NCBI RefSeq assembly: GCF_018141445.1
Contig: NZ_CP058649.1
Location: 3,119,001-3,183,000 of the forward strand
Direction of reading: 5' to 3'
Length of the DNA: 64,000 bases
DNA from: Vallitalea pronyensis
Lineage (GTDB): Bacteria; Bacillota; Clostridia; Lachnospirales; Vallitaleaceae
Position numbers and translations under genes: made by a program. The notes under the pieces are model-generated. The model ran no database searches and was not told where the DNA came from. It saw only the letters and a list, made by a program, of their open reading frames with translations. This document shows positions 1 to 64,000 of the stretch, piece after piece; the first letter of the stretch is position 1, and the number at the start of each line of letters is the position of its first letter.

Positions 1-350
1 TAACCCATAAGCAAGCAGACATTCAGGCATATAATGAGGAACACAATACCAGCAATAAGGTCAATGGACGCAAGCTAACCAATATTGGTACCTTTAGGGC
101 ATATGTCTTAGAATACCTTAAGACCAATGGGCATATTCATCAAGATTATACCTTATTAGTCCGGCAGCTGGCTTCAACAGACCATGGTTTACCAATCGAA
201 GTCTATTGCTTTACGAATGATACTGCTTGGGCGAATTATGAAGGGATTATGGCCGATATTTTTGATCATCTTTTAGCCATCCTTGATGTCTTTGAACTGC
301 GTATTTATCAAAATCCAACAGGCAGTGATTTTAAAAAAATAACATATTAA
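1..350 (+). CDS. MscS-family mechanosensitive channel (YbdG-like), 3' end only
   Basis: The reading frame is open from the window edge (first full codon at base 3) to TAA at 348-350, giving about 115 C-terminal residues. The peptide contains NIGTFRAYVLEYLKTN, then LLVRQLASTDHGLPIEVYCF and DIFDHLLAILDVFELRIYQ. This is the typical cytoplasmic C-terminal domain of the YbdG/MscM branch of MscS channels, which release solutes from the membrane on osmotic downshock. The pore helices lie outside the window. No terminator is obvious before ung, which starts 40 bases later, so the two may be cotranscribed. The family call rests on recalled similarity. Confidence 0.8.
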   Translation, partial: THKQADIQAYNEEHNTSNKVNGRKLTNIGTFRAYVLEYLKTNGHIHQDYTLLVRQLASTDHGLPIEVYCFTNDTAWANYEGIMADIFDHLLAILDVFELRIYQNPTGSDFKKITY

Positions 351-389
351 AGAGCGGTTTTACTGTTCTCAAGTAAGGAATGAATACCA

Positions 390-1079
390 ATGAAAAAAAT
401 ATTTGATAACGACTGGCAAGCATTACTGGAACAAGAATTTGAGCAAGACTATTATTTGAAATTACGTCAATTTCTCAAACATGAATATCAGCATCATACA
501 ATCTATCCCAATATGTATGATATCTTTAATGCGCTGCATTATACGGCTTATAAAGATGTAAAGGTGGTCATCATTGGACAAGACCCCTACCATGGCCCCA
601 ATCAAGCGCATGGTTTAAGTTTTTCGGTGAAGCCAGGTATTAAGATACCACCATCATTGGTGAACATCTATAAAGAGCTCCATGCAGACTTAGGTTGCAC
701 TATTCCTAGTCATGGGCATTTGACCAAATGGGCAAAACAAGGTGTATTGCTCCTGAATGCTTCTCTAACAGTAAGAGCAGCAAGCCCAGCCTCTCATAGT
801 AAAGTAGGTTGGCAAATGTTTACAGATAGAGTCATTACATTGCTAAATGAACGGGAAGAACCCATTGTGTTTATCTTATGGGGAAATTATGCCATATCAA
901 AAGTCAAAATAATAACCAATCCCATTCACCATATCATTAAATCTGTTCACCCAAGCCCTCTTTCTGCAAGCAGAGGTTTCTTTGGAAGTAAACCTTTTTC
1001 CAAAACAAACAACATATTAAAAACCATTAATAAGGAAGAAATTGACTGGCAAATAGATGAATTGAAAAAAGAAGGATGA
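390..1079 (+). CDS. ung: uracil-DNA glycosylase (family 1)
   Basis: Cytosolic base-excision repair enzyme of 229 aa that removes uracil from DNA. The family 1 signatures are present: [18 protein letters not shown] near residue 63, with the water-activating Asp at about 65, and the [13 protein letters not shown] loop near residue 186 that inserts into DNA. Length matches the family (220-230 aa). The ATG start follows AAGGAATG at a suitable distance. topB begins 8 bases after the stop, so the two genes probably form one transcription unit of DNA-maintenance genes. Confidence 0.97.
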
Positions 1080-1086
1080 AACCAAT

Positions 1087-3252
1087 ATGAGCAAAATATT
1101 AGTATTAGCAGAAAAACCATCAGTAGGAAGGGAAATCGGTCGCGTCCTAGGATGTAAACAAAAGGCAGATGGCGTTTTAATAGGCCCTAAATATGTGGTC
1201 ACTTGGGCACTGGGCCATCTCATTACTTTAGCCAATCCAGAGAATTATCATGAACGTTATAAACACTGGAACATGGGGGATCTACCCATGCTGCCAGAAA
1301 AGATGAAATTAGTGGTGATTAAAAAAACATCCAAACAATACCACACCGTTAAGCGTTGGATGATGGACAAAGAGATAAAAGAAATTGTGATTGCTACAGA
1401 TGCGGGTAGAGAAGGGGAACTGGTTGCCAGGTGGATTATCGAAAAGGCAAACGTAAGAAAACCCATTAAAAGACTATGGATATCGTCCCAAACAGACAAA
1501 GCTATTCAAGATGGTTTTAAACACTTAAAGGATGGAAAAGCTTATGACAATCTGTATCATTCTGCTGTAGCAAGATCAAAGGCTGACTGGTATGTAGGTC
1601 TTAATCTTACAAGGGCCCTTACATGCAAACACAATGTTCAGTTATCTGCTGGTCGTGTCCAAACACCCACTTTGCAGATGATTGTTAGCCGTGAGGAAGC
1701 CATACGTCAATTTGTGCCAGCAAAGTATTACGAATTAAAAGCAGACAGTAATCATGTAACGTTTAACTATTTGGGTAAAGGTGGCCATGCTCGAATATTT
1801 GACGAAGTAAAACGTGATAAGCTACTTGCATTGTTACGGCATCAAGAAGGTGTTGTAAAAAGTGTAGAAACGAAAACAAAGAAAGTACCTGCACCACAGG
1901 CTTATGATCTCACTACTCTACAGATCGATGCCAATAATAAATACGGTTTCTCTGCTAAAAGGACATTAAAGCTCATGCAGCAATTATATGAACATTATAA
2001 AGTAGTGACCTATCCTCGTACAGATTCAAAATATATCTCTCAGGATATTGTACCTACATTAAAAGAGCGTCTTGAAAGCATTACAACGAAAAGCTACAAA
2101 GGCTATGCAAGAAGTCTTATGCAATCATCCCTCCATATAACAAACCGTTTTGTAGATGATAAGAAGGTGACAGACCACCATGCCATCATACCTACTGAGG
2201 AAGTCGCTTTTGTTAATGATATGTCAGGTGATGAACGCAAAATTTATGAATTGATTGTCAAGCGGTTTTTGGAAGTGTTATCCAAGCCTTATGTCTATGA
2301 AGAGACAAAAGTTAAGATAGCCATTAAGAATGAATGTTTTGGTGTGACCTATAAGCGTACCTTAGATCAAGGATGGAAAAGTATTGGAGATCAGAAGGAA
2401 GAGCAATCCAAGCAGGTTGTTGCATTTAAAAGTCATGAGAAAGTCAAGATAAGCAACATCTATTATACAGAAGGTTTAACAACACCACCTTCACGCTATA
2501 CAGAAGCTACATTACTTGCGGATATGGAGAACCCTAAGAAGTTCGTGGACGAAAAAGCCATGCAGACAACACTCTCTCAAGTGGGGGGCATCGGTACAGT
2601 TGCTACCCGTGCAGATATCATTGAGAAATTGTACAACACCTATTATATTGAAAACAAAGAAGGTAAATTATTCCCAACACTAAAAGGTAAGCAGGTGGTG
2701 GAATTGGTACCACCAGAGATGAAATCTCCCCTATTAACAGCTAAATGGGAAATGACTTTAACAGATATCAGTAAAGGAAAAGCAAAAGAATCTGTTTTTA
2801 TTGACCAAATTAAAACTTATACAAAAAAACTGGTAGAACAAGTTAAGTCAGATGCAACCACATTCAAACACGATAACATAACAGGAGAAAAATGTCCGGA
2901 TTGTGGCGGTTATCTTTTAAGAGTTAAGAATAAAAACGGCGAAATGTTGGTTTGCAAAGATCGTGAATGCGGCTATAAACGTAAAGTGAATCAATTAACC
3001 AATGCCCGTTGTCCAGAATGCCATAAGAAAATGATTATGGTTGGGGAAGGGGATAAGAAAACATTCATTTGTCAAAATTGTGGCTTTAAAGAAAAGCTCC
3101 AAGCATGGAACAAGCGGAAGCAAACTGCTAACCAAAAAATGGATAAAAGACAAGTCAATCAGTACATGAAAAAAATGAAAAAAGAAGCGGATAAGCCATT
3201 AAATAATGCTTTTGCGGATTCGTTATCAAAATTCAATTTTAATAAGGATTAA
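1087..3252 (+). CDS. topB: DNA topoisomerase III (type IA)
   Basis: Type IA topoisomerase of 721 aa that passes single strands to decatenate or relax DNA. The N-terminal Toprim domain shows LAEKPSVGREIG (catalytic Glu near residue 8) and DAGREGELVARW near 105. The active-site tyrosine lies in VTYPRTDSKYIS, at about residue 309. The C-terminus carries two Cys4-type zinc ribbons (CPDCGG with CKDREC, and CPECHKK with CQNCGF, residues about 603-680) and a basic tail. These ribbons are common in Firmicutes TopB. The ATG has AAGGATG upstream. It is the last gene before a strong terminator. Confidence 0.96.
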   Translation: MSKILVLAEKPSVGREIGRVLGCKQKADGVLIGPKYVVTWALGHLITLANPENYHERYKHWNMGDLPMLPEKMKLVVIKKTSKQYHTVKRWMMDKEIKEIVIATDAGREGELVARWIIEKANVRKPIKRLWISSQTDKAIQDGFKHLKDGKAYDNLYHSAVARSKADWYVGLNLTRALTCKHNVQLSAGRVQTPTLQMIVSREEAIRQFVPAKYYELKADSNHVTFNYLGKGGHARIFDEVKRDKLLALLRHQEGVVKSVETKTKKVPAPQAYDLTTLQIDANNKYGFSAKRTLKLMQQLYEHYKVVTYPRTDSKYISQDIVPTLKERLESITTKSYKGYARSLMQSSLHITNRFVDDKKVTDHHAIIPTEEVAFVNDMSGDERKIYELIVKRFLEVLSKPYVYEETKVKIAIKNECFGVTYKRTLDQGWKSIGDQKEEQSKQVVAFKSHEKVKISNIYYTEGLTTPPSRYTEATLLADMENPKKFVDEKAMQTTLSQVGGIGTVATRADIIEKLYNTYYIENKEGKLFPTLKGKQVVELVPPEMKSPLLTAKWEMTLTDISKGKAKESVFIDQIKTYTKKLVEQVKSDATTFKHDNITGEKCPDCGGYLLRVKNKNGEMLVCKDRECGYKRKVNQLTNARCPECHKKMIMVGEGDKKTFICQNCGFKEKLQAWNKRKQTANQKMDKRQVNQYMKKMKKEADKPLNNAFADSLSKFNFNKD

Positions 3253-3258
3253 ATAGAT

Positions 3259-3288
3259 AAAGGACTGCTGGTCAGCAGTCCTTATAAT
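3259..3288. terminator. bidirectional terminator between topB and coat-like genes
   Basis: Perfect inverted repeat AAGGACTGCTG (3260-3270) with CAGCAGTCCTT (3273-3283). It sits between the convergent topB and the small minus-strand genes. The flanks are only moderately T-rich. Confidence 0.75.
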
Positions 3289-3289
3289 C

Positions 3290-3547
3290 TTATTGCATAG
3301 GTTTATTGGCATATTTTGTTTTTGCTTCTGAGATTTTATTTTGCTGAGCTGCTTCTGTTTTATACCAGCCTTTTTTAGTCATCTCTTTATACACTTCGTC
3401 TTGTGTGCAGAAACAATTGGATAATGTTTGTTGGAACTCATTCCGTACATTAGGTGTAGCTGCTTCCGTTACAGCTGTTGACAGGGTTGAGCACAATTGT
3501 TTTTCAGATACCAGACAGTCATTGATTAAATCTTCATCTTTACGCAT
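3290..3547 (-). CDS. CotF-like spore coat protein
   Basis: An 85-aa helical protein reading MRKDEDLINDCLVSEKQ at the start, followed by a helix with CFCTQDEVYKEMTKKGW near the end. The MLNDxLxSEKQ-like opening and the W(Y/F) motif near the C-terminus resemble the CotF family of ferritin-like spore coat proteins. It lies 16 bases downstream of a second small helical gene on the same strand, and GGAGGATAAC precedes its ATG, so both are likely cotranscribed. A role in the spore coat is inferred from the family, not shown by the sequence. Confidence 0.72.
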   Translation of the reverse strand: MRKDEDLINDCLVSEKQLCSTLSTAVTEAATPNVRNEFQQTLSNCFCTQDEVYKEMTKKGWYKTEAAQQNKISEAKTKYANKPMQ

Positions 3548-3563
3548 TGCGTTATCCTCCTTA

Positions 3564-3743
3564 TTAGCTATTTAATTGATTATAGAGACTATTGTAGCAT
3601 TGCATATGCTTATCAGCCATACGTGTACATAAGTCTTTTAAACTTGCATCTTGAACTTGATTACTATAATCATGGTATTTGTCAACTAAGACTTTTGTTT
3701 GCATAAGGGTATCATTGATATAATCTAACTCTTTTGTTGTCAT
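3564..3743 (-). CDS. small helical coat-associated protein
   Basis: A 59-aa ORF (MTTKELDYINDTLMQTKVLV at the start) with an excellent ribosome site, GGAGG 6 bases before ATG. It is the first gene of a two-gene unit with the CotF-like protein. Two amphipathic helices are likely, and two cysteines are present. Small proteins with this pattern often accompany CotF-like genes in clostridia, so a spore-related role is plausible but inferred. Confidence 0.65.
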   Translation of the reverse strand: MTTKELDYINDTLMQTKVLVDKYHDYSNQVQDASLKDLCTRMADKHMQCYNSLYNQLNS

Positions 3744-3985
3744 AATAACCTCCTACGATAATTTTTTTGACATGTATATGATGCCTTAGTTAGTATCTGA
3801 TTCTCGCAATATAAATATGCATCATAATGGACGATTAAAATAAATTTTATTGAGAGTACAGATTAATTTTTTTTTGATAAATGCGAGGTTTAGCATGATT
3901 ATTTAATAAAAATAAGAGAAATTAATCATAATAAATAGTGTGGTCGATCATTTTAATAATATAAAGTGAAGAGGAGGTGCCAGAA

Positions 3986-4144
3986 ATGGCTAAAGCAGGT
4001 ATGCGTCGTCCCGATACAGAGGAACCTCATGGAACGGAGAGCAATCATAAGCAAAGGGATCCAAAGAATGATATGAGGATTGTACCAGAGATTCAGGGCA
4101 AAGCAAAAACAGGCAATAAAAAGGCAAAGCAAATTATTGATTAA
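3986..4144 (+). CDS. small conserved hydrophilic protein, unknown function
   Basis: A 52-aa ORF starting MAKAGMRRPDTEEPHGTESN and ending KAKTGNKKAKQIID, with GAGGAGGTG 5 bases before ATG. The protein is highly charged and probably disordered, with no membrane segment. I recall similar short MAKAGMRRP-type proteins from other clostridia, which supports it being a real gene, but no function is known to me. It stands alone between the coat-like genes and the S1 homologue. Confidence 0.6.
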   Translation: MAKAGMRRPDTEEPHGTESNHKQRDPKNDMRIVPEIQGKAKTGNKKAKQIID

Positions 4145-4182
4145 AGAAGTTTGGTCCTGAAATTGATGAAAAACTCTTTTCA

Positions 4183-4210
4183 TTGCAATCATTTTCATGT
4201 ATTATATAAT
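4183..4210 (+). promoter_or_regulatory. sigma-A-type promoter of the S1 gene
   Basis: TTGCAA (4183-4188), a 16-base spacer, and TATAAT (4205-4210), located 66 bases before the start codon of the S1 homologue. Confidence 0.6.
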
Positions 4211-4275
4211 AAGGTATATTTATATTTACGGACTTTTATAGAAGTTTGTAATGAAGGAAAGGAGAAGTAATCATA

Positions 4276-5649
4276 ATGGACGATAAAGTTACTAACAAGT
4301 CAGCAAATGAAGCTGTGGAGGCAGAGGCTGTAGAAGCAGAGACTGTTGAGCATGAGACTTTAGAAACAAATGCTGCTGAGACTGCTGCTGTAGAATCAGA
4401 AGTTGTAGAAACAGAGAATGTAGAGGCAGACAAAGTGGAAACAGATACTGAAGATTCAGATGCTGCTAAGACAGAGGAAGTTGCTGAGACACCATCTATG
4501 GATGATTATGCAGAAGAGTTAAACAATACTTTTGTTAAGTTATCAGAGGGCGATATTGTTGATGGTAAGGTATTATCTGTTACAGAAACAGAAATCCTTG
4601 TCAATATCGGTTATATCTCAGATGGTATTGTGCCATCCGAAGAAGTTATCAATGATGAAGATAAGCCTCTTGTGGATTTATATAAGACCGATGATGAAAT
4701 CAAAGCTATGGTTGTCAGTTTACATGATGCAGAGGGGAATGTGCTCTTATCCATTAAGAAAGCAGCAGCTATTGTTATTTGGGATGAGTTGCAAGATGCT
4801 TTTGATAATGGGAAAGTGCTTGACGTTGTGCCTAAAGAAGTTGTTAAAGGTGGTCTCGTATGTCAGATCCAAGGTATACGTGCATTTATTCCTGCTTCAA
4901 GGTTATCTGTCAACTATGTTGAGAATTTAAGTGATTTTGTGGGTCAACCACTTAAAGTGAAAGTGATTGATTTTGATGTAGAGAAGAAAAAAGTTATCTT
5001 ATCCAGAAAAGAATTAGAAAAAGAAGAACTCAATAAAAAGAAAAAAGAATTATTACAAAATATTAGTAAGAATGACCGTATTACAGGTGTTGTTAAGCGA
5101 CTCACTAATTTTGGTGCTTTTGTTGATATCGGCGGTATTGATGGGCTAATACATATCAATGATTTATCATGGAAGCGCGTTAAGCATCCATCAGATGTGG
5201 TAAGTGTAGGCGACAATGTTGAAGTAACGGTTCTTGAAGTTAATCGAGAAAAAGAACGTATTTCTCTAGGCTTAAAAAATGTAAATGATGATCCATGGCT
5301 CAACATCAAAGAGAAATATGCAGAGGGTCACGTATATGATGGAAGTGTGACACGTCTTGTAAGCTTTGGTGCTTTTGTGATGTTGGATGGTGGTGTTGAA
5401 GGTTTGGTTCATGTGTCAGAGATAGCTGACAAACGTATTGAAAAGCCAGAAGATGAACTAGCCATCGGTGACAAAGTAAAAGTGAAACTAATCGGTATTG
5501 ATGAAAAAGGCAAGAAAATAAAACTTAGTATTAAAGCTGCAAAAGATGACGTGGATAAAGCTGAATTCCAAAAATTTAATGATGACAGTGATATCACAAC
5601 CAGTTTAAAAGATGTTTTTGCAGGCATTATGGATAACTTTAAAGAATAA
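4276..5649 (+). CDS. 30S ribosomal protein S1 homologue (four S1 domains)
   Basis: A 457-aa RNA-binding protein. Residues about 1-70 form an acidic low-complexity tail of repeated V-E-x-E units. Four S1 OB-fold domains follow at about 88-155, 175-245, 262-330 and 347-417; the last two have the classic TNFGAFVDIGG and VSFGAFVMLDGG cores. Proteins of this type bind mRNA on the 30S subunit. In many clostridia the S1 protein is fused to or follows ispH; here it stands alone with its own promoter and terminator. The ATG has AAAGGAG upstream. The acidic extension is unusual (see findings). Confidence 0.9.
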   Translation: MDDKVTNKSANEAVEAEAVEAETVEHETLETNAAETAAVESEVVETENVEADKVETDTEDSDAAKTEEVAETPSMDDYAEELNNTFVKLSEGDIVDGKVLSVTETEILVNIGYISDGIVPSEEVINDEDKPLVDLYKTDDEIKAMVVSLHDAEGNVLLSIKKAAAIVIWDELQDAFDNGKVLDVVPKEVVKGGLVCQIQGIRAFIPASRLSVNYVENLSDFVGQPLKVKVIDFDVEKKKVILSRKELEKEELNKKKKELLQNISKNDRITGVVKRLTNFGAFVDIGGIDGLIHINDLSWKRVKHPSDVVSVGDNVEVTVLEVNREKERISLGLKNVNDDPWLNIKEKYAEGHVYDGSVTRLVSFGAFVMLDGGVEGLVHVSEIADKRIEKPEDELAIGDKVKVKLIGIDEKGKKIKLSIKAAKDDVDKAEFQKFNDDSDITTSLKDVFAGIMDNFKE

Positions 5650-5660
5650 AACCATAAAGG

Positions 5661-5704
5661 GCATCACACTCCATCCGAACAGTAAGAGTGAGATGCTTTT
5701 TTAT
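5661..5704 (+). terminator. terminator after the S1 gene
   Basis: GCATCACACTC (5661-5671) pairs with GAGTGAGATGC (5686-5696) with one mismatch and is followed by a T-run. Confidence 0.8.
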
Positions 5705-5717
5705 GTCATAGATTTTT

Positions 5718-5743
5718 ATCATACTATTTGACCATAGTATGAT
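5718..5743. repeat. inverted repeat enclosing the -35 box of the lacI-type gene
   Basis: Perfect 10-bp arms, ATCATACTAT (5718-5727) and ATAGTATGAT (5734-5743). The 6-base centre, TTGACC, is the -35 hexamer of the promoter. It may be a regulator site. Confidence 0.6.
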
Positions 5744-5756
5744 GATATGGTATAGT
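5728..5756 (+). promoter_or_regulatory. promoter of the lacI-ade region
   Basis: TTGACC (5728-5733), a 17-base spacer, and TATAGT (5751-5756). The LacI-type operator begins 5 bases downstream, a position that suits autorepression. Confidence 0.7.
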
Positions 5757-5760
5757 AATA

Positions 5761-5790
5761 CATGTAAACGTTTACGTAAACGCTTACATG
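5761..5790. promoter_or_regulatory. LacI-family operator (double palindrome)
   Basis: A 30-bp near-palindrome. The left half CATGTAAACGTTTAC (5761-5775) and the reverse complement of the right half (5776-5790) differ at one base. The core TGTAAACGTTTACG also fits the CcpA cre consensus except for one position, so CcpA control cannot be excluded. It lies just downstream of the -10 box, where a bound repressor would block the gene's own transcription. Confidence 0.72.
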
Positions 5791-5826
5791 AAATAAAAAT
5801 AATGATTGAAGAATTCTGGTGATTTT

Positions 5827-6825
5827 ATGACAATCAAAGATGTTGCAAAAAAAGCAAATGTTTCAACAGCTACTGTATCAAGGGTTATTAACAATAAGTC
5901 GGAGGGCATAACAGAAGAAATGCGTCAGCATGTCCAAAAGGTCATTGATGAAATGGGTTATACACCGAGTCATTTAGCACGGGGTATGGTAACAAAAAAA
6001 ACCTATACCATAGGTTTGGTCATACAGGATATACGTAACCCCTTTTTTCCTAAGATGGTCAGTGGTGTGGAACATGTGGCATACAATCATGGCTATATGG
6101 TTCTCTTGTGTAACACCGATGAAGATTTAAATAGAGAAAAAGACTATATAGCCACCCTTAGAGAAAAACGAGTGGATGGTATTATAATTACCGTAAGCAA
6201 TGGTATAGACAGAGCGTATATCGCTCAATTGACAAAAGGCGATATACCTTTTGTGTTTCTAGACGAAATAGCAGAAGAAGTGAATTGTGTATGTGTGGAT
6301 AACACATTAGGCGCTTATCAAGCCACGAAACACCTTATCCAACTAGGGCATAAACACATTGCTTGTTTATCAGGGCCCTCCACAAGCATCACCAATTTGA
6401 ACCGAGTTGACGGTTACAAAAAAGCACTTATGGAAGCAGGGTTACCCATTAATAAGGACCTTATTTTAAAAGGTTCTTATAAAGCGGACTCAGGTTATAA
6501 AAGTGCTGAAAGCATATTAAAAGACTTTCCACATGTAACGGCTTTATTTTGTGCCAATGATTTTAACGCTTTAGGAGCTTATAAAGCTGTAGTGGCACAT
6601 GGAAAAAGAGTTCCAGAAGATATATCCATTGTAGGGTTTGATGATATTCTTGACATACCAGCTAATCATTTTGCATTTACAAGTGTATCTCAGCCGACCT
6701 ATGAAATGGGGCAGGCTGCTGCAACCATGTTGATGGACATGATCCACAAGAAGCCAATGAATGAACCTTTTATGACATTTGAACCAAAGCTTATCGTAAG
6801 GGATAGTACATCATCACCTCTATAA
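5827..6825 (+). CDS. LacI-family transcriptional regulator
   Basis: A 332-aa repressor. An N-terminal helix-turn-helix reads IKDVAKKANVSTATVSRVIN (residues about 3-22), the hinge helix is near 45-60, and a periplasmic-binding-type ligand domain covers the rest (GLVIQDIRNPFFPKMVSGVE; IVGFDDILDIPANHFAFTSV). I prefer ATG at 5827 to the in-frame TTG at 5806, because GGTGA precedes it and family proteins start at this point. An operator overlaps its promoter region and a second copy precedes the adenine deaminase gene downstream, so it probably controls itself and ade. The ligand is unknown; a purine or nucleoside is a guess from context. Confidence 0.93.
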   Translation: MTIKDVAKKANVSTATVSRVINNKSEGITEEMRQHVQKVIDEMGYTPSHLARGMVTKKTYTIGLVIQDIRNPFFPKMVSGVEHVAYNHGYMVLLCNTDEDLNREKDYIATLREKRVDGIIITVSNGIDRAYIAQLTKGDIPFVFLDEIAEEVNCVCVDNTLGAYQATKHLIQLGHKHIACLSGPSTSITNLNRVDGYKKALMEAGLPINKDLILKGSYKADSGYKSAESILKDFPHVTALFCANDFNALGAYKAVVAHGKRVPEDISIVGFDDILDIPANHFAFTSVSQPTYEMGQAAATMLMDMIHKKPMNEPFMTFEPKLIVRDSTSSPL

Positions 6826-6880
6826 ACTTACTTGAAGGTTGAAGAATATCAACTTTCAAGTATAACTTATACCCTCAGAA

Positions 6881-6895
6881 GTAAGCGTTTACATG
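6881..6895. promoter_or_regulatory. second LacI-type operator before ade
   Basis: GTAAGCGTTTACATG. Its reverse complement matches the left half of the operator at 5761-5775 at 14 of 15 bases. It lies between the regulator stop and the ade ribosome site, consistent with coordinate control. It also resembles a cre site with one mismatch. Confidence 0.62.
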
Positions 6896-6945
6896 AGCAA
6901 AATATCCAGGTTTTACACATGCTAATAGGAAAAGGAGGTTTTATC

Positions 6946-8712
6946 TTGAAACAAGATAAAGTGAATGAAGCAATTCGAGGTCATATACCCTTTGACCTGG
7001 TCATTAAGAATGTCAACTTTGTTAATGTATTGACTGGCGAAATATACAAGTCAGAAATAGGTATTATTCAAGGAAAAGTTGGGCATGTAAATCAACCGGG
7101 TGAGGCATCCCTATCAGGGAAAGAAATCTACGATGCCATGGAGAAATATGCTATACCAGGTCTTATCGATACCCATATCCATACAGAAAGTAGTATGATG
7201 ACCGTTGCCAACCTAGCAGAAGCTATCTTAGTTCACGGCACAACATCCATTGCATGTGACCCACATGAAATTGGTAATGTCCTTGGGGTTGAAGGTGTTA
7301 AGTATATCATGGCATCCAGTAAAGATACGCCCCTCATGACCCATGTACTCATACCTTCATGTATACCAGCAGTTATGGGAGTGGAAACAGCAGGTGCTGA
7401 GTTTGGTAAAGCTGAAATAGATGAGCTTATGCAAATGGACGCCGTGGCAGGACTTGGAGAAGTCATGGATTATCCAGGTGTTCTCAATCAAAGTGAGCGT
7501 ATGATGGCAGTTCTCGATGCCGCTAAAAAGCATACAAGATTTCTTCAAGGTCATGCACCATCTTTAATGGGAAGGGAGTTATCGGCTTATTTATCCTCAG
7601 GTATAACATCTTGCCATGAAACAAGTTTTACAGAGGAAGCTCTTTACAAGTTACGAGCAGGTATGACACTGGAATGCCGCGAAAGCTCCATTGTCCATGA
7701 TATCAAAACCCTTGCACCTGTTATAAAAGCATGTCATTATCCAGACACAACCACTTTTTGTACTGACGATAGAGAACCGGATGACCTTTTATTAGAAGGG
7801 CATCTGGACCACGTGATACGTGTTGCGATTAAAGAAGGTATACCACCTATTGAAGCTGTTAAAATGGGTACTTATAATGCTTCAAAATTACTGAAACAAG
7901 ACAATATTGGTTTATTAACACCAGGCAGGTATGCCAATATATTGCTCTTAGATAATTTGGATACATTCGTGGTGGATGAGGTGTTTGTTAAAGGCCAGTT
8001 AATAGCCCAAAAGGGCAAGCTGGTAAAACCATTGACAAAAAAAGAATACCCCCTAGAAAAGCGAAACACTGTGATGCTTCGTAAACAACCTACCAAAGAA
8101 GACCTCAAGATAAAAGCTGATGCACCCAGCATATCCATGCATGTGATAGCTTTTAATAAGGATATTCCCATTGTAACCAAGCCAATACAAGTCACCCTTC
8201 CTACAATAGAAGGATATGTGGATATCAGTGAACGGGATGACTTAGCTATACTTTCCGTATTTGAACGTCATGGTAAAAATGGTAATCGCTCCACCTGTTT
8301 TGTAAAAGATTTGGGTTTAACACACGGTGCTATAGCAAGCACGGTGTCTCACGATTCACATAACCTGGTGGTGGTCGGCAAAAATGAAGAAGATATGCTC
8401 ATTGCTATTAAAACGTTGTGTGAAACAGGTGGGGGAATCGTATGTGTGGCTAATGGCAGCATTGAGGCACTTGTAGAGTTACCAATAGCAGGTCTTATGT
8501 CACATGAAACCATTGAAGAACTGGCCCCCAAAACAGCAAAGCTTAAGGAGAAAATTCGCATGTTAGGCATTCAAAGTGCTTGCCCACTATTACAGGTAGC
8601 ATCCTTTTCTTTACCCGTCATACCACATGTACGGTTAACGGATATGGGTTTAGTTGATGTGAGTACGCAGAAATTTTTACCCATAATCCTCAATGAAATG
8701 AGAAGTAAATAA
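6946..8712 (+). CDS. ade: adenine deaminase
   Basis: Cytosolic metal-dependent amidohydrolase (588 aa) converting adenine to hypoxanthine and ammonia. The metal-binding strand GLIDTHIHTESSMM lies near residue 72, CDPHEIGNVLG near 105, then HAPSLMGRELSAYLSSGITS, FCTDDREPDDLL and VKMGTYNAS, all typical of bacterial Ade. The frame extends upstream to 6832, but TTG at 6946 is preceded by AAAGGAGG at ideal spacing, the family length fits, and an operator lies in the upstream extension. The next gene follows by 32 bases and may be cotranscribed. Confidence 0.95.
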   Translation: MKQDKVNEAIRGHIPFDLVIKNVNFVNVLTGEIYKSEIGIIQGKVGHVNQPGEASLSGKEIYDAMEKYAIPGLIDTHIHTESSMMTVANLAEAILVHGTTSIACDPHEIGNVLGVEGVKYIMASSKDTPLMTHVLIPSCIPAVMGVETAGAEFGKAEIDELMQMDAVAGLGEVMDYPGVLNQSERMMAVLDAAKKHTRFLQGHAPSLMGRELSAYLSSGITSCHETSFTEEALYKLRAGMTLECRESSIVHDIKTLAPVIKACHYPDTTTFCTDDREPDDLLLEGHLDHVIRVAIKEGIPPIEAVKMGTYNASKLLKQDNIGLLTPGRYANILLLDNLDTFVVDEVFVKGQLIAQKGKLVKPLTKKEYPLEKRNTVMLRKQPTKEDLKIKADAPSISMHVIAFNKDIPIVTKPIQVTLPTIEGYVDISERDDLAILSVFERHGKNGNRSTCFVKDLGLTHGAIASTVSHDSHNLVVVGKNEEDMLIAIKTLCETGGGIVCVANGSIEALVELPIAGLMSHETIEELAPKTAKLKEKIRMLGIQSACPLLQVASFSLPVIPHVRLTDMGLVDVSTQKFLPIILNEMRSK

Positions 8713-8744
8713 CTAAAAATATACCTATAAAGGAGATGCATACG

Positions 8745-9491
8745 ATGAAATTATTATATGTTGGCGAATCTTGGGTTATCCATTCTGTTCATATGAAAGG
8801 ATTTGACGCTTTTACAACGACTACTTATGAAGAGGGTGGAAAATCTTTGAAGGATGCCTTTGAAAGCGGTGGTATTGAAGTGGACTATATGCCTGCCCAT
8901 ATAGCGGCTTCATCATTTCCAGATACAGTAGAAAAATTAGCAGTCTATGATGTGGTGGTATTTAGTGATATTGGAAGTAATACATTCTTGTTACACCAGG
9001 ATACGTTCTCAAAAGGAAAGATAACACCAAACCGATTAAAAATTGTACAAGAATATGTAGAAAAAGGTGGCAGTTTTGCCATGATGGGAGGGTACTTCTC
9101 ATTCCAAGGTATTGATGGAAAAGCTAAATATGCCCAATCACCCATTGAAGAGATTCTACCTGTTCATATGATGGAGACTGATGATCGATTAGAAGCTCCA
9201 GAAGGGGTTATACCTGAGATTATGATGGATGCACATCCTATACTTGAAGGGGTTTCAAAAGAATGGCCGCATTTTCTTGGCTATAATATTCTTAGAGAAA
9301 AAGAGGGGTCACAAGTCATAGCCAAATGTGGCGACCATGTATTTATGGCTGCTGGGACATATGGAAAAGGAAGAACATTTGCATTTGCAAGTGACATAGC
9401 ACCCCATTGGGGTTCGCCAAAATTTGTTAATTGGTCATGTTATAATACACTTTTTGTCAATATTGCCAAATGGCTTGCACATAATAAATGA
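8745..9491 (+). CDS. class I glutamine-amidotransferase-like protein (COG5426/PF07090 type)
   Basis: A 248-aa protein beginning MKLLYVGESWVIHSVHMKGF, with VYDVVVFSDIGSNTFLL, YVEKGGSFAMMGGYFSF and GRTFAFASDIAPHWGSPKFV. This layout matches the PF07090 putative glutamine amidotransferase family, a flavodoxin-like fold of unknown substrate. No nucleophilic Cys stands in the usual elbow position: the segment reads MMGGYFSF. It is therefore probably not a classical glutaminase. ATG at 8745 is chosen over 8736 because AGGAG ends directly at 8735. It follows ade and may share its regulation. Confidence 0.75.
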   Translation: MKLLYVGESWVIHSVHMKGFDAFTTTTYEEGGKSLKDAFESGGIEVDYMPAHIAASSFPDTVEKLAVYDVVVFSDIGSNTFLLHQDTFSKGKITPNRLKIVQEYVEKGGSFAMMGGYFSFQGIDGKAKYAQSPIEEILPVHMMETDDRLEAPEGVIPEIMMDAHPILEGVSKEWPHFLGYNILREKEGSQVIAKCGDHVFMAAGTYGKGRTFAFASDIAPHWGSPKFVNWSCYNTLFVNIAKWLAHNK

Positions 9492-9638
9492 CGATAAAGG
9501 CTATAACTAAGGCATTTCTTAAGTCCATTAGTTAAAATGTTAGCCCTAATTTGTCATCCATTTAACCCTTGATGAAAACCAAAGATATCTAAATATCTAT
9601 TGAAAATACTTATGATTTATGTCATAATTATTTAACGA

Positions 9639-9720
9639 TAGACTACAAAGGGTTGACCAATTGATTCCCTTTAGTCTATTGGAGAGATTTAAATGACATA
9701 GCCAATATAATTCTCCAATA
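9639..9720 (+). other. two successive stem-loops in the leader of the zinc-ribbon gene
   Basis: TAGACTACAAAGGG (9639-9652) pairs with CCCTTTAGTCTA (9667-9678), and TTGGAGA near 9680 pairs with TCTCCAA near 9712-9718. They occupy most of the 100 bases before the start codon at 9741. No U-tract follows, so they are not plain terminators. They may be RNA structures or protein sites. Confidence 0.35.
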
Positions 9721-9740
9721 ATTAGATGACGAGGTGAAGT

Positions 9741-11246
9741 ATGAAAAAATGTCCAAAATGTAACGCGAATTGTTTAGACGACCAGAAAATTTGTGATAGC
9801 TGTGGCTTTGATTTTATGGAAGAAACCACACAGCCAGAAATAATGAATGAGGAACCAGCAGGTTTTCAGAATGAAGAAGTAAAAGATGAAGCACCAATCT
9901 CTGATGAAGCTCAGACAGATCATGTGTATGAAGTAACAGAGGATACCATGACAGATGACGATACTTCTTTACAAGGAGAGCATGGGGGAGAGGGCAACAA
10001 TAAAAAGGGAAACAAGTTAGTTGTAGGATTAGTTATAACAGGTATCGTTGCACTACTTGCTTTAGCTTCTGTTTTAGCTTTTGGTAAGCAGCTTTTTAAA
10101 AGCGGTGAACCAGAAGATATCATTGTTGAAGCTTATAATCAATATTATGCTGCACCAACAAAAGATATATCCATGGAAATCTCCATTACGGAGTTTATGA
10201 TGGATGCTCAAATTGACCCAATGGCGTCAGCGTTAGCTGATCAAATTTTAAAAGATTTTGTGCTAAAAATCGATATGCGTTCAGATATGACCTCTAAGAC
10301 CTTTGAAGGCGCATTGGTTATTGATGTACAAGAAAACGAATTGCTTCGTGCTGATTATTATTTAGATAACCAAGAATTAGGTCTTCATGTACCATTTATT
10401 CATGAAAAAGGTTTCTATGTAACCATGGATGATATCAAGGGACAGATACCAGATGATGCTGATAATATGGCATTTTTAACCAATTTAGATCTTTTTGACT
10501 TAAGTACATATGAGTCATTTAAGGATCTAGATGAAAATATCATGAATAAACCAGTTAAAGCATTTATCAAAGAGAATCTGAAAACAGTTTCAAAAGAAGC
10601 TATAAAAATTGGTGATACCAGTGTAAAATGTACGAAATATCCTATTTCTTTCACTGGTAGTGAAGCCATGGAGCTTGGCATTGAAGTGATTGAGAACTTC
10701 TTAAAGGATGAGAAGTCAAGAGCACTTCTCCTTGAAGTCATTGACGGTTTTGCAGAAGGTATAGCCAATGAAAATGCATACGATGAGTTTGATATGACGG
10801 AAGAAGAATTCAAAGCAGGCATGGATAAAGTCAAAGAAATGATTAATGATTTTGGTAAAGAAGGCATGACCCTTGAGGATATATTTGCCCAGGCAAATGC
10901 TGACATGGAATATGCTCAGATGAAAATGGCCATGGAGCTTATGCTTACTCGACTTAATATTGATATGGATATCTATTTAGATAAGAATAACAAGATTCGA
11001 AAAATGGATGTTATGCAAGGTTTTGATATGCGTGAAATGGGTGTTGACCTTGAACTTAAGGTTTCCACAGTGATTAATTCCTTCGACAAGAAGATAGATT
11101 TTAAAGGGATTGACAAAGAAAATAGCATTAATCCACTTAAAATGAGTGAAGAGGAATTATTAGAGCTTGAGATGCAAATTGAAGAAACAATACAAAAGAA
11201 TGCCTTAGAAAATCCTTATCTACAAGGATTAATGGGAGGATTTTAA
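9741..11246 (+). CDS. zinc-ribbon membrane protein with large exported domain
   Basis: A 501-aa protein. Residues 1-25 form a Cys4 zinc ribbon (CPKCNANC and CDSCGFDF), about 26-88 an acidic linker, about 90-115 one membrane helix (LVVGLVITGIVALLALASVL), and the remaining 380 residues an exterior domain of alternating strands and acidic helices. The overall plan is common in clostridia, but I do not recognise the exterior domain. Two ABC-2 permeases and an unknown helical protein follow with short gaps (5, 37 and 1 base), so it is probably the first gene of an export-related operon. Confidence 0.7.
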   Translation: MKKCPKCNANCLDDQKICDSCGFDFMEETTQPEIMNEEPAGFQNEEVKDEAPISDEAQTDHVYEVTEDTMTDDDTSLQGEHGGEGNNKKGNKLVVGLVITGIVALLALASVLAFGKQLFKSGEPEDIIVEAYNQYYAAPTKDISMEISITEFMMDAQIDPMASALADQILKDFVLKIDMRSDMTSKTFEGALVIDVQENELLRADYYLDNQELGLHVPFIHEKGFYVTMDDIKGQIPDDADNMAFLTNLDLFDLSTYESFKDLDENIMNKPVKAFIKENLKTVSKEAIKIGDTSVKCTKYPISFTGSEAMELGIEVIENFLKDEKSRALLLEVIDGFAEGIANENAYDEFDMTEEEFKAGMDKVKEMINDFGKEGMTLEDIFAQANADMEYAQMKMAMELMLTRLNIDMDIYLDKNNKIRKMDVMQGFDMREMGVDLELKVSTVINSFDKKIDFKGIDKENSINPLKMSEEELLELEMQIEETIQKNALENPYLQGLMGGF

Positions 11247-11251
11247 TATTA

Positions 11252-12469
11252 ATGAGTAAAACTTTTTGGGGACTATGTCACAAGAACATCCGCGATTTGT
11301 TAAAGCAAAAAAAACGTAATAGCCTTATGTTTATATTACCACTTACCATTATTATTGTGATTTTAATGTTCTTTGCTGGCAGTGATGTGGAAAAATCATT
11401 CCTACAACCCATAAAGATAGGTGTTGTTGATCAGGATAAGAGTTTCTATAGTAATGCATTAGTAGAGAATTACAAGAATAACGAATCGTTTACTGATTTT
11501 ATTGAAATCACGGTGGGTAAGGATGAAATCATTCATGATTTTAATGCTGGTCAATACGATGCTTTGATTGAAATTCCCCAAAACTTTGCTGAACATCTTA
11601 TGCATTTTGAAAAAGTACCTGTTCAGGTAAAAGTAGCTTACTCAGATCCATTAAAAGCAGTGTTGTTTAAGCATGTTATGGAAAGCTATGAGAAGTTCAT
11701 CACCTCTGTTCAAGTAGGTGTTGAACTTCTGTATAATGAAATGGAAGCCCTTAATATGTCAGATAGAGAGATTTCAATATATAATATTGAAATCTCTTAT
11801 GATTTAATCATGACTGCACTTGGCAGAAACCGATTCTTTCAGTATCATGAATGGGTGAATATCCCATCCACCACATCTGTTAACTATTTTTTTATAGCCA
11901 TCATGATGATGTTTCTTTTGTATATATCTGTTTTTATAGCAATAGACCTGATACGTGAACGTGAAAATATGTGTTTTAGACGTTTGAAAATTGCTCGGGT
12001 TTCTATCTACGAATACCTGATGAGTAAACTCTTCATGTCGACTATATTTATAGGTCTATTTGTATTAAGTTGGTTTGTGTTGCTATCCTTTCTTACACCC
12101 CTTAATCTCTCGGGAAATACGCTCTATATTGTGCTCTATTTACTGAGTTGTATCATGCTTGCAGTAAGTTTAGCTATATGCATATCGGGTCTGTTCAAAC
12201 GGGATGAAGGTGTCGTTTTGGTTAGTCATGTCTTTATATTTGTTAATGCCATTATAGGGGGAAGTATTATCCCGTTGCACTATATGCCTAACATCCTGCA
12301 AAGGCTGGCAGTTTTTACACCGAATTACTGGATGATTAAAGGCATGCTCTACATAGAAAGTGGTTACAATATTGCATATGGTATGCAGATTGCAGGCAGC
12401 TTCTTCATCATGAGTATGGTATTTATATTTATTGCATATAGAAGTTATCAACATGAAAGTGCTATTTAG
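11252..12469 (+). CDS. ABC-2-type transporter permease
   Basis: A 405-aa membrane protein. One membrane helix lies near residues 24-42 (SLMFILPLTIIIVILMF), followed by an extracytoplasmic domain of about 180 residues (KIGVVDQDKSFYSNALVENY) and a block of five helices from about 215 to the end. This is the ABC2_membrane_3 (YhaP/YhfH-like) layout used for drug, lipid or peptide export. The second permease follows 37 bases later. Neither gene has a nucleotide-binding partner in the window. The start is 5 bases after the preceding stop, with GGGAGG in the end of that gene. Confidence 0.85.
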   Translation: MSKTFWGLCHKNIRDLLKQKKRNSLMFILPLTIIIVILMFFAGSDVEKSFLQPIKIGVVDQDKSFYSNALVENYKNNESFTDFIEITVGKDEIIHDFNAGQYDALIEIPQNFAEHLMHFEKVPVQVKVAYSDPLKAVLFKHVMESYEKFITSVQVGVELLYNEMEALNMSDREISIYNIEISYDLIMTALGRNRFFQYHEWVNIPSTTSVNYFFIAIMMMFLLYISVFIAIDLIRERENMCFRRLKIARVSIYEYLMSKLFMSTIFIGLFVLSWFVLLSFLTPLNLSGNTLYIVLYLLSCIMLAVSLAICISGLFKRDEGVVLVSHVFIFVNAIIGGSIIPLHYMPNILQRLAVFTPNYWMIKGMLYIESGYNIAYGMQIAGSFFIMSMVFIFIAYRSYQHESAI

Positions 12470-12506
12470 CTATTAAAGTTAAATCGATAGTAATCATGGG
12501 AAATAG

Positions 12507-13754
12507 GTGATGGAGATGAGTGGGTTTCTAAACATTGTAAAATATCGATTAATCATTATGTATAAGAGCAAAACCATGATGGGTTTAACAGTTATTGTCA
12601 TTGGTCTTTTTGCTGTGCTTATGAGCACTTTATATAGCGAAGCAGATGAGGACAGAAGAATTACAGTTGCTGTTGTGGATCAAGATCAAACAGCTATGAC
12701 AGGTAGAATTCTTAAGCACCTAGAAAATGATACCATTCTTCATAGCATGGAAATGTCTGAATCAGAAGCCATGGCACTTCTAAAACAAGATAAAGTACAG
12801 GCTGTATATGTATTAAAGGATGGGCTTGAAGAACACGTTAAGATGGAAAAGGACGAGGACATCATTGATGTATACTACCTAAAGGGAAATACCATTTCGA
12901 AGTTTATTGGTGATTTATTTGCAGAAAAAGTATTGAGAGATTTGAGTTTAATTAAAAGTGTTCACTTATTGGATAGAGCTATGGATCAACATCAAATGGG
13001 TGATCACAATAAAGACATGGTGTTGAAAAAAGCCTTCCAAACAGGTTTAAGTATGCAAGATTATAGTGATCATCAGTATTATGTCCAGGTAGAATTTATA
13101 AAAGATAACATGAACATAGAAAGTGAGAACATCGATAAAAGCATTCTATACAAAAAAATGATTTTGGGCATGATTCTTTCTTTTATTGCGTTTTATATTT
13201 TATTTGCGTCAATTGGTATTGTAAAGGATAGAGAGACCCACTTGGAAAGTCGATTAAGGGTTACGTCTACCCATCCTATAGGGATTTTACTGGGTCAATA
13301 TCTTAGTTTAATGCTATCCGGTGGATTGGTAAGCATTTTATTTGGTATACTAAGTTTCATGCAAGGAGAAAACTTTATCCAGACCACGCTGATACTCTTG
13401 CTATTTGTCATGAGTATATCTGCCATGGTTCTATTCTTTGCCCATGTGGTTCCTACAGTAGGTAACCATATGTTGATTTTATCCATTATTATTTTAATAA
13501 TGGGTGTGATGAGTGGCAGCTTTTTTAGCATAGATGTGATTACAAGTGGCTTAAAGAATATAGCCTACATGATACCGCATTACTTAACCATGAATGCCCT
13601 AATCGATAACTTAGCGTTAGGAAATGAGGCAGTTGTTCCAGGCGAATATATTGGATACTGTCTGCTGTATTCTGCCATACTACTTGTTGTTACATGTATA
13701 CTGAATCATGTGAAGAAAAGTAAAATAATGAATCTACATAAAAGGTGGTATTAA
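12507..13754 (+). CDS. ABC-2-type transporter permease
   Basis: A 415-aa protein with the same architecture as its upstream neighbour: a helix near residues 23-42, an extracytoplasmic domain with ITVAVVDQDQTAMTGRIL, then five helices (MILGMILSFIAFYILFASIG onward). The two probably form a heterodimer. The start could be GTG 12507, ATG 12510 or ATG 12516; AGGTGA at 12505-12510 best fits 12516. The stop is one base from the next gene, suggesting translational coupling. Confidence 0.83.
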   Translation: MMEMSGFLNIVKYRLIIMYKSKTMMGLTVIVIGLFAVLMSTLYSEADEDRRITVAVVDQDQTAMTGRILKHLENDTILHSMEMSESEAMALLKQDKVQAVYVLKDGLEEHVKMEKDEDIIDVYYLKGNTISKFIGDLFAEKVLRDLSLIKSVHLLDRAMDQHQMGDHNKDMVLKKAFQTGLSMQDYSDHQYYVQVEFIKDNMNIESENIDKSILYKKMILGMILSFIAFYILFASIGIVKDRETHLESRLRVTSTHPIGILLGQYLSLMLSGGLVSILFGILSFMQGENFIQTTLILLLFVMSISAMVLFFAHVVPTVGNHMLILSIIILIMGVMSGSFFSIDVITSGLKNIAYMIPHYLTMNALIDNLALGNEAVVPGEYIGYCLLYSAILLVVTCILNHVKKSKIMNLHKRWY

Positions 13755-13755
13755 A

Positions 13756-15180
13756 ATGGAAACAATGACTTATGGTGCAATAAAAGAAGACTTAAAAAAA
13801 GGAAAGAACCTTGAAAAAACCCTTAAGCAATTAGCCATTAAAGGGCAAAGTCATTATTATAAAGTAGCGTTATATAATATGCTGTTTCATTATATAACCT
13901 TTTTAGAAACAATCCACGATGCATCCATCATGGAAGATTTACAACTGGATGAAGAATCTGATACATTTTTGCGTTTTATGCTTGAACCATTAAAATCATA
14001 CCAAGATTTATCAAGTTTGACATTCAACACAGAGGAATTACTGGCTTTTAGAAAGACATTGGAAATTAAAATGACAGCTATCACAAGCTATACGGATGCC
14101 CTTGACCAGTACGAGTATATCATTAATCGTATGGAAGGTGCCTATATGGAGCAGCAAGAACAGATAGTAGATGATGAGACATTAGCAGGGGATCTGGTAG
14201 GTTTTATTTTCTCAGAAGAAAACAATTTTATTATCAGCGAAAAAATGAAAACTGTTCTTAGTCAGCTGCCCATACGTATGACAAAAAATAAGTTTTTTGC
14301 TTATGTGGATGAAGCCATGGAGCTATTTAAAGGGTCAAGTGTGCATGATATTGATCAATATGTGGCTATGGTGAAGGATGCTATTATGCCGGATGATTCC
14401 AAAGCTTATCAAGGTAATTTTAAGACCATACAGAAAACATTAGAAGCCCTTGGACATACCTCCTATAAAGATATGGATCAAAAGACCTTTGAATCCATGT
14501 ATGCTTTGAAATGTGAATTGTCAGATAAGCTTAATTGTTTGGCAGCAGTGTATACATTGGCCGTGAATATTATTAATAATTTCATTGAATTATCCTTATG
14601 TGATTTTACAGAATATTACCAAGAGGATCAAGATATCGTTCTTGCACAGGATATGATTAACCGTATGAGCAATAGGGTGGAACAGTTTGAACTGGATGAG
14701 TTAATGGCTAAGGCTCTAGAAGGCTTAGAAGGGGTCATTGAAGAAAACTTGGAACAGGCTGTTAGGTTTAATGGCCTTATACAGCAGGCAATGGATAAGT
14801 ATCAAAATCAACTAACAACGTATGACTTAACGAAGAGCTATCATCATGTGGAACGACTAGCATATATGGCAACGTCTACCAGTTATTTTATTGATGTGCT
14901 TAATCAGGAAGAAGATATAAAAGAAGAACGGGTAGATGATCAGGTGTTAGCCCTTAAAAAAGAAAAGCTGTTAATGCTTATTGACAAAGCCATGGGTGAT
15001 AAGTCAGCAGTTTATCGACGGAGTATCATGAGTAAATTGTTCTATTTGTTACCTGTTAGTTTCACTACCCCAAAGGATATACACGATTACATGTTGCAGT
15101 CCCTTCATCAATGTACCAATAAGGTGGAAAAGAATGCCGCTATAGAAATTTTACTGGATTTTATGGACACCTATGCGTAG
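13756..15180 (+). CDS. unknown helical cytosolic protein in ABC-permease operon
   Basis: A 474-aa protein with no signal peptide or membrane helix. It is acidic, rich in Leu, Met, Asp and Glu, and almost wholly helical by inspection. ATG follows AAGGTGG and begins one base after the upstream permease stop, so it is very likely part of that operon. I do not recognise a family. Possible roles are scaffold or regulator of the transporter, but nothing in the sequence decides this. Confidence 0.6.
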   Translation: METMTYGAIKEDLKKGKNLEKTLKQLAIKGQSHYYKVALYNMLFHYITFLETIHDASIMEDLQLDEESDTFLRFMLEPLKSYQDLSSLTFNTEELLAFRKTLEIKMTAITSYTDALDQYEYIINRMEGAYMEQQEQIVDDETLAGDLVGFIFSEENNFIISEKMKTVLSQLPIRMTKNKFFAYVDEAMELFKGSSVHDIDQYVAMVKDAIMPDDSKAYQGNFKTIQKTLEALGHTSYKDMDQKTFESMYALKCELSDKLNCLAAVYTLAVNIINNFIELSLCDFTEYYQEDQDIVLAQDMINRMSNRVEQFELDELMAKALEGLEGVIEENLEQAVRFNGLIQQAMDKYQNQLTTYDLTKSYHHVERLAYMATSTSYFIDVLNQEEDIKEERVDDQVLALKKEKLLMLIDKAMGDKSAVYRRSIMSKLFYLLPVSFTTPKDIHDYMLQSLHQCTNKVEKNAAIEILLDFMDTYA

Positions 15181-15377
15181 GGTGCTTCTCATAGCTTCTA
15201 ATTTAATGCCATAACAGAAATAGAATGGCTAATTATGGGCATAATAGTCTTATATACTTCATGGTATAAGTTTAATCTAGGTTTTACAACGCATTATTTT
15301 GCTATTAACGGATAAGATTAAGGAAAATATGTGCTTATAAAATCGTATAGGAGCATATTTTAGAAAGGTAGACTATT

Positions 15378-15548
15378 ATGGATCAAAAACAATTTAACCG
15401 ATTTTTTCAGGATTATAAAAACGCCGATGTGGATAAAAAAATTGAACTTTATTGTTCCACACAAGATTTATCGGAGAATCAATACATGCAAATGTTAAGG
15501 GTATTTCCAGTGAATAAAATACCTCAACTTGAAAAAGCTCTTAGATAA
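15378..15548 (+). CDS. small hypothetical protein
   Basis: A 56-aa ORF (MDQKQFNRFFQDYKNADVDK at the start) with GAAAGG before ATG. Two or three short helices with a basic C-terminus (NKIPQLEKALR). Codon use is like that of its neighbours, and a hairpin terminator follows within 30 bases, which supports it being a gene. Function unknown. Confidence 0.6.
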   Translation: MDQKQFNRFFQDYKNADVDKKIELYCSTQDLSENQYMQMLRVFPVNKIPQLEKALR

Positions 15549-15564
15549 TATGTATCCATCACTT

Positions 15565-15594
15565 TAAGTGGCTGTCTTGTGACAGCTTCTTTTT
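15565..15594 (+). terminator. terminator after the 56-aa gene
   Basis: GCTGTC (15571-15576), a TTGT loop and GACAGC (15581-15586), followed by TTCTTTTT. Confidence 0.65.
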
Positions 15595-15720
15595 GAATCA
15601 TTTAAAGCTATTCATAGAATAGCCCGGAACGTTGTTAAAAATATATTGTAATATCTTGTTTTTTTGCTATACTATAGATAATAAGTTTTTATTACCAAAA
15701 TATGAAATAAGGTGTATTTT

Positions 15721-16029
15721 ATGGATGTTGTTAAAGAGCTCTATCTAAGTCAGGGCATTACAGATAAAAAAGCTCGGGGAATTATTAAAAAGGTTAATAA
15801 AGGCAAATATGATGGATTATATCATTTTCTTATCCAGAGAAGCTCCAGTAAAAATCCACTTGAAATAGTCGATATTCATGAACTTGGTCGCATGATGAAT
15901 CGAAATGAAAACATTCGTTTGGTTGGTTTGGCAGAGGATATGGGTGAAGCTGTTGAGCTTGTAAGAGTGTTAATTGATGATGTGTATCAAGCCACATTAG
16001 ATGTGAATCTTAACAGCTATTTTTCATGA
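15721..16029 (+). CDS. hypothetical protein, 102 aa
   Basis: Starts MDVVKELYLSQGITDKKARG. ATG at 15721 is preferred over GTG at 15712, because AAGGTG ends 6 bases before it. The sequence is mixed helix and strand, with a basic N-terminal half and an acidic C-terminal half. No membrane segment and no recognised domain. It is monocistronic, with about 170 bases upstream and 95 downstream. Confidence 0.55.
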   Translation: MDVVKELYLSQGITDKKARGIIKKVNKGKYDGLYHFLIQRSSSKNPLEIVDIHELGRMMNRNENIRLVGLAEDMGEAVELVRVLIDDVYQATLDVNLNSYFS

Positions 16030-16123
16030 CAATAAGGGACTTCATGCGTACCAAAATCATATATGTACCCTAGGTCGTCGTCATAGCTGTTCTTATTAAT
16101 TGTAAAAGGTCATGGTGAAATGT

Positions 16124-16831
16124 ATGAAAATATTATCAACTACTACAGGTATTATCGTCGGTATATGCTTGTTTTTTGTTCTATTATTTACTGCTGTTCA
16201 AGTTGTTGCATACAATGCTTCTTATTATAAGTGGCAGTACAAAAGGCATGAAGTGATGGAAGCAACCAAAATGTCCTTAGATGATTTGGTTGTGGTTACA
16301 GACCATATGATTGATTATCTCAAGGGAAGAAGAGAATCCCTAGATATGCAGGCAACCATTGCTGGTCAGGTGAGAGAGGTTTTTGACCAGCAGGATAAAG
16401 AGCATATGGTTGACGTACAAGATTTATTTGTTAAGGGTACATATATTCGTAATATTTGCTTTATATTGATGGTGCTTCTATTAGGTGTTTTATTCTACCG
16501 CCACAAAAAGCTCTTTTTAAATACACTTTTTATGGTAAAATATGTATTTGCATGTATTATTATGTTAATATTAATATTAAGCGCTCTCTTGCTTATAGAT
16601 TTTAATAAGTATTTTACGATCTTTCATGAGATATTCTTTAATAATGATTTGTGGCTATTGGATCCCGATACCAGTATATTGATTAATATGGTACCAGAGG
16701 TATTCTTTTTCCAAACAGCGATGATTATCTTAGGCATATTTGTTATGAGTGTGACCATTATATTGGTACTTATTGAAGTATTCAAAAAAAGGTCTGTCAA
16801 TTACCCAAGTCTAAGAAGCTTTGTCAAATAG
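16124..16831 (+). CDS. integral membrane protein, DUF1461/TIGR01906 family
   Basis: About 235 aa. One helix is at the N-terminus (TTGIIVGICLFFVLLFTAVQ), followed by an extracytoplasmic loop and then three helices (near residues 105-122, 140-165 and 190-218). The loop contains YYKWQYKRHEVMEATKMSLD, typical of the TIGR01906 family, which has unknown function. An in-frame ATG at 16112 exists, but GGTGA lies 5 bases before the ATG at 16124. The next gene follows 19 bases after the stop, so it may lead the DUF2953-gerW unit. Confidence 0.75.
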   Translation: MKILSTTTGIIVGICLFFVLLFTAVQVVAYNASYYKWQYKRHEVMEATKMSLDDLVVVTDHMIDYLKGRRESLDMQATIAGQVREVFDQQDKEHMVDVQDLFVKGTYIRNICFILMVLLLGVLFYRHKKLFLNTLFMVKYVFACIIMLILILSALLLIDFNKYFTIFHEIFFNNDLWLLDPDTSILINMVPEVFFFQTAMIILGIFVMSVTIILVLIEVFKKRSVNYPSLRSFVK

Positions 16832-16850
16832 ATAGATTACAGGTGGTTAT

Positions 16851-17861
16851 ATGTCAGTGGTTTGGTTCATCATAAAAATCATATTGTGGATTATACTTAG
16901 TCTCATTCTGCTGATATTAGGCTTATTGACGTTTATTTTATGTGCACCTATTCGCTATAAAGTATCTGGAGAAAAGTATGAGGACATGAAGCTTAATGTA
17001 GTTGTCACATGGTTGTGCCATATTATTTCAGTGCGATATAGCTTAGAAAATGGGGGCAAGGTTACCGTTAAGGTTTTTGGGAAAATTATAAACGGTGAAA
17101 AGAAAGAGAAAAAAAAGAAAGTAAAAAGAAGAAGAAGTGCAAACAATAATAAGCGTAAACACCCGTCAAAAAGCAAGAAAGATAATAAGCTTAAAAATAA
17201 TGCTTTATCCAATGAAGTGGTCAGTGAAACACCTATACGACAGGAAAATACGGAAGAAAAGATAGAAGAAGATAAAGCAAAAGAAGGTACCGTTGTAAAA
17301 GACGATAAAATCGTCACAGAAGAGACAATTGTTGATGTTAAGCAAGCAGATGACAATGTCACAAAACAAGGGAATGCCCAGTCTGTCCATTCTGAAGAGA
17401 CTGATGCTAAGATTAAAGAGCATAGAAGGCGCAAAGAGCAAAAACAGTCAAAAAAAAGGAAGAAGGACAACAAGAAAGATAAAGCTAATCAAGGGAGTAT
17501 ATGGGATAAATTTAAACGTATTCGCTCCTTCTGGCAAGATGAAAATAATAAAAAAGTCATAAAGTTTGTAAAAAAACGAATACTACTTATGTTGAAACAT
17601 ATCCTGCCGCGTAAGTTTCATGCTAAAGTAATCATTGGTACAGGTGATCCTGCCACAACAGGATACATTGTAGGAGCAGCAAGCATACTATATACAGTAA
17701 CAGGTGATAAATTGCAGGTTGTGCCTCATTTCAGTGAATCAACCATACAAGGTGATATTTACGTAAAAGGAAGAATCTATTTGATCATACTTGTAGGGCA
17801 CGCTCTACGTATTATACTTAATAAACGTGTCAGACAATTATATAAAACTATAAAATCATAG
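16851..17861 (+). CDS. DUF2953 domain protein (YtfI-like)
   Basis: A 336-aa protein. It has an N-terminal membrane helix (WFIIKIILWIILSLILLIL), then the strand VSGEKYEDMKLNVVVTWLCH. A Lys/Glu-rich low-complexity linker covers about residues 85-215. A C-terminal conserved part contains IIGTGDPATTGYIVGAAS and IQGDIYVKGRIYLIILVGHA, the DUF2953 signature. In Bacillus the homologue ytfI precedes ytfJ (gerW), and the same order is kept here. The linker is longer and more charged than I would expect from the family. Confidence 0.85.
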   Translation: MSVVWFIIKIILWIILSLILLILGLLTFILCAPIRYKVSGEKYEDMKLNVVVTWLCHIISVRYSLENGGKVTVKVFGKIINGEKKEKKKKVKRRRSANNNKRKHPSKSKKDNKLKNNALSNEVVSETPIRQENTEEKIEEDKAKEGTVVKDDKIVTEETIVDVKQADDNVTKQGNAQSVHSEETDAKIKEHRRRKEQKQSKKRKKDNKKDKANQGSIWDKFKRIRSFWQDENNKKVIKFVKKRILLMLKHILPRKFHAKVIIGTGDPATTGYIVGAASILYTVTGDKLQVVPHFSESTIQGDIYVKGRIYLIILVGHALRIILNKRVRQLYKTIKS

Positions 17862-17897
17862 AACTGCATTGGTTTATATAATAAGGAGGAAAAAGAT

Positions 17898-18296
17898 ATG
17901 GAATCTAATTTCAAAAAAACAGTTGAGTCATTATTTAATGGTATGGAAAACTTTGTATCAACGAAAACCGTTGTAGGAGAAGCTATTCATATTGGGGATA
18001 CGATTATATTACCACTTGTGGATGTTAGCTTCGGCGTAGGAGCTGGTGCATCAGAAGAAGGTAAGGAAAAACCAAAAGGTGTAGGCGGTGGTGCTTTAGG
18101 TGCTAAGATTAGTCCAAGTGCTGTCTTGGTCATTCAAAATGGTCAAACAAAATTAGTGGATGCCAAAAACACCGATGGCATTTCTAAACTCATTGATATG
18201 GTACCGAATCTTATGGACCGTTTTGGTTTAAAGAAAAAAGAAAATAAAACTGAAAAAAGAACAGCTGAAGAAGTGGATACAAAAGACGAAGAATAA
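17898..18296 (+). CDS. gerW: GerW/YtfJ-family sporulation protein
   Basis: A 132-aa protein with GEAIHIGDTIILPLVDVSFG, a Gly-rich stretch (VGAGASEEGKEKPKGVGGGA) and a charged C-terminal tail. This is the YtfJ family, needed in Bacillus for germination through certain receptors. It follows the DUF2953 gene as in Bacillus, with AAGGAGG 6 bases before ATG. The symbol is given by family. Confidence 0.9.
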   Translation: MESNFKKTVESLFNGMENFVSTKTVVGEAIHIGDTIILPLVDVSFGVGAGASEEGKEKPKGVGGGALGAKISPSAVLVIQNGQTKLVDAKNTDGISKLIDMVPNLMDRFGLKKKENKTEKRTAEEVDTKDEE

Positions 18297-18371
18297 GTAA
18301 TAGGGGAAGAGCATAATAATAAACAACAAATCATATAAGATGTTAAGTGTAACACTCGGAAAGGAATTGTT

Positions 18372-19199
18372 ATGAAAAAATTATGCAGCTTACTAATCAG
18401 TATATGTATCTTTGTCACCGTATTTAATCGACCTGTTATGGCTATTGAAAAAGACCCACCAATATCCATTAGTGTCAATGCACAGTATATTATGATGGAT
18501 ACCAAGCCTGTTATGATGGATGATACTGCTTATGTGCCCATTCGTTTTGTTGCGAATGCACTATGTGCCGATATTAGCTGGGAGGAAGCTACACGGACCA
18601 TTACCATCATTGATGGTGAGACAACAATCGTACTAAACCATGACTCAGATATGGCAACTGTTAACGATGAGCCTCACTCATTGCCAACAGCACCTCCTGT
18701 GGTTGATAATCGAACCTTGGTACCTATTCGTTTCATTGCAGAACATATGAATTGTCAAGTCAATTGGAATGCAAACACGTATACTGTTGAAATTACGAAA
18801 GAAGATCTTGTTGTACCAGCTGTAAGCATTATTAACCGAGGGTATACAGATGATGATTTGCTTTTATTAGCTAGAATTGTAACCGTTGAAGCAGGTAATA
18901 TAAATTTTGATGCAAAAATAGCCGTTGCAAATGTTGTCATTAACCGTAAGAAAAGTCCAGAATTTCCTAATACCATAAAAGATGTTATCTATGATAAAAA
19001 CTATTGCATACAATTTCCACCAGCCCATAAAACCAGTTTTGCTTCAAAAGTACCATCAAAAGACAGTATCATTGCAGCTAAAATGGCATTAGAAGGTACG
19101 AATAATATTTCAGCATGTTTATTCTTTAATAACAGACCGTTTAAGTCCAAAGCAAAAGATTTTTACAAAAAGATTGATGGTGAATATTTTTATAAATAG
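18372..19199 (+). CDS. exported cell-wall hydrolase (copper-amine-oxidase-N repeats plus SleB/CwlJ-type domain)
   Basis: A 275-aa protein with a signal peptide (residues 1-24, ending RPVMA). Residues about 30-145 carry the copper-amine-oxidase N-terminal fold found as a wall-binding module in clostridia (AYVPIRFVANALCADISWEE; TLVPIRFIAEHMNCQVNWNA). The Hydrolase_2 domain covers about 155-275, with LARIVTVEAGNINFDAKIAV holding the likely catalytic Glu. Such enzymes cleave spore cortex peptidoglycan, and the position next to gerW fits a germination role. Confidence 0.88.
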   Translation: MKKLCSLLISICIFVTVFNRPVMAIEKDPPISISVNAQYIMMDTKPVMMDDTAYVPIRFVANALCADISWEEATRTITIIDGETTIVLNHDSDMATVNDEPHSLPTAPPVVDNRTLVPIRFIAEHMNCQVNWNANTYTVEITKEDLVVPAVSIINRGYTDDDLLLLARIVTVEAGNINFDAKIAVANVVINRKKSPEFPNTIKDVIYDKNYCIQFPPAHKTSFASKVPSKDSIIAAKMALEGTNNISACLFFNNRPFKSKAKDFYKKIDGEYFYK

Positions 19200-19238
19200 T
19201 CTGTCATGTAATGGGCATAGTAAGGAGGGGCATATGGT

Positions 19239-19475
19239 ATGAATAAAAAGTTTGCACCTACATTAATTACGATTATTGCTTGTATCATTTGTTTAGCTTT
19301 TTTTGGACCAATAGCCGTTATGAGTATTTTAACTGGTGAGTGGATTGTTATCATATTCGGACTTATTTTTGGCATATGTGTAATAGGCGTTGTGACAGCG
19401 CTTATCATAAATTTAGTTAGACGATATCAGGAAATTAATAAGGAGGATAAGGATAATGATCTTAGTCAATACTGA
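19239..19475 (+). CDS. small two-helix membrane protein
   Basis: A 78-aa protein with two membrane helices (TLITIIACIICLAFFGPIAV and VIIFGLIFGICVIGVVTALI) and a charged C-terminus. AAGGAGGGG precedes ATG at good spacing. Its end overlaps the start of the next gene by 20 bases in another frame, suggesting translational coupling with the YbjQ-like protein. Function unknown. Confidence 0.72.
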   Translation: MNKKFAPTLITIIACIICLAFFGPIAVMSILTGEWIVIIFGLIFGICVIGVVTALIINLVRRYQEINKEDKDNDLSQY

Positions 19476-19773
19476 TTTTATATCCGGCAAAAAATTAGAG
19501 ACATTAACCATTGTAAAAGGCTCTACCATTCAATCAAAACATGCAGGTAAAGATATCATGAGTTCTTTCAAAACATTGGTTGGTGGTGAGTTAAAGGCTT
19601 ACAATGAAATGATGAACGAAGCCCGTGCTCTTGCTACAAAGCGTATGGTAACAGAAGCGCAAAACTTAGATGCAGATGGTGTTATTAATATTCGTTATGC
19701 ATCCAGTGCGATTATGCAAGGTGCAGCAGAAGTTATTGTCTATGGAACAGCTGTTAAATTTGTTCAAGAATAA
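19456..19773 (+). CDS. YbjQ/UPF0145-family protein
   Basis: A 105-aa protein of the YbjQ/YdgI heavy-metal-binding-like fold. It contains NTDFISGKKLETLTIVKGST, then MNEARALATKRMVTEAQNLD and DGVINIRYASSAIMQGAAEV. Members form pentamers. The metal link is a family annotation and not proven. GGAGG lies upstream of ATG. It is followed by a strong terminator. Confidence 0.85.
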   Translation: MILVNTDFISGKKLETLTIVKGSTIQSKHAGKDIMSSFKTLVGGELKAYNEMMNEARALATKRMVTEAQNLDADGVINIRYASSAIMQGAAEVIVYGTAVKFVQE

Positions 19774-19780
19774 ATAAAGG

Positions 19781-19827
19781 CTGTCTTGTCAAAACATTTT
19801 ACAGTGTTTATGATAAGACAGTTTTTT
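19781..19827 (+). terminator. terminator after the YbjQ-like gene
   Basis: CTGTCTTGTCAAAACA (19781-19796) pairs with TGTTTATGATAAGACAG with minor mismatches, followed by six T. Confidence 0.85.
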
Positions 19828-19847
19828 CGTAGAAAGGAAGGGATTAT

Positions 19848-20738
19848 ATGAACTCACATGTGGATTGCATTGCATGCATTGTGAACAAAGCCAATGAATT
19901 AGCTGACAAGTACATAACCCGTAAAAGGGATAAATATAGTTTTATTAATAAGGTATTGTTAGAGATCGCTCAGACAGATGAGGAAAAGATGGCACCATAC
20001 GTTATATCAAGGGTGATGCGACTATTAACGGATATAACAGGTATATCTGATTTTTATGCAGAAGAAAAGCAGTTATTTAACCATCAGATGCTGGATATGG
20101 AGGAAGATATTAAACGTATACTATCTAAGGCTGATGATTGTTTCCTAGATACCCTTAAACTAGCTATGGCAGGTAATGTTGTGGATTTTGGTGCTTATAG
20201 TCATATGACCATCGACAGAGTAAAAGCCATTATGGAAAAGACCATCGACAGCTCTATTGAGCATGATACATATGAAAAGTTATTAACAGCTTTACAAGAT
20301 GCACGTACCCTTGTCTATTTATCCGACAATACCGGTGAAATTGTATTTGACAAATTGTTTCTAGCAGAGATTAAAAAGAAGTACCCTAGCCTTGATATCT
20401 ATCTAGCAACTAGAGGTAAGCCCGCCCTTAATGATGCGACTGAAAAAGATGCCTATGATGTAGGGATACAAGAATATGCAACAATCATCAATAATGGGAC
20501 AGATATTCCAGGAACAGACCTTAATGAAGTATCTCATGCTTTTAAAGATAAGTTTAATCAAGCAGACGTCATTATTGCGAAAGGTCAAGGTAATTTTGAG
20601 TCCTTATGTGGCAGTGGGTATAATATCTTCTATTTGTTTTTGTGCAAATGTGCCATGATGACAAAGCGCATGGAAAAAGAAAATCTATCACCTATGTTTA
20701 TGCATGAATTATCAATGGTGAATCCATTAGCTTATTAA
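19848..20738 (+). CDS. DUF89-family (damage-control phosphatase-like) protein
   Basis: A 296-aa metal-dependent DUF89 protein. The N-terminal Cys pair HVDCIACIVNKAN is typical of the short bacterial subgroup. The core shows VYLSDNTGEIVFDKLFL near residue 162, YLATRGKPALNDATEKDAYD, and IIAKGQGNFESLCG near the C-terminus; the last holds conserved metal and phosphate ligands. Related enzymes hydrolyse damaged sugar phosphates or phosphometabolites. The substrate here is unknown. Start at ATG with AAAGGAAGG upstream. Confidence 0.87.
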   Translation: MNSHVDCIACIVNKANELADKYITRKRDKYSFINKVLLEIAQTDEEKMAPYVISRVMRLLTDITGISDFYAEEKQLFNHQMLDMEEDIKRILSKADDCFLDTLKLAMAGNVVDFGAYSHMTIDRVKAIMEKTIDSSIEHDTYEKLLTALQDARTLVYLSDNTGEIVFDKLFLAEIKKKYPSLDIYLATRGKPALNDATEKDAYDVGIQEYATIINNGTDIPGTDLNEVSHAFKDKFNQADVIIAKGQGNFESLCGSGYNIFYLFLCKCAMMTKRMEKENLSPMFMHELSMVNPLAY

Positions 20739-20834
20739 CATAAGGTGTTGACCAATAAAATATTTTTTAACCTTCATAACTTTTTCATATTCTTTTCTTA
20801 TAATAGGATTATCAAATCAAAAGGAGGAAACAAT

Positions 20835-21293
20835 ATGAAGAAACTATCAAAAATAGTCGTGATTGGTATTTTAGCCACAATGCTTCTTGGTGTGGTGGCT
20901 TATGCGGCATCACCAGTTGATATCTATTCAGAACTGGCAGGTGTTACAGAAGAGGAAGCCATTCAACAAAGACAAGAAGGCAAAACCTATGGTGAACTTG
21001 CTCAAGAAGCAGATGTTTACGAAGAATTTATCCAAAAGATGCAGGAAGAAAAGATTGCGTTAATTGAACAACGTGTTGAAGAAGGGTTAATGACGAGAGA
21101 AGATGCAGATGCATTTATCGCTGCCTTAAAAGAAAACATGGGTAACTGTGACCCAAGTAATCCTCAGAGACTTGGACGTCAATATCATTTACGTCAAGGC
21201 AATGGAAAGGGTTATGGTAATGGAACATGTGGTGGTAACAGAGGAAACGGTTATGGAAGAGGTCAACGAGGACTTGGATTAGGCTGTAAGTAG
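20835..21293 (+). CDS. secreted DUF2680 protein
   Basis: A 152-aa protein with a signal peptide ending VVAYA (about residue 24), then a helical DUF2680 domain (ASPVDIYSELAGVTEEEAIQ; QRVEEGLMTREDADAFIAAL) and a Gly/Asn/Arg-rich tail. The open frame continues upstream to 20745, but AAAGGAGG directly precedes ATG 20835 and a signal peptide starts there. YckD-like relatives are common in spore formers and have no known function. The two-component pair begins 157 bases downstream and may regulate it. Confidence 0.8.
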   Translation: MKKLSKIVVIGILATMLLGVVAYAASPVDIYSELAGVTEEEAIQQRQEGKTYGELAQEADVYEEFIQKMQEEKIALIEQRVEEGLMTREDADAFIAALKENMGNCDPSNPQRLGRQYHLRQGNGKGYGNGTCGGNRGNGYGRGQRGLGLGCK

Positions 21294-21450
21294 TTAATGA
21301 GGGGGATGTCTCATGGAGCATAATGATGGTGATGTGATGTATGGAAATCATATGTGACTTGAATCATGGGTTATTGCTTACATGAGCCATTCCCTTAAGT
21401 TTAATCATTAGGATTAACGTAAGGATATGAAGGAAGATAGGAGGTTGATC

Positions 21451-22149
21451 ATGCCCACAAAACTTCTTGTTATAGATGATGAACATGGTTTACTTGAAGT
21501 TGTAGAAGCTTATCTAAAAAAAGAAAATTATGATGTTATAACCTCAGATAATGGATTAGAAGGTTATGCCTTATTTTTAAAAGAAAAGCCAGATATGGTG
21601 ATACTGGACTTAATGCTGCCGGATTTATCCGGCGAAAAAATATGTGAGAATATACGGGAAGGCTCTGATGTACCCATATTGATGTTGACAGCTAAGACTT
21701 TGGAAGAAGACCGTATACATGGTCTCTCACTAGGGGCTGATGATTATTTGACGAAACCATTTAGCCCAAGAGAGCTGGTGCTTAGGGTTAAAGCTATACT
21801 GCGACGAACCCAGAAAGAAGACCCTTTAGATTCCAGTATAATCTCCTACAATGATGGCGATCTTGTGATTAATCAAGAGGAGCATACGGTGATGAAATCC
21901 GGGGAGATTATTGGTATTACACCCAATGAATATGACATTCTAATGCTTCTTGTCAAACATCCTCATAAAGTTTTTACAAGAGGACAGATTATTGATGTGG
22001 CACTTGGTTATGCATTCGTAGGGTATGATCGAACCATTGATGCCCATATTAAGAACTTGCGCAGGAAAGTAGAAGATGATATAAAAGACCCCCAATATAT
22101 TGTAACGGTATATGGCGTGGGTTATAAGTTTAAAGGCAAACAAGATTAG
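21451..22149 (+). CDS. OmpR-family response regulator
   Basis: A 232-aa regulator. The receiver domain shows LVIDDEHG (acidic pocket), the phosphoacceptor Asp in MVILDLMLPDLSGE (about residue 53) and the conserved Lys in DDYLTKPFSPREL. A C-terminal winged helix contains GEIIGITPNEYDILMLLVKH and DRTIDAHIKNLRRKVED. ATG at 21451 is favoured over 21427, since GATAGGAGG ends 6 bases upstream. The kinase gene begins 5 bases after the stop. Confidence 0.96.
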   Translation: MPTKLLVIDDEHGLLEVVEAYLKKENYDVITSDNGLEGYALFLKEKPDMVILDLMLPDLSGEKICENIREGSDVPILMLTAKTLEEDRIHGLSLGADDYLTKPFSPRELVLRVKAILRRTQKEDPLDSSIISYNDGDLVINQEEHTVMKSGEIIGITPNEYDILMLLVKHPHKVFTRGQIIDVALGYAFVGYDRTIDAHIKNLRRKVEDDIKDPQYIVTVYGVGYKFKGKQD

Positions 22150-22154
22150 AATGG

Positions 22155-23537
22155 ATGTGCTTATGGATGATTAGTCTAGGTAAGAGAATAATGCGAAATT
22201 ATATTGGTATATCCATCATGACAGTGGTGGTTATTACCGTGTTATCCAATATTGGCATACGCTATTACTTTATAGATTATATACAAAAGCAATATGCAAA
22301 AAGCGATAAAGAAATCATCAGTTATGTGAACAACAGTATCGAAACAGATGGTCTATTGGATCAAAGAGAATTATCTTATTTAAGACAACAGGCCAGATTT
22401 AAAAATGTAGAAGTTCTTCTACGGGATACAGATCAAGAGATTATATTTAACAGTTCTATGGGGATGGGTATGAATAGCGGTAAGGGACATCATATGGCTC
22501 GTAACATCTATCGAGACGATTATACGTATGCCACACAGTCCATTTTTTATGAGGATGAAGTCATTGGGTATTTGGAGATTGGCCACAGTAAATCAGTCAT
22601 TGATAGTAAGGCTGACAATGATTTTATCTACGCCATTAACGTCTTGTATGCCGTTTCCTTTATGATAGCAGTTATTGTTGCTGTTATACTCAGTATCTTA
22701 TTTTCAAAGCGTTTAACCAGGCCTATTATTGCTATTAAGAATAGCACGCATCACATTGCAAAAGGGCATTATGACAATGTAAAACATGTTCATACAGATA
22801 CATTGGAAGTGCATGCTTTAGCCACGTCTATACAAGAATTAGCCAGACAACTGAATGAACAAGAACAGTTAAGAAAACGGTTAAGTAATGATATATCCCA
22901 TGAATTAAGAAGTCCTATTGCAGTGCTTAGGAGTCAAATTGAAGCCATCATGGATGGGGTCTTAGAGCCTACTCATGAACGATTAAGTAAACTTCATGAT
23001 GAGATATTGCGCATGACAAAATTGATTAATGATTTAAATGAATTAGTGGTTGTGGAAAGCGAAAACTTGCCCCTTCACATGGAAAGGGTTCATATAAAAG
23101 ACATATTAAATCCGGTTTTAGATAACTTTGTACCCTTGATGGATAGTAAACAGATCACCCTTCACCGAGATTTGGATAGTCCGTTAACCATTATGGGTGA
23201 CAAAGACCGGCTAAAACAGATTTTTACAAACCTGCTAACAAATGCCTATAAATACACCAATGAGGGTGGCCAAGTATGGGTCCAACTATGTCAAGAAAAT
23301 GATAAAGCAATGATTCGGTTTAAAGACTCAGGCATTGGTATAAAAGAAGAAGAATTGCCTTATGTTTTCCAACGGTTTTATCGAAGTGATGATTCCAGAA
23401 GTCGTAAGACTGGTGGTGCAGGGATTGGATTGTCCATTGTTAAAGAATTAGTTAAAGTACATGAAGGTATGATTACAGTAGACAGTCAGCTTAAGAAGGG
23501 GTCTGTATTCACCATTCAGTTTCCTTTAATTAAGTAA
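22155..23537 (+). CDS. membrane sensor histidine kinase
   Basis: A 460-aa kinase. Its first membrane helix is near residues 17-33, then a sensor loop of about 120 residues rich in Met, Gly and His (SSMGMGMNSGKGHHMARN), a second helix near 158-178, and HAMP. The dimerisation-phosphoacceptor helix reads LSNDISHELRSPIAVLRSQI, with His near 253. The N box is IFTNLLTNAYKYTNEGG, with the G boxes FKDSGIGIKEEEL and GGAGIGLSIVKELV. It pairs with the upstream OmpR-type regulator. The His/Met-rich sensor loop could bind a metal, but this is only a guess. Confidence 0.95.
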   Translation: MCLWMISLGKRIMRNYIGISIMTVVVITVLSNIGIRYYFIDYIQKQYAKSDKEIISYVNNSIETDGLLDQRELSYLRQQARFKNVEVLLRDTDQEIIFNSSMGMGMNSGKGHHMARNIYRDDYTYATQSIFYEDEVIGYLEIGHSKSVIDSKADNDFIYAINVLYAVSFMIAVIVAVILSILFSKRLTRPIIAIKNSTHHIAKGHYDNVKHVHTDTLEVHALATSIQELARQLNEQEQLRKRLSNDISHELRSPIAVLRSQIEAIMDGVLEPTHERLSKLHDEILRMTKLINDLNELVVVESENLPLHMERVHIKDILNPVLDNFVPLMDSKQITLHRDLDSPLTIMGDKDRLKQIFTNLLTNAYKYTNEGGQVWVQLCQENDKAMIRFKDSGIGIKEEELPYVFQRFYRSDDSRSRKTGGAGIGLSIVKELVKVHEGMITVDSQLKKGSVFTIQFPLIK

Positions 23538-23610
23538 TATATGGAAACGGAACGTCAGATGTATTAGGTTGTTTTTCTGTAGATATTAATAATATTACAT
23601 TAGTAGTACG

Positions 23611-23663
23611 ACAAACAGTACATAAGTTTTGAGTGAAAACTTCATGTTATTGTTTGTTTTTTT
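23611..23663 (+). terminator. long hairpin terminator after the two-component operon
   Basis: ACAAACAGTACATAAGTTTT (23611-23630) pairs with GAAAACTTCATGTTATTGTTTGT with a few bulges. A T-run follows. Confidence 0.72.
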
Positions 23664-23837
23664 GTGGAAACATTACTATTCATGGAAAGAAACTTTAACT
23701 ACTAGGAGAATACCATGCTAATGGGTTATTATAAATAATATATTGGGGTTATTGACTAACAATAAATGGTTGTATATAGTGGGGAATTAATTATAATATT
23801 ATTAACTATATGAAAATAATTAACACCATGAAGCATG

Positions 23838-23866
23838 TTGTCATAAGTTCATAATTCATATATAAT
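23838..23866 (+). promoter_or_regulatory. promoter of the NCS2 permease
   Basis: TTGTCA (23838-23843), a 17-base spacer and TATAAT (23861-23866), 47 bases before the start codon. I looked for a purine-riboswitch core in 23538-23912 and did not see one. The leader after this promoter is too short for one. Confidence 0.7.
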
Positions 23867-23912
23867 TAAACATGTACGTATAATCTGATAACTCAGAAAG
23901 GGAGGAGAACGT

Positions 23913-25277
23913 ATGCAAGAAAAATCAATGTTATACAGCTTAGAAGGTAAACCCCCTCTAAGTAAAGCAGTACCCTTAGGGTTGCAACATGTATTGGCAA
24001 TGTTTACTGGAAATCTAGCTCCAATTATTATTGTTTCGCTTGCACTAGGCTTTCAAAGCGAGGATAGGATTTATCTTGTTCAAGCAGCTATGTTTATCGC
24101 TGGTGTTGTTACATTGATTCAACTTTTCAAATTAGGTCCTATTGGTTCTGGCTTACCTATTGTTATGGGGACAAGCTTTACATTTTTAGGTGCGGCTATA
24201 GCCATGGGGGGAAAATATGGTTATGAAGCCGTTATAGGTGCCTGTCTAATAGGTGGTATTTTTGAAATGCTTGTAGGTACTGTTTTCGTGCGTGTTAAGA
24301 AGTTCTTTCCACCAATTGTATCGGGTATTGTCGTGATGGGTATTGGACTAACGCTAATCGGTGTGGGGGCCGATTATTTTGCAGGTGGTGCAGGTTCAGA
24401 GAATTATGGTTCCGTACAAAATATGTTATTAGGAACCTCAGTATTTGCCCTATTTATCCTGCTTACAGCCTTTGGTAAAGGCATGCTTAAGTCTTCAGCC
24501 ATTTTAATTTCTTTAGTGATTGGCTACATAGTAGCGGCTATTATGGGTATTATTGATTTCACACCTGTTAAGGAAGCTGCGTGGTTTGCATTTCCAGCTA
24601 TTCCGTTCAAAATGGGTATAGCTTTTGAGTGGGAAGCCATTATACTTTTTGTAGCACTGTTCTTAATAACGGCAGTGGAGACCATTGGTGATACCCATGG
24701 TGTGACAGTCGGTGGTCTTGACCGTCCAGCAACACCTGAAGAGGTAAGAGGTTCTTTGTTTGCAGATGGTCTTGGAAGTTCTCTTGCGGCTATTTTTGGT
24801 TTACTTCCTAATACATCCTTTAGCCAGAATGTAGGTATCGTGGCCCTTACAAAATGTGTTAACCGTTTTACTGTTGCTATAGGTATTGCTGTATTAATGC
24901 TATTATCCTTTGTACCTAAGCTTGCAGCAGTTGTATCTGTTATGCCAGCCAGTGTACTTGGTGGAGCTGTAATTGTGGTATTCGCCCTGATTACAGTGAC
25001 GGGTATCCGTATGATTGCCCGTACCAATCTAACAGGTAGAAACGCTATTATCCTTGCCGTATCATTAGGTATAGGATTTGGACTAGCGACAGCTATTGGT
25101 CTTCACAAAGACATCTTTGAGTCTTACCCAGAAGTATTTAAATTTATCTTCCAAGATAAGATATTTGCAACAGGTCTTGTAGCCTTCCTAATGAACCTTA
25201 TCTTACCAAAAGATAAAGACGAAGATGGTGTTCGAGCAGAGCCTTTTGAAAAATTAGATGCTGAGGAGACGGCATGA
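23913..25277 (+). CDS. NCS2-family nucleobase permease (xanthine/uracil type)
   Basis: A 454-aa protein with about 13-14 membrane segments. Family motifs include VPLGLQHVLAMFTGNLAPII at the N-terminus, VETIGDTHGVTVGGLDRPAT (substrate-binding Glu region) near residue 253, and NTSFSQNVGIVALTKCVNRF near 303. It imports a purine or uracil by symport. The sequence is closest in feel to PbuX/UacT-like xanthine-urate permeases, but specificity cannot be settled by eye. GGGAGG precedes ATG. Single-gene unit with its own promoter and terminator. Confidence 0.92.
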   Translation: MQEKSMLYSLEGKPPLSKAVPLGLQHVLAMFTGNLAPIIIVSLALGFQSEDRIYLVQAAMFIAGVVTLIQLFKLGPIGSGLPIVMGTSFTFLGAAIAMGGKYGYEAVIGACLIGGIFEMLVGTVFVRVKKFFPPIVSGIVVMGIGLTLIGVGADYFAGGAGSENYGSVQNMLLGTSVFALFILLTAFGKGMLKSSAILISLVIGYIVAAIMGIIDFTPVKEAAWFAFPAIPFKMGIAFEWEAIILFVALFLITAVETIGDTHGVTVGGLDRPATPEEVRGSLFADGLGSSLAAIFGLLPNTSFSQNVGIVALTKCVNRFTVAIGIAVLMLLSFVPKLAAVVSVMPASVLGGAVIVVFALITVTGIRMIARTNLTGRNAIILAVSLGIGFGLATAIGLHKDIFESYPEVFKFIFQDKIFATGLVAFLMNLILPKDKDEDGVRAEPFEKLDAEETA

Positions 25278-25310
25278 TTTAGTCTATATAATAAACCATA
25301 TGCATGAATA

Positions 25311-25350
25311 TAAACGCCTAGTAAGTTGAATGGACTTGCTAGGCGTTTTA
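25311..25350 (+). terminator. terminator after the permease
   Basis: AAACGCCTAGTAAGTT (25312-25327) pairs with GGACTTGCTAGGCGTTTT, followed by AT-rich sequence. Confidence 0.8.
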
Positions 25351-25407
25351 AAATAGAACATATTTAGCCACCTGCTAGAATAAATTAGTATAGTTGGAGG
25401 TGGTTTC

Positions 25408-27327
25408 ATGGAAAATTATTTGAGAAAAGATGCTACAGTAAAAACAAAATTAATGAATAAGGAAGCCTATGACCAGATTAATTGGACTAAACTAGAAGAG
25501 GAAAAGCAGTTGGCAAACAAAAATCGCATCATTGATGGTGGTTTACCAGTCGTAGGAAATGCCAACTCCTTTATTCCCGTATGGGATTTAAAAAGGTATG
25601 CATTTCTCCTAAAGGACCAAATGGCAGATACTGTACATCCTAAGTTATGGGAACAAGGAAAAATGAATATTACCACAGGGCTATTTCAAGTAACAGAAAA
25701 CATCTATCAAGTACGTGGCTATGACTTAGCCAATATGAGTCTTGTTAGAGGAAAAACAGGGTGGATTGTTATTGATTGCTTAACATGCCAGGAAACAGCA
25801 GAAGCTGCACTTGACTTGGTTCATAAAAAATTTCCAGATTGGCCCATTAGCGCTATTATTATTACCCATTCTCATGTGGATCACTACGGTGGTGTATTAG
25901 GTGTCTTGAATTATAACCCAGTTAATCATCTTAAAGTATACGTACCACAAGGGTTTACAGACGCTGTCATTGATGAAAATGTTAATGCTGGTGTTGCTAT
26001 GTCTAGACGAAGTGACTATATGTACGGTGAAATACTGTTACGTGACGAAAAAGGGCAGATTGATTGCGGCATAGGGAAATATGCATCCATTGGGACCATT
26101 ACATTATGGGATAATTTAAAAACCATTAGAAGAGGCAATAATGAAAAATACTGTGAAAAAATAATTGATGGTATCACCATTCAATTTCATCTATCGCCTA
26201 ATTCAGAAGCACCCTCTGAAATGAGCTTTTATATTCCTTCTGAGACCACCTTATGTATCGCTGAGATGTGTACTGCAAGTCTGCATAATGTTTATACCTT
26301 AAGAGGAGCAGAAGTAAGAGATCCTGTTGCATGGGCAGACCACATCCAAGAAGCCATTGACTTATTTGGTAATGACTTAACAACAGTATTTTCAGTACAT
26401 AATTGGCCAAGATTTGGTCATGATTATTGCATTGACTATATGTCAAAGCAAAGAGACCTCTATCAATATATGAATGATCAAACACTACGTCTAATCAATA
26501 AAGGCTACACCATTGATGAGGTGGGCAGATTGCTTGAATTCCCAGAGAGTTTATCAGATGAATGGTATAATAGCCCTTTTTACGGCACGATTAATCATAA
26601 TGTTAAAGCAATCTATCAGAAATATATGGGATGGTTTAATGGTAATCCAGTTGACCTTAATCCATTATTGCCACAAGATTCTGCCTCTCGATATGTAACC
26701 TACATGGGCGGAGAAGAGCGTGTCATTGAGAAGGCTAAAAAATCTTTTGATGAAGGCGAATACCAATGGGTAGCTCAGGTGATGAAACAAGTTATATTTG
26801 CTAATCCATATAATGACGATGCTAAGATGTTATGTGCTGATGCTCTTGAGCAACTGGGTTATGTCGCGGAGTCAGGACCATGGCGAAACATCTTTCTCAT
26901 GGGAGCTTTTGAACTTAGGTATGGAAAGTTACCCTTATCGGTAACAACCATTAGTGAGGACACTTTAGACAATATTCCATTAGCAAATGTATTAAACTTA
27001 TTAAGTATTCGGGTTGATGGTAGAAAAGCTGGCGACATGGATTTTAAAATTAATTTTTATATTACAGATAGAGAAGAGGAAGCTGCTACAGAGATGAAGC
27101 GAGGGATATTCCGATATTTAGGAGATACCCTTCTGGATGATGCAGAAGTAGGTGTGAGCATGCCAAAGAAAGTGCTGTATACCCTAGCTACTACCAATAA
27201 CCGCCCTCCAACTTCTGACATAACCATTACAGGTGATAGAGAAAAGTGGATGATGTTTCTATGTACACAGGATACCATTAATCAAGTATTCAATATTATG
27301 ACGCCATTACCTAAATATCCGAGATAA
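25408..27327 (+). CDS. alkyl sulfatase (SdsA1/BDS1-like metallo-beta-lactamase fold)
   Basis: A 639-aa enzyme expected to hydrolyse primary alkyl sulfate esters such as dodecyl sulfate to alcohol and sulfate. The zinc-binding ITHSHVDHYGGVLGV lies near residue 150, with later ligands near PSEMSFYIPSETTLCIAEMC. An alkyl-sulfatase dimerisation domain covers about 390-520, and an SCP2-like C-terminal domain covers 525-639. Secreted Gram-negative relatives have a signal peptide; none is visible here, so it should act in the cytosol. A sulfite-oxidase-like gene follows after about 100 bases. Confidence 0.9.
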   Translation: MENYLRKDATVKTKLMNKEAYDQINWTKLEEEKQLANKNRIIDGGLPVVGNANSFIPVWDLKRYAFLLKDQMADTVHPKLWEQGKMNITTGLFQVTENIYQVRGYDLANMSLVRGKTGWIVIDCLTCQETAEAALDLVHKKFPDWPISAIIITHSHVDHYGGVLGVLNYNPVNHLKVYVPQGFTDAVIDENVNAGVAMSRRSDYMYGEILLRDEKGQIDCGIGKYASIGTITLWDNLKTIRRGNNEKYCEKIIDGITIQFHLSPNSEAPSEMSFYIPSETTLCIAEMCTASLHNVYTLRGAEVRDPVAWADHIQEAIDLFGNDLTTVFSVHNWPRFGHDYCIDYMSKQRDLYQYMNDQTLRLINKGYTIDEVGRLLEFPESLSDEWYNSPFYGTINHNVKAIYQKYMGWFNGNPVDLNPLLPQDSASRYVTYMGGEERVIEKAKKSFDEGEYQWVAQVMKQVIFANPYNDDAKMLCADALEQLGYVAESGPWRNIFLMGAFELRYGKLPLSVTTISEDTLDNIPLANVLNLLSIRVDGRKAGDMDFKINFYITDREEEAATEMKRGIFRYLGDTLLDDAEVGVSMPKKVLYTLATTNNRPPTSDITITGDREKWMMFLCTQDTINQVFNIMTPLPKYPR

Positions 27328-27424
27328 TATTGTGTTATAACATGCTAACATGTTATGTATGAGCGTTAATGCTTTATATGTGTAAATGCAACCATGTGCA
27401 CAGATTTAAGAAAGGGGATGTCGT

Positions 27425-28492
27425 ATGCAAAGAGAGAAAGTCATAATAAAACCATATTTAACCACCATTTCCTTAGACCCAGAAAATCAAGGTACTCCTA
27501 TTCATTTTTCAGATGATTGGATTACGCCAGAACCTCTTTTTTTCCTTAGGAACCATTATCCTTATCCACCTATAACACCGGAATCCTTTAAACTTACAGT
27601 AAGTGGGGAGGTAGAAGAACCCGGATATTTTAATTATGAACAATTGTTGCAGATGCCCTCTAAAACAATTGTGTTGCCGTTAGAGTGTTCTGGCAATAAA
27701 AGAAAAGAATTTCAACCGCCTACATTTGGTACGCAATGGGATGATGGGGCCATAAGCCAAGGGGTTTGGACAGGAGTACCTCTTCGGGACTTACTTCAAT
27801 TTTCTGGCTTAAAGACATCCGCTTGTGACATTGTTTTTGAAGGGCATGATTCTGGTAAAATTGTAGGTTTAGAAGGCGACCATCCCTTTGCTAGAAGTAT
27901 ACCAATTGACGTGGCACTGCATCCAGATACCCTTATTGCTTATGCACTAAATGACAAACCCATTACGTACAAACATGGATATCCCTTACGGTTAATTGTA
28001 CCTAAGTGGTATGCCATGGCATCGGTGAAATGGCTAAAAAAAATAACAATTCTTGATGAGCCATTTGATGGTCCTTATCAAGCATTGGATTATCACTATT
28101 TTCCATATGAAGATAGTGATGAAGATAAAGTCCCTGTAACAACAATGAAGGTGAATACGATTATTCAGCAGCCCTTACCTCAATCCAGTTTAGATCCTGG
28201 TATACACCTTATCTATGGCATTGCCTGGACTGGAGAAGGTATCATTGACAAAGTTGACATTAGTTTTGATAAGGGAGCAAGCTGGCTAAAAACTAAATTA
28301 AGGCAAGACCAGAGTGAGACCTATTCATGGACCGTTTGGTCTTATATATGGGATGTGAATAAGAAAGGAAAGTATACCGTTATGGTGCGGGCAACAGACA
28401 CCACAGGTAGAGAGCAACCTGCTCACGTGACTTGGAATAGACTTGGTTATGGGTATAATGGGATATCCACCATAAATCTACAAATTGTTTAA
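27425..28492 (+). CDS. sulfite-oxidase-family molybdopterin enzyme
   Basis: A 355-aa protein. The molybdopterin domain (about residues 20-225) contains FFLRNHYPYPPITPESFKLT and VLPLECSGNKRKEF, whose Cys near residue 88 would ligate Mo. SIPIDVALHPDTLIAYALND and LRLIVPKWYAMASVKWLKKI are also conserved. The C-terminal Ig-like dimerisation domain has YGIAWTGEGIIDKVDISFD and ends near residue 350. No signal peptide or haem domain is present, so the electron acceptor is unknown. It follows an alkyl sulfatase gene, suggesting a shared sulfur-ester theme, though sulfatase releases sulfate, not sulfite. Confidence 0.88.
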   Translation: MQREKVIIKPYLTTISLDPENQGTPIHFSDDWITPEPLFFLRNHYPYPPITPESFKLTVSGEVEEPGYFNYEQLLQMPSKTIVLPLECSGNKRKEFQPPTFGTQWDDGAISQGVWTGVPLRDLLQFSGLKTSACDIVFEGHDSGKIVGLEGDHPFARSIPIDVALHPDTLIAYALNDKPITYKHGYPLRLIVPKWYAMASVKWLKKITILDEPFDGPYQALDYHYFPYEDSDEDKVPVTTMKVNTIIQQPLPQSSLDPGIHLIYGIAWTGEGIIDKVDISFDKGASWLKTKLRQDQSETYSWTVWSYIWDVNKKGKYTVMVRATDTTGREQPAHVTWNRLGYGYNGISTINLQIV

Positions 28493-28561
28493 GTGTTAAA
28501 AATCAAGATATTACGCAGGTCATTAAATGCTGATGAGGATGTATGGTTATAAAGATGGGAC

Positions 28562-28590
28562 TTGTTTTTTCCAGGCCGTTCATGTATAAT
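28562..28590 (+). promoter_or_regulatory. promoter of the bpsA-speD leader
   Basis: TTGTTT (28562-28567), a 17-base spacer and TATAAT (28585-28590). Transcription would begin near 28597, about 30 bases before a terminator-like hairpin. Confidence 0.6.
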
Positions 28591-28601
28591 AAATATGAAA
28601 T

Positions 28602-28648
28602 TGCATGAAAAAGGAATGTTTATACCGTGTTCATGCACGGTTTTTTTA
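28602..28648 (+). promoter_or_regulatory. candidate transcription attenuator upstream of bpsA-speD
   Basis: ACCGTG (28624-28629), loop TTCATG and CACGGT (28636-28641) run into seven T: an intrinsic terminator form. TGCATGAA (28602-28609) can pair perfectly with TTCATGCA (28630-28637), which uses the loop and the first bases of the terminator's right arm. The two folds exclude each other. The hairpin lies after a good promoter and before the polyamine genes, so conditional termination is plausible. It could instead be the terminator of the upstream sulfite-oxidase-like gene. Confidence 0.5.
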
Positions 28649-28769
28649 TGTAAAACTATGCGTATAAAGATCATACAGATTTGTGAACTAAAAATTATAG
28701 GAAAGTATATGTTAAGCTATAGGTGTATTCTACTTACCTATGGCTTTAATTTTATGAAGGAGGAATAAT

Positions 28770-28847
28770 ATGTTAATTGTAGCGAAAGAATATAGTGATG
28801 TAAGCATTGTTGTCATGAGAAATCAAGGAGAGCCTGTATTATTATAA
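28770..28847 (+). CDS. putative 25-aa leader peptide before bpsA
   Basis: ATG with GAAGGAGG 6 bases upstream, the best ribosome site in this stretch. It is followed by 25 codons ending EPVLL and then three in-frame stops (TAA TGA TAA). The bpsA start codon lies 12 bases after the first stop and has a poorly placed ribosome site of its own. bpsA may therefore depend on translation of this ORF. There is no signal or membrane segment. It could be a regulatory leader or the product of gene decay. Confidence 0.5.
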   Translation: MLIVAKEYSDVSIVVMRNQGEPVLL

Positions 28848-28859
28848 TGATAACGGAGA

Positions 28860-29918
28860 GTGATAAAAATTATTAATTATATAGAAGAAATCGAGAAGCA
28901 AGTATCCATAGATGAAGGTATTATGGCCATTGAGCAATTTCTTATACAAGTATATTTTGAGAACCCCATATCCAATAAAGAATTAGCTAGAAAACTATAT
29001 CTGCCTATACCACTTGTAACAGCTATTAAAAAAGAATTTATTAAGGTTGGCGTCGTCAAACAAGAACGGGGCATAACCATGACATCAAAGGGTTATGACT
29101 ATGTGGAAGACTATCTAGGGTATAGAGGGTTAGACAAGGTATTATATAATAAGCTGCTTAATCAGGCATATGACTTAGAAGATGTATTTTCAGAAGAACT
29201 ACAGATCATGGAAGATATATTTGACAATAGGCCCACTGCGGACATGCGTGTTGACCAAGCCCATTGTACCTATATAACAAGCTTAAAAAGAAGCTTGTTG
29301 GCATTACAGTATAACACCCTTATTCATAAGAAGATACTATGTGTAGGTGACGATGACCTTGTCAGTATCTCCTTAGGTCTTTTATTAAGAAAACTCTATG
29401 GTGGCACCAATCAAAGTAAATCTGAAATTCATGTCATTGACGTGGATGACCGTTACCTTGATTATATAAAAGAGATAGCTAATCAATATGGATTACCCAT
29501 TATTTGTCATAAAATGAATCTTAGACAAGCCATGGACAAGAAGCTCATAGGTAACTTTGACAGTTTTTATACGGACCCACCATACACCATAAATGGTCTG
29601 AGCTTGTTTTTATCAAGAGGAATAGCCGGTCTGAAAAAAAGGAAAGGACTTCCTATATTTTTCTCTTTTGCTCATAAGTCATACGATTATTCTTTTGATA
29701 TGATGGGTAAGTTCTACGAAATGGGGCTTAGTTTATATCGTATTATGCCAAAGTTTAATGAGTATGAAGGAGCAAGTATTATAGGGAACATAGGGCAGAT
29801 TATGATACTGAATACGACTTCTTATACTACGCCAGTTATTAAAGAAGATGCGTATTATGAGGACAACTTGTATACGAGAGAAGTAAAAAGGGGCTCAAGA
29901 GAGAAGGTGAATTCTTGA
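28860..29918 (+). CDS. bpsA: BpsA-like aminopropyltransferase (DUF43 family)
   Basis: A 352-aa member of the branched-chain polyamine synthase family. These enzymes transfer aminopropyl groups from decarboxylated AdoMet to spermidine or related acceptors. An N-terminal winged helix is at about residues 1-90. The catalytic Rossmann domain contains KILCVGDDDLVSISLGLLLR, then EIHVIDVDDRYLDYI and FDSFYTDPPYTINGLSLFL, the DxxYT-type signature of the family. The GTG start is the only suitable codon, but GGAG sits only one base before it. The gene overlaps speD by 4 bases, so the two proteins form one pathway. The acceptor polyamine is not known. Confidence 0.87.
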   Translation: MIKIINYIEEIEKQVSIDEGIMAIEQFLIQVYFENPISNKELARKLYLPIPLVTAIKKEFIKVGVVKQERGITMTSKGYDYVEDYLGYRGLDKVLYNKLLNQAYDLEDVFSEELQIMEDIFDNRPTADMRVDQAHCTYITSLKRSLLALQYNTLIHKKILCVGDDDLVSISLGLLLRKLYGGTNQSKSEIHVIDVDDRYLDYIKEIANQYGLPIICHKMNLRQAMDKKLIGNFDSFYTDPPYTINGLSLFLSRGIAGLKKRKGLPIFFSFAHKSYDYSFDMMGKFYEMGLSLYRIMPKFNEYEGASIIGNIGQIMILNTTSYTTPVIKEDAYYEDNLYTREVKRGSREKVNS

Positions 29919-30697
29919 GCAAGAAAATAAAATTACATGGATTTAATAATTTGACCAAAACCCTGGGTATTAATTTCTATGATATCTATTATGTTGAGGA
30001 AAGATGTCAAGAAGCCTATACCCATTATGTCAATGAAAAGTACAGTGCCGATAAGTTAACGGACATATTAAAAACAGTTGCAAAGAAGATTGAAGCAAAT
30101 GTGATAAACATTGCGAAACAAGATTACGAACCCCAAGGAGCAAGCGTTAATCTGCTTATAGCAGAGGGGGATAGCAGCGATCTATCCATCGATGAATCTT
30201 GTAATGGCGGTGTTATACAACCGCACTATCTGTTGGGGCACTTGGATAAAAGCCATATCACGGTCCATACTTATCCGGAAAGTCATCCTCATGGGCATCT
30301 ATATTCTGTTAGGACAGATATAGAGGTAAGTACTTGTGGTGAGATATCTGCCATTCATGCACTCAATTATTTAATGGGCATATTTCGTTCCCAAGTCATT
30401 TCGGTTGATTATCGAATAAGGGGCTTTACAAGGGATACACATGGACACAAGTGCTATCTGGATCACAAGATTAATAGCATCCAAGATTTTGTGGAAGAAT
30501 CGTATAAACAGCACTATCACATGAAGGATTCTAATTTAATCAACGAGCATTTATTTTATACCAAGATGATGTTGCATAAGTTGGATGTTGAGAAATGTCT
30601 GTTTCTTAAAGATAAAGAAATACGGGAAGAAGAAAAAGAGAGGCACGTATTGGATAGCATCCGTCAGGAAATGCAAGATATTATAGAGGCAAGATAA
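29915..30697 (+). CDS. speD: S-adenosylmethionine decarboxylase proenzyme (E. coli-type)
   Basis: A 260-aa pyruvoyl enzyme that makes the aminopropyl donor for polyamine synthesis. KLHGFNNLTKTLGINFYDIY opens the protein. The self-cleavage site is in DKSHITVHTYPESHPHG, with the Ser that becomes pyruvoyl near residue 113. FRADIEVSTCG-like DIEVSTCGEISAIHALNYL and YRIRGFTRDTHGHKCYLDH follow. The length is that of the larger E. coli class, not the short Bacillus class. TTG start with AAGGTGA upstream, overlapping the bpsA stop. Confidence 0.95.
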   Translation: MSKKIKLHGFNNLTKTLGINFYDIYYVEERCQEAYTHYVNEKYSADKLTDILKTVAKKIEANVINIAKQDYEPQGASVNLLIAEGDSSDLSIDESCNGGVIQPHYLLGHLDKSHITVHTYPESHPHGHLYSVRTDIEVSTCGEISAIHALNYLMGIFRSQVISVDYRIRGFTRDTHGHKCYLDHKINSIQDFVEESYKQHYHMKDSNLINEHLFYTKMMLHKLDVEKCLFLKDKEIREEEKERHVLDSIRQEMQDIIEAR

Positions 30698-30705
30698 AAT
30701 AAAGG

Positions 30706-30737
30706 GACATCTTAATCGTAGATTAAGATGTCTTTTT
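30706..30737 (+). terminator. terminator after speD
   Basis: Perfect 12-bp stem GACATCTTAATC (30706-30717), loop GTA, GATTAAGATGTC (30721-30732), then five T. Confidence 0.92.
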
Positions 30738-30911
30738 GTGGTTTAAAATAGGATATTAATTTTTCATAGGGATAGGAGAGCTATTAAAAATGATATCCAT
30801 AAGGATTACTAGCTATTAAGAGGATTTTATTCATCTATTTTTACAAGTTGTGAAGATGTAATATTAGCATTTTCTCAATCATATATTACAATAACTCAGA
30901 TTTTATAGGTG

Positions 30912-32195
30912 ATGTCTATCAAAAATCTTAATTTAAAGAAGTATATCATTGGACCCAATACACCTATTGAAACCACAAAGGGTTTTATCCCAAGAGTCTA
31001 CTTTAATAATTCAGCTACTACGTTAATACTAAAACCGGCAATGAAGAAGTTCTTTAACCTTCTTCCCATATATACCTATATCAACGTACCTCCTTCTAAT
31101 TCTAAGTATATTACCACAATGTATGAGGAAACCAGGAATGTGATTCTTGAAATGGTTGGTGCAGATGCCAATAGGGATGTGGCCATATTCACAAAAAATT
31201 CAACAGAGGCTATGAATGTATTGGCAGACGTATACCTTGAAGCTGACCCTGAACAAGTTGTTCTATCCACTACCATGGAACACCTTGCCAATTATCTTCC
31301 TTACAAAGCAAGGATGCAAACGGAACTTATTGCGATCGGTAAAAATGGCAATATAGATTTGGAAGACTACGTATTAAAACTTGAAAAATATCAGGGTAAA
31401 GTTAAGCTGGTAGCGGTAACAGGGGCTTCGAATATCACAGGCGTCGTTCCTCCATATTATGAGATGGCTAGACTTGCCCACCAATATGGCGCTAAGATAT
31501 TTGTTGATATTGTTCAAGTGATTCAGCATCTACCATTTACCATGAAACCTCATGGTTATGATGAACATATTGATTTTGTGGCTTTTAGTGCCCATAAAGC
31601 TTATTCAGGATTAGATGGTGGTGCACTCGTTGGGCCTTATGATGTGTTAGAGAAATATCTGCCATTAGATTTTGGTTCGGGTATCACCCAATTCATTGAT
31701 TCTTCAAAAATCATCTATGATAATCCTCCCCAAAAATATGAAACAGGATATCCTGATGTATTAGGTGTGATAACCATGAGTAAGGCGCTTCAATTCTTGA
31801 AGAAGGTTGGGTTAGATAATATTGCAAAATATGAGAGGAAACTTTATAAATATTTGTTATATAGGATGGAAGAAGTGCCAGATATCACCATATACGATAG
31901 TCATTCTCCCTTTGTACATATTCCTTACATTTCTTTTTCATTAAAAGGCATTCATTTTAAAACGGTTGCTGCTAAACTTGGTTTAGACCATGGTATTGAA
32001 ATTGGCAATGGTACATTAGGAGCTGATTTATATGTACAGTTTTTATTGGGGTTATCTAATGAAGAGGCTTATGAATGCTATAAAAGCGGTATGGGATATG
32101 GTGTTAATCGTGTAAGTTTAGGTATGTATAATACCTTTGAGGAGATTGATGTGTTTATCCATGCGCTGAAAGAAATAGCATTGAGCACCCGTTGA
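30912..32195 (+). CDS. class V aminotransferase-fold PLP enzyme
   Basis: A 427-aa protein of the cysteine desulfurase/isopenicillin-epimerase superfamily. VYFNNSATTLILKPAMKKFF opens the fold and FTKNSTEAMNVLADVYL holds the phosphate-binding region. The Schiff-base Lys is in VAFSAHKAYSGLDGGALVG, near residue 229. GYGVNRVSLGMYNTFEEIDV is the C-terminal motif. In SufS-type enzymes a catalytic Cys sits before the C-terminal segment; the matching stretch here (GIEIGNGTLGADLYVQFLLG) has none, so desulfurase activity is doubtful. ATG at 30912 (ATAGGTG just before it) is preferred over GTG at 30909. Single gene with its own terminator. Confidence 0.82.
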   Translation: MSIKNLNLKKYIIGPNTPIETTKGFIPRVYFNNSATTLILKPAMKKFFNLLPIYTYINVPPSNSKYITTMYEETRNVILEMVGADANRDVAIFTKNSTEAMNVLADVYLEADPEQVVLSTTMEHLANYLPYKARMQTELIAIGKNGNIDLEDYVLKLEKYQGKVKLVAVTGASNITGVVPPYYEMARLAHQYGAKIFVDIVQVIQHLPFTMKPHGYDEHIDFVAFSAHKAYSGLDGGALVGPYDVLEKYLPLDFGSGITQFIDSSKIIYDNPPQKYETGYPDVLGVITMSKALQFLKKVGLDNIAKYERKLYKYLLYRMEEVPDITIYDSHSPFVHIPYISFSLKGIHFKTVAAKLGLDHGIEIGNGTLGADLYVQFLLGLSNEEAYECYKSGMGYGVNRVSLGMYNTFEEIDVFIHALKEIALSTR

Positions 32196-32258
32196 TATGA
32201 CTTTACAATTGCATTAGCTTTCATATACATAAAAATCATGTGGTAGTGATTTTATTAG

Positions 32259-32284
32259 ACACCTCCGAATATTTTCGGAGGTGT
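32259..32284 (+). terminator. terminator after the PLP enzyme
   Basis: ACACCTCCGAA (32259-32269) pairs perfectly with TTCGGAGGTGT (32273-32283), then TACATTTT. Confidence 0.82.
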
Positions 32285-32357
32285 TACATTTTATGGCTAT
32301 ATGCTTATCAAGAGTCGTTTTGAAATATGTAAGCATCAAAAAAAGATGAGATTTTTC

Positions 32358-32386
32358 TTGACATAAGTTAATAAATGTACTAAAAT
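32358..32386 (+). promoter_or_regulatory. promoter of the tetR-type gene
   Basis: TTGACA (32358-32363), a 17-base spacer and TAAAAT (32381-32386), close to consensus. Confidence 0.78.
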
Positions 32387-32401
32387 TATAAAAAAAGTAC
32401 A
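32376..32401. promoter_or_regulatory. candidate TetR-type operator overlapping the -10
   Basis: TGTACT (32376-32381) and AGTACA (32396-32401) form a 6-bp inverted repeat with a 14-base A/T centre that covers the -10 box. Autorepression by the regulator that follows is an inference. Confidence 0.45.
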
Positions 32402-32412
32402 GAGGTGATTTG

Positions 32413-33033
32413 ATGGATAAAGCTGAACAACGGTCGCTGAATAAGCGAAGTAAAATACTTGATAGTGCTATAGGTTTATTTTTAACGCATACGGTAAAAA
32501 AAGTAACAATGGATGATATAGCTAGACAAGCTCATGTTTCCAAGGTAACGATTTATAAGTACTTTGGTGATAAGGAATCTTTTTATGCATCCATTGGGGA
32601 GACGATTTTTGATCGATTTTATAGTAGAATAGAAAACCATCACCATGAGAAAGAAACGTTGACACAAAGAATGATTAACTGTACCCATGTATTAATTGAC
32701 TTTATTACGTCGCAAAATCTATCGCTATGTTTGGCGTTAAGTCAGTTAAATGAACAAGTAAAAAAAGAGCATGAGATGTTTAATGCAAAAATAAGAAAGA
32801 TATTAATAAGTCAAATTAAAGAAGGAAAAACATTAAAGTTAGTGCGTTCTGACCTAAGTGATGACGTAATCTATCACTATATAGATATGGGGTTAAATTA
32901 CTTTCAATGCAACCTAGAATACAGGCATAAAATAACCACAGACCTAACATTTAGCAAAGCGTTTATGACCTTCATTTGGAGTAACATTTTTATGGATTAC
33001 AGTGACTTCCAAGTGAATGGTTCATATGAGTAA
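32413..33033 (+). CDS. TetR/AcrR-family regulator
   Basis: A 206-aa regulator. The N-terminal domain reads KILDSAIGLFLTHTVKKVTM then DDIARQAHVSKVTIYKYFGD, the canonical TetR helix-turn-helix (about residues 15-60). The C-terminal ligand domain is divergent. ATG at 32413 follows AGAGGTGATTTG. The amidohydrolase gene begins 24 bases downstream on the same strand and is probably its target. Confidence 0.93.
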   Translation: MDKAEQRSLNKRSKILDSAIGLFLTHTVKKVTMDDIARQAHVSKVTIYKYFGDKESFYASIGETIFDRFYSRIENHHHEKETLTQRMINCTHVLIDFITSQNLSLCLALSQLNEQVKKEHEMFNAKIRKILISQIKEGKTLKLVRSDLSDDVIYHYIDMGLNYFQCNLEYRHKITTDLTFSKAFMTFIWSNIFMDYSDFQVNGSYE

Positions 33034-33057
33034 AATAAAAGAGCGAGGAGATAGGAC

Positions 33058-34365
33058 ATGAATAAAAGCAATTCACTGGTTATAAAAAATGTGCATTTAG
33101 TAACCATGACAGATCATAAAATCAAAAAAAATAAAACAGTTATTATAGATAATGGCATCATTAGAAGCATTAACGATAGCAATATAGATACGACAAGGTA
33201 TAAAAATGTTATGGATGGAAAAGGGAAGTATCTTATGCCAGGCTTAATTAATATGCATACACACTTAGGCGATAATCCAGATGATTTAACCTTATATCTT
33301 GTAAACGGGGTCACCACTATCAGAAATATGTGGGGATATGGAGGATTTAAGTTAAAGCATTGGTTATTTGGAATAAGAGTATTTAATCACCTTGAGTTAA
33401 AGAGAAAAATTAATAAAGGTGATATCATAGGCCCAAGAATATTCACCGCTGGACCCCTATTAGATGGAGAAAAGCCGTTTCTACCCAAATTTATGCCCCT
33501 TCGTAGTTTGAAAAACACCGATATCGTTGAAGACATTATTAAGGAACAAGTAGCCAAAGGGTATGACTTTATTAAAATATACCATATGCTTTCCATGCAG
33601 AATTTTCAAGAGATTATAAAGGCAGCAGAAAAACATCATATCCCTGTAGCGGGACATGTGCCAGATGCCGTAGGGATTAAGAAAGTCTTGGAATCAAACG
33701 TTCGATCCATTGAACATTTATATGGTTTTATTAACCCCTATCACCCAGAATCTAATGTGAAAGAAGATAATATTCAAGCCATGGCAAGTCTTGCGGCGAA
33801 GACAGGGACTTGGAATTGTCCAACCCTAGTAGCCCACGAACGTTTGGCTAATGTTAAACGACAGGAAGAATTTGAACATGAACATCAGATGAACTATGTG
33901 TCAAAAAGAAATAAAAAAGCAATGAGATTCCTAATAAAAAAATCAAATGAACTTTATGTAAAAAAGAATGTTAAAGGAAATCATGACTATATGGATAAAC
34001 TGTATCACATTATCCAAGTGTTAAAAGAAGAAGGAGCAGGTATTCTATTAGGCACGGATAAAGCGGTTCCATATGTTGTAGCTGGTTTTTCTGAACACCT
34101 TGAAATGAAATTATTAATGGATGCTGGCTTAAGTAATTATGAGGCGATCCAGGCGGCAACCATAAACGCTGCAACGTGTTTAAATCAAGAAAAAGAAATC
34201 GGAACCATAGAAATTGGTAAGAAAGCAGATTTGATTTTAACCCATGATAACCCACTATCTGACATCCATACAATATTCAACCATATGGGCGTCATTAAAA
34301 ATGGAAAATTCTACTCTAGAGAAACGTGTGATGCGCTGTTGAAAGGAATTAAGAAACCTTTGTAA
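33058..34365 (+). CDS. metal-dependent amidohydrolase (imidazolonepropionase/prolidase-like)
   Basis: A 435-aa cytosolic hydrolase. The metal ligands LMPGLINMHTHLGD lie near residue 62 and a likely carboxylated Lys in YDFIKIYHML near 173. HIPVAGHVPDAVG and IRSIEHLYGF-type His residues are near 200-225, and ILLGTDKAVPYV holds the catalytic Asp near 331. The C-terminal GTIEIGKKADLILTHDNPLS closes the beta-sandwich. Such enzymes cleave cyclic amides or dipeptides; the substrate is unknown. It probably forms an operon with the TetR regulator. Confidence 0.88.
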   Translation: MNKSNSLVIKNVHLVTMTDHKIKKNKTVIIDNGIIRSINDSNIDTTRYKNVMDGKGKYLMPGLINMHTHLGDNPDDLTLYLVNGVTTIRNMWGYGGFKLKHWLFGIRVFNHLELKRKINKGDIIGPRIFTAGPLLDGEKPFLPKFMPLRSLKNTDIVEDIIKEQVAKGYDFIKIYHMLSMQNFQEIIKAAEKHHIPVAGHVPDAVGIKKVLESNVRSIEHLYGFINPYHPESNVKEDNIQAMASLAAKTGTWNCPTLVAHERLANVKRQEEFEHEHQMNYVSKRNKKAMRFLIKKSNELYVKKNVKGNHDYMDKLYHIIQVLKEEGAGILLGTDKAVPYVVAGFSEHLEMKLLMDAGLSNYEAIQAATINAATCLNQEKEIGTIEIGKKADLILTHDNPLSDIHTIFNHMGVIKNGKFYSRETCDALLKGIKKPL

Positions 34366-34507
34366 CCCATGCGATTAATATGAAACTATAATAATTTTGA
34401 TATCCCTCAGAAATTAAGTAATAGGAACAAATGGTGAATCGCTCACTTGTCATATATAATAACACTAACAAAAATAAAGAGCCCCTTTGGGCAGTTAGGA
34501 GCATGAT

Positions 34508-35527
34508 ATGATAGGTATAATTGACTGTGGTAACACAGGCTTAACTTTTTATCTTGTGGATAAAAACGATGCGATTTTATCAAAAAGCAGAGTGAATGTA
34601 GGGGTAACACAAACAGCAAAAGATGGTCATAATGGAAGATTGAAAGCAGGTATTCTTAAAGCATTTGCATCCGTTTTAGGTGAAAGTGGTGTGGCTAAAG
34701 AAGATGTAGAGGTTATTGTAGCCTATGGTATGATTACTTCAGAAATGGGTATATTGGAAGTGCCGCATATTGTAGCACCCGTAAGTATGAAAGCATTAGC
34801 GGATCATGTTGTTGTTGTGAAAGATGAAAGCTTGTTCCCAATTGATATACCTTTGATTTTAATTCCTGGTATTAAAAATCCATTTGAGCATAGCAGCATT
34901 GAGAACATAGGAAAAGCGGATTTAATGCGAGGTGAGGAAGCGCAGGCTGCTGGTGTCTTATACACATATGACTTAGAATATCCCATTAATATACTTGAAC
35001 TTGGGTCAACCACTAAATTCATCAGTATAGATAAACAAGGTAGAATTGCTGGCAGCATAACCTCCATGAGTGGGCAAGTATATGGTGCAGTCATTCAAGA
35101 AACGTTTATTGGAAAATGCGTTAAAAGACAAGATGACACAGAGCACTATTTTTCTGAAACAATATTTAATACAGCTTTTAACTGTGTTGAAAATGGTGGA
35201 TTACTCCGAACACTATTGTTAACAAGGTTTAGTGAAATAGTATTGCCTTCTACATGGTTTGAAAGAGAATTTTTTGTAAGTAGTGCTATTGCAGCTGACG
35301 ATGTTAATGTTTTCAAAGAAGCTGAAAAAACCATGGGATTTGATGTATCTGCTGATTATGTGATGATTGGTACAGAAGATAGATGTGCTTTATATGCGTA
35401 TTTACTAAAAAATAAATTAAATCATCGTGGGGCTATTACGAAGATTACAGATAAGAGAGAAATTGATATGTTAGGCATACAAGGTGCAATAGCCATTTCG
35501 AAGGAAGTTAGCAAGAATTTTCTTTAA
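34508..35527 (+). CDS. 2-keto-3-deoxy-galactonokinase-like protein (DgoK family)
   Basis: A 339-aa sugar-kinase-like protein. The N-terminal phosphate loop is IGIIDCGNTGLTFYLVDKND. VIVAYGMITSEMGILEVPHI, LILIPGIKNPF, ADLMRGEEAQAAGVLY and NILELGSTTKFISIDKQGRI match the PF05035 DgoK pattern, in which the MRGEExQ motif is diagnostic. The expected reaction is ATP-dependent phosphorylation of a 2-keto-3-deoxy sugar acid. No aldolase or dehydratase gene is nearby, so the substrate is open. TTAGGAG lies upstream of ATG. Confidence 0.8.
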   Translation: MIGIIDCGNTGLTFYLVDKNDAILSKSRVNVGVTQTAKDGHNGRLKAGILKAFASVLGESGVAKEDVEVIVAYGMITSEMGILEVPHIVAPVSMKALADHVVVVKDESLFPIDIPLILIPGIKNPFEHSSIENIGKADLMRGEEAQAAGVLYTYDLEYPINILELGSTTKFISIDKQGRIAGSITSMSGQVYGAVIQETFIGKCVKRQDDTEHYFSETIFNTAFNCVENGGLLRTLLLTRFSEIVLPSTWFEREFFVSSAIAADDVNVFKEAEKTMGFDVSADYVMIGTEDRCALYAYLLKNKLNHRGAITKITDKREIDMLGIQGAIAISKEVSKNFL

Positions 35528-35531
35528 AAAT

Positions 35532-35567
35532 AATAGCTAAAAGTTGGACGACCAACTTTTAGCTATT
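35532..35567. terminator. bidirectional terminator between the DgoK-like and AraC-type genes
   Basis: AATAGCTAAAAGTTGG (35532-35547), loop ACGA, perfect complement at 35552-35567, with A/T tracts on both sides. The minus-strand gene's stop codon lies inside the stem. Confidence 0.92.
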
Positions 35568-37115
35568 TAAGTTTTTATATTGACTAGGGGAATAGCCCGT
35601 TTCTTTCTTAAATACATAGGAGAAATATGCAGCATCATCAAAACCTACCATTGAAGCCACATCATAGGTTTTATTGGTATAATCTTTTAGTAATGCTTTT
35701 GCTTTTTCTATACGTATATCACGGAGTGTCTGGGTTATGGTTTGTTTTGTTTTGTCTTTAAAAAGTCGACTTAAATAGGAGCTGTTGATATGTATATGAT
35801 CGGCAATATTCTGTAACTTAATGGGCGTATTATAGTGGTTATGGATATAATTCATGGCTTGTTTAATAATGTAATTATTATTGCCTATGGATAAGTAGTG
35901 TATGATGGTATTAACCATATCATTTAAGGTGTCAATTAAGTCATCGATGCATTCAGCTTCTAATATAGCCCTATAAGGTTCTTCCTCACTAAAAATATCA
36001 CTGAACGTCAGATTATGTTTTTTTACGACACTCATAGCAACGGTGTAGATCGCAACGCCCATGGACTTGATATAGTCTACCGGTTCACGATTATCGGCCA
36101 TGATTTTTAACATGGAGGTTATGGTAGTGGTGGACTGGGCTGCATCACCTTTAATTAAATACTGCGATATTTTCTCTAAGTTATACGCCACGTAAGTTGG
36201 ATTATTTTGTGTGTTTTTCAATTGATGGTAGAGGATAAGTGGATTATCGCCATAAAAGGAATAATCAAGACATCTTTGAGCTTCCGTATAAGCAACAGGC
36301 GCTTCTTCAAGGGAATAATGTATGTCACTCAGACCGATAAAGATTGAGCCTTTAATATAATGAATAACAAAGTCGTTGATTTCATTGCATTTTGCTTCAA
36401 GGACACGGATTGGGTTCTTTTGGCTAGGTTTATCAAAAAAGACCAATGTGCCGTAAGTGGAGTCATTAAGGGTAAACGTATATTGATTAAAATCATTTAA
36501 AGATAAATTTATAAATTGAAGCGTTTGATGATGTAAGATAGTTTTCTTACGCTTAATTTGATATAGTAATAGACAATAACTTTCCATATTGGAATTGTAT
36601 GCCTCCAGAGCTTTTTTTACGGTTTGACGATCAACATCTTCCCCAACGATAAATTTCTTTATATAGGATTGTTTTTTATATTCTTTAACGTTTTCCAATT
36701 GGTTTTCTAATGTATCTAAATGTCGTTCTTTTTCCTGCTGTTTTTTTATTTTCTCAATGTTTTTCTTAAGAATACCTATGATTTCTTCCATGCTTGAAGG
36801 CTTAACAATGAAATCAGCTACACCAAATGCGATAGCTGATTGTGCATATTTGAAATCTGAATAGCCAGTATATAGAATAATTCTTGTATTTGGAGCATGA
36901 TGATGGATGAATTTAGAAACCTCAAGTCCATCTGCACCAGGCATTTTAATGTCTGAAATAATAAGATCTACTGGATGGTCTGCAAGATAGTCAATGGCTA
37001 ACCGACCGTTTTCAAAATCTTTTACAACGTCACAATCTAAAGAAGTCCAATCGATATACCCCATTAGGCCCTTTCTAATTTTAGCTTCATCATCGATAAC
37101 CATTACTTTAATCAT
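35559..37115 (-). CDS. AraC-type response regulator (YesN-like)
   Basis: A 518-aa regulator. An N-terminal receiver domain has MVIDDEAKIRKGLMGYI, the phosphoacceptor Asp in DLIISDIKMPGADGLEV (about residue 55) and the Lys in FIVKPSSMEE. The central region is a helical linker of about 270 residues. Two AraC helix-turn-helix units lie at the C-terminus (IKLQNIADHIHINSSYLSRL; YDVASMVGFDDAAYFSYVFK). It overlaps the kinase gene by 8 bases and the pair diverges from the tricarboxylate transporter genes, which are its probable targets. Confidence 0.95.
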   Translation of the reverse strand: MIKVMVIDDEAKIRKGLMGYIDWTSLDCDVVKDFENGRLAIDYLADHPVDLIISDIKMPGADGLEVSKFIHHHAPNTRIILYTGYSDFKYAQSAIAFGVADFIVKPSSMEEIIGILKKNIEKIKKQQEKERHLDTLENQLENVKEYKKQSYIKKFIVGEDVDRQTVKKALEAYNSNMESYCLLLYQIKRKKTILHHQTLQFINLSLNDFNQYTFTLNDSTYGTLVFFDKPSQKNPIRVLEAKCNEINDFVIHYIKGSIFIGLSDIHYSLEEAPVAYTEAQRCLDYSFYGDNPLILYHQLKNTQNNPTYVAYNLEKISQYLIKGDAAQSTTTITSMLKIMADNREPVDYIKSMGVAIYTVAMSVVKKHNLTFSDIFSEEEPYRAILEAECIDDLIDTLNDMVNTIIHYLSIGNNNYIIKQAMNYIHNHYNTPIKLQNIADHIHINSSYLSRLFKDKTKQTITQTLRDIRIEKAKALLKDYTNKTYDVASMVGFDDAAYFSYVFKKETGYSPSQYKNLNS

Positions 37116-38895
37116 GTGTTATCCTCCTATCTATTGGCAGTTTAATTGTTGCAGTGGTTCCTTTGTTAGGATAACTCTCAAGGGTAAAACCATAGGTGGC
37201 TCCGTATAATAATGTCATTCTTTGACGAACATTTTTTAATCCTATGTGGCTATTATGTTGAGGGTTATTTAAGTCAAGCTGATTCACATGGAAGCCTACA
37301 CCATTATCTTTGACTGTAATAACAAGTTCGTCATTAGAAGTAGTGAGGTTAATGGTAATTATCCCTTTTTTGGACTGCTTCTCTAATCCATGTATGACAG
37401 CATTTTCAACAAAGGTTTGAATAGTGAACTTTGGTAGGGTGTATGCCAACAGGTCATCGGATTCAATTTGAATAGTATAAGATAGTCGATCACTAAATCT
37501 TACTTGCTGTAAATAAAGGTAAAAGCTTATGTATTCTAACTCTTGTTCGATCGTAAACATTTGCTGGTCAGTAAATGAAAGGTTATTTCTAAGTAATTGA
37601 CCAAGGGCTGTCACCATTTTTTCAATGGTTTCATTATCCGTGCTTCTGGCTTCCCATGTAATGGATTCAAGGACATTAAATATAAAGTGAGGATTAATCT
37701 GGGCATGGAGAGCCTTTAACTCACTTTCTCTAATGAGCAATTGCTTTTCATAAACTTCATTAAACAAATATTGTATCTGTTCAATCATACGGTTGTATGC
37801 AATGCTGAGATCGTTAAGTTCTTTATATTTAAAGCTTGGCATTTTGCTTTTGAAGTTGTTGTCACTAATATCTGCAATGTTTTTTGTGAGTTGTCCTAAG
37901 GGGATTGTGATATGGTTAATGGCATAAATACCCACAATGGTGGATAATAAAAGTGTAAATACAATAAAATACACATAACTTGGGAAAAACTTCCATAAAT
38001 TTCTATCAAAATAAGTTGCAGGTATATACATCAGCAAGTTATAGTCTAAATCTTTAATATGATGGGATGTCGCTAAGTATTTTTTGCTATTATATTTAAC
38101 AGCTGTTGCCTTTTTAAGTAAAGCATGCTTTTTATGGGTGGTATTAGCAGCAGTACCTATAAGGTTCTTATGGGTATTAAAATAATACGTATTATTGGCA
38201 TCAAAAATCATGGTATGCCAATTATCATGTTTTAAAGAGCCAAAAGAGCCTGACAACTCGTCCATGTTTATACCGATAATCACTTTGCCAAGGTGTTCGC
38301 CCGTTACATAGTCTTCTAATGATTTCATATAATATAGAGCGTTATACTCAGGGATATAGCGAATAATAGATGCATCTTCCATGTGATTTTTATAGAAAGT
38401 CATGGTTGATTCAATAAGGGGCTTATTAGGAAGATAGCTGGACAGAATATAATAATAATGATGAGGGTCGGATATGATAAAAACGGAATCAATCAGGTTC
38501 CTTGTGTGGGCAATATCATTACTCATCATATAGTTTAGTTCTGTTTCAATATTGAGTTTAGTCAGTTGGTCGTGATAATAAGAAGGTTCTAATACCTGGT
38601 GATTATATAAGTTTTCTCGTATGTATTGGTTAGACGTTATAACCCGGTAACTGTTTTCAATAATACGCAAATGATGGATAACACTGTCCTCAAGATGGCT
38701 CATGGTGTGTTCTATTGTATCATTAACATAATTATTATAGATATAATCATTAACAAAAGTATAGATGTAAAAGAGGAAGAAAAATGTAGGTACAACGATA
38801 GATAATGATACGATAAGTATAATTTTATCTCTAAGCAAGCCTTTACTGGTTATATTTTTGTGTTGTGACCTGCTGCTGTTTTTGAAAACATGCAT
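37108..38895 (-). CDS. YesM-type membrane sensor histidine kinase
   Basis: A 595-aa kinase. A membrane helix is near residues 25-48, an extracytoplasmic Cache-like sensor at about 50-295, a second helix near 305-327 (YFIVFTLLLSTIVGIYAI), and HAMP. The His_kinase domain has LHAQINPHFIFNVLESITWE with the phosphoacceptor His. NAVIHGLEKQSKKG, VKDNGVGF and IGLKNVRQRM are in the ATPase domain. I chose the ATG at 38895, since GGAGG lies 8 bases upstream. The sensor probably detects a carboxylate carried by the neighbouring transporter. Confidence 0.94.
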   Translation of the reverse strand: MHVFKNSSRSQHKNITSKGLLRDKIILIVSLSIVVPTFFFLFYIYTFVNDYIYNNYVNDTIEHTMSHLEDSVIHHLRIIENSYRVITSNQYIRENLYNHQVLEPSYYHDQLTKLNIETELNYMMSNDIAHTRNLIDSVFIISDPHHYYYILSSYLPNKPLIESTMTFYKNHMEDASIIRYIPEYNALYYMKSLEDYVTGEHLGKVIIGINMDELSGSFGSLKHDNWHTMIFDANNTYYFNTHKNLIGTAANTTHKKHALLKKATAVKYNSKKYLATSHHIKDLDYNLLMYIPATYFDRNLWKFFPSYVYFIVFTLLLSTIVGIYAINHITIPLGQLTKNIADISDNNFKSKMPSFKYKELNDLSIAYNRMIEQIQYLFNEVYEKQLLIRESELKALHAQINPHFIFNVLESITWEARSTDNETIEKMVTALGQLLRNNLSFTDQQMFTIEQELEYISFYLYLQQVRFSDRLSYTIQIESDDLLAYTLPKFTIQTFVENAVIHGLEKQSKKGIITINLTTSNDELVITVKDNGVGFHVNQLDLNNPQHNSHIGLKNVRQRMTLLYGATYGFTLESYPNKGTTATIKLPIDRRITHD

Positions 38896-39155
38896 GAATA
38901 AATCCTCCAATGACCTAAATCGTTATGATTATTATACAGGATATTTAAATAATTGTAATAAAAAAGATTTGTTATGTCAATAAAACAAAAATTAAGTAAA
39001 AAAATTCAAAGAAATTTTGCTTTGTAAAAGTTTCAATCGCTATACTTATGTTTTTTTTAATAGGTGGGGAGTAACATATCATATGCCTCTATGTTATAAA
39101 TGATGTTTTTTCAATATACTTAAAATACATTTTCTATATAAAAAGGAGGATACAT

Positions 39156-40142
39156 ATGAAACACAGAAATAGGTTAGTTATCCTAACAATGATTATGTTG
39201 GTACTTGTATTATCTGGGTGCAGTAAGGCAACGTCAACAGGTGGAAAGAAGAGTGCATTTCCAGATAAGACGTTAACAGCCATATGTCCATGGTCTGCTG
39301 GAGGAGGAACAGATACTGTTCTCAGAGGTCTTACGAAAGAGACAGAAGAATTTTTAGGGCAAACGATTACGGTAACCAATCAGACAGGTGGTGGTGGCGC
39401 AATAGGACATACAGCCATTAAAAATGCAAAAAATGATGGTTATACTGTTGGGATGATCACATTCGAATTAAGTTCATTACCAGCTCAAGGCATTATCGAT
39501 TATACACATGAAGATTTCAGTCTCTTAATGCGCGTCAATATGGAATCAGCAGCTATTACTGTACCAGCGGATGCACCTTATGAGACCATTCATGATTTTA
39601 TTGAATACGCAAAGGCTCATCCTGGAGAAGTTAAAGTGGGTAATTCGGGTATAGGAGCAACTTGGCATGTTGCGGCTGGTCTTTTTGAGCAAGTCACAGA
39701 AGTGGAGTTAGGGCATGTTCCTTTTGATGGTGCCGCACCAGCGGTTACAGCTCTTATTGGTGGGCATATTGATGCTGTTGCAGTTAGTGCATCTGAAGTA
39801 CAGGCTCAAGTTGAAGCAGAAGAACTTAAAATATTAGCTATTATGGATGAAGAACGTTCAAAAGTGTTTACGGATGTTCCTACAATGTATGAAGAAGGCT
39901 ATGATGTTGTCTTTGGGACTTGGAGAGGTCTTGCAGTGCCAAAGGATACACCACAAGATGTAGTTGATGTACTATCCGATGCATTTAAAAAGGGTATAGA
40001 GTCCGATGGATTTAAAGATTATGCTGAAAAAACAGGGTTAAATATAGCTTATCAAAATGCTGAAGATTTTAGAGAATTCCTTGCTAAGAATTCACTCGAT
40101 GTTGCAAAAGTGCTAAAAGGTTTAGGACTATCAGCTGAATAA
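39156..40142 (+). CDS. tripartite tricarboxylate transporter substrate-binding lipoprotein (TctC/Bug family)
   Basis: A 328-aa lipoprotein with lipobox LVLSGCSKA (Cys near residue 22). The Bug-type fold shows ICPWSAGGGTDTVLRGLTKE at the ligand-binding start, QTGGGGAIGH, and GHVPFDGAAPAVTALIGGHI. It binds a carboxylate outside the membrane for the TctA/TctB permease encoded next. AAGGAGG precedes ATG. A divergent two-component system suggests ligand-dependent control. Confidence 0.94.
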   Translation: MKHRNRLVILTMIMLVLVLSGCSKATSTGGKKSAFPDKTLTAICPWSAGGGTDTVLRGLTKETEEFLGQTITVTNQTGGGGAIGHTAIKNAKNDGYTVGMITFELSSLPAQGIIDYTHEDFSLLMRVNMESAAITVPADAPYETIHDFIEYAKAHPGEVKVGNSGIGATWHVAAGLFEQVTEVELGHVPFDGAAPAVTALIGGHIDAVAVSASEVQAQVEAEELKILAIMDEERSKVFTDVPTMYEEGYDVVFGTWRGLAVPKDTPQDVVDVLSDAFKKGIESDGFKDYAEKTGLNIAYQNAEDFREFLAKNSLDVAKVLKGLGLSAE

Positions 40143-40213
40143 TAAAAACATAAGAAAATATAAGGGGTTATTTTACGTTGATAAGATAACCCCAACATTA
40201 GAGAGAAGAGGTT

Positions 40214-40672
40214 ATGATGAATAAACCTAATTTAATCTATAGTATATTGGGCTTAATCCTTAGTATATATGTATTTGTAACAGCAAGTTCTTTTCCTACA
40301 CCTCCAGGAAATACCCTGGGACCTGGTTATTATCCCATACTTTTATCAATCGGATTACTTGTCCTAAGTGCCATTTTGCTTATTCAAACATTATTAAAGG
40401 CAGGTAAAGAAACATTTGAAAAGTTTGACATGAAGTCTCCTGAGGTCATTCGATTCATGGTGTCCTTGCTCGCTACAGTGATATATGCCATTGCTATGCA
40501 GTATTTAGGCTTTATATTGGCTTCAGTCATCTATTTATTTTTCTTGATGTATCTTCTACTAAATAGAGCATACATTAAGATGGCTATTGTTTCGGTAGGT
40601 GTTTCAGTGAGTGTCTATTTGATTTTTAGTCATGCATTGAATTTAACGTTGCCATTAGGCTTTTTCTCATAG
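40214..40672 (+). CDS. tripartite tricarboxylate transporter small membrane subunit (TctB)
   Basis: A 152-aa protein with four membrane helices. The GNTLGPGYYPILLSIGLLVL segment (residues about 33-55) is the TctB/DUF1468 signature. It works with the large subunit TctA, encoded 12 bases downstream. The start may be either of two tandem ATG codons after AAGAGG. Confidence 0.9.
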   Translation: MMNKPNLIYSILGLILSIYVFVTASSFPTPPGNTLGPGYYPILLSIGLLVLSAILLIQTLLKAGKETFEKFDMKSPEVIRFMVSLLATVIYAIAMQYLGFILASVIYLFFLMYLLLNRAYIKMAIVSVGVSVSVYLIFSHALNLTLPLGFFS

Positions 40673-40684
40673 GAGGTATATAAC

Positions 40685-42157
40685 ATGATCGATGGATTTT
40701 TAAGTGTATTGCGGCCAGAAGTGTTGGTATTGGTTTTTTTAGGTGTAACAGGAGGGATTATCGTTGGTTCGTTGCCAGGGTTAACAGCAACAATGGGCAT
40801 TGCACTTTTAGTACCATTTACTTTTGGATTAGAGATTCAGCAGAGTATGGCTATGCTATTAGGTATTTTTAGTGGAGCCATCTATGGTGGTTCTATATCG
40901 GCAATATTAATCCGAACACCAGGTACACCCGCAGCAGCAGCCACATTATTAGATGGTTATCCCATGACACTAAGAGGTGAAGCTGGAAGGGCTTTAAGTA
41001 TGTCCGCATTTGCATCTTTTATAGGGGGATTTACAGGGGCTCTTATCATGACCTTTTTATCCCCTCAGATTTCAAAGCTGGCATTGGAGTTCAGCCCAGC
41101 CGAGTATTTTGCTTTGGCTTTATTTGGTCTTAGTATTATTATTTCTGTATCAGGAGGTTCCATTGTTAAAGGATTGATGTCTGGATTTTTCGGTCTTATT
41201 ATTGCCACAATAGGTCTTGACCCAATCAGTGGTTATGCAAGATTTACTTATGGTATTGTGGATCTTTTTGAAGGTCCAACATTTATACCAACACTCATTG
41301 GATTATTTGCACTATCTGAAGTCTTTAAAGGGGTAGAGACCATTAAAAAGCAAGAGAAGATTGATAATAAAATCAACCAATTATTACCAAGTTTTAAAGA
41401 TATAAAAAAATCTTGGAAGGTAATAGGTAAATCAAGTATAATGGGAACATTTATTGGTTCTATTCCAGGTGCAGGAAGTGATATAGCTGCTTTTGTTGGG
41501 TATAGTGAAGCTAAAAGAACGTCCAAACATCCAGAAAAATTTGGCACAGGCGTGATCGAGGGCATTGCAGCGGCAGAAGCATCTAATAATGCTTGTACAG
41601 GTGGTGCTATGATACCATTATTGTCATTAGGTGTACCTGGGGATGCAGTGACAGCAGTATTATTAGGAGCATTCATTATGCAGGGACTTAAGCCAGGACC
41701 CCTGTTATATCGGGACCATATGGATGTTGTCTATGGCGTTTTTTCAGCGATGATGGTTGCCAATGTTGCCATGTTTATGGTTGGCACTTTAGGCGTCAAG
41801 TTTTTTTCAAAGGTGATTACCATCAATCGTAACATACTCATTCCAATCATTTTTGTTCTATCGTTGGTGGGTGCATATTCCATGCGAAACAGTGCCTTTG
41901 ATTTATGGGTGGCTATTGTATTTGGTGTTATAGGCTATTTTTTACAACGATATAACTTTCCAGTATCACCCATTCTGCTAGCGCTTATATTAGGGCCAAT
42001 GGCAGAAAGTAACTTACGGAGGGCACTACTGATTTCGGAAGGAAGCTGGTCAATATTTGTAACCAGACCCATATGCGTCGTTTTAATCGTATTAGCTATC
42101 TTGTCTATTGTAAGCGCTTTATTGAAACAAAGAAAACTTAATAAAATTTCAGGATAA
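40685..42157 (+). CDS. tripartite tricarboxylate transporter large membrane subunit (TctA)
   Basis: A 490-aa permease with about 11-12 helices. The first conserved repeat has VGSLPGLTATMGIALLVPFT and IYGGSISAILIRTPGTPAAA (residues about 25-80). The second has GSIPGAGSDIAAFVGYSEAK and SLGVPGDAVTAVLLGAFIMQ (about 258-325). These are the paired TctA signatures. It couples carboxylate uptake to an ion gradient. AGGAGG precedes ATG. Confidence 0.95.
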   Translation: MIDGFLSVLRPEVLVLVFLGVTGGIIVGSLPGLTATMGIALLVPFTFGLEIQQSMAMLLGIFSGAIYGGSISAILIRTPGTPAAAATLLDGYPMTLRGEAGRALSMSAFASFIGGFTGALIMTFLSPQISKLALEFSPAEYFALALFGLSIIISVSGGSIVKGLMSGFFGLIIATIGLDPISGYARFTYGIVDLFEGPTFIPTLIGLFALSEVFKGVETIKKQEKIDNKINQLLPSFKDIKKSWKVIGKSSIMGTFIGSIPGAGSDIAAFVGYSEAKRTSKHPEKFGTGVIEGIAAAEASNNACTGGAMIPLLSLGVPGDAVTAVLLGAFIMQGLKPGPLLYRDHMDVVYGVFSAMMVANVAMFMVGTLGVKFFSKVITINRNILIPIIFVLSLVGAYSMRNSAFDLWVAIVFGVIGYFLQRYNFPVSPILLALILGPMAESNLRRALLISEGSWSIFVTRPICVVLIVLAILSIVSALLKQRKLNKISG

Positions 42158-42252
42158 GCTAAAATCAGACTGTTTGTATTCGTAGGATAGCACTTTACAA
42201 AGAATGATAATTTTGATATTATGAGAAAAATAGTCGTGAGGGAGTCCTGATT

Positions 42253-43257
42253 TTGAAAAATATAAGGATAAAAATAACGGTATTCTTGTTAACCCTTATC
42301 ATGTTTACAGGGTGTTTTCGTTTGATTAATGATCGTCAAGAGCTAATGGAAATAGAGAACGAAACAGATACATTTCCTACAAAAGCCATACGTTTGGTTA
42401 TTCCTTTTGCCCCAGGCGGCGGAACAGATGGTGTTGGTAGGGCGTTAGCATTATCTTGTGAAGGGTATGTTGAACAGCCCATTATACCCGTTAATAAACT
42501 AGGTGATAGTGGTTCTAGAGGTTTACGTGAAGGCATTTTTTCAAATAATGACGGTTATACGATTACAGTCATCACATCAGAGATTAACTCATTATCGTCA
42601 TATGGATTAATTGATTTTGATTATCAGCATATGGAGCTTTTGATGCTGTTAAACACAGAACCAGGCATCCTCGTGGTATCAAAGGATTTTCCTTTTGATA
42701 CCATAGAAGAATTAATTGCCGATTATCATAAAAATGATAAGACTTATACGATTGGTAGTGCAGGTAAAGGAAGTGTATGGAACTTTGCTGCTAAAGGTAT
42801 AGCTTTACATACAGACCTTCAATTTGAAGACCGTTATTATGATGGGACATCCCTGGCAGTGCTGGATGTACTACAAGGTAAAACGGATATGGTTATTTCA
42901 GGTGTTTCAGAAGTCATTGAACATATAGAGGCTGGGGAAATTAAAGTATTAACCGTATTAGCAGATGATAGACTGGATGCTTTACCAGACCTTAAAACAT
43001 TTACTGAAAGTGGTTATGACTTCAGTATCTATACCTGGAGAGGGCTTGCCATTCCGAAGGACACAGATCATCAAATTAAGGAATATTTGTTAGAAAGATT
43101 GACGAAAGCTGCTAAGGATGAACAGTTTATCTCTTTGCTCAAAGAATTGAATTTACATTATGATTATAGACCTCAAGAAGCATTTCTTGAATTTATACAA
43201 GAGGATTTAGAAGTGTATAGGAAATTGCTTGAAATAGAAATGACTAGTGAAGAATAG
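42253..43257 (+). CDS. second TctC/Bug-family substrate-binding lipoprotein
   Basis: A 334-aa lipoprotein with lipobox LIMFTGCFRL (Cys near residue 21). VIPFAPGGGTDGVGRALALS is the ligand-loop motif and YTWRGLAIPKDTDHQIKEYL the C-terminal motif. It resembles the upstream TctC but is clearly divergent, and may bind a different ligand or act as a sensor partner for the two-component system. The TTG start follows GGGAG at good spacing. It lies about 95 bases after tctA. Confidence 0.9.
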   Translation: MKNIRIKITVFLLTLIMFTGCFRLINDRQELMEIENETDTFPTKAIRLVIPFAPGGGTDGVGRALALSCEGYVEQPIIPVNKLGDSGSRGLREGIFSNNDGYTITVITSEINSLSSYGLIDFDYQHMELLMLLNTEPGILVVSKDFPFDTIEELIADYHKNDKTYTIGSAGKGSVWNFAAKGIALHTDLQFEDRYYDGTSLAVLDVLQGKTDMVISGVSEVIEHIEAGEIKVLTVLADDRLDALPDLKTFTESGYDFSIYTWRGLAIPKDTDHQIKEYLLERLTKAAKDEQFISLLKELNLHYDYRPQEAFLEFIQEDLEVYRKLLEIEMTSEE

Positions 43258-43289
43258 GCTGTTTCAATTAAAAAGGAGCGTAAACATGT

Positions 43290-43332
43290 AACCGCTACAT
43301 GCCAGTTAAAATGGCGTATAGCGGTTTTTTTA
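43290..43332 (+). terminator. terminator-like hairpin after tctC2 (repeat copy 1)
   Basis: AACCGCTACATGCCA pairs with TGGCGTATAGCGGTT with two non-Watson-Crick pairs, followed by seven T. A related hairpin lies at 45776-45817. Confidence 0.88.
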
Positions 43333-43359
43333 AATTGACGATATATTTATTTTACACGC

Positions 43360-43665
43360 TTAATCGACTCTTTCCAACTTGAAAACAACGGGTCTAACGC
43401 CATCGTTGCAACAAGCGATCATGGTATTTTCATCTTTCATCCAACCTGTGTAAAAATCTCCTCCTCCATGAAGAAAAGCAAAAACATAATGTGAAATACA
43501 ATCCCAAGCGCCATCGCAAAACCCAAGTGGCTTTTGTGGGGAATCTACCATAAACGTTTGATTATCCGTAAACACGCTACATATTTCAGGACGTTTGCAG
43601 TATGCATTAGCGAGATCTTCATTGAGCATTCTTTTAATGACTGTGATTCTACATTTGGACATCAT
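43360..43665 (-). CDS. TIGR04076-family protein
   Basis: A 101-aa cytosolic protein. KCRITVIKRMLNEDLANAYC opens it; CSVFTDNQTFMVDSPQKPLG, GFCDGAWDCISHYVFAFLHG and CCNDGVRPVVFKLERVD follow. The Cys-rich pattern and the final RPVVFKLER match TIGR04076, a family of unknown function common in anaerobes. AAGAGG precedes the tandem ATG. Nothing nearby indicates a role. Confidence 0.82.
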   Translation of the reverse strand: MMSKCRITVIKRMLNEDLANAYCKRPEICSVFTDNQTFMVDSPQKPLGFCDGAWDCISHYVFAFLHGGGDFYTGWMKDENTMIACCNDGVRPVVFKLERVD

Positions 43666-43797
43666 AAAACCTCTTTCGTATATAGTTTATTAATAGCATT
43701 TAACATGTTAATACAATTGTAAATGAAGACCAATGTGAATAATTGTAAAAAGACGACAACATATGATGTAAAGTCACAGCTAAATAGTTAAATTTAG

Positions 43798-44018
43798 GGG
43801 TCTTTACCATATAGATAATGGTAAGATACCCATAACATTGAAGCTCTATGAATCCTATTACATTAAAATACAAAATGTATGTCCAATAAGTTAAAAACTA
43901 CATATTATATAGTAAAATATAAAGATTTGAAGCCTGTGAATCATATAAGCCTGTACCAAATGTAAATCTAATAACATGAATTAGTAGACAAGTATCTTTA
44001 AGCCACATTAAATGTGGT
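43798..44018 (+). other. gene-free leader of the DUF4489 gene with two short hairpins
   Basis: The 416-base gap 43666-44081 holds no supported gene. Two hairpins are visible: GGGTCTTTACCAT with ATGGTAAGATACCC (about 43797-43832) and CCACAT with ATGTGG (about 44002-44017). No U-tract follows either. I recognised no known riboswitch. Confidence 0.35.
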
Positions 44019-44081
44019 GAAATAATGTACAAACTGTTTTCAATCACATATGACGGTAAAATATATAGATGGAGGTTAAAA

Positions 44082-45674
44082 ATGAATTATAGTGATGTCA
44101 ACGCAGAGTGTATGGCTTGTAAGCCAGATATAGATTTTAGTAAGTGTAAACCAAAGAGTCCTAAGCCAAAGAAAATACAATTAGAATGTGGTCAGGGAAC
44201 TGGAATGACAACCTTTACATCAACGGAGGATGATTCCTTTCAATTAGCTCATGTAACGGTTAATACAAGCTCTTTGAAAAAACCAGAAGTGCTTATAAAA
44301 TTCTCTAGTCTTGTTAGAGTGAATTCAACGAACACCGGAGTCGTTCGATTGCAATATGAATTATTTGAAGCCTGTGATGGCCGACAGCCATTATCGTTAG
44401 GAACGTGGATGTTTGAGAAAGATACGCAAGGTCAAGGCTTTGTTGAAAGCATTCAAGAGTCATTTAATTTCATCTTTTGTGGCAATCAAACAATGAGTAG
44501 ATGCTGTGATTATTTTGTGACGGTAACACCAATTGAAATAACCGGCGAGGATGCGTCTGCTACAGTTAGTAATGGACGAATGGCAGCTTTCGCACAGGAT
44601 TGGTGGGATGACGTAAATAAAAGACAGAAAAAAGACATGAAGAAACCTGCTGATAGAGAATCAAATAAGCTGATATTGGCATGTGGTCAAGGATCTACAG
44701 GGGGGCAAACACTCATTGCACAATTTTCTTCTCCCCAGGAACCAGAAGACATAGCCCAAGTTACAGTTGACACCACTTGCTTAAAGAAGCCAAAGGTTTT
44801 AATAGAATTTTCGAGTATTATTGAAATGTCCAATTCAGTTTTCACAGAGATTGCTCTTCAGTTTGAGTTGTTCAAAGTATGTGGTAATAGTGAGCCAGTA
44901 TCCTGTGGTATTTGGACATTTGAGGAAACTGTTGGAACAGAAGTGGATATTACATTTGTTCAAGTACAGAATTCCTTTGGTTTTATATATTGTGAATGCT
45001 CACATATATCGGACTGCTGTGTTTATTTTGTAAGGGTAACACCATTACAAACAGATTTAGGCGATGATGATGGGGCACTTGCAACTTGGGAAGTATGTAA
45101 TGTTCTAATGAATGGTTATGCTCAAGGAACAGAAGACTATGATTTCAAGTCTAATGAACGCAAAATCTATGAAGATAAAAGTAATGGTGCTGTCTGTAAA
45201 CCTGTACATCCCAAGCCTAAAAAAAGCTTGTTAGCATGTGGTAGTGGTAGTGGAAACACAACCTTCACGTCATCATCCGATGATACACCCTTCCAATTAG
45301 CCCATGTTACCGTTGACACATCTTGTTTATGTAAGCCGGTAGTGGATATTGAATTCTCCAGCACGGTGAGATTTGAGGCATTAGAGAATATAGGTTCAGC
45401 AGCTCAACTACGGTACGAATTAGTCAGAGTCTGTGCTGATGGAACACCTGTAACAATAGGTTTATGGATATTGGATAAACTGCCAATACTAAATGTTGCA
45501 TCTATAGAAACCTTTAGCTTTAATTATTGTGATTGCACAACCTGTCCTGGTTGTTGTGATTACTTTGTAACGGTTATGCCGATAACATTTACATCTGAAG
45601 GCACATTACCCGATATTAATGGCACTGTAACAGTTGGTGATGGTAGAATAGCTGCACTGGCTCAAGAGGGATAG
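44082..45674 (+). CDS. protein of three tandem DUF4489 domains
   Basis: A 530-aa protein with no signal peptide. Three repeats of about 150-180 residues each start with a C-G-Q/S-G-rich strand (LECGQGTGMTTF; LACGQGSTGGQTL; LACGSGSGNTTF). Each continues with AHVTVDTSCL-like and KPxVLIEFSS-like strands, and ends in a Cys-rich strand such as RCCDYFVTVTPIEIT. Single-domain DUF4489 proteins are usual in clostridia and their role is unknown; spore-surface or filament functions are guesses. ATG at 44082 with GGAGG upstream. Confidence 0.85.
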   Translation: MNYSDVNAECMACKPDIDFSKCKPKSPKPKKIQLECGQGTGMTTFTSTEDDSFQLAHVTVNTSSLKKPEVLIKFSSLVRVNSTNTGVVRLQYELFEACDGRQPLSLGTWMFEKDTQGQGFVESIQESFNFIFCGNQTMSRCCDYFVTVTPIEITGEDASATVSNGRMAAFAQDWWDDVNKRQKKDMKKPADRESNKLILACGQGSTGGQTLIAQFSSPQEPEDIAQVTVDTTCLKKPKVLIEFSSIIEMSNSVFTEIALQFELFKVCGNSEPVSCGIWTFEETVGTEVDITFVQVQNSFGFIYCECSHISDCCVYFVRVTPLQTDLGDDDGALATWEVCNVLMNGYAQGTEDYDFKSNERKIYEDKSNGAVCKPVHPKPKKSLLACGSGSGNTTFTSSSDDTPFQLAHVTVDTSCLCKPVVDIEFSSTVRFEALENIGSAAQLRYELVRVCADGTPVTIGLWILDKLPILNVASIETFSFNYCDCTTCPGCCDYFVTVMPITFTSEGTLPDINGTVTVGDGRIAALAQEG

Positions 45675-45775
45675 TAAGGGGTATTAATAATAGACCGCTA
45701 CTATCCAGTAAAATGTTAGAAAGTAGAGGCTATTGACACATTAAAACTAAGTTTAAATGTATGATTTCAATATAA

Positions 45776-45817
45776 GAAACCGCTTCATGTCAGTTAAGAT
45801 AGGCATGTAGCGGTTTT
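45776..45817 (+). terminator. terminator-like hairpin (repeat copy 2)
   Basis: AAACCGCTTCATG pairs with CATGTAGCGGTTT, followed by TGCTTAT. It is about 80 percent like the hairpin at 43290-43332 by eye and lies between converging genes. Confidence 0.7.
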
Positions 45818-45826
45818 GCTTATCCA

Positions 45827-47308
45827 TTAATTCCCACAATCTACGTTTGTTCCAACTGAGTTTCCGCACCTGTTTCCATTAAAGGTATTACTGTCTAGAT
45901 CTTCTATATCAAAATTGATATTAAAAAATACACAATTAAAGTCTACTTGATTGTCAAAAGAGTCCAGGTCTAAGAAGATACCATCTGCGCCATTTCTAGT
46001 AACTTTATTAGCTTCTAGTATGTTATTGTTGGATGCCCCTTGTACTCGAATACCGTCACGGATATTGTGGTTAACCGTATTCTTATTCACAAGATTATTG
46101 AATGAAGCTCCAGATTCTGGATTTGCATCCAATAGGATGCCATTTTCTCCATTTCTAAGTACATTATTCTTCGTGATGGTATTATTGTTCGAGAAAGTAT
46201 TTACCTCGATACCATCTCCTGTATTTTCATGAATGTTATTTTTTCTGATGATAATATTAAAGGATGGACCTTCTATATTATCACCATCTAATAAAATACC
46301 GTCGCCTATATTTCCTTGAATTAAATTACTTTCAATGGTATGATTATTGGACTCTGTATCGACTAAAATGCCGTCATCACCATTGCGCATAATTTTATTT
46401 TTTCTAATGATGTTATTATTGGTATCCGAAACTAAAAAAATTCCATGTACCATATTGTTAGATATGTTATTCCCAATAATTTGATTAAAGTTCGTTATAT
46501 CTCTTTCTAGACTGACCCCATCATCATCATTATTCGTTATTGTATTACCTTTAATTAGGTTGTTGCTACTATCTGTAAGATCAATACCATCGTCATCATT
46601 TTTAGTTATTGTATTACACTTAATAACGTTGTTGTTACTGGCAATAATATTAATACCATCGTCACCATTTCTAGTTGTTTTGTTGCCTTTAATGGTGCAA
46701 TTATTTGAACCATCAATGAAAATGCCGTCCTCTTCAGAGGAAATACATCGATTGAGTTCAATGAGGGTACTATCCGAATTTTGTGCAACGACGATACCTC
46801 TCAATGTATTCATAATAACATTTCGTGTCATAACGTTTTCTAAAGAGTTTAGAGCAGATATGCCTGCTGGTTCTATATCTGTACTTCCAATATTTTGTAT
46901 GGTATTACATGAAATGGTATTGGACTCTGCATTAATTAACCGAATACCATTACTAAGATAATTTTGAATAACAAAACCTTTTATTTTAACATTTGATGAG
47001 TCTTCAATGGTTATAGCAAAGGTGAGAGCATCCATACCATCTAAAACAGGTTTCATGATGCCTATGATTTTGAGTCTGTTCTTGTTCATTATTGAGACTT
47101 CTTCCACATAGGGACTTCCTTCTCCCGTAACTAAAATGATATCCCCTGAGTCAGCTGCGTCTACAGCAGCTTGAATGGTAGTAAATTCATTATCGGGTCC
47201 GACAACCAACACCCTTCCTTGAAAGAACAATAATAAAATAAGCATGCCTATGATGATTATGAGGCAAAGACCCAATAGGCGAATGTTTCTGCATAAATTT
47301 TGACTCAT
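45827..47308 (-). CDS. membrane-anchored right-handed beta-helix protein (NosD-like)
   Basis: A 493-aa protein with an N-terminal membrane helix (LLGLCLIIIIGMLILLLFF), then FTTIQAAVDAADSGDIILVT, the usual entry strand of pectin-lyase-like helices. More than a dozen turns of about 20-24 residues follow, such as NTITKNDDDGIDLTDSSNN and NTITNNDDDGVSLERD, typical of PbH1 repeats. Proteins of this kind can be surface scaffolds or polysaccharide-active; no catalytic site is recognised. ATG 47308 is preferred; TTG 47320 is the alternative. Confidence 0.85.
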   Translation of the reverse strand: MSQNLCRNIRLLGLCLIIIIGMLILLLFFQGRVLVVGPDNEFTTIQAAVDAADSGDIILVTGEGSPYVEEVSIMNKNRLKIIGIMKPVLDGMDALTFAITIEDSSNVKIKGFVIQNYLSNGIRLINAESNTISCNTIQNIGSTDIEPAGISALNSLENVMTRNVIMNTLRGIVVAQNSDSTLIELNRCISSEEDGIFIDGSNNCTIKGNKTTRNGDDGINIIASNNNVIKCNTITKNDDDGIDLTDSSNNLIKGNTITNNDDDGVSLERDITNFNQIIGNNISNNMVHGIFLVSDTNNNIIRKNKIMRNGDDGILVDTESNNHTIESNLIQGNIGDGILLDGDNIEGPSFNIIIRKNNIHENTGDGIEVNTFSNNNTITKNNVLRNGENGILLDANPESGASFNNLVNKNTVNHNIRDGIRVQGASNNNILEANKVTRNGADGIFLDLDSFDNQVDFNCVFFNINFDIEDLDSNTFNGNRCGNSVGTNVDCGN

Positions 47309-47457
47309 TTTACAAATCAAAACCCCCTTATAATACAGTTTTGTCTAAAATATAATTGATAAATCTATATTACTGATATATTAAAACAACCTATATTCAG
47401 CATAACGAGTCATACCTTATCAAAAAATATTTTTGAACAACTTCTTCTAAACCGCAT

Positions 47458-47739
47458 TTATTTTATCCTATCACTGCAGCATGAATAATGTGACGATATG
47501 CAGATGTTAACTAATTTGCAAATCAAGGACAATAGGAACAGGGCGATTATTGTGCTAATAATTATTACAATAATCGTAAGTGGGCATGGACAAAATATAA
47601 CGAATAAAACGAGTGCAGTTGCAATAACAATAGAAAGACCTAAAGTAAACAACCCTAAAGCAATCGCTATGCCATCACAGCCACAACATGTTGCTTTTTT
47701 ACAGTTCTTTTCACATGAATCTTTTAGATAGCTACTCAT
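47458..47739 (-). CDS. small Cys-rich two-helix membrane protein
   Basis: A 93-aa protein. The N-terminus has SCEKNCKKATCCGCDG, followed by two hydrophobic helices (IALGLFTLGLSIVIATALVL and LTIIVIIISTIIALFLLSLI) and a Cys-rich C-terminal tail (SSHYSCCSDR). AAAGGAAGTG precedes ATG. It lies upstream of the beta-helix gene on the same strand, 138 bases away, and may be cotranscribed. Function unknown. Confidence 0.68.
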   Translation of the reverse strand: MSSYLKDSCEKNCKKATCCGCDGIAIALGLFTLGLSIVIATALVLFVIFCPCPLTIIVIIISTIIALFLLSLICKLVNICISSHYSCCSDRIK

Positions 47740-47939
47740 TGTTTTTCACTTCCTTTCGCTTTAATTTTGCATACTAGAAAAATCTAAAATTAGCTTTTCC
47801 ACTACTATAGATTTTTTTAGTACAGCATATGCAATTTTATGTAAACTGTGATTGTTTGTCCGAGAAATGATAGAAGGTAATTTCAGAGAAGAATTAAACC
47901 TTTAAAAAGATGGGTCTTTAGCTTAATTCAAACATAAAA

Positions 47940-47977
47940 AAACACAACAAGTCTGTAATGAAAGACCTGTTGTGTTT
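47940..47977 (-). terminator. orphan minus-strand terminator
   Basis: AAACACAACAAGTCT (47940-47954) pairs with AGACCTGTTGTGTTT (47963-47977) with one mismatch. On the minus strand the stem runs into a T-run. No gene ends upstream of it on that strand. It sits 24 bases beyond the left copy of the ychF-end repeat, the position expected for the original ychF terminator. Confidence 0.75.
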
Positions 47978-47999
47978 ATCTATAATTAGTATGATATTT

Positions 48000-48014
48000 T
48001 TTACACGTTAAATC
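48000..48014. repeat. left direct repeat (candidate attL)
   Basis: TTTACACGTTAAATC, identical to 57720-57734 in the same orientation. The 10 preceding bases also match at 6 positions or more. Confidence 0.68.
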
Positions 48015-48048
48015 CAGTCTAGGGTAATTAGTGGCTTTTAAAGGCTGA

Positions 48049-48116
48049 TTTTTAGTGGTATTGGGTTTACGATATATCCATTAAATCCATGGTGTTTTTA
48101 ATAGTATTGGTGTAAC
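48049..48116 (+). repeat. imperfect 22-bp direct repeats at the left end of the island
   Basis: Unit 1 at 48049-48070 and unit 2 at 48095-48116 share TTTTTA, GTATTGG and a final AC, with 17 of 22 positions equal. They are spaced 46 bases apart, between the candidate attL and the HTH promoter. Recombinase or regulator sites are possible. Confidence 0.4.
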
Positions 48117-48188
48117 TGCAGTCAAATGGCAGTAGATTTCTCAATCAGTTTAAATGATGATTATGAGTTGTACATATTTAATTTGATT

Positions 48189-48217
48189 TTGTTCGCAATT
48201 AGGAATATAATTATAAT
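48189..48217 (+). promoter_or_regulatory. promoter of the defence operon
   Basis: TTGTTC (48189-48194), a 17-base spacer and TATAAT (48212-48217), about 23 bases before the HTH start codon. Confidence 0.62.
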
Positions 48218-48239
48218 AGCGAGTTTTTAGGAGGTTTCG

Positions 48240-48434
48240 ATGGAATTTATAACTATAAAAGAAGCAGCCGTAAAGTGGAGTATATCAACACGTAGGGTTC
48301 AGGTTTTGTGTAATGAAGGTAGGGTTGAAGGTGCATTTAAGCATGGCAATGCATGGTTTATACCAGATAAGGCAGTTAAGCCATTACAAAAAAAACGTGG
48401 ACCAAAGACAATGGGGGTAGGCAAGGATAAATAG
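48240..48434 (+). CDS. small helix-turn-helix protein (excisionase/MerR-like)
   Basis: A 64-aa DNA-binding protein starting MEFITIKEAAVKWSISTRRV. The IKEAAVKWSISTRRVQVLCN segment is a helix-turn-helix of the winged-helix excisionase type, and the C-terminus is basic. AGGAGG precedes ATG. It is the first gene of the restriction operon, so it may control expression of that operon. An excisionase role for the island is a second possibility. Confidence 0.82.
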   Translation: MEFITIKEAAVKWSISTRRVQVLCNEGRVEGAFKHGNAWFIPDKAVKPLQKKRGPKTMGVGKDK

Positions 48435-48457
48435 TTTTGTGGAGAAGGGATATTAAG

Positions 48458-51400
48458 ATGCAGTTAATAGATAACGTCAATAAAACGTTAAAAGATGATT
48501 TAGCAGAAGAAATTAAGAAAGACAGCAAGGTTTCAATAGCAGCAGCATACTTTTCGATGTATGCTTTCCAGGAACTTAAAAGTCAATTGAAGCATATTGA
48601 TGAACTAAGGTTTATTTTTACATCCCCGACCTTTACAACTGAAAAAGCGAAAAAAGAGAAAAGAGAATTCTATATTCCAAGATTGTCAAGAGAGCGTAGT
48701 ATCTACGGCACTGAATTTGAAGTGAAATTGCGTAACGAACTTACTCAAAAATCTATAGCTAAAGAGTGTGCTGACTGGATAAAAGCAAAAGCTGTATTTA
48801 AGTCTAATATTACAAATGATAATATGATGGGTTTCATTAACATTGATGATAAGAATTATATGCCAATCGCAGGATTTACAACAGTAGATTTAGGGTGTGA
48901 AAGAGGAAATAATGCCTATAATATGGTTCAAAAGACGGATACTCCTTTTTCCAGTGCGTACCTACATCTATTCGATTCCATTTGGATGGATGACGCGAAG
49001 CTGCAGGTAGTTACTGATGAGGTCGTAGACAATATGACAGCAGCATATAATGAAAATTCACCTGAGTTCATTTACTTTATTACACTATATAATATTTTCA
49101 ATGAATTTTTGGAGGATATCTCCGAGGATGTTTTACCCAATGATGCTACCGGTTTTAAGGATAGTAAAATATGGGACATGCTTTACAATTTTCAAAAAGA
49201 TGCTGCGTTAGCAATCATTAATAAGCTTGAGAAATATAACGGCTGTATACTTGCTGACAGTGTCGGTCTTGGTAAGACATTCACAGCTTTGGCAGTAATT
49301 AAATACTATGAGAACAGGAATAAGTCTGTTCTTGTATTATGTCCAAAGAAGTTATCTAATAACTGGAATACTTATAAAGATAACTACGTAAATAACCCTA
49401 TTGCAACCGATAGACTTCGTTATGATGTGCTTTACCATACTGATTTAAATAGAACTAAAGGGCCATCTAATGGTTTGGATTTAGACCGATTGAATTGGGG
49501 GAATTATGATCTTGTAGTTATAGATGAATCTCATATTTTTAGAAATGGTGGTAAGATAACCGGCGAATCAGATCAAAAAGAAAACCGTTATTTGAAACTA
49601 CTTAATAAAGTGATAAGAAAAGGTGTAAAAACTAAAGTCCTAATGCTATCGGCTACACCTGTAAATAATCGATTTAATGATCTGAAAAATCAGTTACAGC
49701 TTGCATATGAAGGTGATAGTACCCTGATTGATGAGAAGCTTAATATCAACAGATCTATTGATGATATATTTAGAAGCGCTCAAAGTGCATTTAATACATG
49801 GAGTAAATCTGTGCCTGAAGAAAGAACTACAAACAGATTGCTGAAAATGCTAGATTTTGATTTCTTTGAAGTGTTAGACAGTGTAACAATAGCCAGATCT
49901 CGAAAGCATATAGAAAAGTACTATGACACTAGTAGTGTTGGGAAGTTTCCAACAAGATTAAAACCAATTTCGAAACACCCTCAGTTAACTGATCTAGAAG
50001 ATGCTATTAGTTACAATGAAATATTCGATAATTTAATGTTGCTTAACTTAAGTATTTATACACCATCACAATATATTCTTCCTAGTAGAATGTCGAAGTA
50101 TATAGAGTTATATGGTGATGAAAAAGAAATTGGATTGACTCAAGTTGGTAGAGAAGAAGGTATTAGAAGATTGATGTCAATTAACTTGATGAAACGTATG
50201 GAAAGTTCCGTTTACTCATTTAATTTAACTTTGAAGCGTATTAAAACTCTAATTGAAGAAACAATTAATTCAATCGATCAATATGATAAACACTCTGGAC
50301 TAAGCTTAAATATGACTGACTTTTCAAATGTAAATGAACTAGATGATGATGACTTGAATTCGACAGACATGTTCTCTATTGGGAAAAAAGTCAAGATTGA
50401 TTTAGCTGATATGGATTATGTAAGTTGGAGAAATTACCTTGATAAGGATAGAGAAATCCTTGAACTTATTACACTTATGGTTGGGGATATTACCCCGGAT
50501 CATGATACAAAATTGCAGGAGCTATTTGATGTAATAAGAGTTAAGCAAATAGAGCCAATCAATAATATGAATAAGAAAGTTATTATTTTTACTGCATTTG
50601 CTGATACTGCTGAGTATCTATATAGTAACGTCAGTAAAACAATGAAAAAGGAGTTTGAACTTGATACAGCTATGATTACTGGATCAGTTGAGGGAAGAAC
50701 GACGATACCAAAGTTGCCAACGGATTTGAATACGGTATTAACTTGTTTCTCGCCAATTTCTAAAGATAAGAATTTATTGATGCCAGATAACCCTGCAGAA
50801 CTAGACATTCTTATTGCTACAGATTGTATTTCTGAAGGCCAGAATTTACAGGATTGTGATTATTTGATAAATTACGATATTCATTGGAACCCTGTAAGAA
50901 TTATTCAGAGATTCGGACGTATTGACCGGATTGGTAGCAGAAATGATTGTATTCAGCTAGTTAACTTCTGGCCCAATATCACCCTTGATGAATATATAAG
51001 TCTTAAATCAAGAGTTGAAACCAGAATGAAAATTGTCAATATGACAGCAACTGGTGACGAAAATATAATTAGCAGCGAAGAAAAAGCTGACTTAGAATAT
51101 AGAAAACAACAGTTGAAAAGACTTCAAGAAGAAGTTGTGGATATTGAAGATATGTCAAGTGGTATATCAATTATGGATCTTGGATTAAATGAGTTCAGAC
51201 TTGATTTATTGGAGTATGTGAAAGAACATCCAGAGCTAGATAAAATGCCATTTGGACTTCATGCTGTAACTGCAAGTGGAGAAGATACGCCACCTGGTAT
51301 TATATATGTGCTCAAGAATATCAATGGAAATATTAATGTAGATAATCAAAATCGCTTGCATCCATTTTATATGGTTTATATTAGTAATGATGGTGAGGTA

Positions 51401-51691
51401 GTTTGTGATCATTTATCACCTAAAGAGATGTTAGATAAGATGCGTTTTGCTTGTAGAGGCAAAATAGAACCTATACCAGAACTCTATAAGTCATTTAACA
51501 AAGATACTAAAGATGGAAAAGATATGGTGAGATTTTCAGAACTTTTAGGAGAAGCGATTCATACCATTATTGATGTCAAAGATGAGAGCGATATGGATAA
51601 CTTTTTATCGGGTGGACAAGTCAGTTTCATATCTAATGAGATAAAAGGATTGGATGACTTTGAACTTATTGGGTTCTTAGTGATAAGGTAG
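48458..51691 (+). CDS. SNF2-type helicase with PLD-like N-terminal domain
   Basis: A 1077-aa protein. The N-terminal 200 residues look like a phospholipase-D-like nuclease fold (SKVSIAAAYFSMYAFQELKS; RFIFTSPTF), but I see no intact HxK motif; the expected region reads DKNYMPIAGFTTVDLG. The helicase part has ILADSVGLGKTFTALAVIKY (Walker A, about residue 270), LVVIDESHIFRNGG (motif II) and LMLSATPVNNRFNDL (motif III). The C-terminal motifs are CISEGQNLQDCDYLINYD and QRFGRIDRIGS. It probably moves on DNA using ATP. ATG 48458 follows GGAGAAGGGA at good spacing; the upstream frame from 48437 is not needed. No such gene occurs in classical type III systems. Confidence 0.85.
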   Translation: MQLIDNVNKTLKDDLAEEIKKDSKVSIAAAYFSMYAFQELKSQLKHIDELRFIFTSPTFTTEKAKKEKREFYIPRLSRERSIYGTEFEVKLRNELTQKSIAKECADWIKAKAVFKSNITNDNMMGFINIDDKNYMPIAGFTTVDLGCERGNNAYNMVQKTDTPFSSAYLHLFDSIWMDDAKLQVVTDEVVDNMTAAYNENSPEFIYFITLYNIFNEFLEDISEDVLPNDATGFKDSKIWDMLYNFQKDAALAIINKLEKYNGCILADSVGLGKTFTALAVIKYYENRNKSVLVLCPKKLSNNWNTYKDNYVNNPIATDRLRYDVLYHTDLNRTKGPSNGLDLDRLNWGNYDLVVIDESHIFRNGGKITGESDQKENRYLKLLNKVIRKGVKTKVLMLSATPVNNRFNDLKNQLQLAYEGDSTLIDEKLNINRSIDDIFRSAQSAFNTWSKSVPEERTTNRLLKMLDFDFFEVLDSVTIARSRKHIEKYYDTSSVGKFPTRLKPISKHPQLTDLEDAISYNEIFDNLMLLNLSIYTPSQYILPSRMSKYIELYGDEKEIGLTQVGREEGIRRLMSINLMKRMESSVYSFNLTLKRIKTLIEETINSIDQYDKHSGLSLNMTDFSNVNELDDDDLNSTDMFSIGKKVKIDLADMDYVSWRNYLDKDREILELITLMVGDITPDHDTKLQELFDVIRVKQIEPINNMNKKVIIFTAFADTAEYLYSNVSKTMKKEFELDTAMITGSVEGRTTIPKLPTDLNTVLTCFSPISKDKNLLMPDNPAELDILIATDCISEGQNLQDCDYLINYDIHWNPVRIIQRFGRIDRIGSRNDCIQLVNFWPNITLDEYISLKSRVETRMKIVNMTATGDENIISSEEKADLEYRKQQLKRLQEEVVDIEDMSSGISIMDLGLNEFRLDLLEYVKEHPELDKMPFGLHAVTASGEDTPPGIIYVLKNINGNINVDNQNRLHPFYMVYISNDGEVVCDHLSPKEMLDKMRFACRGKIEPIPELYKSFNKDTKDGKDMVRFSELLGEAIHTIIDVKDESDMDNFLSGGQVSFISNEIKGLDDFELIGFLVIR

Positions 51692-51699
51692 GTGAGACA

Positions 51700-52305
51700 T
51701 TGAGTGGATTACCAAAAAGTACAATGATGAAAAAACAGATTCCGAAATCTGCCATATATAAAAAATATGGTATGGATAGTAAAGCAAGAGAGAAATTTGA
51801 TAATGATATCAGCCGGATTTATATAGTTAACGAAGTATCTACACGTACAATGATTATTGAAAGAGGACTAGAGATTGATTCGTTTTTCGTAGTTCAGATA
51901 ATGTTGAAAAACAAGAAATATGATGAAAGTAATATTATCAAGATTACTAAATTAATTAATCAGAATATGATTTTTGAATTGAGATATGAAGATAAGAAAT
52001 CTTTTGCTGTATACCGTGGAAAGTTGATTACTTCTGATTGGCGTGATGATGAATCAGAGCCAATGAAAATTCAAGGGTTGACTTTGGATGAAGTGTGGAA
52101 GCAGCTGATTATCCAGATAGGTGATATTCATGTTGAGCCTCAGAACACTCTTGATGAACAAATACAGGTGAATGATATGAAAGAAAAGATTCTTGCGAAT
52201 ATTAAATCTTTGGATAGAAAAGCAAGAAGTGAAAGACAACCGAGAAAGAAATTTGAAATGGTTGAAAAAATAAACGAACTTAAAAAAGAATTGGGAGAAC
52301 TATAA
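51700..52305 (+). CDS. DUF4391-like protein in the restriction operon
   Basis: A 201-aa protein, TTG start with AGGTGAG upstream, 8 bases after the helicase stop. It contains LPKSTMMKKQIPKSAIYKKY at the start, central FFVVQIMLKNKKYDESNIIK, TSDWRDDESEPMKIQGLTLD, and a basic helical C-terminus. This pattern agrees with my memory of DUF4391, a family of unknown function often placed between a helicase and a type III methyltransferase. It may be a specificity, assembly or anti-toxicity factor; no domain decides. Confidence 0.72.
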   Translation: MSGLPKSTMMKKQIPKSAIYKKYGMDSKAREKFDNDISRIYIVNEVSTRTMIIERGLEIDSFFVVQIMLKNKKYDESNIIKITKLINQNMIFELRYEDKKSFAVYRGKLITSDWRDDESEPMKIQGLTLDEVWKQLIIQIGDIHVEPQNTLDEQIQVNDMKEKILANIKSLDRKARSERQPRKKFEMVEKINELKKELGEL

Positions 52306-52306
52306 G

Positions 52307-54160
52307 ATGGATAATAAGCTAAAAATGCAAAGTGTCAATAATGTGGATGAAAATGTTAAGAAGATTAGAGAGTTGTTTCCAAATTGTGTTACAGAGGGGA
52401 AAGATGAAGAAGGTAAGAGTATTCAAATTGTTGATTTTGATATGTTGAAACAAGAACTTTCGAATTATGTTGTTGAAGGCAGGGAAGAACGTTATCAGTT
52501 CAATTGGCCTGATAAGCGAAATGCTATCTTGGCTGCTAATGCGCCAATAAACAAGACTTTAAGACCTATACGTGGGGAAAGTGTTCAATTCGAGAATACA
52601 AAGAATTTATACATTGAAGGTGATAATCTTGAAGTCTTGAAGTTGTTGCAAGAGACATATCTTGGTAAGATAAAAATGATATATATAGATCCACCATATA
52701 ATACTGGGAATGACTTTTTATATGAAGATGATTTCAAAATGACAACAGAGGACTTTATTAATGCGAATGGACAACTAGATGAAGACGGCAATAGGTTATA
52801 TCAAAATACTCAAAGAAACGGTAGGTACCATACGGATTGGTTGAATATGATTTATCCAAGAATTAAGTTGGCTGCTGATTTATTAAGAGATGATGGTTTT
52901 ATTTTTATAAGTATTGACGATAATGAAGTAGCTAATCTCAGAAAAATATGTGATGAGATTTTTGGAGAGACTAACTTTGTATCTCAGATTATGTGGAAAA
53001 GAAAAAAAGAAAGGTCAAACGATAGTAAGAACATATCAATACAAGGGGAATATATCCTTATATACGGAAAATCTCCATTAGCAATCTTGAATTTTGAATC
53101 GTTATCTTCCGAGTATATTAAGAAAAGTTATAAGCCTGCTACTAAAGATTTTCCTAATGGTGAATGGAGACCGGTTCCTATAACTGTATCAAAAGGGTTG
53201 AGCGGTGGTGGATATGAGTATAAAATTGTAACGCCTGGTGGGAAAGTGCATAATAGATTATGGGCATATCCTCAAAAGAGTTATGAGAAATTACTTAAAG
53301 AAGGTAGAATTTACTTTGGCAAAGATGGTAATGGTGTTCCTCAAAGGGTAATGTATGCTGCTGACAGTAAAGGGCAATCAACTACTAATTATTGGGATGA
53401 TGTAGCTACAAATAAGGAAGGTAAAAAGGAAGTATTGGAGTTGTTTGATGATGCAGTTTTTGATACTGTTAAGCCTACAAAACTTATTGAGAAAATTATT
53501 GATATTACGATTGATAATAATGAATCTGAGTTTATACTAGATTTCTTTTCAGGAAGTGCCACAACGGCTGATGCAGTTATTAGGTATAATGCGCGAAACA
53601 AAACAAATCACAGATTTATACTAGTACAACTACCTGAAAAAGTTGATGGAAAGAAAAAAGGAAGTAGTTTTGATACTATTTGTGATATTGGTAAAGAAAG
53701 AATAAAGAGAGCAATAACTAGACTTGATGGGAAATATGATTCCTTAAATTTTGATAGAGGTTTTAGAGTCCTTAAAATAGATGGCACAAATATGAAAGAA
53801 GTTTATTATAATCCAAATCAGTATGAGCAGACGTTATTTAATGATGTACTCGATAACATAAAGTCTGATAGAACTTCAGAAGACCTATTATTTCAAGTCA
53901 TGTTAGAACTTGGAGTGCTGCTATCTAGCAAGATTGAAGAAGAAATAGTAGAAGGTAAAAAAGTATTCAATGTTGCTGCAGGCTATCTAATGGCCTGCTT
54001 CGACAAAGATGTCTCTGAGAAGACAATAGAAGCAGTTGCTAAGAAAAAGCCATACTATTTTGTAATGCGTGATTTTTCATTAGCCAATGATAACGTTGCA
54101 ACCAACTTTAATCAAATATTTCAGATGTATAGTCCAGATACAATCAGAAAAGTACTATAA
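52307..54160 (+). CDS. type III restriction-modification DNA methyltransferase (Mod)
   Basis: A 617-aa adenine-N6 methyltransferase of beta order. Motif IV MIYIDPPYNTGNDF is near residue 128, the target-recognition region spans roughly 150-390, and the AdoMet-binding motif I LDFFSGSATTADAV is near 411. NTKNLYIEGDNLEVLKLLQE precedes motif IV, typical of type III Mod. The host sequence is methylated on one strand only in this class. It begins one base after the DUF4391 stop and lies 24 bases before res. Confidence 0.93.
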   Translation: MDNKLKMQSVNNVDENVKKIRELFPNCVTEGKDEEGKSIQIVDFDMLKQELSNYVVEGREERYQFNWPDKRNAILAANAPINKTLRPIRGESVQFENTKNLYIEGDNLEVLKLLQETYLGKIKMIYIDPPYNTGNDFLYEDDFKMTTEDFINANGQLDEDGNRLYQNTQRNGRYHTDWLNMIYPRIKLAADLLRDDGFIFISIDDNEVANLRKICDEIFGETNFVSQIMWKRKKERSNDSKNISIQGEYILIYGKSPLAILNFESLSSEYIKKSYKPATKDFPNGEWRPVPITVSKGLSGGGYEYKIVTPGGKVHNRLWAYPQKSYEKLLKEGRIYFGKDGNGVPQRVMYAADSKGQSTTNYWDDVATNKEGKKEVLELFDDAVFDTVKPTKLIEKIIDITIDNNESEFILDFFSGSATTADAVIRYNARNKTNHRFILVQLPEKVDGKKKGSSFDTICDIGKERIKRAITRLDGKYDSLNFDRGFRVLKIDGTNMKEVYYNPNQYEQTLFNDVLDNIKSDRTSEDLLFQVMLELGVLLSSKIEEEIVEGKKVFNVAAGYLMACFDKDVSEKTIEAVAKKKPYYFVMRDFSLANDNVATNFNQIFQMYSPDTIRKVL

Positions 54161-54184
54161 GTATTAGTTTGGAGGAGATACGCT

Positions 54185-57100
54185 ATGAAGTTTAATTTTA
54201 AGATACAACAATACCAGACTGATGCTGTTAGTGCAGTTGTTGATACATTTAACGGACAAAGTTATAACTCTGGTGCTAAGTATATACGTGATATAGGAAG
54301 AGTTATTCAAAAACAAGATCCTGTTCAGATGACATTTGGTTTAGAAGATGATTATGAAGAACTGGATGACTATGGATATAAGAATGAATTAGTTCAACTT
54401 TCTAAGAGTGACTTGTTTAGCAATATTATCGCAGTTCAGAACACAAGAAATATCAAACAAGATTCAAGTTTAGTTAGTGATATTGGTCGATGTGATTTAG
54501 ATATTGAGATGGAAACTGGTACAGGTAAAACATACGCATATATTAAAACTATGTTTGAACTAAATAAGAGATACGGATGGAGCAAATTTATAGTTGTCGT
54601 ACCATCTATTGCCATACGTGAAGGGGTTAATAAATCATTCCAGATTACAGAAGATCACTTTATGGAACATTACGGTAAAAAGGCTAGGTTTTTCATATAC
54701 AATAGCTCAAACTTGCATCAAATAGATGAATTCGCTAGTAGTGCAGGGATTAATGTAATGATTATAAATACTCAAGCCTTTACATCATCCTTAAAAGAAG
54801 GTGGTAAAAGTAAGGATAGCAGGATTATATATTCTAAACGAGATGAGTTTGCTTCAAGAAGGCCTATTGATGTAATTAAAGCAACTAATCCAATTCTCAT
54901 ATTGGATGAACCCCAGAAGATGACAGGTAAAGCGACTCAAAGTGCTTTGAAGAATTTTAATCCACTATTCACATTGAATTATTCTGCGACGCATAAAAAG
55001 AAAAATAACCTTATTTATGTGTTAGATGCTCTGGATGCATACAATAATAAATTGGTTAAAAAGATTGAAGTTAAAGGATTTGAAGTGAAAAACTTCAGAG
55101 GTACTGATAAGTATCTCTATTTAGAAAATATAATTCTATCTAGTAAAAAGCCGCCAATGGCTAGAATTGAACTTGAGATATTATATAAGAAGTCTATCAA
55201 CAGAGAGACTCGTATATTAGGTGTTGGTGATGATTTATATTTCATTTCTAATGAAATGGAACAGTATAAGGAAGGGTATACGGTACAATCTATAGATCCA
55301 ATTGACGGTACAGTGACATTTCTTAATGGTAATGTTATCCGAATGGGTAATGTGGTCGGTGATGTTTCAGAAAAAGATATTCGTAGAATTCAGATAAGAG
55401 AAACTATACAATCTCATTTCGAGAAAGAAGAAAAACTTTTTAAGTTGGGGATTAAGACGCTTTCTTTATTCTTCATTGATGAAGTGGCAAAATATAGGCA
55501 ATACGATGAAGTGGGAGAAGAAGCTGCAGGCGAGTACGCAAGAATGTTTGAGGAAGAATATAATTCTTTAGTTAGTGAATATATCAGACTTGATGGTGAT
55601 GAAGCCTATGTGAAATATCTTAAAGAAATAGGGACATCAGAAACGCATAATGGCTATTTTAGTATAGATAAAAAAGGATATAGCATCGATAGTAAAGTAA
55701 AGCGTGGACAGGAGTATTCTGATGATATTTCAGCATATGACTTGATTTTAAAAGATAAGGAGAGGTTGCTGAGTTTCCAAGAGCCAACAAGATTTATCTT
55801 TTCTCATTCTGCATTAAGAGAGGGATGGGATAACCCCAATGTATTCCAATTATGTACTTTGAAGCATTCAGAATCAACCACTTTAAAGCGTCAAGAGGTT
55901 GGTAGAGGTCTGAGATTATGCGTAGACAGTTCCGGTACAAGGATGGATAAAGATAATTTAGGTGATGCTGTTCACGATATTAATAAACTCACAGTCATTG
56001 CAAGTGAAAGCTATAAAGATTTTGTCACGGATCTTCAGAAACAAATTAAAGATGTGCTTTATGAAAGGCCTTCAAAGGCTTCTATCGACTATTTCACAAA
56101 TAGGAGCATTTATGTTGACGGTGAGCAAGTAACAATAAATTCTAAAGAAGCTACTGCAATATATCAGTACCTGGTAAGAAATGAATATATCGACGAAGAT
56201 GACTCTGTAACTGATGCTTATAGAACTGACCTTGAAAATAATACGCTTGCAGTGTTGCCTGAGAGTATCAAAGAAAAGTCAATAGCAATACACACTTTGA
56301 TTCAAGGGGTGTTTAATGAAAGCGTTCTTGACAGCATGATTGAAGATGCAAATAAGACTAAAATTGACGAGAACGAGCTGAATGAGAATTTCTTTAAGAA
56401 AGAGTTTCAGACGCTATGGAAGAGCATTAATCACAAGTATGCATATACTGCGCATTTTAAAAGTGAAGAGTTGATAAGGAATGCGATAAAGCATATTAAT
56501 GAGAAAATGTTCGTGTCTGAATTGAAGTATACAACAGCAATTGGACAGCAACATGAAGAACTGAATAGGAATCAGGTTCATGGAGGTACATCATTCTCTG
56601 GACCGAGGACAAGAACTCAAAAATTGGAGAGAGCTTTGTCTAGTGACATTAAATATGATTTGGTTGGCAAGATTGCAGCTGGTACAGTTTTAACAAGAAG
56701 AACGGTTGTTGAGATTCTTAAAGGCATTGATCAAATTAAGTTATATATGTTTAAACGTAATCCAGAGGAATTCATTTCTAAGGCAATCCTATTAATTAAT
56801 GAGCAGAAAGCTACCATGATTGTTGAACATATTCAATACAATAAAACAGAAGGTGAATATGATGCATCGATCTTCACGGCAGAAAAGCACTCACATAGTG
56901 TTGATAAAGCCTTTAAATCAACGAAGCATATCCAGGACTATGTATTTACTGATGGACTTGCAGAAAAGAGCGTTGAGAAACGTTTTGCAGAAGATTTAGA
57001 AGGTGCTGAGGAAGTATGTGTATATGCAAAGTTACCAAAAGGTTTTGCAATACCTACACCGGTAGGTAATTACTCTCCAGACTGGGCTATAGCCTTCAAT

Positions 57101-57373
57101 GAGGGTGCTGTTAAGCATGTCTATTTCATAGCAGAGACAAAAGGAACAATGGAAAGTCTTCAATTAAGACCGATTGAACAGGCTAAAATATCTTGTGCTA
57201 AAAAGTTGTTTAATGAAATATCTACTGATAATGTGAAGTACCATGATGTAGATAGTTATGAAACATTAATGGAGATTGTGAATTCAGATATCTTTGATCA
57301 CAAGAAAGATAATGTGTTTGAGTACGTTAATGAGCCTAATAATGGTGATATAAGTAAAGTAGCAGAAGAATAG
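54185..57373 (+). CDS. type III restriction enzyme helicase-nuclease (Res)
   Basis: A 1062-aa protein. DLDIEMETGTGKTYAYIKTM is Walker A (about residue 105), ILILDEPQKMTGKATQSALK is motif II of DEPQ type as in other Res proteins, and TLNYSATHKKKNNLIYVLDA is motif III. A helicase C part contains FIFSHSALREGWDNPNVF. The C-terminal nuclease has PVGNYSPDWAIAF (about residue 965) and FIAETKGTMES (about 983), the PD-ExK residues. With Mod it cuts unmethylated DNA after ATP-driven translocation. ATG follows GGAGG. Its stop directly abuts the ydbC remnant. Confidence 0.93.
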   Translation: MKFNFKIQQYQTDAVSAVVDTFNGQSYNSGAKYIRDIGRVIQKQDPVQMTFGLEDDYEELDDYGYKNELVQLSKSDLFSNIIAVQNTRNIKQDSSLVSDIGRCDLDIEMETGTGKTYAYIKTMFELNKRYGWSKFIVVVPSIAIREGVNKSFQITEDHFMEHYGKKARFFIYNSSNLHQIDEFASSAGINVMIINTQAFTSSLKEGGKSKDSRIIYSKRDEFASRRPIDVIKATNPILILDEPQKMTGKATQSALKNFNPLFTLNYSATHKKKNNLIYVLDALDAYNNKLVKKIEVKGFEVKNFRGTDKYLYLENIILSSKKPPMARIELEILYKKSINRETRILGVGDDLYFISNEMEQYKEGYTVQSIDPIDGTVTFLNGNVIRMGNVVGDVSEKDIRRIQIRETIQSHFEKEEKLFKLGIKTLSLFFIDEVAKYRQYDEVGEEAAGEYARMFEEEYNSLVSEYIRLDGDEAYVKYLKEIGTSETHNGYFSIDKKGYSIDSKVKRGQEYSDDISAYDLILKDKERLLSFQEPTRFIFSHSALREGWDNPNVFQLCTLKHSESTTLKRQEVGRGLRLCVDSSGTRMDKDNLGDAVHDINKLTVIASESYKDFVTDLQKQIKDVLYERPSKASIDYFTNRSIYVDGEQVTINSKEATAIYQYLVRNEYIDEDDSVTDAYRTDLENNTLAVLPESIKEKSIAIHTLIQGVFNESVLDSMIEDANKTKIDENELNENFFKKEFQTLWKSINHKYAYTAHFKSEELIRNAIKHINEKMFVSELKYTTAIGQQHEELNRNQVHGGTSFSGPRTRTQKLERALSSDIKYDLVGKIAAGTVLTRRTVVEILKGIDQIKLYMFKRNPEEFISKAILLINEQKATMIVEHIQYNKTEGEYDASIFTAEKHSHSVDKAFKSTKHIQDYVFTDGLAEKSVEKRFAEDLEGAEEVCVYAKLPKGFAIPTPVGNYSPDWAIAFNEGAVKHVYFIAETKGTMESLQLRPIEQAKISCAKKLFNEISTDNVKYHDVDSYETLMEIVNSDIFDHKKDNVFEYVNEPNNGDISKVAEE

Positions 57374-57374
57374 T

Positions 57375-57485
57375 CACAATTTTAAAGAGTGGGCACCAGA
57401 AGATAAAAAGATGGGTAAAGGTGTTACCTTATCACTAGAAGAAGCCCAAGCTTTAAAGAAAATATTAAATGAGATGGATATTTAA
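57375..57485 (+). pseudogene. 3' remnant of a YdbC/PC4-like ssDNA-binding protein gene
   Basis: The frame from 57375 to TAA 57483-57485 reads FKEWAPEDKKMGKGVTLSLE then EAQALKKILNEMDI. The APEDKKMGKGVTLS core matches my memory of the YdbC (PC4-like) C-terminus. The N-terminal half and a start codon are missing, and the homology begins within a few bases of the res stop. No N-terminal half was found at the other edge of the island. Confidence 0.65.
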
Positions 57486-57657
57486 CTTTACCCTAGATAA
57501 TCTCAATTAATGAGGTGTTTACAGTCCCTTTTTCGGTTCATAAGTAAATAAAGTTTGCAACACTCAGCAGTCGGAAAATAGACCGCCCCTTTTTCCCTTG
57601 TTGCAGTAAAACTGCAGTATTTTAAAGGATAATTAGAAAATCTACAAATAAAAGAAG

Positions 57658-57695
57658 TGCTAGAACCCTGTCTATACTGGGTTCTAGCATTTTTC
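57658..57695. terminator. terminator between the island and ychF
   Basis: TGCTAGAACCC (57658-57668) pairs with GGGTTCTAGCA (57679-57689) perfectly, followed by TTTTTCTTT on the plus strand. The minus-strand side is also T-rich, so it may serve ychF as well. Confidence 0.85.
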
Positions 57696-57719
57696 TTTAT
57701 TTTAATCTCTACGATTTCA

Positions 57720-57734
57720 TTTACACGTTAAATC
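57720..57734. repeat. right direct repeat at the 3' end of ychF (candidate attR)
   Basis: TTTACACGTTAAATC, complement of the last codons (R-F-N-V) and stop of ychF. Identical to 48000-48014. Confidence 0.68.
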
Positions 57735-58818
57735 TAAACAACATTACATCCCCATCTTGAACCACATAATCTTTACCTTCAACACCGACTAACCCTTTTT
57801 CTTTGGCAGCTGTATAAGTGCCTGACGCCATAAGTTCTTCATATTTTACCACTTCAGCTCGGATAAATCCTTTCTCAAAGTCTGTATGAATTTTACCAGC
57901 GGCTCCAGGTGCTTTGGTACCTTTTGTGATGGTCCAGGCTCTTGTTTCTTTTGGACCAGCAGTTAAATAACTAATGAGACCAAGAAGGCTGTAACTAGCT
58001 CGAATCAATTTCTCAAGACCAGCATCTGTAATCCCAAGATCTTCTAGGAACATGGCACGTTCATCGTCATCAAGTTCGGAGATTTCTTCTTCAATTTTAG
58101 CACAGACAACAAAGGCTTCTGATTTTTCTTCTTTGGCTAGAGCTCTTACAGCTTGTACATGATTGTTGCTTGCGCCATCGTCCTCAAGGTCATCTTCTGT
58201 CACGTTGGTAGCATAGATGACTGGCTTATATGTAAGCAAGTTAAGAGATTGGACAAATCGCTCATCTTCTACCGTATGCCATTCAAGAGCTCTGGCTGGC
58301 ATACCTTCTTCCAATGTGTCTTTTAATTTTTTTAATATAACCAGTTCAGCGGCTAAAGATTTATCACCTTTTAGAGACTTGGTTGTTTTTGCGATTCGAC
58401 GCTCAAGAATCTCCACATCGGAGAAAATAAGTTCAAGGTTAATGGTTTCTATGTCACGAATGGGGTCTACAGAACCGTCTACGTGCACCACATTATCGTC
58501 TTCAAAGCAACGAACAACGTGAACGATAGCGTCAACTTCACGGATGTTGGATAAAAACTTATTACCGAGACCTTCACCTTTACTTGCTCCTTTTACGAGT
58601 CCAGCAATATCAACGAACTCAATGGCAGCAGGTATAATTTTCTCTGAATCATAGATGGCTGCTAAGTGTTCAAGGCGGGAATCAGGCACTGTTACAATAC
58701 CAACATTTGGATCAATGGTACAGAAGGGATAATTGGCCGATTCTGCTCCTGCTTTTGTTAATGAATTAAATAAGGTACTCTTACCTACATTTGGTAAACC
58801 TACTATTCCTAGCTTCAT
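57721..58818 (-). CDS. ychF: YchF/Ola1-type P-loop ATPase
   Basis: A 365-aa conserved Obg-like ATPase that binds ribosomes. G1 is [18 protein letters not shown] at residues 6-23. [20 protein letters not shown] is G3, [12 protein letters not shown] replaces the G4 motif as in this ATP-preferring family, and the TGS domain covers about 280-365 ([20 protein letters not shown]). The final four codons and stop form one copy of the direct repeat flanking the upstream defence island, so the coding sequence is intact after the insertion. Confidence 0.97.
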
Positions 58819-59018
58819 ATGTTGTCTTCCTTCCTATTTAAATAAGAGAGGGGATAATTCATGCTCTTCTCTTATGTTTTGCATACGATAAAACGCTTCA
58901 CACTGCTGTTATTATAAATTTTTTATGGTCATGTTGTCAACACAAATTTATATTCAACGAAAGTCAATATGTACTCTACAAAGTTACAAAGAGAAGGCTG
59001 GTCTTATAAGATAAGAAA

Positions 59019-59051
59019 AGAGCTGCTAACCAATATGTTTAACAGCTCTTG
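59019..59051 (-). terminator. terminator after the 57-aa gene
   Basis: AAGAGCTGCTAA pairs with TTAACAGCTCTT with one mismatch. On the minus strand it is followed by T-rich sequence. Confidence 0.68.
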
Positions 59052-59059
59052 TGTACTCA

Positions 59060-59233
59060 TTATTTTTTACTCATGGCTTTACCGATTAACCAACCTTGTA
59101 AAAAGCATGCAAATGCCACGATTAGTGTTGTTTTCTTAATATCAAATTCCAGTAAACTTGTTTCTTCTGAATCTTTGGATGTGTGTTTTTCTCCAACCCG
59201 ATGATGGGGACGACGATGTTTAGATCTTTTCAT
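59060..59233 (-). CDS. small membrane protein, 57 aa
   Basis: A basic, His- and Arg-rich N-terminus (MKRSKHRRPHHRVGEKHTSK) is followed by one membrane helix (KTTLIVAFACFLQGWLIGKA). GGAGG lies 8 bases before ATG. A hairpin follows the stop on the same strand. No homologue is recognised. Confidence 0.6.
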   Translation of the reverse strand: MKRSKHRRPHHRVGEKHTSKDSEETSLLEFDIKKTTLIVAFACFLQGWLIGKAMSKK

Positions 59234-59640
59234 AAATATTTTCCTCCAGTCTATGTTTTACGAACCAATTACTTGCTTATACTAGTATGACACAAACCTA
59301 TTAAAAATAATCACGAACATTGCATATTAAGGAAATACAGATATAACCTAATATACAATATCTGGATGCGTAATTAATAAATGAACAGATGCAAGAGAGT
59401 TTTGAGTTCGGTGTAATGTAACACGAGGTATTAATCATTAAGCTCAATACATTATAGGTATTGTCATGCTATATGGCACAATTAAGCAAGATGTCAGAAT
59501 GGGCTAAATGCGCATTCTACAGCATCCTGTCTATATATGTCGTATAAAAAAATGTTATGATAAATGTAGGCGAAAAGTTTGCATTTTATAAGAATATACT
59601 ATATTATATTTGTAATATGATTATTTATGGAGGAATGAAA
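59234..59640. other. gene-free interval before lgt
   Basis: About 400 bases with no supported coding frame. Weak inverted repeats are present (for example AGAATG near 59496 with CATTCT near 59513), but no terminator or riboswitch that I recognise. Confidence 0.35.
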
Positions 59641-60498
59641 ATGAACGTAGCACCGGACATCATGTTTCCAAGCTTAGGTATTGAAATCAATGATATTAAT
59701 CCAGTTGCATTTAGTGTATTTGGCGTAGATGTATATTGGTATGGTTTGATTATTGGGCTTGGAATACTTGCAGGATTATTTATAGCACGACATTTGGGAA
59801 AAAAAGTAGGTATTGACGAGAACTTATACCCTGATTTTTTAATTTATGCATTAATCGTTTCTGTTGTCTTTGCAAGGTTGTACTATGTTGCCTTTTCTTG
59901 GGACGAGTATAAGAACGATTTGATGAAGATATTTGCTTTCAGGGAAGGTGGGCTTGCCATCTATGGCGCGGTCATTGGAGCAGTCATTACTCTGATCATA
60001 TTTTCTAAGTTTAAAAAAGTTGATTTCTGGAATTTTGCCGATTCAGCTGCACCAGGCTTAATACTAGGCCAAAGTATTGGTAGATGGGGAAATTTCGTAA
60101 ACATGGAAGCCTTTGGTGGATATACAGAGAATCCATTGGCGATGATGTTAAAACGATCGGAAGCCAAATATGTACCAATGCAAGTATTAGAGAAGATTAA
60201 AACAGTAAGTGGCGTAGAGTACATACAAGTGCATCCTACATTCTTATATGAGTCAGTATGGAATCTTGCGGTGTTAATTCTAATGCTTGTTTATTACAAA
60301 CATCGAAAATTTAAAGGGGAAATTTTCGCATTGTATTTGCTTGGCTATGGTTTAGGAAGAGTTTGGATTGAAGGTCTACGCACGGACCAACTGCTTATTG
60401 GAAACACTGGTATTCCAGCATCACAATTGCTAGCAGGCGTACTTATAGTAGTATCATTAGTGTATATCATAATCATGAGGAGGAAATGTACTAGATAA
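59641..60498 (+). CDS. lgt: prolipoprotein diacylglyceryl transferase
   Basis: A 285-aa inner-membrane enzyme that adds diacylglycerol to the lipobox Cys of lipoproteins such as the two TctC proteins encoded nearby. Seven helices are expected; conserved parts include FREGGLAIYGAVIGAVIT, LGQSIGRWGNFVNMEAFGG (catalytic region) and VHPTFLYESVWNL. The frame is open upstream to 59557, but ATG at 59641 has GGAGG 7 bases upstream and matches family length. A Spo0E-like ORF follows within 55 bases. Confidence 0.95.
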   Translation: MNVAPDIMFPSLGIEINDINPVAFSVFGVDVYWYGLIIGLGILAGLFIARHLGKKVGIDENLYPDFLIYALIVSVVFARLYYVAFSWDEYKNDLMKIFAFREGGLAIYGAVIGAVITLIIFSKFKKVDFWNFADSAAPGLILGQSIGRWGNFVNMEAFGGYTENPLAMMLKRSEAKYVPMQVLEKIKTVSGVEYIQVHPTFLYESVWNLAVLILMLVYYKHRKFKGEIFALYLLGYGLGRVWIEGLRTDQLLIGNTGIPASQLLAGVLIVVSLVYIIIMRRKCTR

Positions 60499-60549
60499 CG
60501 AATGCATGCATCTTAGAGAAAGAAAGCAAATAGCTAAGGGGAATGAGAT

Positions 60550-60708
60550 ATGCAGAATTACAATATCGAAAAGCTAAGGGAAATTCTTGACGAATTAATT
60601 GCTTGCAAGGCCGATCAACAAGAAATATATAAGGTAAGTGTAGAACTTGATAAATTAATCGAAGGGTATTATGTAGAAGCAAATATAGGTGAAAAACAAT
60701 ATCTGTGA
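60550..60708 (+). CDS. Spo0E-like aspartyl-phosphatase peptide
   Basis: A 52-aa protein with NIEKLREILDELIACKADQQ, then VSVELDKLIEGYYVEA. The VSVELDKLI segment is the SxELD signature of the Spo0E family. These two-helix peptides dephosphorylate Spo0A-P and delay sporulation in Bacillus. AAGGGGA precedes ATG. It lies between lgt and the mraZ promoter. Family call by motif only. Confidence 0.78.
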   Translation: MQNYNIEKLREILDELIACKADQQEIYKVSVELDKLIEGYYVEANIGEKQYL

Positions 60709-60976
60709 TACGCATTACCGTAAGAATCTCGAATAAAAGTTCTATTGATAATGACTATAGGTCTTAAGGCTTACAAAGTGACAATAGTGTAAGCGTTAAT
60801 AACTATATGTTTGAAGAATATATAAATACTATGGGTTTGATGAGAAAAATATTGTATGATTTATACAATAAATAGGGGCTGTATCTTATTTTTTTTGTCA
60901 AAGCATTCGTTTAACATGATTAGTAATTAATGAGAATAAGTAATAATGCATAAAAAAGTGAATTTAAAGCGTGTGG

Positions 60977-61014
60977 AATAACAGATTAATTCGTATAATC
61001 TGTTATTTTTTTTT
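60977..61014 (+). terminator. terminator upstream of mraZ
   Basis: AATAACAGATTA (60977-60988) pairs perfectly with TAATCTGTTATT (60996-61007), followed by eight or more T. It separates lgt-spo0E-like transcription from the dcw cluster. Confidence 0.88.
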
Positions 61015-61024
61015 GTCCAAATAC

Positions 61025-61053
61025 TTGAAAAATTTTCTCCTATATACTAAAAT
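61025..61053 (+). promoter_or_regulatory. promoter of the mraZ-rsmH cluster
   Basis: TTGAAA (61025-61030), a 17-base spacer and TAAAAT (61048-61053). Confidence 0.75.
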
Positions 61054-61060
61054 ATGGGTA

Positions 61061-61100
61061 TGGGTGGTAGAAAGTGGTAGATAGTGGAGGAAAGTGGTAG
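61061..61100 (+). promoter_or_regulatory. MraZ-box: four 10-bp direct repeats
   Basis: Four tandem units of the form xxxGTGGTAG/xxxGTGGAGG (61061, 61071, 61081, 61091). The 10-bp period and GTGG core are what MraZ binds in other bacteria; here they lie just after the -10 box, so MraZ probably represses its own cluster. Confidence 0.88.
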
Positions 61101-61135
61101 ATTCCTAAAACACCCTAAAAGTGCAGGTGAAGATT

Positions 61136-61567
61136 ATGTTTATAGGCGAATATAAACATTCCATTGATGATAAAGGACGATTAATTGTGCCTGCAAAATT
61201 CAGGTCTCTACTTGGTGAGGCTTTTTATATCACAAAAGGTTTCGATCAATGTATCTTTGTTTATACAGAAGACGAATGGAATAAATTCATTGAAAAACTA
61301 AATAATAATCCTATGAAGAAAAAAGATGCAAGAAGGATTCAACGTTTCTTTATTGCATCAGCTACAGAGTGTATGTTGGACAAGCAAGGTAGAATACTCA
61401 TTCCTTCGCATCTTAGAGACTATTCCGAGATAGAAAAAGAAGTGATACTCATTGGTGTATCTAATCGTGTAGAGATATGGTCCAAGGAAAATTGGGAAGC
61501 TTATAATGAAGATGATGATTTGGATATTAGTGATTTAGCTGAAGACATGGAAGATCTAGATATATAA
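61136..61567 (+). CDS. mraZ: MraZ transcriptional regulator
   Basis: A 143-aa AbrB-like DNA-binding protein. Two MraZ repeats: IGEYKHSIDDKGRLIVPAKF near residue 3 and ECMLDKQGRILIPSHLRDYS near 79. The acidic tail after 125 is longer than usual. It represses the dcw cluster through the adjacent repeats. ATG at 61136 with AGGTGA 5 bases upstream is preferred to GTG at 61121. Confidence 0.96.
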   Translation: MFIGEYKHSIDDKGRLIVPAKFRSLLGEAFYITKGFDQCIFVYTEDEWNKFIEKLNNNPMKKKDARRIQRFFIASATECMLDKQGRILIPSHLRDYSEIEKEVILIGVSNRVEIWSKENWEAYNEDDDLDISDLAEDMEDLDI

Positions 61568-61605
61568 AATAAATCATTTATGAAGATTAGAAGAGAGGGT
61601 TTCAC

Positions 61606-62559
61606 ATGGCATTTGAACACAAATCAGTACTACTAGACGAATGCATAGAAGGATTACACATACAACCAGACGGTATCTATATGGATGGAACTTTAGGTGG
61701 AGCTGGACATGCCTATGCCATATGCAGACATCTTAGTAAGGAAGGATTACTTATTGGAATTGATCAAGATGAAAATGCCATTGAAGCAAGCACAAAACAT
61801 TTAGAACCATTTGGAGACATTGTTAGAATTCACCGTGCTAATTTCTCAGAGTTTGAAGACGTGTTAGAGCAAGAAAATATTAAGAAGGTTGATGGCATTT
61901 TGTTAGACTTAGGTGTATCATCCCATCAACTGGATACAGCTGAAAGAGGATTTTCGTATATGCAGGAAGCACCACTGGATATGCGTATGGATAGAAGGCA
62001 AGATAAGACTGCCGCTGATATTGTTAACACCTATTCATCGGAAGAACTTTTCAAAGTTATTCGAACATACGGTGAAGAGAAATGGGCTTCAAGAATCGTT
62101 AAGAACATTATAGAGGCAAGGGAAGAAAAACCAATTAAAACCACGTATGACCTTGTTGAAATCATAAAAAAGTCAATACCTAGAAAAGCAGCTGTCAAAG
62201 GTGGACATCCAGCAAAACGGACTTTTCAAGCCATAAGAATTGAATTAAATCGTGAATTAACAGTGATTAAAGACACCCTGGACGACATGGTAGAACGACT
62301 GAATGATGGAGGAAGACTTTGCGTTATTACTTTCCATTCCCTAGAAGATAGAATAGTAAAGAATATTTTCAAAAACCATCAGAATCCTTGCACATGCCCG
62401 CCAGACTTTCCTATTTGCGTATGCAATAAGAAGCCGAAGGGTAAAATGATAACAAGAAAACCCATAACAGCAACTCAGCTAGAACTTGACAATAATTCAC
62501 GCTCTAAAAGTGCTAAGTTGAGAATATTTGAAAAAAATGAGGGGGATGTAAATGCGTAA
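61606..62559 (+). CDS. rsmH: 16S rRNA (cytosine-1402-N4) methyltransferase
   Basis: A 317-aa AdoMet-dependent methyltransferase. [20 protein letters not shown] opens it, [15 protein letters not shown] is motif [21 protein letters not shown] is motif IV, and [15 protein letters not shown] is near residue 245. Followed by a Cys-rich loop ([12 protein letters not shown]). Standard dcw partner of mraZ. Its last 8 bases overlap the next gene. Confidence 0.97.
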
Positions 62560-63061
62560 CGAAAACCGTAGAAGCAATCAAATGTACATTGTTGGTAGTA
62601 ACGCTACCAAGTTAAACACCTATACAGAATCTCACACAACAAATGAAGAACACGTTGTAAGAAAAGTAAGTCCTCGCCAAGTAAGACGTCCATACAAGTA
62701 CAAAATGAAACTGGTCTGTTTGTTGGCTGTCACCATGGTCATGTGCATTGTCATGGTGAAATCCCAATTAACAGTGACTGCAATAAGTGAAGACATAGCA
62801 GACTTACAAAATGACTTAAATAGTTACATAAAGAAAAATAGTCTTATTACCGAAAACATAAGCAATAATGTGAAGTTAGAAACTGTTTATGAAATTGCGA
62901 CAACAAGACTGGGTATGGTTATGCCTAACCAAAACCAAATCAGTAAAATAAGCGTAAAAAAAGGCAGCTATACACAACAGTTTGCAGATATAGAAGCACC
63001 TGCTCAAGAACAAGAAGCTGTTAGCAATATACTTGGTTTTATTTTATCCAATCAAAGGTGA
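62552..63061 (+). CDS. FtsL-like septum protein
   Basis: A 169-aa single-pass membrane protein. A basic N-terminus of about 55 residues is followed by a helix [20 protein letters not shown] (about 54-73), then a coiled coil ([20 protein letters not shown]) with [20 protein letters not shown], as in FtsL of Firmicutes. It recruits FtsB and PBPs to the septum. GAGGGGG precedes ATG, and it overlaps rsmH, so it is translationally coupled. Confidence 0.85.
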
Positions 63062-63067
63062 TGAAAG

Positions 63068-64000
63068 ATGAAGAGTAAAAAGTTTTTAACATATCCTATG
63101 AAAAGGAAGTTGGTTTTCCTTTTCTTTGTTTTTATATGTGGCCTTGCAGCGCTAACGGTACGCATATACTCTATTGTAACAAGTGAAGGCTCTACATATG
63201 GAAAAAGTGTATTAAGTCAAAAAGTCAATAATAGTGTCCGATATAATCAGTTGATTGATCCTAAAAGAGGGACCATATATGATCGCAATGGTCGTGTTTT
63301 TGCCGAGAGTAAAAAGGTATATCACATCATCTTTGACCCTGGTGTGCTTTCACGTTGTGATGAAGAAGACAGGGACGAAACGGTTAATTTCTTAGTGGAT
63401 AGTTTTGGTGTTTTGAAGACGAAATTAGAGGATTTAGTTGAAAACAAGAGCTACAGTAATTATGAACTTGTAGCCAAGAACCTTGATTATAACGATATTG
63501 AGGAAGAGTACGAAATTATTAAAAAGGGGACGTATAAAGGCTTGTACCTTCAAGAGGTATATAATCGTTATTACCCAGGTGATAACATGCTATCCGATGC
63601 ACTGGGCTTTGTAAACAAGAACAATCAGGGTAGCTGGGGCGTAGAAGAAACGTATGATAACGAGCTAAAGGGTGAAGAAGGTAGAGCGTTCGGCGTTATT
63701 AACGACGGGCATTACATTCAGAATAAATATGTAAAGCCCCAAAACGGTAATGATGTTGTGTTGACGATCGATCAAACCCTTCAATATTATGTAGAAAAAG
63801 CCATTAAAGAGAACTTAGAGACCACGCCTAAGAATGTATATGCTATAGCGACAAACCCACAAAACGGGGAAATATTGGCTATGGCAAGTTATCCTGATTT
63901 TAACTTAAATGATCCTTATGATTTGGATGCTTTCTTAACAGAAGAAGAGCAAAATAACATGACACAAGAAGAAAAAACCAATTTTTTATATGGATTATGG
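63068..64000 (+). CDS. class B penicillin-binding protein (FtsI/SpoVD-type), 5' part
   Basis: The first 311 codons of a transpeptidase gene that runs off the window. An N-terminal membrane helix ([20 protein letters not shown]) is followed by the dimerisation domain, IDPKRGTIYDRNGRVFAES (residues about 67-86), and by YNRYYPGDNMLSDALGFVNK and DVVLTIDQTLQYYVEKAIKE. The catalytic SxxK motif should lie just beyond the edge. Its position after the ftsL-like gene suits either the division PBP or SpoVD; the two cannot be told apart here. Confidence 0.92.
   Translation, partial: MKSKKFLTYPMKRKLVFLFFVFICGLAALTVRIYSIVTSEGSTYGKSVLSQKVNNSVRYNQLIDPKRGTIYDRNGRVFAESKKVYHIIFDPGVLSRCDEEDRDETVNFLVDSFGVLKTKLEDLVENKSYSNYELVAKNLDYNDIEEEYEIIKKGTYKGLYLQEVYNRYYPGDNMLSDALGFVNKNNQGSWGVEETYDNELKGEEGRAFGVINDGHYIQNKYVKPQNGNDVVLTIDQTLQYYVEKAIKENLETTPKNVYAIATNPQNGEILAMASYPDFNLNDPYDLDAFLTEEEQNNMTQEEKTNFLYGLW

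Follow-up and report, generated by a model that had tools for sequence, protein, structure and literature searches.

A predicted promoter-proximal terminator hairpin with a competing upstream pairing in the leader of the Vallitalea pronyensis bpsA-speD operon

The polyamine-related speF and mdtUJI leaders of enterobacteria respond to ornithine or spermidine by way of upstream ORFs (uORFs) and premature termination, and they use a translated uORF together with Rho (PMC6386406, PMC7815308). That an antiterminator segment lies upstream, and so is able to form first, is a stated rule (PMC9226507). The one review of branched polyamines that was searched, which deals with thermophiles, contains no word beginning ‘clostridi’ (PMC12979288). 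If real, the control proposed here would be the first to be described in the leader of a branched-chain polyamine synthase operon from this bacterial group.

The window, by which is meant the whole stretch of 64,000 nucleotides of Vallitalea pronyensis DNA that was analysed, has bpsA at 28860-29918 (BpsA_C domain, PF01861, 130.6 bits) and, in the same direction, a sulfite-oxidase-type molybdopterin gene at 27425-28492 (PF00174 and PF03404). Among the solved relatives of the bpsA product are N4-bis(aminopropyl)spermidine synthases (E 1e-22). An E. coli-type AdoMet decarboxylase gene (29915-30697, TIGR03331) overlaps the end of bpsA, and the pair is thus taken as a polyamine operon, bpsA-speD. 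The 367 bases that separate the sulfite-oxidase-type gene from bpsA contain, in order, a promoter-like site, a short segment termed B, a hairpin followed by U7, a second hairpin of 12 bp and an ORF of 25 codons, all of them on the + strand.

A preliminary description of this DNA had proposed a promoter with 17-base spacing ahead of the first hairpin, and both its sequence and its coordinates proved right. The predicted sigma-A promoter (28562-28590) consists of the −35 hexamer TTGTTT (28562-28567), a 17-nt spacer and the −10 hexamer TATAAT (28585-28590). While the −10 is perfect, the −35 is weak, matching TTGACA at 3 of 6 positions, and for this reason the promoter is missing from a strict consensus scan. 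When 28493-28860 was scanned with a weight matrix of our own, using approximate weights for sigma-A promoters, it scored 9.7, the best value in the intergene, the runner-up scoring 6.1; sites reaching that score occur at 42-75 per 128 kb. Transcription is expected to start near 28597.

Within 60 bases of this promoter, as had been claimed, a terminator scan finds a terminator-type hairpin at 28624-28641 (ACCGTGT-TCAT-GCACGGT, about −10 kcal/mol) which, with a stem of 7 bp including 4 G-C pairs, a loop of four bases (UCAU) and a T7 run directly after it (28642-28648), has the makeup of an intrinsic terminator. A stricter scan of both strands gives 11 terminators in the window, and it is one of them. 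Reverse complementarity is exact between segment B, TGCATGAA (28602-28609), and segment C, TTCATGCA (28630-28637), the latter comprising the end of the left arm, the loop and part of the right arm; the proposed pairing of an 8-base segment with the hairpin loop and right arm is therefore confirmed to the base. The 8 bp of B:C and the terminator stem are mutually exclusive and have nearly equal predicted energies, B being the antiterminator-like competitor.

The chance of an 8-base complement to the loop and right arm, estimated from random stretches of the window for this one selected hairpin and a single type of pairing, is P = 0.0013 in 27 nt and 0.0024 in 45 nt, and the longest such complement at the other 10 terminators of the window is 6 bases. 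Among the many hundreds of terminators expected genome-wide (~11 per 64 kb), chance would produce one or two such cases. In the genome (6.3 Mb) there is a single occurrence of the pattern TGCATGAA-N10-30-TTCATGCA-NNN-TTTT and none of its reversed control. Taken over its full length, the leader has an unremarkable folding energy (z = −1.85). An attenuator-like anatomy, with a predicted promoter of its own, an early intrinsic terminator and an exclusive upstream pairing that goes beyond chance, is in this way supported as a feature of the sequence.

From these sequences, their complementarity and the predicted energies we infer promoter use, termination, read-through and any regulation that they may bring. 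The best explanation, held tentatively and at somewhat below an even chance, is that the 5′ leader of bpsA-speD carries in this hairpin a promoter-proximal intrinsic terminator that blocks upstream read-through, and that some or most of the RNA begun at the operon's promoter passes by means of B:C. RNA begun at the expected start would face a choice. In one course B pairs with C, the terminator is blocked and the polymerase continues through the uORF into bpsA; in the other the terminator forms and transcription stops after about 50 nt. As B:C would be able to form first, and would be slightly more stable in RNA with its 5′ end at 28597, read-through would be the fate of some or most transcripts begun there. 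RNA entering from the sulfite-oxidase-type gene would mostly be terminated. In support of the explanation as a whole, the terminator scans show no other terminator after that gene. The hairpin would then serve as an insulator and as a fixed or mildly tunable attenuator, and the element looks like an ordinary attenuator or insulator.

Equilibrium fold predictions for RNA from 28597 give B:C a probability of about 0.8 and the terminator 0.14-0.19, and B:C reaches 0.97 when bases only as far as 28638 have emerged from the polymerase. By default, then, RNA begun by the operon itself is predicted to read through rather than to terminate. For RNA from 28400-28570 the terminator probability is 0.51-0.96. 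The energies, −10.0 for the terminator versus about −11.3 kcal/mol for B:C, are about 1.3 apart, which is within model error, and the preference is reversed if the start lies some 7-10 nt to either side. With shuffled upstream sequence the median terminator probability is 0.65, and 39% of shuffles reach the real value of 0.81; with random genomic upstream sequence the median is 0.41 and 28% reach it. Because such sequences also raise the terminator, the contrast between own and incoming RNA needs no designed element. One candidate for such an element, segment A, TTCATGTA (28579-28586), overlaps the −10 and can pair with B (7 Watson-Crick pairs and one GU), and it is present only in RNA from upstream; as a specific anti-antiterminator it was rejected, its effect being no better than that of shuffled upstream sequence. 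For comparison, 73 terminator-like hairpins from the window and the homologue loci were folded, each with 27 nt of its own upstream sequence. Their median terminator probability is 0.99, and 12% have values of 0.2 or less, these being mostly weak hairpins; among hairpins of similar stability 2 of 18 are so low, the one at 28624-28641 being one of the two. The B:C-favoured behavior of this hairpin, as modelled, is accordingly unusual, not singular.

The main rival, which is fairly unlikely, is that the hairpin is the plain terminator of the sulfite-oxidase-type gene, with the promoter spurious or unused, the bpsA promoter unrecognised further down and the 8-base complement coincidental. It draws strength from the position of the hairpin, 131 nt beyond the stop codon of that gene with no terminator in between, from the three matches out of six in the −35, and from the control set, in which other terminators too have competing upstream folds. 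The matrix scan speaks against it, as there is no promoter of similar score in 28648-28860 and the maximum between the hairpin and 28830 is 4.2; with no comparable promoter there, a bpsA start downstream of the hairpin, the scenario that the preliminary description had set against its own proposal, is not favoured. The chance of 0.001-0.002 for the complement also counts against coincidence. To see if the hairpin belongs to the sulfite-oxidase-type gene, orthologues of that gene were sought in 21 other genomes of the family, and there were none.

bpsA itself is absent from 5 other genomes of the genus and from 16 genomes of the family. The two adjoining genes are thus both missing from 21 other family genomes, on which ground the region may have been acquired. 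Matches to bpsA occur in 8 of 392 genomes of the order, 13 of 391 of the class and 43 of 398 of the phylum, many of them only distant, and the nearest named homologue is from a Bacillota MAG. No close or alignable leader was found among the homologues in the relatives, the order, the class, the phylum or the families and order of the best hits. A DNA search with the leader in the genome and genus found itself and, beyond that, chance matches of ~20 bp (those at L014, L019 and L020 are inside reading frames).

The sole near BpsA homologue (71-73%), at a locus present in two collections as L002 and L023, has a different leader. A strong terminator adjoins its preceding gene, a promoter TTGCAT-17-TATAAT is inside a long inverted repeat, and before bpsA there is no terminator of the 28624-28648 type. 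In L002:2740-2860 that promoter is located between the repeat arms ATTATACCCTTT and AAAGGGTATAAT, and a second pairing, of TGCATTATA with TATAATGCA, lies over the −10; the inverted repeat is a candidate operator or RNA switch. The leader of L004, whose homologue is at 51%, has within L004:1312-1458 a uORF of 17 codons with a strong SD (1323-1376), and the uORF codons pair with the stretch before bpsA (−40.7 kcal/mol, z −4.76, 0 of 200 shuffles). An alternative partner for the right-arm UAAGCCU could be AGGCUUA in the SD region of bpsA, an arrangement like that of translation attenuation. As these two leaders differ from that of the window, there may be several forms of bpsA leader control, but the element at 28562-28648 turned up at no other locus.

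Between the terminator and the uORF of the window is the second leader hairpin (28714-28746; 12 bp, −15.1 kcal/mol, z −3.43), which ends just before the SD of the uORF and is followed by an A/T-rich stretch with TTTT; it is perhaps a second weak terminator. The candidate uORF, MLIVAKEYSDVSIVVMRNQGEPVLL (28770-28847), has 25 codons, a strong SD, AAGGAGG, and no known homologue, and 12 nt separate its end from the bpsA GTG. In the window, ATGs with a strong SD for the most part begin longer reading frames.

The start codon of bpsA is itself of interest. In the window the mechanically assigned GTG at 28860 abuts the SD, and an ATT at 28869 is 6 nt from it. More generally, the bpsA frames of the window (28860-28872), L002 (3001-3012, AUA), L004 (1432-1449) and L005 (reverse complement, 1495-1506) have no ATG near the start and have AUU or AUA 4-7 nt after a good SD. 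L004 has no in-frame ATG, GTG or TTG near its bpsA SD (AGGAGG, −10.2 kcal/mol); in the window, L002 and L005 a GTG abuts the SD and might conceivably be the start there. To judge from these sequences, AUU or AUA is the probable start codon of bpsA in the four genomes. Of 40 long reading frames of the window, 31 have both a canonical start and, at 3-11 nt from it, an SD, so that the missing canonical start of bpsA is uncommon, not unique, and the bpsA homologues at L025, L026, L036, L037, L038 and L039 have a canonical start. In E. coli infC a rare start codon carries control through IF3. A rare start codon, GTC, can carry such control in sigR as well (PMC5472188).

Considerably less likely than a plain gene-end terminator is a true signal-responsive attenuator, in which a protein, a ribosome or a polyamine would tip the choice of fold towards B:C or towards the terminator to suit polyamine supply. 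The operon is one for polyamines and includes AdoMet decarboxylase, the alternative folds are nearly balanced, and the speF and mdtUJI leaders are precedents, though of another design (PMC6386406, PMC7815308). Set against this, only about 27 nt separate the predicted start from the hairpin, which leaves no aptamer-sized sequence before it. Neither of the ATGs in the early leader (28605, 28616) has an SD at a suitable distance, and the uORF that is preceded by one (28770) is 3′ of the terminator. Rfam has no match at gathering score, and hits at E up to 10 are at chance level. Nor did the relatives searched yield a leader like this one, those of L002 and L004 being different. The small, unclassified polyamine- or translation-responsive switch that the preliminary description had put forward is on all these counts left unsupported.

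Two further ideas about the three related segments are both very doubtful. The first has the terminator gated by the 5′ end of the RNA: segment A would be an anti-antiterminator carried only by upstream read-through RNA, so that foreign RNA is stopped, while the operon's own RNA folds the antiterminator and passes. A terminator able to tell incoming transcripts from the operon's own by where they begin would, if true, be a simple insulator design, and it is mentioned purely as a possibility. The second takes TTCATGYA, of which three copies alternate in orientation at 28579, 28602 and 28630, as a DNA half-site for a repressor around the start, with RNA complementarity a by-product. Of 15 copies of the motif in the window, 3 are indeed within 59 bp around the −10 and the start, but the centre spacings, 23 versus 28 bp, are unequal and correspond to no whole number of helical turns, a proper terminator contains the third copy, the choice of motif was post hoc, and no such cluster was seen in L002 or L004. 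Least probable of all is a small RNA gene of ~50 nt with a terminated product that acts in trans, since, while promoter and terminator are about 50 nt apart and a sub-threshold hit to an Rfam sRNA family spans the unit (E 4.5, chance level), no conservation of the unit was seen, and it is below every Rfam threshold, is very short and is placed in an operon leader.

The best explanation, a promoter-proximal terminator that the operon's own RNA may bypass, can be set beside three known arrangements. With the speF and mdtUJI leaders it shares the position before polyamine genes, premature termination, here predicted, and a uORF, here after the hairpin; the difference is that those leaders employ a translated uORF and Rho, whereas here a candidate intrinsic terminator precedes the uORF. 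With the Bacillus subtilis vmlR leader it shares an antiterminator and a terminator that overlap and are mutually exclusive, the antiterminator being upstream. In contrast to vmlR-type attenuation, the element described here has no anti-antiterminator in the operon's own RNA, no known ligand and no leader ORF before the hairpin, and it is only 50 nt long and is not conserved in any relative examined. Like an ordinary intergenic terminator, it is a hairpin with a U-run between two genes of the same direction; it differs from one in that the best promoter is before, not after, the hairpin, and in that an exact 8-base competitor is present.
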